A DNA stretch of 30,172 nt, taken from positions 1 to 30,172 of the IMG/VR virus record IMGVR_UViG_3300037099_000343, one strand, 5' to 3'. The DNA is from a virus. The translations under genes and the position numbers were made by a program. This document shows, one piece after another, positions 1 to 30,172 of the stretch; the first letter of the stretch is position 1; the number at the start of each line of letters is the position of its first letter. The notes beneath the pieces were generated by a model. It was not told where the DNA came from. It did not search any database and saw nothing but the letters and a program-made list of their open reading frames with translations.

Positions 1-522
1 TTGAAGTGGGTTATGGATAACATTCAAAAATATGGAAGTGATGGAAATAGAATTGCCATATCGGGCATTTCCGTTGGAGCATATATGACTGCTTTGATGG
101 TAACGGGAACCAAATGGCATAAAAAATACGGTATTGATATTCACAAAATCAAATGCTGGATACCCATGAGCGGTTTTTACAGCATGAGTCTGCAGGAAAA
201 TTATCTTACTCCAACCATAGCAGGATATCTGGATTTAATAAAGATTCAGTCAAAAAATGATGCCTCGCCGATAGAATATATTACCGGAAAGGAACCACCA
301 AGTCTGATCATCTGTGGTCGTGATGATTGGGCCGTACCCAGAACAAACGCCACCGTTTTGTATAATAAGCTTAAAGAAAAAGGTGCTACAACGGAATTGG
401 CCATGTTAAAAGGATATATGCACACAAATATTTTTATGGGTTATTACAGTGAAGACCATGTGCCGGCAAAGCTCATCAAACGATTCCTGGCGAAATATAT
501 GCCGACAGATTTAAACCATTAA
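1..522 (+). CDS. alpha/beta hydrolase (esterase/lipase type), 5' truncated by window edge
   Basis: C-terminal part of a serine hydrolase with the alpha/beta fold. The nucleophile elbow G-I-S-V-G is near residue 22, the acid is probably in GRDDWAVP near residue 104, and the His is in GYMHTNIF near residue 140. These occur in the order and spacing of acetyl-esterase/BD-FAE-like enzymes. The frame is open from base 1, and the TTG there is unlikely to be the true start because the oxyanion-hole HGG region that precedes the nucleophile in this family is missing. The substrate cannot be told from the sequence. The gene lies in AT-rich DNA next to decayed genes, pointing the opposite way to the phage block. 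Confidence 0.75.
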   Translation: MKWVMDNIQKYGSDGNRIAISGISVGAYMTALMVTGTKWHKKYGIDIHKIKCWIPMSGFYSMSLQENYLTPTIAGYLDLIKIQSKNDASPIEYITGKEPPSLIICGRDDWAVPRTNATVLYNKLKEKGATTELAMLKGYMHTNIFMGYYSEDHVPAKLIKRFLAKYMPTDLNH

Positions 523-732
523 AACTCTAATCGGAAAATAAAGGCAGACAAGGATGTATTGGATCGACTTCATGGGTTAGACGAGATCAGCCGTGTTGTA
601 ATCTTGTTTCACAGTTATCCTGAAGTTGAAACACCAAGGGAATCGATTGTCTCGACCGTTCAAAGGCTAACCGACAAAAACGCGGGAAAATACATGAACA
701 AATTTATATATTTCGACAACATGAATTCATAA
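523..732 (+). pseudogene. open in-frame remnant, unidentified
   Basis: After the hydrolase stop the same frame stays open for 69 codons, ending at TAA 730-732. The translation has normal protein composition and includes the stretch ISRVVILFHSYPEVETPRES. There is no good start codon or ribosome binding site, so this looks like the 3' end of a gene whose front has been lost. I do not recognise the family. It could also be a chance open frame. Confidence 0.3.
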
Positions 733-772
733 GTGAAATATATAGTTTCATTTATGAAACCATATATTTCAC
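733..772. promoter_or_regulatory. 18-bp inverted repeat, possible double operator or hairpin
   Basis: The arms at 733-750 and 755-772 are complementary with a single mismatch, around a 4-base TTTA loop. Each arm is itself a TGAAA-N7-TTTCA half-palindrome, so the site could be two adjacent operators as well as one RNA hairpin. There is no T-tract, so it is not a standard terminator. It lies in about 270 bases without coding potential (733-1005). Confidence 0.5.
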
Positions 773-1005
773 ATTTGCAACAATTCAACAGTTGCTCCAC
801 ACTGCTGTCATAAGTATTTATAATAATTACTTCTTACCCTAACCTCACCAATACAAAACCGGAAACAAAGTGCCCTTAATCCGTAGGCTGAAGGTGCAAA
901 TCTCTCACGTCCCGCCTCAATCTCTTATCAATAAAAATCTTTTAATCAAAAAGCGTTTATGCTAAATTAATATAATATATATCGGCAAAAGGGAGCATAA
1001 CATAA

Positions 1006-1566
1006 GTGTTTTTAACAGAAAATCAACTAGCAGCTCTCAGATTTAAGTCTTTAGGAAATGATGTTAAAATTTCTGATAAGGCAAGTATTTATAATGCAAA
1101 AAATATATCAATAGGAAATAATGTTCGTATTGATGATTTTTGTATTTTAAGTGCCGGAGAAGATGGTATAGAAATAGGAAATAATGTTCATATAGCTTGT
1201 TACTGTTCTCTTATCGGTAAAGGTAAAATTATATTAGAAAATTATAGTGGTCTTTCATCAAGGGTTTCTATCTATTCAAGTAATGATGATTAAAGTGGGA
1301 ACTCTTTAACAAATCCATGTATGCCAGATATATATGCCGATGCTAAACATCTTCCAGTAACATTAAAAGAACATGTTATTGTAGGATGTGGATGTGTGAT
1401 TTTACCGGGTGTAATTATGAATGTTGGTTCTGCTGCTGGCGCTCAATCTCTGATTAATAAAAGTGTTGATGAATTTACTATTGTATCCGGCATACCAGCA
1501 AAATTTATTAAATTTCGGTCAAGAAATCTCTTACAAAAACAAGCTGAATATGAAAAGTGTGGTTAA
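1006..1566 (+). pseudogene. hexapeptide-repeat O-acetyltransferase, broken by an in-frame TAA
   Basis: Left-handed beta-helix acyltransferase of the type that O-acetylates surface sugars. It starts at GTG 1006 behind a GGGAG-like ribosome binding site, with TATAAT at 971-976 as a possible -10 box. Hexapeptide turns are visible (ISIGNNVRI, IEIGNNVHI, VIVGCGCVILPGV), and the end SGIPAKFIKFR is the usual C-terminal signature. Codon 96 (1291-1293) is TAA, where relatives have Tyr or Phe in the SSNDDY-SG segment, and the same frame then continues as SGNSLTNPC through to 1566. One substitution (TAT or TAC to TAA) explains the break. It is probably non-functional, unless the stop is read through. 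Confidence 0.75.
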
Positions 1567-1726
1567 TCATGTTTATATTGGTACTGGTGCGATTATTAAA
1601 GATGGAACTGACAAACCGATTATAATAGGTCGAGGCGCTACGGTAGGAATGGGGGCAGTCGTGACTAAAAGCGTCCCTCCCGGGATAACTGTGGTCGGAA
1701 ATCCCGCAAAACCTGTGGTGAAATAG
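1550..1726 (+). pseudogene. C-terminal fragment of a NeuD-like acetyltransferase
   Basis: About 58 codons from ATG 1550, overlapping the end of the previous gene in another frame. The residues IGRGATVGMGAVVTKSVPPG followed by VVGNPAKPVVK match the final beta-helix coils and tail of sialic-acid/sugar O-acyltransferases of the NeuD family. The N-terminal Rossmann-like half and most of the helix are absent. It ends 12 bases before the first phage stop codon, so the loss may be linked to the phage junction. Confidence 0.6.
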
Positions 1727-1738
1727 AATCTTATTTTT

Positions 1739-2812
1739 TTATTGAACCGTCCCTGAAAAACTTCCTACCACTCCTGCTGAACCGCTTGCCACGACCGCCG
1801 AAGCGGTGAAATTTCCCCCTGCAAAATTGCTCGTGGTGATTGAAACCGTTAAACTTGTCGGACTGAATGTATATCCTGTCTTGACTGGCGTGATGGTATA
1901 AGAACCGGCAGAAAGTCCCGTAAAGCTGTACGTCCCGTCACTCGCCGTTGCCGTTGATGCTGAACTTGTGCCCGTAAGTGTCATAGTGACGCCGGATTGA
2001 ACCGCTCCGCTTACCGTGCCGGAAATGGTGTAGGTGGTTGGTATCATGTTGATAATAGCAGTTGATAACCTACTCCCCGCCGTTGTTGCTTGTGCAGGGC
2101 CAATGTCAGGTGAATCATCATAGGTCAAGTCTGTCAGGTCAATATAAGCGTCTGCATATCCATTAGTCACCGATTGAACCGTTGCTAAATTTACCGCTGA
2201 TGTCGTGGCAGCATCTTTAACAACTATTATTTTTGCGTTCGGGAAGTCTGTTTTTAGTTTCCCTGACAAATTTTGTAGTCCGGCGTAATATTCTGCCTGT
2301 GTTGCTCCGTTATACCCGTCAGAGTATCCCTGCCACCAAAAAACATAATCTACGACACTTCCAGATATGATAGCCAATACCGCCGTTTTCATATTATTGT
2401 ATTGGTCATCAAGCCAATACCATTTAGGAGAACCGCAAACCACTCCGTCTTTATACTTTGCCAAAAGAACGGAACCGGATAAGTTATAATTTAGCAAATC
2501 AATACTCTTACCCGTAGCTGCTTTTAAATTATTTCCTAATGTCACAAAACCATTGGCTGTCGGAGTGAGCCATCTGCCTTGCGAGGGTGTAGTGCCTGTG
2601 CAACCGGAACAACCACAAGCCAACACCGAATATTGTCTTATATCTGCATTGGCCGTATAGTTAGAACCACCCCAATTTAAAGCACCAATAGTTGATGTGC
2701 CCATCCAGAAGGAATTGCTTTGCCCTATATCAAGAACTGTTATTTTACCTGTGGCGAAACAAGGTGTTACTGTAAAAAGTAAAAGACAAATTATTAAAAA
2801 TAGTTTTTTCAT
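1739..2812 (-). CDS. exported SGNH/sialate O-acetylesterase-like protein with C-terminal Ig-like domain
   Basis: 357 residues, with an AAGGA-type ribosome binding site before ATG 2812. Residues 1-20 form a Sec signal peptide with a probable cut after CFA. Residues 23-240 resemble the SASA esterase family: nucleophile block GQSN (Ser32) and WWQG at 159-162, where the family has W-Q-G-E-S-D. The usual D-I-H catalytic motif reads D236-I-G238, so the His is missing at the expected place and activity is doubtful. Residues 265-340 form a carboxypeptidase-regulatory-like/CnaB-type beta-sandwich (ASDGTYSFTGLSAGSYTI). It is the last gene of the virion block, and its likely role is host-surface binding or glycan deacetylation. 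The signal peptide is odd for a tail protein. Confidence 0.65.
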   Translation of the reverse strand: MKKLFLIICLLLFTVTPCFATGKITVLDIGQSNSFWMGTSTIGALNWGGSNYTANADIRQYSVLACGCSGCTGTTPSQGRWLTPTANGFVTLGNNLKAATGKSIDLLNYNLSGSVLLAKYKDGVVCGSPKWYWLDDQYNNMKTAVLAIISGSVVDYVFWWQGYSDGYNGATQAEYYAGLQNLSGKLKTDFPNAKIIVVKDAATTSAVNLATVQSVTNGYADAYIDLTDLTYDDSPDIGPAQATTAGSRLSTAIINMIPTTYTISGTVSGAVQSGVTMTLTGTSSASTATASDGTYSFTGLSAGSYTITPVKTGYTFSPTSLTVSITTSNFAGGNFTASAVVASGSAGVVGSFSGTVQ

Positions 2813-2841
2813 TTAATATCCTTTCTTACCAAAGTTTTTGT

Positions 2842-4437
2842 TTAATATACCGGATAATAAGTTTTTAAAAAATTTCTTATAATAGTCATGTCAGAACTAG
2901 ACAACGACACCTTAAATCCCAATAAGGAAAATATATTTCCTTTCCAGTAAAAATAATTTGTATTACTATACCAGAATCGCCCTATATTTGCATAATTTTG
3001 TGTTGTTCCTGCAGAGGGAGAAAGACTTGTTGGGGATATAGAGGTGCCCCCGTTCACTTTAGCGTTAGATTCCGCCCATGAAGAACTGACATTAGTTTCT
3101 AATATATACACTTTTGTTGTATTGCTAGCTGTTGAGTATGCTGAATAACTGTAATTAGATGCACCATTGTAATTATCAAAGGCATATATGTTTGAAGATG
3201 TTTCAAGTTCAAAGTATGGTTGGCCCAATGAGGCAGAATTTAACCCATAGGCAAAAACCTGTCCATTTGCGGCAATGGTAGTGGAACCACCAACTACACC
3301 AAAAAAAGAACTGGCCCCTTGTAAGAATGTTGGCAAAGTATTGAGTCCTAAATATGTTGTAGATCCATTATACACAAAAGCCTGCATATTAGGCAAGGTT
3401 CCCGTTCCCGAACCTGTGCAGCTTGGATAAGGTGTTCCCGAACCTGTGCATGAGGCGTTGACAGCATTAGTAACTATTGATGGCATAGCACCTGCCACAG
3501 TCTGTATTGCTGTCCTTGCTCCCGTTATATCTGTACCATCATAAGCCGTGTCAACAACACTTGATATTGTATGATAGCCAAAGTTTGGATCATATGCCAT
3601 TCCTGCGCAACCGGGGAATGTTCCATTGCAGCCTGTAGTCGTGAGAGTTTTGACGGCAGTTACGTAAGCATCGTACATGGCAAGATTGGCTATAGTTCCG
3701 CCAGCTGCTATTACATGATTGTAATAGGTACACGTTTCGTTGTTCGTGTACGTTGTGCTATTACATACATTAGTAGAGGCCGAAACCACCACATTATTAC
3801 TAGCTACTGAATTGGCCGCACAGTACGTTGCATTTCCGGCCTGGCTCGCTACGATATCGGCTGTGCCTGCGGCCACAGGCACTGTTGAACTTCCCGAGAT
3901 AGTAAAAACACCCGTATTGCTACTGACATAAGAAACGGTTAATCCGGAGGTTGATGTTGCGCTCCCTACTGAACCGTTACTTCCGCCAACTGTTAAAGAG
4001 TCTGTCGGCTGTGTACCCCATGTAATGCTCTGCGCAGTACAAGACGTAGGTGTCCCTGAAACTTCCGAACTACAGGAACTCTCCCCTGCTGAATTTTGAC
4101 AGGTCAGCATATAGTAATAAGTTGTACCACCAGTCAGCGATCCTATGACATCTGGACTTCTTACACTAGAGACCTTCGTCCCATTTGCAATGCAATTCCC
4201 CGACATTGAAGAGCCTGATTTCCAGTACAGATTGCAGCTTGTTGACCCGCTTGATGGTGTCCACCCCACTGTATTCTGCAAATTACCGGCAGTTGCGGAA
4301 ACACCTGTTGGTGCGGCAGGAATGGTGGCGATTGATCCACCTCCGCCGGCTATTATTATCCCTGATAAGCCTGTAGCATAGACCAATGAGTTTATAAATA
4401 ATCCGATTACGCAAAATAATAATATAAGTTTCTTCAT
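2842..4437 (-). CDS. exported adhesin-like fibre protein: FN3, Ig-like and LamG-like domains
   Basis: 531 residues with an AGGAG ribosome binding site. Residues 1-21 form a signal peptide ending in VYA. Residues 40-130 look like a fibronectin type III domain (PAAPTGVSATAGN, then TTYYYMLTCQNSAG). Residues 135-215 are a bacterial Ig/MBG-like domain. The last ~170 residues have the pattern of concanavalin/LamG modules, closing with a GNIFSLLGF segment and a helix ending FLKTYYPVY. The mature part has 12 cysteines in close pairs, which suggests disulfides and therefore an oxidising location. It probably binds a cell-surface ligand. Whether it is part of the virion or is secreted cannot be decided from sequence. 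Confidence 0.65.
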   Translation of the reverse strand: MKKLILLFCVIGLFINSLVYATGLSGIIIAGGGGSIATIPAAPTGVSATAGNLQNTVGWTPSSGSTSCNLYWKSGSSMSGNCIANGTKVSSVRSPDVIGSLTGGTTYYYMLTCQNSAGESSCSSEVSGTPTSCTAQSITWGTQPTDSLTVGGSNGSVGSATSTSGLTVSYVSSNTGVFTISGSSTVPVAAGTADIVASQAGNATYCAANSVASNNVVVSASTNVCNSTTYTNNETCTYYNHVIAAGGTIANLAMYDAYVTAVKTLTTTGCNGTFPGCAGMAYDPNFGYHTISSVVDTAYDGTDITGARTAIQTVAGAMPSIVTNAVNASCTGSGTPYPSCTGSGTGTLPNMQAFVYNGSTTYLGLNTLPTFLQGASSFFGVVGGSTTIAANGQVFAYGLNSASLGQPYFELETSSNIYAFDNYNGASNYSYSAYSTASNTTKVYILETNVSSSWAESNAKVNGGTSISPTSLSPSAGTTQNYANIGRFWYSNTNYFYWKGNIFSLLGFKVSLSSSDMTIIRNFLKTYYPVY

Positions 4438-4440
4438 GTT

Positions 4441-4720
4441 ATTCTCCTTTTTGTCTTAATCGTAGGGATCGTTCCCCGAACGATCCGAGCGGCGCGTTTG
4501 GGGAAACGCGCCCTACAATTAATGTCCTCCGCTGGCGGAGGTGGTTTTATATCTTTCGTACTCCGGGTCTTTAGACCCGTAAATCTATCTGTTGTCGCGA
4601 TCTTGCTTCCCAACATCTTGAATAATAATCAATAACGATCCGGGCGGCGCGTTTGTGAAAACGCGCCCTACTTCCCTTTGTCATTGCGAGCCTTGGCCTT
4701 GCGAGGCGTGGCAATCTCTC
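4441..4720. repeat. compound array of palindromic intergenic repeats (families A, E, B, A, C)
   Basis: The 284-base gap holds only repeats. Family A, a double hairpin with cores GATCGTTCCCCGAACGATC and GGCGCGTTTGGGGAAACGCG, is at 4461-4516 with a partial copy at 4635-4671. Family E (CCTCCGCTGGCGGAGG) is at 4526-4541. Family B (CGGGTCTTTAGACCCG core) is at 4554-4585. Family C (TCATTGCGAG to GGCAATCTC) is at 4679-4720. The 36 bases at 4441-4476 recur exactly at 13037-13072, including the ribosome binding site of the neighbouring gene. Confidence 0.85.
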
Positions 4721-4721
4721 C

Positions 4722-6668
4722 TTAATTTAAAGAGCAAGTTCCCGATGAACAATAAGCAACCCAATGTGTGGCATCAACTCCTATAACGCATATGCCGTCA
4801 CCGGCAGCACCGGCAGTTTTAACATCTCCGCCCGAGGTGCATAGAGTTCCGCCTAAATCTATATACTGGCCGCTTGCCGAAGTCTGGAATTTAATGATCT
4901 GCGATATTCCCGTATAATTTTTTACGCAATATTGAAGTCCTGCCGCAGCCGTGGGCAGGGTGTAAATAGAATTTGCAGCGGAGTTTCCCTGATTGAAATA
5001 ATATGCGGTCTTATAGGTTGCGCTGCTGATTGTCGTTGGAGAGCTTGCCGTTGATATTACGATATTAACCAGGCCGTCCACAACGCCTGTCGCGGCAAGG
5101 GAAGTGGCAGTAGCAGCGCCGATAGTTACGATGCCGGTTGAACCTGCTGCGGGAGCCGCGCCGACATCGCTTGCAGTCAGAGCCGTCCCATTTATCTTAT
5201 ATTTTTGCCCTGTGGGGATATTAACATTTCCTGATGTATCAATAGAAACCAGACCGCTTTGATAATAGATGCCTCCCGTTCCAAACCAAAAATAACCCGT
5301 CGTGTCATCTTCTCCCATCCACCATGAAGTTGCAGGTGTTGAAGCCGCTGTCGCAAAACCCATAGCGGGTTTGCCGGGACAAAACATCTGACCGTCTGAG
5401 GCAATGGTGCAGGTTGAAGATTGTATAGTATTCGCCGTTCCTTCGGATGTGGTAATGTAATTAGAACTTGAGGATATCGTGCCAAGGATCGTGCCGTTCC
5501 CCGTTCCGGTGCCATTCCCGTAATCCACCCAGGCGTTAGAACCATTCCATATTTGGATCTTCGGATTGCCGCTGTTATTATTAACGCACATCGGATTCGT
5601 TGTAACGCCTGTCAGCGTAGGACAGGAAGTGGTATTTGAAAAGTCGGCATAATGATTACCGTCACCCAATGAAGAATCAAAAGCTGCCCCCGTTATCGTT
5701 GTTCCGGTAATAGCTGCGGGTGTTGTGCCGCCGATGGGCCCAGGCGAAGCAGGATCGAATGATGATCCTCCGCCTCCTGAGCCTAAAGAATTAAGATTAT
5801 AAGTATGGCCGCTTGTGCCCGTAATTGTAAAAGGATAAAGAGGTTGTACGGCCCAGCACCCCTCTGCGTTTCCTGAAGCATCCACGCCCAGGGAGGCATA
5901 ACCTGAACTGCAATTTGTGCCGTTTGCGGCCAATGCCGTGGCTGTTGAAGCATTGCCGGTGACATTGCCTGTCAGGTTTCCCATAAAAGTGCCGCTGATA
6001 GTATCGCCTGACGTGTAATAACCGAGGAATGCTTTTATTGCCGCGATATTCGCCTCATTGACGAGCGTTTTTACATCGTTTGAAGGCATAAAACTTGCCC
6101 AATAAATTAAATTAGTATTGTAATTCGTCAAACTGCCTATGGTCAAATAATCCACGCCGTCAACGGCAATAGAAGGAACGGCAATTCCCCCGGAAACAGT
6201 GACCTTCATCAATCCGGTAGATAACGAACCCAGATTAAACGAATTAGGCAAAGTCGCGTCATTTTGCAACATAAGATAATGCGATGCTAGACTGGCAAAA
6301 GAACCGCTTGAACAACTCGTCACGTAATCTGTTCCAGCTATGGCCGTAGATAATACTGCTGCGCCGCCGGAAACAGACATTTTCAAAAGGCCGCTTGAAA
6401 GGCTTCCTAAATTCGTTCCGTTGGTCAATGACGGCACGTTCTGGGTGGTCATAAGATAACCGGAGGCCGGAGCGCAATTATTCGTTATATACGTTTTAAC
6501 CGCGTTCTGAGAGCTAACAGTGGTATCCGATGAACCTAGGTCAGGATCAACGCTGAACAGATAATTAGCCGCGCCTCCTACAAGATAATCCGCCGTTGCC
6601 GGAATAGGAAGGCAGATAGATATTAGAAATATAATTAATCCGAAAAGCTTCTTTTTAAAATCCTTCAT
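4722..6668 (-). CDS. phage tail-fibre-like protein with signal peptide
   Basis: About 648 residues from ATG 6668. A TTG directly before it is the alternative start, and the ribosome binding site is weak. Residues 1-26 form a signal peptide (lysine-rich start, hydrophobic core, ATA cut). Residues 70-115 and 130-175 are two copies of the stalk repeat common in phage fibres: YLM, then LGSLS-GLLK, then AGTDYV. The middle is Gly/Ser/Thr-rich with low-complexity beta repeats. The last ~110 residues form a Cys-containing, probably beta-rich tip (YCVKNYTG, LCTSGG, YCSSGTCSLN). It is likely a trimeric receptor-binding fibre. It has many cysteines for a phage fibre, and its export signal is unexpected. 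Confidence 0.7.
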   Translation of the reverse strand: MKDFKKKLFGLIIFLISICLPIPATADYLVGGAANYLFSVDPDLGSSDTTVSSQNAVKTYITNNCAPASGYLMTTQNVPSLTNGTNLGSLSSGLLKMSVSGGAAVLSTAIAGTDYVTSCSSGSFASLASHYLMLQNDATLPNSFNLGSLSTGLMKVTVSGGIAVPSIAVDGVDYLTIGSLTNYNTNLIYWASFMPSNDVKTLVNEANIAAIKAFLGYYTSGDTISGTFMGNLTGNVTGNASTATALAANGTNCSSGYASLGVDASGNAEGCWAVQPLYPFTITGTSGHTYNLNSLGSGGGGSSFDPASPGPIGGTTPAAITGTTITGAAFDSSLGDGNHYADFSNTTSCPTLTGVTTNPMCVNNNSGNPKIQIWNGSNAWVDYGNGTGTGNGTILGTISSSSNYITTSEGTANTIQSSTCTIASDGQMFCPGKPAMGFATAASTPATSWWMGEDDTTGYFWFGTGGIYYQSGLVSIDTSGNVNIPTGQKYKINGTALTASDVGAAPAAGSTGIVTIGAATATSLAATGVVDGLVNIVISTASSPTTISSATYKTAYYFNQGNSAANSIYTLPTAAAGLQYCVKNYTGISQIIKFQTSASGQYIDLGGTLCTSGGDVKTAGAAGDGICVIGVDATHWVAYCSSGTCSLN

Positions 6669-6709
6669 CAACTACCATACTCTTTCTCTCCCGCGTGATT
6701 AAAAAGTTA

Positions 6710-7543
6710 TTATTGTCCGCTGATTGTTCTACGTGGAACAATCTCACTCTGTTGTGTTTCCCTGCTTGCCTTTGCGGATGCGTTTGGAAGCGGATTTTTA
6801 AAGACAAACTTACCATCGGCATCAAGAACGACACTTCCGGCAGGCGCGATTATCGGCCTTCTCGATTCATTTTTCGCCGTCAGCAGCGCCGCCTTTGTAT
6901 TTGCCTCTTCCTGAGCCACATCCGGAAAGAATGCCTGTTTGACATTATCGGGCGTGATTTGATTGAATTGCGCTTTAATATTCTGCAATTTATTAATCTG
7001 ATCCATCAAAGGTTGTTTCTGCGGGTCATTATCCTGCAATCCTGCGGCTTTTTGCGCCAACGACATGATTTTAGTTTGCAAACCATTATTCAAATCAGTC
7101 TGAAATCCCGTTGTGCCTTTTGAAGGGTCTGCGGGGTCAACCGGATTGCTCCAATTCTGCTGAATGGCATTGGCTACATCGCCTCTTTTCATGGCCGGAT
7201 TATTTGCCATTTGAGAAATAGGCGTCAATACGGCATCCAGTGAATCTACTGGAAGTCCTTTCATAGCCATATTTGTCTTTAATTTATCGAACTGATCCTG
7301 ATTCCAGTCTTGCCGTGAAGGTGGAGTCTGCGCCTGTACTTTCGCCACCTGTGCACCTGCCCTTTGCGTTGCCGCGGCACCCATGGTATCCTGATAGGAC
7401 TTTTCATTATTAATCTTCTGCATTTCCATGGCGCGTTGGGCGGCAAGCTGATCGTTGCGGATTCCCATTTCGCCGAATTGCATAATCTGAGGGCTTAAAT
7501 CCGGTATCGCCGGAGGCGCGTAAAAAGGATTGCTAGATTCCAT
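6710..7543 (-). CDS. phage structural-region protein, unknown, Gln/Ala-rich
   Basis: 277 residues with no recognised family. Predicted mostly helical: residues 25-70 are Q/M/A-rich, and coiled-coil-like segments run around residues 95-200 (KAAGLQDNDPQKQPLMDQIN). The C-terminus is short and beta-like (GSVVLDADGKFVFKNP). Its start codon overlaps the stop of 7543..8694 as TAATG, so translation is probably coupled. The location between tail hub and fibre suggests an internal or ejection protein, but that is context only. A parS-like palindrome lies in its last codons. Confidence 0.6.
   Translation of the reverse strand: MESSNPFYAPPAIPDLSPQIMQFGEMGIRNDQLAAQRAMEMQKINNEKSYQDTMGAAATQRAGAQVAKVQAQTPPSRQDWNQDQFDKLKTNMAMKGLPVDSLDAVLTPISQMANNPAMKRGDVANAIQQNWSNPVDPADPSKGTTGFQTDLNNGLQTKIMSLAQKAAGLQDNDPQKQPLMDQINKLQNIKAQFNQITPDNVKQAFFPDVAQEEANTKAALLTAKNESRRPIIAPAGSVVLDADGKFVFKNPLPNASAKASRETQQSEIVPRRTISGQ
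6722..6743. promoter_or_regulatory. parS-like palindrome inside a coding region
   Basis: A 22-base near-perfect palindrome whose core, read on the minus strand, is TGTTCCACGTAGAACA. The bacterial ParB site is close to TGTTCCACGTGGAACA, so there is one mismatch. It encodes VPRRTI near the end of 6710..7543. It could be a real centromere-like site or coincidence. Confidence 0.35.
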
Positions 7544-8694
7544 TATTCAATCTCCTTGAATTCAAATTCCGGCATATATGCCTTGAAAAGCGTCTGTGTG
7601 ACAAAGAGGTAAATCTGAAACGCTTTTTCAGGGTCTTCCTCAAAGGCTTTAATGACCGGTTCCACCAAAACCTCTCTGATATTGTCGTAGAACTGGGACA
7701 AATTTTCCTCTTTTTCGGCTATTTTCTTGACAAGAATTGTCCCAAATTTAAAATACGAATCCCACCATCCAAGATGATTCTTTTGCGCGTAGGTTCTTAG
7801 TTTGCTCATGACGGATTCTTCGGCATGGGTCATAGTGGCATGTTTCGCCGTGGCAGAACAGATCCATGTTCCGACAAGGTCATGCACCGCCCCAAGAGGA
7901 TTAAGAATATCTTCTACAACCTTTCCCGTGTCGCCTAACCCTTTAATATTGGGCCTGACAAGAGATCGATCGATAAGGTCTGAAACGCCCGCTATAGCTC
8001 CATAGCCTGACATTCCAATGCCAGTGTCTGCTGCTGCGTCTGTCCCCGCATCTGCGGCCACACCGGTAGCCGGAGCAGCCAAAGAAGGAGCCACATCCGT
8101 AGCGGCAGCGGGATTAAAAGATAAAGAACCCGCAAAATTACCGGCGTCACCTGCTGCCGGAGCAGCGTCAGGAACTGCGCCCGGAATCATAGCCGGAACT
8201 GCTGCGCCTGCGCCCGGAGCTACAGGTAGAGGAGCAGCACCGGAAGGCATACTTAAACTTCCAACTCCCGTATAATCTGGCGTCGGCGCGGGCGTGCCAA
8301 ATCCGAACGGATTGCCCATTTTGTCCATTCCGTTATTAAACAAATCCTTTGCGCCGCTCCATCCCTTTGTAATCAAGGAATTGTCCGGAGTTCCGGCAGC
8401 TTTATTTTTTATATAGTCCGTGCCCAGCATAGAACCGCCCGTATTAATCAGGTTTCCAAATAACTGGTGATTCTGAGATTTTTGCGCGGCGTCAATCTGC
8501 GCCTGAGTCGCCCATCTGTTTTGGGCCAGTTGATCCTGTGCAAGTTGATTCTGCCGTTGCTCATTGGTCAAGTTCAATGTCGCGTTTCTCCATCCCTGGG
8601 TCAAACCCTGCGTTTCCTGATCCGTGAAAGGCTTGCCGCTAAGTAAAGCCTGCCGCCTTGCTTCATTCAATATCCCTGATAAATCCAAATTCAT
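7543..8694 (-). CDS. phage protein with Gln-rich head, Pro/Ala linker and Cys-containing C-terminal domain
   Basis: 383 residues in three parts. Residues 1-100 are a Gln/Asn-rich helical region similar to the downstream-mapped protein 8697..9014. Residues 125-225 are a long Pro/Ala/Gly linker. Residues 270-383 are a compact helical domain starting GTWICSATAKHATM and containing NHLGWWDSYFKFG and an acidic helix. That last domain resembles the Cys-x-x-Thr-Ala C-terminal modules seen in other phage structural proteins, by pattern only. The gap to the preceding gene is two bases. The role is unknown; a tail or internal virion protein is likely from position. Confidence 0.6.
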   Translation of the reverse strand: MNLDLSGILNEARRQALLSGKPFTDQETQGLTQGWRNATLNLTNEQRQNQLAQDQLAQNRWATQAQIDAAQKSQNHQLFGNLINTGGSMLGTDYIKNKAAGTPDNSLITKGWSGAKDLFNNGMDKMGNPFGFGTPAPTPDYTGVGSLSMPSGAAPLPVAPGAGAAVPAMIPGAVPDAAPAAGDAGNFAGSLSFNPAAATDVAPSLAAPATGVAADAGTDAAADTGIGMSGYGAIAGVSDLIDRSLVRPNIKGLGDTGKVVEDILNPLGAVHDLVGTWICSATAKHATMTHAEESVMSKLRTYAQKNHLGWWDSYFKFGTILVKKIAEKEENLSQFYDNIREVLVEPVIKAFEEDPEKAFQIYLFVTQTLFKAYMPEFEFKEIE

Positions 8695-8696
8695 TT

Positions 8697-9014
8697 TTAC
8701 CCTCCATTGCCATTATAGGGGTTATTAAAATAATTCATCATGGCAAGCGATCCGCCGCTCTTAAGCAAATTCTGCCACAACATATTACGGCTTGCCTGAT
8801 CCGCCGAGTTCATCATTGCCATCGTCTTCCAGCGTTCTTGTGCCAGCCGGTCATAATCGGTGTTCAATGCCTGCCCTTGAAGCTGCTGTTGTCCTTGCTG
8901 TTGAAAGATAGGCTGCGTGTCCCCCTGCGCTTCCTGAGCCGAAAGAGGCCGTCCCTGCGCCTGCGCCCTGGTTCTTGAATCCCTTAAGGATTGAATAAAA
9001 TTATCGTAGTCCAT
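8697..9014 (-). CDS. short paralogue of the N-terminus of the neighbouring phage protein
   Basis: 105 residues, hydrophilic and Gln-rich. It aligns by eye with residues 5-90 of 7543..8694: (K/R)P(F/L)-x(3)-E-(T/A)QG-x-TQ, then LAQ-x-RW, then NLL/NLI-x-(S/T)GGS. It lacks the linker and C-terminal domain. It lies five bases after the tail-hub gene and two before its paralogue, so the three are co-translated. It looks like a tandem duplication with truncation or domain loss. Function unknown. Confidence 0.6.
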   Translation of the reverse strand: MDYDNFIQSLRDSRTRAQAQGRPLSAQEAQGDTQPIFQQQGQQQLQGQALNTDYDRLAQERWKTMAMMNSADQASRNMLWQNLLKSGGSLAMMNYFNNPYNGNGG

Positions 9015-9019
9015 AGTCC

Positions 9020-11590
9020 CTACCTTATCGCCGTGTGTACGTCGAAATAGAATGAAAATCCGGTTAATTCCAAACCGTCCCCAACATTGGTTGTGGCCTG
9101 GAACAAAAACGAATGGTATAGATTCGGCCCCAGAAGAACCGACTGCGTGTTATAAGGTGAACCCAAAGCGTCAGCGGCGGAAATGGGAGCAGGCCCAGCC
9201 TGCCCGTTTATCTGATCCGTTGTGGCCATGCCGTCGCCAAAATGCTGGATAGTAATCTGTCCCGTCTGCTTTTTAAGATAAGCCACTTGAAGATATTCTA
9301 TGGTCGAATCATGCAGGAGCGGCGCGGTCGGTTCCGGAAGAATGTCTTTCGTCTGCAAATAAGAAGTTATGCTTGTTCCGTCCCAGCGGTTCGTATCTTC
9401 CAGCCGGTAGACAAAACCGTTGGCATCGCCTCCGTAGGTGTAGCTGATTCCGTTTGCGTCATAAACCTGCCAGCCGGATTGCAGGGGGTTAGACGTTGCC
9501 CCTCCCCCGCCTATCTGCCGGGAAATCTTTGTCCATTCCTGATATTGAAGGGAATATTCCAGCTCCGTGTTTAACGTGGTCGCCCCCGCGCCGGAGGCAA
9601 TCAGGAGCTTGTAAGACTTGATGGACGGATCATACCACCCCACGCTTTTGGATCGCATGGCAGTGGGAATATACCGGACATCGTTAGGATTGAAATAACA
9701 TCTGATATCATCGGAAATAGGCACCACAGTGGCCCCATCGGAAGTATAAACGCCCTTGTCGCCTACCCAGATAGCAACCTGCTTTCTTTGGTTATCCATG
9801 GCGGTCACATCAGCCGAAACCATTGTCAGCGGAGCCACACAACCGACATTCGCGGATATCCGCTGAACCACCCAGTCGGACGGCTTGGTGCCAGATACGC
9901 GATAAGTTTCATTCTCTTTGGCTACAATAAGCTGTTCAAGGCCGTTATACATATAATACATATTGTAAATAGCGGCTGCGGCCATAACCGGAGTCTGATC
10001 GCCGAACTGCAAAGTCCCCGAATCCGTCCCGTTGAAAACATTGGACGTATTGAGAGCCGAATAAAACGTAGAATTATTATATTGCGTCTGATCATTGAAA
10101 AGCCATAACCTGCCCTGCCACATGGCCGCAAACCTGTAAGGATGAATCTGCGTCTGGCATGGAACGCCGCCAATATACTGAACGCCAACCGGCCCGCTAT
10201 TTCCGGACGCTATACCCTGAGGCCAAATGATTCTGTACCAGTAAAACGGCCCTTCGTTATTAACTTTAGTCTGGAATTCAGTCGAAGGAGATGGCTGAGC
10301 CCACATGACATAGCCGCTATGCTGCATAGAGATAGAACTCGTTCCCGCCGTTCCGTCAGACAAAGAAGAGACTTCTACCCACGCCGAACCGTTCCAGTAC
10401 TGCACCGTCATAGTCGATCCAGAGACCACGTTTAAACTAACGGCCAGATAAATATTAAGCCCTCTCACGGGTTGCGAAAATGCCAGATAAGCGGGACTTG
10501 TTATGCCATTCCAGTAACTGGAGGAATCCCCATTTACATAAGCCGGTTTCAGCACCTTACTTGTATAGTCTGAAAAATCAGAACCCATTGCGTTGACAAT
10601 CGTTCTATCCGAACCGTCCCAGATATCCGCAATAGGCTGAATGGGAGCGTCCACCGTGCAGAAAGAAACCGTTACGCCGCTGGGCATACCGGTAAACGTG
10701 ATTTTATAATAATACAGAGCAATGTTATTGATGACCGTAAGTTGCGACGTTGAAGTAGTAGAGGCCCACATTATTTCACCCGTGGCGTTCATCGTCTTAC
10801 CGGAAGCAGCCGTACCATCAACCAAAGAAGAAACGGAACTCCATGCCGTTCCCGTCCATTGTTGCACGCCTGCCGTGGCGGCTGTCGTATTGGGCGTCTG
10901 GATATAGAAATTAACGCCCTCCAGCGGCCTGACAGAACCGATATACAGAGAGGTGTTGCCGTTGGCATCCGCCACCAGCGTTGCCATATTACTGGAATTG
11001 ACCGCGGTGTTATTAACCTGCGTCGTAAAATCATAAAAAAATGATGACGAAACCGCGTCAAAGTTTAAAAACGAAGCGCATCGGGCTTCATTCCCTCCCC
11101 ATATCCAATTAGCCGTACCATCGAGGACCACCATCGAACCATCCGGCGCATTTGAAAAATTAACGATATTGCTGGTCGGTAAATTCAGGAAATTTGCGTC
11201 GAAAGTATCCTGATTTGGGACTGCCGTTGTATTGTTCGATTTGCGTAGTATATGATAGTTATCGTTATTTGTCTGAACGAAAATATGGGATTCTACCGGA
11301 TTGCCTTTACGGAACTGAAAACCATTGACGATGGTAAAGATGTTATTGTCCTGGAAGCTCACGAGCGCCGTTGTATTTATCTTGCTGTGACCTTTCACCC
11401 CTCTGAAATGTTTTCCCCACTTGCGAAGATTCTGAATGTCCTGTAACCCGTAATCATCCAGCAACATCGGGTTTTCAGTAGGATTCCACTTTCCGGTAAA
11501 CGGGAAAGAATAAGGCACAAGATCATCCGCCAGACAAACACCGGAAATCAGAAATATCAAACCTGCAATTAAATATTTTACATATTTCAT
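9020..11590 (-). CDS. phage tail hub/stabilisation-like protein, beta-rich, with signal peptide
   Basis: 856 residues from ATG 11590, chosen because GAGG lies seven bases upstream; the longer frame to 11656 runs through repeat DNA. Residues 1-19 are a signal peptide with a probable cut after CLA. Residues 20-60 (PFTGKWNPTENPML, then LRKWGKHFRGVKGHSK) resemble the entry of podovirus DNA-stabilisation or tail-tube proteins (P22 gp10 or T7 gp12 style). Two related beta-sandwich repeats of ~100 residues follow (QQWTGTAWSSVSSLVDGTA and VQYWNGSAWVEVSSLSDGTA). The second half looks like a beta-propeller (FAAMWQGRLWLFND, WVGDKGVYTSDGA, VGWYDPSIKSYKL). The position after the adaptor gene fits a tail hub. 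The export signal is anomalous. Confidence 0.6.
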   Translation of the reverse strand: MKYVKYLIAGLIFLISGVCLADDLVPYSFPFTGKWNPTENPMLLDDYGLQDIQNLRKWGKHFRGVKGHSKINTTALVSFQDNNIFTIVNGFQFRKGNPVESHIFVQTNNDNYHILRKSNNTTAVPNQDTFDANFLNLPTSNIVNFSNAPDGSMVVLDGTANWIWGGNEARCASFLNFDAVSSSFFYDFTTQVNNTAVNSSNMATLVADANGNTSLYIGSVRPLEGVNFYIQTPNTTAATAGVQQWTGTAWSSVSSLVDGTAASGKTMNATGEIMWASTTSTSQLTVINNIALYYYKITFTGMPSGVTVSFCTVDAPIQPIADIWDGSDRTIVNAMGSDFSDYTSKVLKPAYVNGDSSSYWNGITSPAYLAFSQPVRGLNIYLAVSLNVVSGSTMTVQYWNGSAWVEVSSLSDGTAGTSSISMQHSGYVMWAQPSPSTEFQTKVNNEGPFYWYRIIWPQGIASGNSGPVGVQYIGGVPCQTQIHPYRFAAMWQGRLWLFNDQTQYNNSTFYSALNTSNVFNGTDSGTLQFGDQTPVMAAAAIYNMYYMYNGLEQLIVAKENETYRVSGTKPSDWVVQRISANVGCVAPLTMVSADVTAMDNQRKQVAIWVGDKGVYTSDGATVVPISDDIRCYFNPNDVRYIPTAMRSKSVGWYDPSIKSYKLLIASGAGATTLNTELEYSLQYQEWTKISRQIGGGGATSNPLQSGWQVYDANGISYTYGGDANGFVYRLEDTNRWDGTSITSYLQTKDILPEPTAPLLHDSTIEYLQVAYLKKQTGQITIQHFGDGMATTDQINGQAGPAPISAADALGSPYNTQSVLLGPNLYHSFLFQATTNVGDGLELTGFSFYFDVHTAIR

Positions 11591-11609
11591 AAACAACCTC
11601 AATCGTAAG

Positions 11610-11688
11610 TCGTGAATCGTGAAGAGTGAAGAGTGAAGGGTGAAGAGAAAAACCATTCACCATTCACGTTTCACCTTTCACGATTCAC
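11610..11688. repeat. GTGAA heptad hairpin (family D, copy 1)
   Basis: Four GTGAA-NN units on the left arm face four NN-TTCAC units on the right. The GTGAA pentamers pair perfectly, while the two-base spacers do not match. The right arm runs into and supplies the TGA stop (11685-11687) of the adaptor gene. Confidence 0.8.
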
Positions 11689-12620
11689 AACATATACATC
11701 CCGCTTCTTTGATTCTTCTCGTAATCCGCCCACAACTTCCTATTGTAAGACCGAAGCGCATCGCACTGCGCCTTATAGAGCTGCGGCCAGACCACCCCTG
11801 CCTCCACCTGTACCTTGTTTTCTCCCAGGCGGGTTACTACGCCCGCTTCGATTGCATGATGGAACTGCGGAGGCAACAAAGGCACGTCATTGTCACTAAC
11901 CAGCAAAGTCGGCCTTGCCTCGTACCATAGCCGCACACCGTATGCCTGATCGTTGCAGTTGAACCACAATAGGACGTTCGTCTCAATTCCCGCATTCGTG
12001 AACGCCTTTATCAAATGATAATGCAGCGGACGCGTTTTGCTGTTGCCCCACCAAGTGATCGACTGCTCGAGATCATGCTCGCTGATAGCGGTTAACTGAT
12101 TGATAAAGCCGATAAGATTCATTTGGATGATCTGCCGGATAGGAAACGCGGTTGAAATCCCCCGGTGCTGGACGCCATTGACCGGCCCGATATTCTGATA
12201 AGAACTGGTGGAAAGCCCGCTTATGTTCGTCGTATTAACAGGATTCCCGTAGATATCGGCAAGCGTGTAGGTCGATGCCGCAGTGCGCGTAAGGAGGAAC
12301 GTGCGGTTACTTAATTGCGGCATGACCTGCACATTATAAAGCGTCACAATATCATTGGTCGCGTAAATATCCGCTGCCGTCACCATGACCGCCGGATTCG
12401 CGTTTGATATCGAAACCGCCGTATCGGATAGTTTCATCAATATAGAATCGTCAAACTGCCTAAGCCAAAACATCGGCCTTAATTCGTCCACATTGAGCAT
12501 TTCATCAAGATAGACGGAATTAATGACGGATTTGACTTCATTCACACGGCTCTTATTGAGATCGCCGATTAACCGGCAGCAATCCTGATACAGCACAGCG
12601 AAGGTTAAAAAATCAGACAT
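11685..12620 (-). CDS. phage head-tail adaptor/head-completion protein with inserted FCCH-like domain
   Basis: 311 residues. The N-terminus is helical (CCRLIGDLNKSRVNEVKSVI, residues 15-34). Residues ~78-140 form a small beta domain (ATNDIVTLYNVQVMPQLSNR, then AASTYTLADIYGNPV) of the kind found in phage adaptors and named after the E1 FCCH domain. The remaining part has RLWYEARPTLLVSDND, LPPQF and HHAIEAGV, a pattern I associate with gp4/tail-tubular-A-like connectors in podovirus-type prophages. It would sit under the portal and link it to the tail hub. The stop codon lies inside a family D repeat. Confidence 0.65.
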   Translation of the reverse strand: MSDFLTFAVLYQDCCRLIGDLNKSRVNEVKSVINSVYLDEMLNVDELRPMFWLRQFDDSILMKLSDTAVSISNANPAVMVTAADIYATNDIVTLYNVQVMPQLSNRTFLLTRTAASTYTLADIYGNPVNTTNISGLSTSSYQNIGPVNGVQHRGISTAFPIRQIIQMNLIGFINQLTAISEHDLEQSITWWGNSKTRPLHYHLIKAFTNAGIETNVLLWFNCNDQAYGVRLWYEARPTLLVSDNDVPLLPPQFHHAIEAGVVTRLGENKVQVEAGVVWPQLYKAQCDALRSYNRKLWADYEKNQRSGMYML

Positions 12621-12636
12621 GAATTACCCCTTTGTT

Positions 12637-12763
12637 TGTCATTGCGAGCCGTTTCTCAAACGGCGTGGCAATCTCTTCCTTTAATCTGTCGTAGTCCGGG
12701 TCTTTAGACCCGTAAATCGTGCCCTTTAATCTTTCGTAGTCCGGGCCTTTAGGCCCGCATATC
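12637..12763. repeat. palindromic repeats C, B, B
   Basis: Family C is at 12637-12676 (TCATTGCGAGCC to GGCAATCTC), and family B is at 12689-12718 and 12734-12763. The two B copies differ by paired changes in the stem (GGGTC/GACCC versus GGGCC/GGCCC), so the hairpin is kept. They fill the adaptor-holin gap. Confidence 0.85.
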
Positions 12764-12778
12764 TCTCACCGAAATATT

Positions 12779-13033
12779 TTATCCTTCTATCTTATTCGTA
12801 TTACTTGTTTCCGGTTTTCCGATTTCCCCCTGCGAATTCGTAAAGAGATTCTTCCCAAGATAAACCAGCCCCGCCGCAAGTCCCGCCGCCAAAGCCTGTT
12901 TGATGGCTGTAGAATCAGGGAAAGCGCCGGTTTGCAGAATCGGAAGAATAGGCGCGATAAACACCACTCCCACGGCCATGATTAAGCCGTGCCCCACGTC
13001 CTTCAAATTTACTCTATATAACTTCGATTCCAT
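12779..13033 (-). CDS. holin candidate
   Basis: 84 residues with AGGAG before ATG 13033. Two hydrophobic segments are visible (about residues 15-33 and 45-60), joined by a polar turn and followed by a short charged tail (KNLFTNSQGEIGKPE). The KDVGHGLIMAVG start and LFTNSQGE tail are typical of small putative holins in proteobacterial prophages. It would make the inner-membrane lesion that releases the lysozyme. It lies with the lysis cluster, which is split here by repeat DNA. Confidence 0.6.
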   Translation of the reverse strand: MESKLYRVNLKDVGHGLIMAVGVVFIAPILPILQTGAFPDSTAIKQALAAGLAAGLVYLGKNLFTNSQGEIGKPETSNTNKIEG

Positions 13034-13036
13034 AAA

Positions 13037-13310
13037 ATTCTCCTTTTTGTCTTAATCGTAGGGATCGTTCCCTTTCCTGTCCTCCGCTGGCGGAGGTGGA
13101 TTTCTTTCTTTCGTAGTCCGAGCCTTTAGGCTCGTCTTATTCTGTCATTGCGAGCCGCACTGTAGGGATCGTTCCCCGAACGATCCGGGCGGCGCGTTTG
13201 GGGAAACGCGCCCTACAATTAATGTCCTCCTTTCTTTCGTAGTCCGAGCCTTTAGGCTCGCCTTATTCTGTCATTGCGAGGCGACCCTTGGGAGCCGTGG
13301 CAATCTCTCT
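13037..13310. repeat. large compound repeat array (A partial, E, B, C partial, A, B, C)
   Basis: The 328 bases between holin and next gene hold only repeats: truncated A at 13057-13072, E at 13081-13096, B at 13111-13135, truncated C at 13142-13160, full A at 13162-13216, B at 13236-13260 and C at 13269-13310. The order A-E-B-C parallels the array at 4441-4720. One copy sits inside another (C is interrupted after GAGCCGCAC by A), which suggests successive insertion. Confidence 0.85.
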
Positions 13311-13361
13311 TTTTCTAAATTGTTCCTTTTAATTGCTCCTTATTTAACTTGCCTTTGGTTG

Positions 13362-13730
13362 CTATACGCCTGCCTGCAATCCCGAAATGAACGAATTGAG
13401 CAACTCCGTTATATCGGCATTGCTCAACGTCGGGACGGCTCCCGCTACATTGAGACCGAGTGCCGATAAAACAATATCCAACTCCGCCTTAATAGTGGCA
13501 TTGCCCGAAAACTGGCCCACCAGTTCATTGATGCCCTGTTGAACAAGAGCGTTCATGGCGGTATTGTCGCCGCCGCCTGTAACTTTTGATAGAATCGCCT
13601 GAGCTGCGGGCAGCATGGCAGCAACGAGTTCCGGATTATTGGTTGCGATCAAAACACCGCCGACATTTGCGGCTATCTTAACCACTGACGTGATAACGCT
13701 TTCCTTGCTTGACGCACAAAATAGTTTCAT
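13362..13730 (-). CDS. small helical phage protein, unknown
   Basis: 122 residues from ATG 13730, preceded by GAGGAG at good spacing. A GTG further up lies inside that site and in repeat DNA. The composition is Ala/Val/Leu/Asn-rich and probably all-helical, with hydrophobic stretches (VVKIAANVGGVLIA, residues 14-28, and NPELVAAMLPAAQAIL, residues 30-46) but no clear membrane span. No family recognised. It lies between the YiiX-like gene and the holin, so a lysis or regulatory role is possible. That is context only. Confidence 0.55.
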   Translation of the reverse strand: MKLFCASSKESVITSVVKIAANVGGVLIATNNPELVAAMLPAAQAILSKVTGGGDNTAMNALVQQGINELVGQFSGNATIKAELDIVLSALGLNVAGAVPTLSNADITELLNSFISGLQAGV

Positions 13731-13741
13731 AATCTTTCTCC

Positions 13742-13767
13742 TCACCTTTCACCTTTCACCTTTCACG
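13742..13767. repeat. TTCAC heptad repeat (family D, single arm)
   Basis: Consecutive CTTTCAC units just upstream of the 13362..13730 gene, without the complementary arm. This is the same unit as 11610-11688. Confidence 0.75.
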
Positions 13768-13772
13768 TTTGT

Positions 13773-14291
13773 TTAATACAACTGAACTCTTGTCTGCCAG
13801 TGCTGCATCTTCTGAGGCAACTCTCCCGGCCAATACGCTATATCGTGAGGCTCTCCGCCGTGAGCCACTTCCACAAACTTTGAACAGAATATTCTCTTAT
13901 CGTCGCCAATCATCTGATGACCAAGCATGAGAATCTCAGCAATGCCCACATAATCGTAGGGAGTGCCTACATAACCAAACGCTATGCCCTCAATCAGGGG
14001 AATCTTCGGCGCAACCGCATCTTTAACCTTATAGTAAAAAACATGACCATTATCCGCGCCAAACCGTTGAGAGGCGAAAGTGATATCAATGCCGTCTGCC
14101 AGGGCTTCAAACAGAAGCACCCTTTTGCCCATGTAAGGGCTGTTCAGGACAACGACAAGCGAACTATGGTTGACATCGTACCCGGTTCGCAGCCTTATGC
14201 CTTCACCGAGGATACTGTTCTCATGCCATTCAACGAGATCTCCGGTCTGCATAGATGGTCTTAACGTGTTGTATAAGGTAAGATCATTCAT
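13773..14291 (-). CDS. YiiX/YebB-like permuted NlpC/P60 papain-fold hydrolase
   Basis: 172 residues. The motif order is that of circularly permuted NlpC/P60 proteins. MQTGDLVEWHEN (14-25) opens the fold, His42 lies in YDVNHSSLVVV, and the late nucleophile Cys136 lies in IFCSKFVEVAHGG. The family includes lipid or peptide amidases and cysteine peptidases acting on cell-wall or membrane substrates. The position next to the lysozyme suggests cell-envelope breakdown, or entry if it is packaged. No signal peptide is present. Substrate unknown. Confidence 0.65.
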   Translation of the reverse strand: MNDLTLYNTLRPSMQTGDLVEWHENSILGEGIRLRTGYDVNHSSLVVVLNSPYMGKRVLLFEALADGIDITFASQRFGADNGHVFYYKVKDAVAPKIPLIEGIAFGYVGTPYDYVGIAEILMLGHQMIGDDKRIFCSKFVEVAHGGEPHDIAYWPGELPQKMQHWQTRVQLY

Positions 14292-14307
14292 ATTCTTCCA
14301 TAATCTT

Positions 14308-14337
14308 TCGTAGTCCGGGCCTTCAGGCCCGAAAATC
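14308..14337. repeat. palindromic repeat, family B
   Basis: Hairpin with GGGCC and GGCCC arms around TTCA, preceded by the family lead TCGTAGTCC. It lies between the YiiX-like and lysozyme genes. Confidence 0.8.
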
Positions 14338-14342
14338 TTCTG

Positions 14343-14792
14343 CTACCCGCTAATCAGCATATTTATAATTTCGTTTGCCCTGTCCGAGTGGACTTCTTTG
14401 TACCAGTTGCTTAACTCTGATTTTCCGTCAGAGTATTTCAATTCATTGGCCGCTCCATACCAGTCTCCGATATTAACGTCATGGACAAATCGGGGGAAGC
14501 CGCGCTTGATCTTATCCGCGCCCATATTGAATATCAGCATAACGAGCGCGGCCTGTTTAGATAACGGAAATGATTTAAATTCAGGAAAGATAAAACCGGC
14601 CTGCATTTCAGCAAGCGATATATCCTTCTCAAGATAAGCGTCCGCGTCCGCCTGTGTGAAGAGATAGGCTTCGCCGGATACAACCTTATGGCCGTAATAA
14701 ATCGTGTCGTACCCCATAGAATCTTTGTAAACTTTCAGGCTGAAACCTTCCCTGACCTTAAGAATAGGTTTGATAATATCTTCGATTGTCAT
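14343..14792 (-). CDS. phage lysozyme (GH24, T4-type endolysin)
   Basis: 149 residues, the normal size for the family. The catalytic signature is complete: Glu15 (REGFSLKVY), eight residues to Asp24 (KDSMGY), five to Thr30, followed by IYYGH. GH24 enzymes cut the beta-1,4 bond between MurNAc and GlcNAc in peptidoglycan. No signal or SAR anchor is visible, so it should need a holin for release. A good holin candidate is 1.3 kb downstream, and a membrane coiled-coil protein lies just upstream. Confidence 0.88.
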   Translation of the reverse strand: MTIEDIIKPILKVREGFSLKVYKDSMGYDTIYYGHKVVSGEAYLFTQADADAYLEKDISLAEMQAGFIFPEFKSFPLSKQAALVMLIFNMGADKIKRGFPRFVHDVNIGDWYGAANELKYSDGKSELSNWYKEVHSDRANEIINMLISG

Positions 14793-14803
14793 CAGTCATT
14801 CTC

Positions 14804-15097
14804 CTATTTATTCTTAAGATGAAAATCTATGTGATCATCCTGTTTCTGCTCAATGCGGGATAGCGTTGAAAAAATAGCCTTCGTAGTCTCCTTAAGGTCG
14901 GCTGCAATGTCCCGCTTATCCGCTTCGGAGCGGTCGAATCTGTTATTTATATCCTGATGTTCTTTCTTGCAGAGCGCGGCATTATAACCGTTGCCATTTC
15001 CATTTTTTGATGGGAATATGCGGTATAATGTGGCTACAATTCCTAGAGCCGTACTTCCAAATCCAATGCCTGTTGCTATTCCAGTTCCAATATCCAT
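14804..15097 (-). CDS. small membrane protein with coiled-coil tail, lysis-associated candidate
   Basis: 97 residues from ATG 15097, where AGGGG sits seven bases upstream. The longer frame runs into repeat DNA. There is one N-terminal hydrophobic segment (about residues 4-25, TGIATGIGFGSTALGIVATL), then a charged helix (residues 45-95) with heptad character. The layout fits an i-spanin or XhlA-like membrane protein. No o-spanin partner with a lipobox was seen inside or after it. The call rests on topology and on its place 12 bases before the lysozyme. Confidence 0.5.
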   Translation of the reverse strand: MDIGTGIATGIGFGSTALGIVATLYRIFPSKNGNGNGYNAALCKKEHQDINNRFDRSEADKRDIAADLKETTKAIFSTLSRIEQKQDDHIDFHLKNK

Positions 15098-15119
15098 TCC
15101 CAATCCCCTATCCTCAATG

Positions 15120-15168
15120 GTGAAGGGTGAAAAGTGAATCGCTTCACCCTTCACCCTTCACCCTTCAC
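15120..15168. repeat. GTGAA heptad hairpin (family D, copy 3)
   Basis: Three GTGAA-NN units face four CCTTCAC units around a short loop. It ends three bases before the TAA stop of the 15171..16043 gene. Confidence 0.8.
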
Positions 15169-15170
15169 GA

Positions 15171-16043
15171 TTATTTCATCCGGGTAAACCAGTAATGGAT
15201 ATATCCCGCTGCCATAGTTGTTCCGCCGCTGCCGGTGTAGGAAATCGTTGTCGCATTGGAGCCTGTAACGATATAACCAAGATAGGTTTTTCCGCCCACA
15301 AGATCGACATTGGCCGAATCCGTACCGGTCGTGCTCGAGTATAGAAACGAACCGTAAGTGCTGGCCGGAACATACTGGCCATTTGTCCCCTTTGTAGATA
15401 CGGCTGTGTCCGCAACATATCCCGCCGTGGTCATCAGCAATCCGGTAATAAAGCCGGTTGCGCTGCCGTTGGGCTGAGTGGATAATAGACCTACAGCAAG
15501 AGTCTTGGCCGAATCCGTGGTAACCACCTGCACACGAACATCACCAACAAAAGTATCGGGCACAAAAGAAACTCCGGTGGAAGTCTCAGACGTGGACGGC
15601 GCAAACCATATAATGCCGTGATGAGGCATGTTGGGCGTCTCATCAATGACAATGGTGTGCATGTTGAGCGAAAATCCCTTCACAACCGCAGTGTAGCCTC
15701 CGTTGGTGTCCGTGACGATAATATCAACGGTTGTATTGGCGTTCCGGAACTTAATGAGACCGTTGCCGCCGGTCGTCGCCGCAAAGACAGTGGGAGTCAC
15801 CGGATTAGTGACCGATGTATAGGAATTATCCGCGTATTTTGTCAGGGTGGAAATCGTGGAAGTTCCCGCATCCAGAACCTGATAGGTTATTCCCGTGGTA
15901 ATGGGCGTCAGGCCGACATTGCCTATAGTGGTATTATCCCGTTTTACAACCGACGCGTAAAAATCATTATACGCGAAGGCGGGCAGCGTAAATACTGCCA
16001 TCAACATAAAAATCAAACTGATTAACCAAAATTGTTTCTTCAT
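15171..16043 (-). CDS. exported beta-rich protein in the capsid region, unknown
   Basis: 290 residues. Of three in-frame ATGs, 16043 has the proper GGAGG spacing of five bases. Residues 1-24 form a strong signal peptide (LPAFA cut). The mature part is Thr/Gly/Val-rich, cysteine-free and probably beta-sandwich. Around residues 30-125 there is an Ig-like/carboxypeptidase-regulatory feel (NGLIKFRNANTTVDIIVTDT), and the C-terminal half is rich in short strands (SYTGSGGTTMAAGYIHYW). Place and composition would suit a capsid decoration protein, but the export signal argues against simple cytoplasmic assembly. No family recognised. Confidence 0.6.
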   Translation of the reverse strand: MKKQFWLISLIFMLMAVFTLPAFAYNDFYASVVKRDNTTIGNVGLTPITTGITYQVLDAGTSTISTLTKYADNSYTSVTNPVTPTVFAATTGGNGLIKFRNANTTVDIIVTDTNGGYTAVVKGFSLNMHTIVIDETPNMPHHGIIWFAPSTSETSTGVSFVPDTFVGDVRVQVVTTDSAKTLAVGLLSTQPNGSATGFITGLLMTTAGYVADTAVSTKGTNGQYVPASTYGSFLYSSTTGTDSANVDLVGGKTYLGYIVTGSNATTISYTGSGGTTMAAGYIHYWFTRMK

Positions 16044-16067
16044 CATATCCTCCATAAAATGTGTTGT

Positions 16068-16727
16068 TTAAGGTGTATACGCCGTGGAATTATTGCCGTA
16101 CTGATTCCCGTGGCAATCTTCAATCACCATGAGAATCGCGGCCGTGTACCACAACGCCGTGTAATTTGTGTCTGTTACGGTTGAATCCCGGTCAAGTAAC
16201 TGTGTCAGCACTTGAATTGAATTAACGATCGCCGCCAGGCAATCAATCAAATGATGCTGATCCGTCATTCCCTGCGGATTGAACCAATACGTATTTCCAT
16301 TTCCAAGGGTGTTCCCTCCTTCGCCCGTCACCATCCAGAGATAAAGAGCCGCATAGGCTCTATCGTTGTATTGAGGTGGAGTGGATTGTTGAAGACCGTC
16401 CGTATCCAGTTGCGCCGTCAGCGTATTCATCATATCGAATATCTGATAGAGCATGGCGTTTAAGCCTTTATCTGAAATTCCTGTCGGTCTGACATCCTGC
16501 CAATACCTGTCTTTGGATGCTATGTAGTTACTTACCGTGTTGCCGCGCGAATCCTCGATCTTTCCGTTGAATTTCGCCGTGAAGCAGTTCGCCAGATGTG
16601 TCGTGTGATTCACGCCGGCATCGGCATCGAGCTTGGTGCAAATCCCCTGTATCGCCGCCACGATCATATAAAGCAGGTCAACAAGGTTGCGTTGAGATAA
16701 CCCCTGTGGTTTTATCTGAGCTTCCAT
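16068..16727 (-). CDS. triple-repeat helical phage protein, unknown
   Basis: 219 residues built from three copies of a ~60-residue unit spaced about 72 apart (starting near residues 8, 82 and 152). Each opens with P-x-G-(L/I/M)-(S/T) and runs into a helix: LVDLLYMIVAAIQGICTKLD, LNAMLYQIFDMMNTLTAQLD and LIDCLAAIVNSIQVLTQLLD. Repeats 1 and 3 both end IED-x-(R/H)GN. The pattern is probably helical with an internal pseudo-threefold arrangement. No family recognised. It starts four bases after 16732..17349 and is presumably a virion component from position. Confidence 0.6.
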   Translation of the reverse strand: MEAQIKPQGLSQRNLVDLLYMIVAAIQGICTKLDADAGVNHTTHLANCFTAKFNGKIEDSRGNTVSNYIASKDRYWQDVRPTGISDKGLNAMLYQIFDMMNTLTAQLDTDGLQQSTPPQYNDRAYAALYLWMVTGEGGNTLGNGNTYWFNPQGMTDQHHLIDCLAAIVNSIQVLTQLLDRDSTVTDTNYTALWYTAAILMVIEDCHGNQYGNNSTAYTP

Positions 16728-16731
16728 AATT

Positions 16732-17349
16732 CTAGACCTCGTCCTCGGTCAGAGTTGTTGCCTCTCCGCCGGTATCCTGAGTTGATTCACCGGCTATAAA
16801 TGCCGCCTCGCGCTCAAGTTGTAACTTCGGATTTATAATCTGCTCAAATACGCGCTTAAGACGCTGATCCTGCGCCGTATCCAAAAACAAATAATTGGAA
16901 TCGACGAGAATACGTTTGCCTTTATCATCATATTTAAAGCAGAGTTGAGCGCGGACGTTGTGCGATGGAACGATTGCGCAGTAGAATTCTTTGCCGCCGA
17001 CTTCCACAATGCGGTCAAAGACAACTTCGGTGTTTTCGTTTTCCTCATAATCCCTGACAAAACGGGCATGAGTGTTTTTGACCTGCTCAAAAGTTCCATC
17101 CTTCGTTTTCACTTTCCGGTTTGAGGGATCTAGCCGGACGGCCACGGTAGGATTAAGAGCCACCACATAGGCCAGATACGTTTCCGCCCCGCCTATAGTG
17201 ACCTTCTTCATGGGATATCCGTCAAACGGACGCGAAACACGCGCCGCCGCAAGCGGTATCGGCTGAAAATTAAGTTCTCCTATCCCTTTCAATGCCTCGT
17301 CCAGTTTCCCTTCTCCCGCGACCGGGTCTATCTTTTTCGGTGCTGCCAT
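16732..17349 (-). CDS. phage structural-region protein, unknown
   Basis: 205 residues, soluble, mixed alpha/beta. It is basic in the first third (RPFDGYPMKKVTIGG) and acidic at the end (STQDTGGEATTLTEDEV). A beta-rich middle contains FVRDYEENENTEVVFDRIVE and FYCAIVPSHNVRAQLCF. There is no signal peptide. It is the first gene after the major capsid gene, a slot often held by head-completion or decoration proteins, but I recognise no family. Confidence 0.55.
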   Translation of the reverse strand: MAAPKKIDPVAGEGKLDEALKGIGELNFQPIPLAAARVSRPFDGYPMKKVTIGGAETYLAYVVALNPTVAVRLDPSNRKVKTKDGTFEQVKNTHARFVRDYEENENTEVVFDRIVEVGGKEFYCAIVPSHNVRAQLCFKYDDKGKRILVDSNYLFLDTAQDQRLKRVFEQIINPKLQLEREAAFIAGESTQDTGGEATTLTEDEV

Positions 17350-17493
17350 AATAGTATTTCCTCAATCTCCCTGTGTTCGGGCGGCGGCAGGGGCGGGAGA
17401 CCCCCTTATCATCTGCACGGCCAGTGCAAACTAGCCGCCATAATCGTTAGTCGTGAATGGTTTTTCTCTTCACTTTTCACCTTTCACTTTTCA
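17350..17493. repeat. intergenic spacer with family D repeat (unit at 17450-17494)
   Basis: The left part, 17350-17449, is unremarkable GC-rich spacer. From 17450 one GTGAA unit is followed by four TTCAC heptads, which run into the TAG stop (17494-17496) of the major capsid gene. No promoter recognised. Confidence 0.7.
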
Positions 17494-18483
17494 CTAATTG
17501 TTAGTCCTGTAAGTCCTGACGGCAATAACCGCGATATCGGCGGCGTTAAACACGTTCTTGCTCACGCCGTAAATCGAGCCGATACAGAAGCCTGCTTTGT
17601 TCTGGTAATCGAAAGTCTTTTCCTCCCAGATTTTCTTCTTGGAATAAGCAATCGAACCCGCGCCAATACCCATAAACAGTGCCGTCGCTCCTGCCAGATT
17701 CGCGCCTGATCCCCAATTAGTGACAGTCGCTACTCTCTGGTGATCGTGAATCGCGCAATTCTTATGAACGCCCAGGGCAATCCCGAAAATGGGATTATCG
17801 TCGCCGCGTTTCTGTGCTTCGCGCTGTGCCTGCGCCCATGCCGCATCACGCTCGGATAAGTCATAAGACTGATCGGGAGCCATGACGATAACGCCGTTCA
17901 TCGCCTTTCCTTTGACCGTGGGGCCAATGATAAGAGGTTTGGCCTTGCGTCCGTAGGTGACGCACTGAGAAATCAGAGACAGAGTCATGTAATTGCCTGC
18001 CGCGATTGTCGCGGTCGTGGTTGCTCCGGTGGGATAAATAACCTTGGTAGGATTATTCCCTAGAGCTGTGAAGATGTCCTGATCGATCTTTGCCGCCATC
18101 CAGCGTTGCAAAAGCTCCTTGGCGTATTCCCTGATCTTGTTATCGGAAACCCGCATTTCGGTTTCACGGCCTGCGGTACGCACTGCATTTCTGATCTGGG
18201 TCAGTGTGATTGAATTGTCGTAAGTAGAAGGCGCTTCTTCGTTGCCTTCCATGATACTGTCATTGGGAACGCCGCCGCCGGAAAGCTCGCGGATCTGCCC
18301 TATGGTTAAAACGTCGCCCTGTTCTTTTTGAAGGTCGGCGAATTCAACGATGATATTGGAATCAGACTCTCCGACAAAACCGTTCTCGTAAAAGTACGAG
18401 CTTGTCTTTGCTTCCATCCACCACCTTTTAGCCCATGCCTTGCGGGTCAAGGCGTTTCCTGTCGTAAATGTAAAATCAGCCAT
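17494..18483 (-). CDS. major capsid protein, N4-gp56 (DUF4043-like) type
   Basis: 329 residues with a GGAG ribosome binding site. The first part follows the family pattern: ALTRKAWAKRWWMEAKTSSY, then NIIVEFADLQKEQGDVLTIG, EGNEEAPSTYDN, and the helix RTAGRETEMRVSDNKIREYA. These are hallmarks of N4-gp56-type HK97-fold capsid proteins. It would form the icosahedral shell on the scaffold encoded just upstream in the transcript. There is no N-terminal delta domain and no signal peptide. The stop codon lies against a family D repeat. Confidence 0.88.
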   Translation of the reverse strand: MADFTFTTGNALTRKAWAKRWWMEAKTSSYFYENGFVGESDSNIIVEFADLQKEQGDVLTIGQIRELSGGGVPNDSIMEGNEEAPSTYDNSITLTQIRNAVRTAGRETEMRVSDNKIREYAKELLQRWMAAKIDQDIFTALGNNPTKVIYPTGATTTATIAAGNYMTLSLISQCVTYGRKAKPLIIGPTVKGKAMNGVIVMAPDQSYDLSERDAAWAQAQREAQKRGDDNPIFGIALGVHKNCAIHDHQRVATVTNWGSGANLAGATALFMGIGAGSIAYSKKKIWEEKTFDYQNKAGFCIGSIYGVSKNVFNAADIAVIAVRTYRTNN

Positions 18484-18523
18484 TTTTATAACTCCTTATG
18501 TGTTGGCCTTCACAAAGAATCAC

Positions 18524-19627
18524 TCAAAAGACACCGGGGTATTTCTCCCTTAATTCTTTCGGAGCGTCTTTTAGAAACGTCTTAAATTCTTTATCCGTCA
18601 TATTATCAATGGCATCGGAGAGTTGGCCTTCAGTCATCGTCAAATAGGATTCAAAACCTGTTGGCTTTCCGTCGCTGGAAACATTGCCGATGGACTTCGC
18701 GCCCGGCTTCGTCATCTTTTCGATGGCGGCTTTAGAGGCTTCGGCAATCTTGGACTGAATGATACTGTCCTTGTTCATCAGGGTGTAGGCGTCTTCCATA
18801 TTGTAATGGCTCTTGCCGTTGGCGATCATCCACTTGGATAAATCCTCATAGACTTTTACCGTTTGCGCTTTTTCCGCGTCCGTGAAATTATCGGACTTGT
18901 TAAAAAGCTCCTTGGCCCTGTTAAAACAAAACTGATTCCTTTCCTGCTCGAAACTCTGCTGAAAATCAGCCTGCCGTTTTGATTCCTTTTCGACTACAGC
19001 CCGTTTGCCCTCTAAGTAATTATTGAGCATAAGGCTTGCCGCGATCGGGTCTTCCTTGGCCACGTCGCCTAATTGCCAGCCGTTATACTTGCCGCCATTG
19101 ACAATCATGGTATTGAAATCTTCCACGTCTGCCGATACTGGCTCGTCTTTCTTTACCGGCGGCGCGTAGTTTGCCGGTTTTTCATCGGGATAAAGCTCAA
19201 AAAACTTTTCCGCTCCTAACTCTTTGAGAAGGTTTAATTTTCTGCTTGTTTCTTCGGCGGCTTTCTTGGCGCTATCAACTTCAGCGTGTGTCTTTGCAAA
19301 GTTCTTACGCCATCTCTCCACCGGTATCTTTGCGCCTTCGTCGTCAATGAGATACTGCTTGCCGTTCTCCGTGACGAGTTTGACGCCTTCTTGATCTGCT
19401 ATTGCTTTTTCCTCTGTTGACAATTCGGCGGGTTTGTCATCAATCACGGTTTTGGAAGCGTCCTGAGCAGCCTTATCAGCAGCTGTCTTGTCGGCTTCAA
19501 GTTCTTCCGGGCTTTTTCCGGCGCCCTCATCCGTCTTTATTGGATCGTCAACAATAGCCGGTGCTTCTCCCAAAGCCTCCAGCTCTTCTTTGCTGAATTC
19601 CTCTTTTGCAAAATCTCCCGGTCCCAT
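18524..19627 (-). CDS. phage scaffolding protein
   Basis: 367 residues with AAGGAGAGG before ATG 19627. It is very acidic and helical, with an Ala/Lys/Glu/Asp-rich disordered N-terminus (residues 1-75), a small domain around residues 78-112 (GVKLVTENGKQYLIDDEGAK) and coiled-coil stretches. It ends in a charged helical tail (KEFKTFLKDAPKELREKYPG). It lies directly between portal and major capsid, the usual place for a scaffold, and its length and charge fit. A strong terminator precedes it, so it may need its own promoter; I found no clear -35/-10 pair in 19628-19709. Confidence 0.72.
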   Translation of the reverse strand: MGPGDFAKEEFSKEELEALGEAPAIVDDPIKTDEGAGKSPEELEADKTAADKAAQDASKTVIDDKPAELSTEEKAIADQEGVKLVTENGKQYLIDDEGAKIPVERWRKNFAKTHAEVDSAKKAAEETSRKLNLLKELGAEKFFELYPDEKPANYAPPVKKDEPVSADVEDFNTMIVNGGKYNGWQLGDVAKEDPIAASLMLNNYLEGKRAVVEKESKRQADFQQSFEQERNQFCFNRAKELFNKSDNFTDAEKAQTVKVYEDLSKWMIANGKSHYNMEDAYTLMNKDSIIQSKIAEASKAAIEKMTKPGAKSIGNVSSDGKPTGFESYLTMTEGQLSDAIDNMTDKEFKTFLKDAPKELREKYPGVF

Positions 19628-19709
19628 AATTCCTCTCCTTCAATCGCATGGCCTTACGGTTGCCACGGTAACCGGTATCTCAGACATTTAAAGCCCGTCC
19701 GGAAGGCAT

Positions 19710-19747
19710 AAAAAAAAGACGGCAACCCTTTCGGATTAGCCGCCTTT
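19710..19747 (-). terminator. rho-independent terminator between portal and scaffold genes
   Basis: On the minus strand, AGGCGGC-T-AATCC pairs with GGGTTGCCGTCT across a GAAA tetraloop (12-13 pairs, some G-T, one bulged base), followed by eight T. It ends the terminase-portal transcript just before the scaffold/capsid unit, or acts as an attenuator. Confidence 0.85.
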
Positions 19748-19777
19748 AATTTCGTGTGGTGATTGAAACGTAAGCTG

Positions 19778-19864
19778 TTATTTAATAAGTTCCTGTAACA
19801 TCCTTTCAATGCCCTTGAGGGCTTTTAATATCTCAATGATAATTTTCTTCTGCACGTCCGTCAT
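19778..19864 (-). CDS. 28-residue helical peptide upstream of the terminator
   Basis: ATG 19864 to TAA 19778, with GGTAGG upstream. The peptide is one Lys/Glu/Ile/Leu-rich amphipathic helix (VQKKIIIEILKALKGIERML). It lies after the portal gene, and its stop is 30 bases before the terminator stem. It may be a genuine tiny phage protein or a leader peptide. It is too short for homology judgement. Confidence 0.4.
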   Translation of the reverse strand: MTDVQKKIIIEILKALKGIERMLQELIK

Positions 19865-19889
19865 GCCCTACCCTTTTACAACTTTCTTC

Positions 19890-20004
19890 TGTCATTACGA
19901 GCCGCGCCTCGCGCGGCGTGGTAATCCCATGTCTTGCGAGATTGCCACGGCTCCCAAGGGTCGCCTCGCAATGACAATTTTTTAATGTCCTCCGCTGGCG
20001 GAGG
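19890..20004. repeat. inverted pair of family C repeats plus family E
   Basis: Family C is at 19890-19928, a second copy in reverse orientation is at 19936-19977, and E is at 19989-20004. The reverse copy is identical over about 39 bases to 13269-13308. They lie between the portal stop and the 28-residue ORF. The rest of 19628-20051 is the terminator, the short ORF and the scaffold leader. Confidence 0.85.
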
Positions 20005-20051
20005 TGGCGCAACGCGCCGGAGGTGGAAACGCTTTCAATACTGCCATATTC

Positions 20052-22007
20052 CTACCCCTTTATATTCCCGCTTCTGGCAACCATCATCTGCATCTGCTGC
20101 TGTTTCTCCTGCTGCAACATTATCTTTGCCTTGTCCGCATTCGGGTCATCAATGTAATCAAGTGCTATCTCAGGCGGATAAATACCGGCCTTCACCATTT
20201 CCATAGCATCCAGCCGTTTCGCCATCCTGTTTGTCGGTGTCGTAGAACCGGCGACAATCTTGATATGCAGACCTTCCAGATCAATCGGCGGGTCTTTGGT
20301 AATGTCCGCCGGACGAACCTGATCTACAGCCGCGATCCACTTGGCCTGAATATCGTTGGGATCGGGCGGAACGGTCTCTCCCGTATTAGGGTCAATCTGC
20401 TTGTCCTTTTCAGGCTGCCAGTTGCTTACTTCATCCGGATCAATCAGACGCTCCCACATCTGGCGGGGCCAGTGACGAAGCATCAAAGCAAATATAACCT
20501 TTGCCGTTTTCTCAATGGTTGATTCCACCACGCCTAAGAACGGCGTTGACATCATTCCCGCCTGATCCTGAAGGGCGATAACCAGCTTGCCGGAATCAAC
20601 GCCCGGCGGAAGCTTCCCCTTCATGACTTCCTGCATATCGAATTCATCATTGAGAGCCACCTCGTCGCGCTGCTCCATCGCCATCAGTTCTGAAGAAGTC
20701 GTACCTGGCAGCAATCGCGAAGGCGGAAACGGAGCGTCTTTGGGAACCTTCAGACTGTCGCCGTACTTGGGGTCGTTCTCCCACTTGCAGCCCTCAGTCA
20801 TCATGACAGGCGCGTCAATGTTTTTTGAAATGACATAAACCGTCTGCGTGCGGCGTTTATTGCGGCTCTTTGATATTTCGATTGCCCTGTAAGTCGGCCC
20901 TACAAAATAGCCGCTATAGGAACGGTCATGGCCTATTAACAGCTTCGGAATAACCGGATCACCGTCGGAATCCAGACCGTAAGGATTTGTTTCTTCGGAG
21001 ATAAGTTTCTTTCCCACAATAATACGCTGTTTTCTGACTTCGGTAACTTTCTCTTTGTAAGTGGCATCCAGGCCGAATTGCTTCAATTCTTCCACGGCGG
21101 CTTTAGCTTCCTTGCTCGTATCAAAATCAAACTTCTCGACGGCGGACGTCTGCGGGTTAACCGTCATAACGGAGTAGGCTTTCTCCTTCTTGATCAGCCA
21201 CGCTTCTATCTCATAAACATCTGCGTCCTCGGCGGGATCGTTCTCAACGCGGCTGTCCTTGTCCTCTGAGGTCTGCATGCGGGCGTATTCGTCCTCTCCG
21301 GGGTGACCGGCGGAAGATTCACCCTCCTCTGAATCCATCGGAACCATGTTAAACTCAAGGTCGTCATCCGTGACATCGTAATTGGCTTTGGCATATTCCC
21401 GCGTAATCAGATGAGCCTTGATAATATGCGAATCCACCTTTGTGGCAAGCCGGGACTTCTTGTCGAAATAGTAATCCAGCGGATTATCGGAGAGGAAAAT
21501 AATCTTTCCGAACTTGCCTTTGGATTCATCGAACTTGACATCGATCACGCCAAGCGAACCCGTCTTGCATTCCTTCACCACATCAAACAAGACTTCGCCG
21601 CCGTTATTCTGCCCCCACACAAAATCGAACCCGCGCTTGAGCAGCTCCGCAACGTACAAATCAGACGAACCTATGGGCTTGACATTAATCCCCGGCTTAT
21701 TGGCCGTAGCCACTGCCGCAGACCCCTGAATCCCCTTACTTACATCATTGATTGCAATAGGAATCTGCCCGCGATTAATCATCTGATTCTTTTCATCGTC
21801 AGACCACAAGGCGTCCTTTTTCCCCCAGGCCACTTCCCAACCGCGCTTATAGACCTGTTTCTCCCAATCCTGACGGTCGGTGTCTTCCTTATACCGTTTC
21901 AAAAGGCGATAGACTTCAACAACCTTATCATCCGCGCCGGATTCCTGTATTTTCTTGATATTGATTCCCGAAGTGGGAGTTATAGATGTCTTGTCTTGAT
22001 TTTCCAT
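20052..22007 (-). CDS. P22-like portal protein
   Basis: 651 residues, the usual size. Family features are the N-terminal helix (DDKVVEVYRLLKRYKEDTDR), KNQMINRGQIPIAINDVSK, the wing (NPLDYYFDKKSRLATKVDSH) and the long stem segment around GPTYRAIEISKSRNKRRTQT. A Q/M-rich helical C-terminal barrel follows (IMLQQEKQQQMQMM). It forms the dodecameric DNA channel at one capsid vertex, binds terminase during packaging and the adaptor (11685..12620) afterwards. An acidic insertion near residues 215-255 (EEGESSAGHPGEDEYARM) is probably a surface loop. Confidence 0.88.
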   Translation of the reverse strand: MENQDKTSITPTSGINIKKIQESGADDKVVEVYRLLKRYKEDTDRQDWEKQVYKRGWEVAWGKKDALWSDDEKNQMINRGQIPIAINDVSKGIQGSAAVATANKPGINVKPIGSSDLYVAELLKRGFDFVWGQNNGGEVLFDVVKECKTGSLGVIDVKFDESKGKFGKIIFLSDNPLDYYFDKKSRLATKVDSHIIKAHLITREYAKANYDVTDDDLEFNMVPMDSEEGESSAGHPGEDEYARMQTSEDKDSRVENDPAEDADVYEIEAWLIKKEKAYSVMTVNPQTSAVEKFDFDTSKEAKAAVEELKQFGLDATYKEKVTEVRKQRIIVGKKLISEETNPYGLDSDGDPVIPKLLIGHDRSYSGYFVGPTYRAIEISKSRNKRRTQTVYVISKNIDAPVMMTEGCKWENDPKYGDSLKVPKDAPFPPSRLLPGTTSSELMAMEQRDEVALNDEFDMQEVMKGKLPPGVDSGKLVIALQDQAGMMSTPFLGVVESTIEKTAKVIFALMLRHWPRQMWERLIDPDEVSNWQPEKDKQIDPNTGETVPPDPNDIQAKWIAAVDQVRPADITKDPPIDLEGLHIKIVAGSTTPTNRMAKRLDAMEMVKAGIYPPEIALDYIDDPNADKAKIMLQQEKQQQMQMMVARSGNIKG

Positions 22008-22016
22008 GTTTACCTG

Positions 22017-22310
22017 TTAAATATCAACTTTTTGTATTGTTCTCCGTGTTTCATCAATAGCGGCATTAATCGCGTCCAGCGATCCCTTTAACATTGCGAA
22101 ATATTCAGGATAAGATCGGACGATTTCTTTAGTACGGTCACCTTCTTCCGCTTCCAGTGGACTCATAATGATTAGCCGGTTTAATTTATCTCCCGCGAAT
22201 TTACTTAAATCGTTTGCTTTGTCCCTCATTCTTTCGCATAAATTTTTAATGTCCTCTGCCGCTGATACTCTTGTCGCTGAAACACATCCTGTCTGTACTT
22301 GTCCGTTCAT
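22017..22310 (-). CDS. small helical phage protein, unknown
   Basis: 97 residues from ATG 22310, chosen for GGGAGGAATT directly upstream. Soluble and mostly helical (AEDIKNLCERMRDKANDLSK, AINAAIDETRRTIQKVDI), with the look of a short coiled coil. It lies nine bases before the portal gene. No family recognised. A packaging or portal-assembly helper is possible from position only. Confidence 0.55.
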   Translation of the reverse strand: MNGQVQTGCVSATRVSAAEDIKNLCERMRDKANDLSKFAGDKLNRLIIMSPLEAEEGDRTKEIVRSYPEYFAMLKGSLDAINAAIDETRRTIQKVDI

Positions 22311-22332
22311 AATTCCTCCCTTTTTTCTCCCG

Positions 22333-22818
22333 TTAAGTTTTATAATTTCCAGGCACAAATGATGTTGCCTGCTGATATTTATACGCGAAAGCTACCATGA
22401 ACCGCTGCCACATCAAAAGAGCGCCTTCCCCGATAACCTCAACATGAATCTCTCCCTGCTGCTGCTCAAAGAACGCATCCAATACCGTAAATTTTATGAC
22501 CGCCAGTTGCCTGTCTGATAAATCCTTCAGACGGTAATTCGGCGTCCGAATATAAACATACCGGTCATAATACGGATTGATCGCCAGCGGAGAACACTCT
22601 GCGATTTTGTACCCCACAACGACACCGTCACATTCAACCGTCATAATCGCATCCGGGTCTTTCTTGCGGTAAAGTCCCTTGGCCATCATAATGTCCGCGC
22701 TCTCGTTGGGATGTTCCACCGTGTGCCGTAATTCGTTACAGGCTTCAAGCAAACGGCCATCAAGTTTAACGACTTCCTTTGTGCGCTCTAATCGCTGCTT
22801 ATGCGTCAACTTGCCCAT
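22333..22818 (-). CDS. phage protein of the packaging module, unknown
   Basis: 161 residues from ATG 22818, with GAGGGGG upstream. It overlaps the end of the large terminase gene by 13 bases, so translation is probably coupled. The N-terminus is a charged helix (LTHKQRLERTKEVVKLDGRL). The middle alternates strands and helices (TVECDGVVVGYKIAECS, YYDRYVYIRTPNYRLKDL). The C-terminus is aromatic (LLMWQRFMVAFAYKYQQA). No motif recognised. The mixed alpha/beta pattern could suit a small enzyme such as an acetyltransferase-fold protein, but this is speculative. Confidence 0.55.
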   Translation of the reverse strand: MGKLTHKQRLERTKEVVKLDGRLLEACNELRHTVEHPNESADIMMAKGLYRKKDPDAIMTVECDGVVVGYKIAECSPLAINPYYDRYVYIRTPNYRLKDLSDRQLAVIKFTVLDAFFEQQQGEIHVEVIGEGALLMWQRFMVAFAYKYQQATSFVPGNYKT

Positions 22819-24260
22819 ATTTCCCCCTCTTTCTTTTCTTCGGCTTGCCGGGCTCTCCAACCGCTCACAGGCAAAGGAATCTTTTCGCACATCGGCAGAT
22901 AAAAATCGCCATGGAGAGCAAGCGCCGCCGCGATCACGCAATCATCATGAAATCCGCTATCCGCGCCCAGCTTTTCCTTTTCTTCATCCTTGATAAAAGT
23001 AGCGCACTCCCCCAGCAAATATCGGCAATAGACCGGCCTGTGAGTTGCCAGATACGATTTAAGAGAGCCGCACACAAGCTGCTTAGCTTCGGTGGTCTCT
23101 AGAAAACCGTATTGCTTTGTCATCACCTTGCCGATCGAATCGATTTTCTCTTTGACGTAAAGATTAGCTTTGAGCGTGATAAGCCTGTCAATCGTAGTTA
23201 TGCCAGCGCCGTTTCTCTCCGGAACGATCAGCGCGTTTTCATAATAGCGCGAGAGATTAAAAAGCCTGTCCCCCCACTTGTACGAATCAATCTCATTGCT
23301 CCGCATGCGTGCGACAAACTCTTTTTTGAAGCGATCATAGACATAAGCCACGGAATAATCCTGCTTCAATCCCTCCCCGATATCAGAGCCGATACAATAG
23401 CGGTATTTCCAGTGGAGCTGATCCCAGCTATCCGTCAGGAAATACGGGAAACGCCAGAGCTCGGTAATTCCCTGCGGATTCTCGATAAAATCAATATCTT
23501 TTGTCTTTTTATCAACCAGAACGCTTCCAGTGGTCCCGGCCTGCAAATATTTATGATCTTCGAGAACTCCCATGAAGAAACACGTGTCAAGAGACGCCTC
23601 AAACGAGCAATAATATTCCTGCTTGATCTTTGATTCAGACATACCGGATTCGCGTTCAGCCTGGATCATTCCGGCGGTGATGACATCCGTGTCATCGACA
23701 GTGAGTAATTCACAGAACCATTCTTTGTTATTTTTCGCCATTTCGTACAATTCAAAACCGTGGTTCCTTCCCCTGGGCGTGTAATTAAAAAGCGCCCAGC
23801 CCCCATTCTCCGTCAAAATAGGCCGTATTAAATCCCATGCCACGGGATTCTGTAAACTGTACTCCGAAAAAACGCACCCGACGGGATTAGTTCCCATGAT
23901 CGCGTCGATGTTATCCGTCCCGATGATCTGAAAAAGCGATCCGCACTTTAACTTGATTTTCATTTCACTTTGGTTGGTGTTCTCACGTATCTCTTCTGGA
24001 ATATGATCCATGTACTTAAAGCCGGCCCTGTCTATTCCGTCCCAAAGAACTTTTCTTCCCTGGTTGTAGGTGGGGAAGAAATAGTAGTATGTCCCGACAC
24101 GCTTATGGGCTTCTTTCACGATTAGATTGAGCAGGGTTTTATCTTTCCCTGATCGCCTATGCCACACAGCCACCCCGCGTAGATAGCCGTTTTCTAGGCA
24201 ATCGCAGAGGGGTATTTGATATTCTCTTGGTGTGTAGTTATGTGGCAGATCAACTCTCAT
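22806..24260 (-). CDS. phage terminase large subunit
   Basis: 484 residues. The ATPase part has Walker A H34-RRSGKD40, an unusual but known terminase form with Arg-Arg. Walker B is in VGCVFSEYS near residue 130, and a coupling-like GWALFNYTPRG follows. The nuclease part has the acidic triad of the RNase H-like fold: Asp in IGSDIGEGLKQDYS, Glu in ALIVPERNG, and the Asp pair in GFHDDCVIAAALAL. It pumps DNA through the portal and cuts the concatemer. The start overlaps the small-subunit stop as ATGA. Confidence 0.9.
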   Translation of the reverse strand: MRVDLPHNYTPREYQIPLCDCLENGYLRGVAVWHRRSGKDKTLLNLIVKEAHKRVGTYYYFFPTYNQGRKVLWDGIDRAGFKYMDHIPEEIRENTNQSEMKIKLKCGSLFQIIGTDNIDAIMGTNPVGCVFSEYSLQNPVAWDLIRPILTENGGWALFNYTPRGRNHGFELYEMAKNNKEWFCELLTVDDTDVITAGMIQAERESGMSESKIKQEYYCSFEASLDTCFFMGVLEDHKYLQAGTTGSVLVDKKTKDIDFIENPQGITELWRFPYFLTDSWDQLHWKYRYCIGSDIGEGLKQDYSVAYVYDRFKKEFVARMRSNEIDSYKWGDRLFNLSRYYENALIVPERNGAGITTIDRLITLKANLYVKEKIDSIGKVMTKQYGFLETTEAKQLVCGSLKSYLATHRPVYCRYLLGECATFIKDEEKEKLGADSGFHDDCVIAAALALHGDFYLPMCEKIPLPVSGWRARQAEEKKEGEIWAS

Positions 24261-24721
24261 TTCTTAGGCCTTGGCTCCCCAAATCTATCAATAATGTTGA
24301 TAGTTAAACCTGCCTCCGCGCCATGCCCCGCGCTTATTTTGTCCGGGGATATCTTCGACTTTAGTTCGCTTAAAATCAACTTGCGGGCATCCACACGGAG
24401 TTTAGAGCGGGTGATATGCTCCTTGTCAACAAACGGCTTTCCCTTATCGTCAAAGGCAACATCAAGGCTTTCATCGTCGGCAATTTCCAGTATTTCCTCC
24501 GCTAAAACCGCGTACTGCTCTTCTTTCGCTCGCGCGTATTGCTCCGCAAATTCTTTATCATTGAGCCATTCCATGACTGTGGACAGATCAGGTACGCCAT
24601 CCATAGATTTTGATAATTCCTTGAGAATACTGCGGACAGATTTGTTTGACGCGGCAATCATATTACAGATTGCTTTTTGAATTTCGAGTTTATCAGGTTT
24701 AGAAGTCCGTCCTTTTTTCAT
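24257..24721 (-). CDS. phage terminase small subunit
   Basis: 154 residues if ATG 24721 is the start. An open frame reaches 24862, but that extension has no conserved look and its front is repeat-like. The ribosome binding site is weak (CAGGG 14 bases off), so the start is uncertain. A helix-turn-helix lies in residues 20-65 (SVRSILKELSKSMDGVPDLS, then VMEWLNDKEFAEQYARAKEE). Then follow EEILEIADDES and EHITRSKLRVDARKLILSEL, the standard pattern of Sf6 gp1-like small terminases. It recognises the packaging site and recruits the large subunit. Confidence 0.8.
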   Translation of the reverse strand: MKKGRTSKPDKLEIQKAICNMIAASNKSVRSILKELSKSMDGVPDLSTVMEWLNDKEFAEQYARAKEEQYAVLAEEILEIADDESLDVAFDDKGKPFVDKEHITRSKLRVDARKLILSELKSKISPDKISAGHGAEAGLTINIIDRFGEPRPKK

Positions 24722-24854
24722 GGCTGCACTATAAACCCTGATTTTTGTGATTTCTTTGGCTGGCTCTGGTTGGGTCTGGGCGGTTCTCAAACGGCAGTTA
24801 AAGGACTTGACAAGGTATTTTGCGGGTAAGACCGGGTAAGAATTAACGCGCAGC

Positions 24855-24902
24855 GCGGACATTTATGTCCGCTATCAAACCGGTCTGAAGACCCGGACTA
24901 CG
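24855..24902. repeat. small hairpin and reversed family B repeat at the right end of the phage block
   Basis: GCGGACATTTATGTCCGC (24855-24872) is a perfect hairpin, followed by a reversed family B copy at 24882-24902. From there to 24972 the DNA is spacer with a degenerate GTGAA/TTCAC-like pair (CGTGAAGATCGCTCACG) touching the stop codon of the next gene. Confidence 0.7.
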
Positions 24903-24972
24903 TTTTGCATCAACAATCGTAAAGAGTGATTTGAGGATTACGATTTGAAAGACGTGAAGATCGCTCACGAAT

Positions 24973-25338
24973 CTATGTCAATAACCAACGAAGAGCTTTT
25001 TCTTCGCTGCTCCCAACGTATACGTTAGCTTCGCTATTTACCGCCATATTCTCCGCAAACTTATTTATGTGCTCCGGCCTTCTAAGCATGGCTAACTTGA
25101 ATTTATTTCCGAATATAGTGGCAACCAGCGCGCCGAGATAGAACTTTTGCATATCCCTCACATTAGGTAAATTGAACGCATCGACAAGAATTCTTGCGCG
25201 TTTGTTTTCTTCTGACAACTTCTTGACGGTCATTATTGTGTTATTAATATCGGCAATATGGGCGAATGGATTCCCCTCCCCGGAGAGAGTAATCTTCAGG
25301 TATTCATCAAAGACTTCAAATGATAATTGAGGATTCAA
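24973..25338 (-). CDS. STAS/SpoIIAA-like small protein
   Basis: 121 residues, starting at TTG 25338 just behind GGAGG. The pattern is beta-beta-alpha-beta-alpha: FEVFDEYLKITLSGEGN, ARILVDAFNLPNV, KFKLAMLRRPEHINKFAENM, ANVYVGSSEEKALRWL. It resembles the SpoIIAA-like/STAS-SEC14 proteins often found as stand-alone regulators. The segment RILVD is where such proteins carry the switch region. The partner is unknown. First non-phage gene to the right of the terminase. A TATAAT lies at about 25430-25436 on the minus strand. Confidence 0.55.
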   Translation of the reverse strand: MNPQLSFEVFDEYLKITLSGEGNPFAHIADINNTIMTVKKLSEENKRARILVDAFNLPNVRDMQKFYLGALVATIFGNKFKLAMLRRPEHINKFAENMAVNSEANVYVGSSEEKALRWLLT

Positions 25339-25438
25339 TATTACCTCCGTCGCGCACTTAAGACATGTGATCTTTTTGTGGAACTAATACTCTGCACGGT
25401 ACTGATAATCTTAAATCACTACATTAATTATATTATAA

Positions 25439-25999
25439 TCAAGAGTCTTGTAATTCATATGTAAAATAAATATCACTATCGCCTGATGAAATACTCCTAA
25501 CCTGTCTCACAACAGTTTTCTTCCCGAAAATTTTAAGGGCCTTTTGAAAGTAACCCATGAGAAGTTTTTCGAAGTAATAATGTCTGATTTGAAGCCTGGT
25601 GATTTTGAGATGAACGACGTTGTTCTCGAATTTTGTGATAACTATACCTTCGTCAAAATAGGTCGACCAGAGTTTAGTTAGTACCGATTCAACGAAGAGC
25701 TTTATATCCTTTTTGAGCAGATAAGATGTGTATGGGCCTTCCGACGACAGGACGAATTGAGCGGCTACCTTCCCGAACGTCACGTACTGCATCATATCGT
25801 TGTCGAAAAATTCCTTAATCATCTCGTCAAGAAAAAGGATGAATTTATCCATCGGAACGGGAGTAATGGCCCAAATTGTATTGCTGAAAAATTTGTCCTT
25901 TGCCTTAAGTTTGGATGTAAAAGAGTTCCAGCGTTCCTCGCCGAAAACTTTAACGATAGCAGCTTTTCCTATAAGAAAAATGAAGCCTTTTACATTCAT
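25439..25999 (-). CDS. unknown soluble protein, possibly DUF2378/heme-NO-binding-like
   Basis: 186 residues with GGGAGG upstream. Alternating helices and strands: MNVKGFIFLIGKAAIVKVFG, then WAITPVPMDKFILFLDEMIKE and VVHLKITRLQIRHYYFEKLL. The start and the C-terminal strand pair (FTYEL) recall myxobacterial DUF2378 proteins or the H-NOX-like fold, but I cannot confirm it. There is no conserved His for heme at a clear position. The start codon overlaps the stop of a short upstream open frame (ATGA), so it may have been the second gene of an operon. Confidence 0.45.
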   Translation of the reverse strand: MNVKGFIFLIGKAAIVKVFGEERWNSFTSKLKAKDKFFSNTIWAITPVPMDKFILFLDEMIKEFFDNDMMQYVTFGKVAAQFVLSSEGPYTSYLLKKDIKLFVESVLTKLWSTYFDEGIVITKFENNVVHLKITRLQIRHYYFEKLLMGYFQKALKIFGKKTVVRQVRSISSGDSDIYFTYELQDS

Positions 26000-26219
26000 A
26001 TCGAAACCTCCCGGAAATGCCTATGTGGATTAAATAAATTATTTTTATTACCAGAATCAATTGGGGAAACTTTATTTTTGATAAACTCAGGTTTATTAGA
26101 TTTTAGTTGCCGTGAGACGTAATAATAAAGTTTCTCCATTTTCTTGCTGGGGTAGAATTCCACACCAAACTCATAAAACTCATTCTCATTGATGACTTTA
26201 CTCCATTTTTGTATATCAA
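25996..26219 (-). pseudogene. short open frame ahead of 25439..25999, probable gene remnant
   Basis: About 74 codons are open on the minus strand, including FYEFGVEFYPSKKMEKLYYY, ending in TGA that overlaps the next ATG. No start codon with a ribosome binding site exists; the only ATG (26139) gives 47 residues without one. GVEF followed by a helix is reminiscent of the C-terminus of a PilZ domain, a weak guess. It is probably the decayed 3' end of an upstream gene. The remaining 26220-26247 holds nothing recognised. Confidence 0.3.
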
Positions 26220-26247
26220 TTTAATATTAGCTTACATACGGCCATCG

Positions 26248-27216
26248 CTATTCAAATGCTAATGCTTTATCTCCTGACAGTATCTGATGGGTGCCGTCAC
26301 GATGAAAAAGAATGCGCTTGAAGCATGCTACAACTTCCGGGTTAAACTGCTTGCCAGTGCACCGCTCCAGTTCCTCAATAGCTTTCCACGGCTGCATGCC
26401 CGAACGATATGGCCTGTCGGTAGTCATGGCGTCATAGGAGTCGGCAACCGCTAAAATGTGCGCTCCCAACTGCACTTCCCCTTCGAGGGAACCTTTGTGA
26501 TCGTCATGGTCGAAATACTGGTGATGGGCCAGGACAAGCGGAATAGCTTCGCTCAACACACTGCTCACCGAAGAAAGTATCTGTGCTCCGCGCTCGGAAT
26601 GGCTGGCCATAATATTCATTTCTTCGCTGCTTAGAGAAGCTGCTTTGCCGATAAGTTCCGTGCTGATATCGACTTTGCCAATATCATGCAGCAGCGCCGC
26701 GACTTTAATATTTTCAATCTCGTGGGTTTCCAGTTTCATGGCCTCAGCTATTTCGGTGGCATAATGTGAAACCCTCACGGAATGGCCCTGCGTGTATTTA
26801 TCGGCAGACTCGAGATATTTTGACAGTATTTCCAGTATGCCCATATAGGCGCTTTTTAGCTGAACTATTTGTTTTTCGTTTTTTTCATGCAGATGGCCTA
26901 CAACAATTGAGCACAGGATAAGGAAACTGCCCCATGAAATGATATTTGCAAATAATGAGACGACTGACTGACCCTGCTTGAAATTTTCATAGTTCAGAAA
27001 CACATAAAATGTGACCGCCACGACGCTGAAAATACTGGTAAGCAGGGCTTTTCTTTTCCCAAGTACGAATCCGGCGACAATCGCAGGTAAATAGAATAGA
27101 TTCAGAAGGGCGAGCTTTTCGGTAATAAAATAATTCAAAACAAAAACAGCAGCCAGAATAAACAGCACCACAATCTGCTCGAAATATTTAAAAATATATA
27201 CCTTAATCTTTGACAT
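26248..27216 (-). CDS. membrane HD-GYP-like phosphodiesterase with degenerate GYP motif
   Basis: 322 residues with GGAG upstream. Residues 10-110 contain four membrane segments forming a small sensor-like module, then a helix leads into the HD domain (residues ~125-310). His145, the HD pair 177-178 (HDIGK), His206, HH 231-232 and Asp259 (VADSYDA) are kept, so the metal site looks intact. The HHExxDGxGYP segment reads HHQYFDHDDHKGSLEGE, so the Glu, the DG and the GYP are gone. HD-GYP proteins hydrolyse cyclic di-GMP, and the loss makes that activity uncertain. Divergent substrate use or signalling by binding alone is possible. Confidence 0.8.
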   Translation of the reverse strand: MSKIKVYIFKYFEQIVVLFILAAVFVLNYFITEKLALLNLFYLPAIVAGFVLGKRKALLTSIFSVVAVTFYVFLNYENFKQGQSVVSLFANIISWGSFLILCSIVVGHLHEKNEKQIVQLKSAYMGILEILSKYLESADKYTQGHSVRVSHYATEIAEAMKLETHEIENIKVAALLHDIGKVDISTELIGKAASLSSEEMNIMASHSERGAQILSSVSSVLSEAIPLVLAHHQYFDHDDHKGSLEGEVQLGAHILAVADSYDAMTTDRPYRSGMQPWKAIEELERCTGKQFNPEVVACFKRILFHRDGTHQILSGDKALAFE

Positions 27217-27363
27217 AAACTCTCCTTTTGTAATCTGTGTTCGATTTAATATACGAGGGTACGCTTTAGAACAAGTTAAAACAATCCTTTCTTATCAGCT
27301 TTGCTCCTATGTAAGCGCTTTTTGATATTTTACCAAAGCTGTGCGTTTTTTGCTATTCTTTAT

Positions 27364-27606
27364 TTATTGTTTTATGCACTTTATGGCGTAATGTGTAGGG
27401 CAAGTGCATATTTGACTATAGCCAAACGCTAATCGATATGGACAATGTGCTTGTTGTGTATCGTTCAGGAATATAACGTTTGTGCCATTAACATGTTCAA
27501 CTTCACACATCTTGTGTTCGCCGCATTGATCTGAAGTAAGACAGGAGAACTTGTGAGGACATTTTATTGTCTTTTTGAGTACATCATCAGGAACTTTAAC
27601 CGGCAT
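27364..27606 (-). CDS. small cysteine-rich protein, unknown
   Basis: 80 residues from ATG 27606 with GGGGAGG seven bases upstream. A longer frame to 27687 has no such signal. Eight cysteines: CPHKFSC, QCGEHKMC, HCPYRLAFGYSQICTC and a last one near the end, spaced as in zinc or iron-sulfur proteins. The CPYRLxFGYSxxCxCP block recurs, as far as I recall, in small proteins of sulfate-reducing and related Deltaproteobacteria whose function is unknown. No membrane segment. Metal binding is an inference. Confidence 0.65.
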   Translation of the reverse strand: MPVKVPDDVLKKTIKCPHKFSCLTSDQCGEHKMCEVEHVNGTNVIFLNDTQQAHCPYRLAFGYSQICTCPTHYAIKCIKQ

Positions 27607-27795
27607 AACACCACCTCCCCAAAAAGCTTCTTGCAACCTAACAGGGATGAATAATGATAACAGGAATAAAAGATTTATCAATCCCACGAAAGAAGGTATT
27701 TTATAAATAATTTAATATTCACTTTAGAAAATATTTTGTTGATTAAAATTAATAGCCAAAGCAAAGAAAGCAAAGGGGTGACCTCATGTTTTGTT

Positions 27796-28218
27796 TTAGG
27801 CACCCATTGTTGGGGGTAATTTAACAAGTTGAGTCTGAATAACTACAGCAAGAAGCTGTTTCTGGGAGTCTACAACCTCTGTATACAACAGCATGAGCGT
27901 GCGTCCTTTATTAAGTAACTTACTTTTTGCCGTTAATGTGTCGCCTAATTTCCCCGGGCGAATAAGGCTGGTTTTAGATTCTATGGTAGTAGTTTTTGAG
28001 TTTGGCGGCATATTTAAAAATGCACAGATGGCACCCATTGTATCCGCAAACGCCATAATAGCTCCGCCATGCGCGATCTGACCAATTGTGCAGAGATTTT
28101 CTTTTATTTCAAGAATGCCCACCACTTCTTCTGTAGTCGCTTTAATTACTTGCATACCTAAATATCCAGGTAACAAATTACTATGTGCTTCTTGAATCAT
28201 TTTAATTGTGTCTTGCAT
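27796..28218 (-). CDS. PaaI-like hotdog-fold acyl-CoA thioesterase
   Basis: 140 residues from ATG 28218; AGG lies seven bases before it, while the in-frame ATG at 28224 is too close. The family signature is AHGGAIMAFADTMGA, with His50-Gly-Gly and Asp59 as the usual active-site residues. It is followed by the central strand pattern KTSLIRPGKLGDTLTAKSKL. These enzymes hydrolyse acyl- or aryl-CoA thioesters as homotetramers in the cytoplasm. The substrate cannot be named. Thioesterases of this type often accompany CoA ligases; a truncated one lies 1.6 kb upstream, but not in the same tight operon. Confidence 0.82.
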   Translation of the reverse strand: MQDTIKMIQEAHSNLLPGYLGMQVIKATTEEVVGILEIKENLCTIGQIAHGGAIMAFADTMGAICAFLNMPPNSKTTTIESKTSLIRPGKLGDTLTAKSKLLNKGRTLMLLYTEVVDSQKQLLAVVIQTQLVKLPPTMGA

Positions 28219-28396
28219 ATGCATACCTGCCTTTAAAGGCCTAATAAATTTTTCGGAACACCTCATGAAAATAATTTATTCCTTGCAACTTATTGTTCTG
28301 TTATTTTGAAATTGGGTAAGATATTACTTCTGAGAATGCGAAATATAACAATTTTAATTTTCATGTCAATAGAAATAGTGAATGGTGGATAGAAGA

Positions 28397-28518
28397 GAGA
28401 TCGCCACGTTCATTGTCGTGAACTCGCGATGACAAAAAAACGGGCCTGAAGGCCCGGACTACGAAAGAAAACTACTCTTTGTCATCGCGAGACGACTCTC
28501 AGTCGTCGTGGCGATCTA
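28397..28518. repeat. host-flank copies of repeat families C, B, C
   Basis: Reversed family C variant at 28397-28434 (ATCGCCACG to CGCGATGAC), reversed family B at 28441-28466 and family C variant at 28480-28518. They fill the gap between thioesterase and DUF2993-like genes. The rest of 28219-28525 is AT-rich spacer. These copies show that families B and C are not confined to the phage block. Confidence 0.85.
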
Positions 28519-28525
28519 TCTTTAT

Positions 28526-29299
28526 TCAGTTGGATAAGAATAAATAATTGTTTTGAACACTGACATTATTGATAGTGTATCGTAAGGGCGCAAAAACAAA
28601 AACGCGATCAACCGGGTTTAATATATTTTGCAACTTTTGGATAATGGCGCCGGGAATTAGAAAATGGTTGACAATGGCCTTTGGAGATTGAACCGAAAGG
28701 GAATTATTCTTTGCACTCATCTGTACGGCCGTGTAGCCTTCGATCTTTTTCCCCTTCACATACCTTGCAAGAAGCTTCATGGTTTCAGGAGGAATTTCCG
28801 AAACCGGAATATCAAAAAAACATTCGGCATAAGGCGGAGAAAATCTGACCGAGACTCGCGCCTGATTGTTCCCATATTGTTTTGCTTTAGCGGCAATGTA
28901 GTTATCAATGGCTTGGGCCGAAATCAGAATACCCACTTTGTTATTGGAAGAGGAAAGGATTTTGAACTTTTTTGCGCTCCTTAGCTGATTGAAGTCGATG
29001 ACCGGTTTTTCGTATACGACGGTCATATAATCCACCACCATATTTCCGAGTACGGCACTTTCAAACTTCACGGCAAGAGTTTTTATTTCACCCGGTTTCT
29101 CTTTTGACATCATGATCTGAACAATGATTTTCCTGCACTTAATATTCTTACCCAGAATCTGCTTGATCTCATTCTCTAAATGCCCGGTGTCAGGCCGCGG
29201 TGTTTCCGCAAATGAGGCAAAGGGGAAGATAAGGCCAATGGAAATCAAAAGGAAATAAAACAGTAATCGAATCGCCCTATTTTTGTATGATTTTTCCAT
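28526..29299 (-). CDS. exported DUF2993/LmeA-like lipid-binding protein
   Basis: 257 residues from ATG 29299. A frame open to 29428 lies inside the upstream gene and lacks a signal. The N-terminus is a signal peptide (RLLFYFLLISIGLIFPFASFA). The mature part follows the DUF2993 pattern of a beta-rich tubular lipid-binding fold, ending NPVDRVFVFAPLRYTINNVS and NNYLFLSN, close to the family's conserved C-terminal strand pair. It probably acts in the periplasm. It overlaps the end of 29277..29672 by 23 bases, so the two form an operon. Confidence 0.65.
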   Translation of the reverse strand: MEKSYKNRAIRLLFYFLLISIGLIFPFASFAETPRPDTGHLENEIKQILGKNIKCRKIIVQIMMSKEKPGEIKTLAVKFESAVLGNMVVDYMTVVYEKPVIDFNQLRSAKKFKILSSSNNKVGILISAQAIDNYIAAKAKQYGNNQARVSVRFSPPYAECFFDIPVSEIPPETMKLLARYVKGKKIEGYTAVQMSAKNNSLSVQSPKAIVNHFLIPGAIIQKLQNILNPVDRVFVFAPLRYTINNVSVQNNYLFLSN

Positions 29300-29672
29300 T
29301 TTCAATAAAGAGCTCCTTAAAGCCGTAGCGGGACGGTTCTGAAACCGTAATCCGATAACGATCAGTTTCATCTGACTGATAGATAAATGATTTTTCCGTG
29401 CCTGTTTCCAACGGTATTTTATTAACAAATTCCGGTTTTAATTCTTCGAGCTTATCAGGGTATTTCAGGTTTTTCGCGTAATAGGCCTCAACAGCCGAAG
29501 ATAAAACAGTCATGTCGTTGATAATCTGTTTGCGGGGAACCTCCGTTTTTTCCACCGGCGGCGTGTAGTATTCGGTTCCTCCCTGTCGATAGAGGTAATA
29601 AACATAAACCGCGATGACAATAATTACCAGCAATATGATGCCCGACAGGAATTTCAATTTTCCGCGAAACAT
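29277..29672 (-). CDS. single-pass membrane protein with pseudopilin-like C-terminal domain
   Basis: 131 residues. One membrane helix (LSGIILLVIIVIAVYVYYLY, residues 9-28) is followed by a linker and a domain that resembles the soluble part of type II secretion pseudopilins: DMTVLSSAVEAYYAKNLKYP, DKLEELKPEF, then short strands FIYQSDETDRYRITV. The pilin prepilin-peptidase motif (Gly-Phe-Thr-x-x-Glu) is absent, so it is not a standard pseudopilin. Function unknown. Confidence 0.6.
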   Translation of the reverse strand: MFRGKLKFLSGIILLVIIVIAVYVYYLYRQGGTEYYTPPVEKTEVPRKQIINDMTVLSSAVEAYYAKNLKYPDKLEELKPEFVNKIPLETGTEKSFIYQSDETDRYRITVSEPSRYGFKELFIENGKIIQK

Positions 29673-29785
29673 ATTAAGACATGTCCCCTATTCTCATGTT
29701 ATTCTAATATTAATATACGTTAAATCCGGTTGGGAGAGCTTCAATGATATTCACCATAACATCTTTCCATTTTCCATTCGTGCCC

Positions 29786-30172
29786 TTATTTTCTTTTCTT
29801 TAATTCCTCCGCCCGCAATTCTTTGCGCAGTATTTTCCCCACGTTGGTCTTTGGAAGATCTTCACGAAATTCAATCTCCGTGGGCAGTTTATAAGTCGCC
29901 AGATGGTCCTTCGCGAACTCGATCATTTCTTCAGCCGTCGCCGTTTGTCCCTGTTTCAGGACAATGAAAACCTTGGCGCTCTCTCCCCTCTTCGGATCGG
30001 GAATGCCTATAGCGCAGGCTTCCTGAACTTTAGGATTCAAGTAAAACACCTCATCGATATCCCGCGGATAAACGTTATAGCCGCTGGTGATAATCATGTC
30101 TTTCTTGCGGTCGACAATATAAAAATATCCGTCTTCATCCATCGTCGCGATATCTCCGGTATAGATCCAGCC
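29786..30172 (-). CDS. AMP-forming acyl-CoA synthetase, C-terminal part (cut by window edge)
   Basis: The 128 residues visible start at the window end with [20 protein letters not shown] and [16 protein letters not shown], the A7-A8 core motifs of the ANL superfamily. The A10 motif Pro-Lys-Thr-x-x-Gly-Lys reads [15 protein letters not shown], with the catalytic Lys near the end. These enzymes activate carboxylic acids to acyl-AMP and then acyl-Co[13 protein letters not shown] and [10 protein letters not shown] are typical of long-chain fatty-acid CoA ligases. The gene extends beyond the window. Confidence 0.88.

Follow-up and report, generated by a model that had tools for sequence, protein, structure and literature searches.

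What are the 7-bp repeats that lie behind the stop codons of virion genes in this phage, and how did they come to be there? The window, that is, the whole 30,172-nt stretch of IMG/VR record IMGVR_UViG_3300037099_000343, contained 17 matches to (GTGAANN)3 when two mismatches at most were allowed, versus 0.04 expected from shuffles (top shuffle, 1), and no match to the reversed (GTGAANN)3 pattern. The four period-7 GTGAA/TTCAC arrays described in a first-pass annotation were recovered at 11612-11688 (A), 13748-13766 (B, with a degenerate unit at 13741), 15120-15168 (C), and 17453-17494 (D), as detailed in Table 1. Their placement on or within three bases of the stop codons of the adaptor, an exported capsid-region gene, and the major capsid gene was borne out: the adaptor TGA (11685-11687) falls inside the first unit of array A, array C lies 2 nt from the stop at 15171, and the TAG of the major capsid protein (MCP) gene (17494-17496) overlaps array D by one base, at 17494. 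Array B lies 6 nt from the stop at 13773. Genes were called by a simple longest-ORF rule, and their start positions are rough. A further "degenerate pair" said to touch the stop at 24973 was one GTGAA (24954-24958) and one CTCAC (24964-24968); this site is unsupported because dozens of isolated pentamers are expected in 30 kb of sequence.

Table 1. Arrays A to D and the genes whose stop codons adjoin them (window positions)
Feature	Positions	Strand	Basis
Array A left arm, five GTGAANN units	11612..11644	+	sequence
Array A core GAGAAAAACCA, inverted copy in array D	11645..11655	.	sequence; D side read directly
Array A right arm, five units; first minus-strand unit holds adaptor stop TGA	11656..11688	-	
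Adaptor-like gene (SU10_adaptor, below Pfam cut-off), stop adjoins array A	11685..12620	-	
Array B, one arm: three exact units and a degenerate fourth (CTCAC)	13741..13766	-	
Gene with weak Peptidase_C92 similarity (below Pfam cut-off), stop adjoins array B	13773..14291	-	
Array C left arm, three units	15120..15138	+	
Array C core TCGC	15139..15142	.	
Array C right arm, four units, 26 nt	15143..15168	-	
Gene with apparent signal peptide (by eye, no predictor), stop adjoins array C	15171..16055	-	
Array D left arm, single GTGAA unit	17453..17457	+	direct reading
Array D core TGGTTTTTCTC, reverse complement of array A core	17458..17468	.	direct reading
Array D right arm, four units, 26 nt	17469..17494	-	
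Major capsid protein gene (MCP, phrog_334), stop adjoins array D	17494..18483	-	

The folding of each array was then considered. Array C (-38.7 kcal/mol, z -8.6) folded into a 20-bp stem that runs without a break through the base-paired spacers, and the outer spacers of array A (-46.5 kcal/mol, z -9.0) were also paired, contradicting the earlier statement that the pentamers pair and the two-base spacers do not. The fold of array D was weak (-8.7 kcal/mol, z -2.3) and array B gave none (0 kcal/mol), so that the term "hairpin" is true of A and C, two of the four arrays. An mRNA-end structure, one of three options offered by the annotation, is a weak common denominator because two of the four arrays hardly fold. 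A simple hairpin terminator was rejected on the same ground; the sense strand carries no T-run after A or C, the arrays that do fold, as an intrinsic terminator would. A search of the window against Rfam matched no known RNA family. The Rex operator, in which GTGAA likewise faces TTCAC, is a single palindrome with a fixed short spacing; it was rejected for the tandem units and the core spacings of 11, 4, and 11 nt in A, C, and D.

Next, the same sites were compared in relatives of the phage. Array-free relatives with an unchanged stop position and C-terminus were found for array A (4 of 4), array B (1 of 1), array C (4 of 4), and array D (5 of 5, including L025 and L026, which resemble each other), and the DNA identity between filled and empty sites was 86-89%. 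Since stop and C-terminus are unchanged where the array is missing, the arrays were added behind pre-existing stops, and supply of the stop by the array was rejected as a sole explanation for the four window arrays. Among the 12 relatives bearing the MCP, 3 had arrays and 9 did not. Other palindrome families of the phage occur in its viral relatives; outside these, one family each matched L012 and L052. The closest MCPs of annotated phages were ~30% identical, and the hosts of those phages are proteobacterial and other.

The arrays are no peculiarity of phages, and genome-specific versions lie behind stops in many bacteria too. Two-armed GTGAANN arrays, counted where both arms had at least three units, were found in at least 117 stretches of bacterial DNA belonging to many phyla. 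Their occurrence was patchy: two-armed arrays were present in 2 of 118 genomes in one phylum and 5 of 117 in another, each figure including the centre genome, and GTGAANN triads ranged from 0 to 268 per genome among 15 genomes of one genus, 5 of which had no arrays. Across 20 genomes, the triads numbered 15 to 394 per genome and were intergenic, the two-armed copies being palindromic. GTGAANN was absent from one of the congeners, G030, in which another heptad, GTTTAAN, had 67 matches, with none in the 14 other congeners. Furthermore, the rpmD-rplO gap was occupied by palindromes of different heptads in different congeners. An open-access literature search with heptad strings and "heptad repeats," with subscription journals mostly outside its reach, returned no paper that we recognised as describing GTGAANN arrays.

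The first-pass annotation had staked the array idea on a genome-wide bias in position relative to genes, and the idea survives because such a bias is seen in viral contigs other than this one, at loci in genomes from many phyla, and for the second heptad family. Part of this bias has a trivial source, since arrays simply fill short gaps and GTGAANN contains TGA in all three frames. Among the genome loci listed, 49 of 130 stop edges fell within the array. This positional count excluded 16 contig-edge arrays and 1 intragenic array in the genome loci, 1 of each kind in the viral contigs, and 2 intragenic arrays in Flavihumibacter; L015 was omitted as a copy of L024. After removal of stop-supplying arrays, stop adjacency was 38 observed versus 34.9 simulated in the genome loci, 12 versus 12.1 in Flavihumibacter, and 10 versus 4.7, matching the largest simulation, in the viral contigs. 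For GTTTAAN in G030, the count was limited to gaps leaving at least 60 nt of room; 14 of 32 stop edges were then at 0-10 nt, versus 1.6 expected, and in these wide gaps, the stops are not supplied by the arrays. Orientation was outward from genes, with the sense unit behind the stop and the antisense unit before the start; one-armed arrays at stops were sense in 40 cases versus antisense in 8 across five sets.

The internal make-up of the arrays was also informative. In each arm, the pentamer is conserved, and the two-base spacers are freer. The usual maximum was four units: the probability of extension from four to five was 0.22, 0.11, and 0.12, and that from three to four was 0.56, 0.77, and 0.59, the run lengths below four units in one of these analyses being affected by the selection of stretches with at least three units per arm. 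Low-complexity filters were applied in one of the analyses behind the preference for period 7 and four units. The longest arrays reached 18 units. Sequence outside the heptads was also common to separate copies. Arrays A and D have the same 11-nt core in opposite orientations, a GGTTGCTGCCGCG-like tail was common to 16 of 29 arrays in G030, and the core type AAAAGYCTTTGATCTT recurred among the copies listed for G002. Such common non-heptad cores point to spread by copying. In Flavihumibacter, the arms flank differing native-looking terminators, and core and arm spacing vary, which was counted against a single mobile unit.

Taken together, we favour, with a probability of roughly 60%, the reading that the window arrays are REP-like dispersed repeats with heptad arms, gained several times behind virion-gene stops and spread by copying. 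The annotation had proposed a mobile element beside the mRNA-end structure and a protein-binding array, and it fits best, given that sites are empty in relatives, cores recur between copies, counts are patchy, and families are specific to genomes; the absence of target-site duplication counts against it. The repeat would consist of two arms, each a tandem run of 7-bp units (four as a rule), set opposite each other across a short core, and each arm would read GTGAA in the sense direction of the preceding gene and start directly after its stop. The copies may be spread in trans by an enzyme with specificity for the heptad arm. The phage would have obtained its copies from a repeat family of its host and acquired them recently behind existing stops, leaving the proteins unchanged, and the copies would persist mainly because their presence immediately after a stop codon is tolerated.

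Several familiar movers were considered for this repeat and rejected. Direct repeats of at least 4 nt flanked 5 of 134 two-armed arrays, versus 5.8 expected, a result that speaks against classical transposition with target-site duplication (a DDE-type transposon or MITE). A RAYT transposase was set aside since Y1_Tnp (PF01797) does not track the arrays among the 15 congeners: it was found in 4, with 2 above cut-off, and among the 8 array-rich genomes only in G007 and G028. A full-length element with a gene between its arms was rejected as well, because inspection of the ORFs between neighbouring arrays showed an unremarkable mixture with no obvious common mobilisation gene; a 0.6-kb array pair in L278 encloses short ORFs only.

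An alternative that we consider unlikely is a functional 3' element under selection, whose heptads are read by a DNA- or RNA-binding protein or whose structure shields the 3' end of the mRNA or modulates translation, as REPs near stop codons do in Escherichia coli; genome-specific heptads would then mirror co-evolution with the binding protein. The four-unit limit, the conserved pentamer with freer spacers, the sense orientation of one-armed arrays behind stops, the strong folds of A and C, and the differing palindromes at one intergenic site in several congeners are consistent with such a role, as is the down-regulation of translation by REPs within 15 nt of a stop codon, cited in PMC12306157 (in excerpt). 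However, close relatives of the phage lack arrays at the same sites, one-third of the congeneric genomes have none, and B and D fold poorly.

Local origin, with polymerase slippage generating the 7-nt tandems, template switching the inverted arm, and selection sparing copies behind genes, is quite improbable. Heptads are over-represented in bacterial genomes, for which contact with the polymerase has been suggested (excerpts of PMC4692102 and PMC4679880), and the very long arrays and the lack of target-site duplication would suit this origin. It is nevertheless disfavoured because copies have non-heptad cores and tails in common; run lengths also collapse beyond four units, and a single heptad serves a whole genome yet is absent from its congeners. 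Most improbable of all is a mechanical artefact in which TGA ends any ORF entering an array and the link to stops is meaningless, as MacGregor argued for TAACTGA (PMC4679880, in excerpt): stop edges inside arrays and the vanished excess over uniform in the listed genome loci and Flavihumibacter make it a partial cause elsewhere, whereas for the four window arrays, it is refuted by the same stops in array-free relatives, and the GTTTAAN arrays of G030 stand behind stops not of their own supply.

That bacterial genomes are rich in 7-bp repeats has been recognised since 2007 or earlier, with no agreement on the cause, according to excerpts of PMC4692102. The cause is now testable on congeners with different heptads at the same site, on filled and empty phage sites, on a four-unit limit without general G-quadruplex capacity, and on arrays behind stops that are not self-made. 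We tentatively suggest, at clearly less than even odds, that GGGAATC, GGGGAYT, TAACTGA, GGACCGG, MTYCTGA, GTGAANN, and GTTTAAN all belong, as dialects, to a single class of mobile element with outward-pointing arms of about four units, set behind stops by a putative enzyme of genome-specific specificity and also riding in phages. If so, the four-unit rule would stem from the binding site of the enzyme and not from G-quadruplexes, and one enzyme class, should it account for heptad arrays, would represent a new type of mobiliser for bacterial repeats.

Known systems resemble the arrays to differing degrees. As described in excerpts of PMC3733652 and PMC12306157, REPs of the GTAG/CGTC superfamilies are short extragenic palindromes by gene 3' ends that form dimers, sometimes supply the stop codon, and are uneven between strains; the present arrays are likewise short extragenic palindromes in many dispersed copies near gene 3' ends. 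REPs differ in having one GTAG/CGTC tag and one 5-13 bp stem without 7-bp tandem arms, and no such terminal tag was read at the outer ends of the four window arrays. GTAG-class REPs accompany tyrosine transposases (same excerpts), an association with Y1 (RAYT) enzymes that does not hold among the 15 congeners. TAACTGA of Beggiatoaceae, cyanobacteria, and Bacteroidetes (MacGregor 2015, PMC4679880) shares period 7, stops in all frames, patchy cross-phylum occurrence, and suspected horizontal spread; it differs in forming mostly direct repeats just upstream of starts, with no palindromic arms behind stops in the excerpted text. In Geobacter metallireducens, GGACCGG x4 (49 sites) and MTYCTGA x5 are similarly dispersed tandems of four or five heptads, although they have other sequences, and their annotation is as predicted regulatory RNA or as sites for a global regulator (PMC2700814, in excerpt). 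By our own reading, MTYCTGA is GTCAGRA on the other strand, near the degenerate GTCAGAC units beside Flavihumibacter arrays. Finally, GGGAATC of Xanthomonas and GGGGAYT of Nostoc (Rehm et al. 2015, PMC4692102, in excerpt) differ in the heptad itself and in a four-unit rule tied to G-quadruplexes, and the excerpted text makes no mention of phages; judged from sequence, the GTGAANN arrays would have no general G-quadruplex capacity, their spacers being mostly not GG; array C, with GG spacers, has G-tracts, which most arrays lack. These heptads are alike in period 7, mostly four units, and intergenic location, with 70-75 convergent inverted pairs of GGGAATC per Xanthomonas genome, and they lie in sense near a stop or in antisense upstream of an ORF, just as the GTGAANN arrays combine period 7 and a preference for four units with outward orientation.

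In the window, whose 30,172 bases carry major capsid protein (MCP), portal, and terminase genes, we found the four period-7 GTGAA/TTCAC arrays that the first-pass annotation had reported. Allowing up to 2 mismatches, the triad (GTGAANN)3 matched 17 times, against 0.04 expected. All four arrays (4/4) lie on the sense strand directly 3' of a stop codon, and the earlier placement of arrays on or near stops held for A, C, and D.

Positions of arrays and neighboring features in the window
Feature	Position	Gene	Relation to stop codon
Array A	11612-11688	adaptor	overlaps stop codon
Array B	13741-13766		6 nt 3' of its gene's stop
Array C	15120-15168		2 nt 3' of its gene's stop
Array D	17453-17494	major capsid	one base in common with stop codon
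Replaced stretch beside array C	14806-15110	small gene	
Conserved intergenic segment	17360-17451		between capsid stop and next gene
Other palindromic family	4441-4723		
Other palindromic family	12629-13312		
Other palindromic family	14301-14338		
Other palindromic family	19882-20007		
Other palindromic family	24877-24902		
Other palindromic family	28427-28519		

Among 12 MCP-bearing viral relatives, 3 carry arrays and 9 do not. In array-free relatives, the stop position and C-terminus are unchanged, substitutions allowed (A, 4/4; B, 1/1; C, 4/4; D, 5/5); these counts include the look-alike relatives L025 and L026, exclude the array carrier L024 at C, and hold no row for relatives lacking the region. 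Because the same stops and C-termini are kept there, arrays were added behind existing stops, and the comparison indicates that the stops predate the window arrays and were not made by them. At site D, a conserved intergenic segment follows the stop immediately in relatives; here the window has an additional 46 nt relative to L025, counted from the alignment. At sites A, B, and C, some relatives carry extra sequence or palindromic repeats of other kinds in the same gap; in relative L027, just 33 nt separate the aligned flanks of site A.

At least four further palindromic families (CATTGCGAG..GGCAATCT, GTAGTCCGGGCC..GGCCCG, CCTCCGCTGGCGGAGG, and GCGCGTTT..AAACGCGC) lie in intergenic gaps of the phage and its relatives, and they occupy some heptad-array sites in relatives. 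The window and L024 differ in the small gene beside array C, which has been replaced; their DNA becomes similar again at 15111, adjoining the array, as though the repeat marked a point of exchange. Array D is placed between the capsid stop and the conserved segment, which is kept in relatives down to 78% capsid-gene DNA identity and is probably structured. A stem there appears changed on both sides (TTTGCAC/GTGCAGA vs TCCGCAC/GTGCGGA in relative L013), and an Rfam search of the segment gave no match.

We next consider distance to stop codons. Stop edges within 10 nt, counting stops inside arrays, numbered 4/4 in the window, 15/21 in other viral contigs (5.4 expected from uniform placement), 87/130 at genome loci (59.7 expected), and 28/65 in Flavihumibacter (15.2 expected), the last three each exceeding all 2000 simulations. 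Start edges within 10 nt numbered 2/4, 3/23, 15/106, and 8/29, respectively. The stop-edge excess needs caution because GTGAANN supplies TGA in every frame. When stop-containing arrays were removed, the excess was gone at genome loci (38 vs 34.9) and in Flavihumibacter (12 vs 12.1); viral contigs gave 10 vs 4.7. A clean test is provided by the Flavihumibacter genome G030, whose GTTTAAN arrays contain no stop in gaps that leave room of at least 60 nt. Of the 32 stop edges in these gaps, 14 fell within 0-10 nt (1.6 expected), compared with 2 of 16 start edges. In G030, orientation on the stop side was sense in 18 cases and antisense in 2.

RNA folding gave strong hairpins for A and C, a weak one for D, and none for B. 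The two-base spacers, previously described as unpaired, do pair in A and C. An 11-nt core is common to A and D in opposite orientation, so the copied unit exceeds the heptads, and a conserved tail in 16 of 29 G030 arrays again points to copying. In three data sets, arms often extended from three to four units and rarely reached a fifth. Rehm et al. describe a four-unit rule for GGGAATC too, tied to G-quadruplexes (PMC4692102); since GTGAANN is generally unable to form these, the rule needs another cause.

Two-armed GTGAANN arrays occurred in 14 viral and at least 117 genome stretches; record titles among the matches listed name Bacteroidetes, Geobacter, Acidobacteria, cyanobacteria, Chloroflexi-type bacteria, Gallionella, Planctomycetota, and others. 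Twenty array-bearing genomes held 15 to 394 triads each (reversed control, 0 to 32). Distribution was patchy: two-armed arrays were present in 2/118 and 5/117 genomes of two phyla, centre genomes counted, and the 15 Flavihumibacter genomes ranged from 0 to 268 triads, with 5 lacking any match. GTTTAAN triads gave 67 matches in G030 and 0 in the other 14, and a search of G030 for GTGAANN triads found none. The rpmD-rplO gap, compared across 13 congeners with palindromes labeled by our own reading, held GTGAANN palindromes in G007, G021 (degenerate), G029, G028, and G022, a decayed GTGAANN form in G027, a GTTTAAN palindrome in G030, other periodic palindromes in G033 and G025, other hairpins in G023 and G024, and nothing in G006 and G026. 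Several congeners had intergenic period 7 in excess of shuffles, some variants having period 8, and this enrichment was absent in G026 and G025 stretches. Further periodic families were seen in congener stretches L233, L265, L268, and L255; among them, G028 has GTAGGAA heptads, G023 has both GTTTGAA heptads and GCAAAGGY octads, and G006 has GGTAAGC units. In Flavihumibacter stretches L156, L183, and L186, arms, one at each gene end, flank intergenic regions with different intrinsic-terminator-like hairpins.

We favor a repeat resembling the short repetitive extragenic palindromes (REPs) of bacteria, with the heptad arm as a putative enzyme recognition site. Some enzyme would recognize the arm, and the repeat would be inserted, or tolerated, directly 3' of stop codons. 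Counting against this, no target-site duplications were found at the arrays, no candidate mobilizing gene was found, and Flavihumibacter arms bracket different native-looking terminators. The main rival is a functional 3' element read by a protein.

No report of GTGAANN arrays was found in the open-access collection searched, from which most subscription papers are absent. REPs (PMC3733652, PMC12306157), like the arrays, adjoin gene ends and can supply stop codons, but each consists of just one stem with a GTAG or CGTC tag. The heptad repeats of Xanthomonas and Nostoc (PMC4692102), Beggiatoaceae (PMC4679880), and Geobacter (PMC2700814) share the period with the arrays and, in part, the four-unit and orientation rules.
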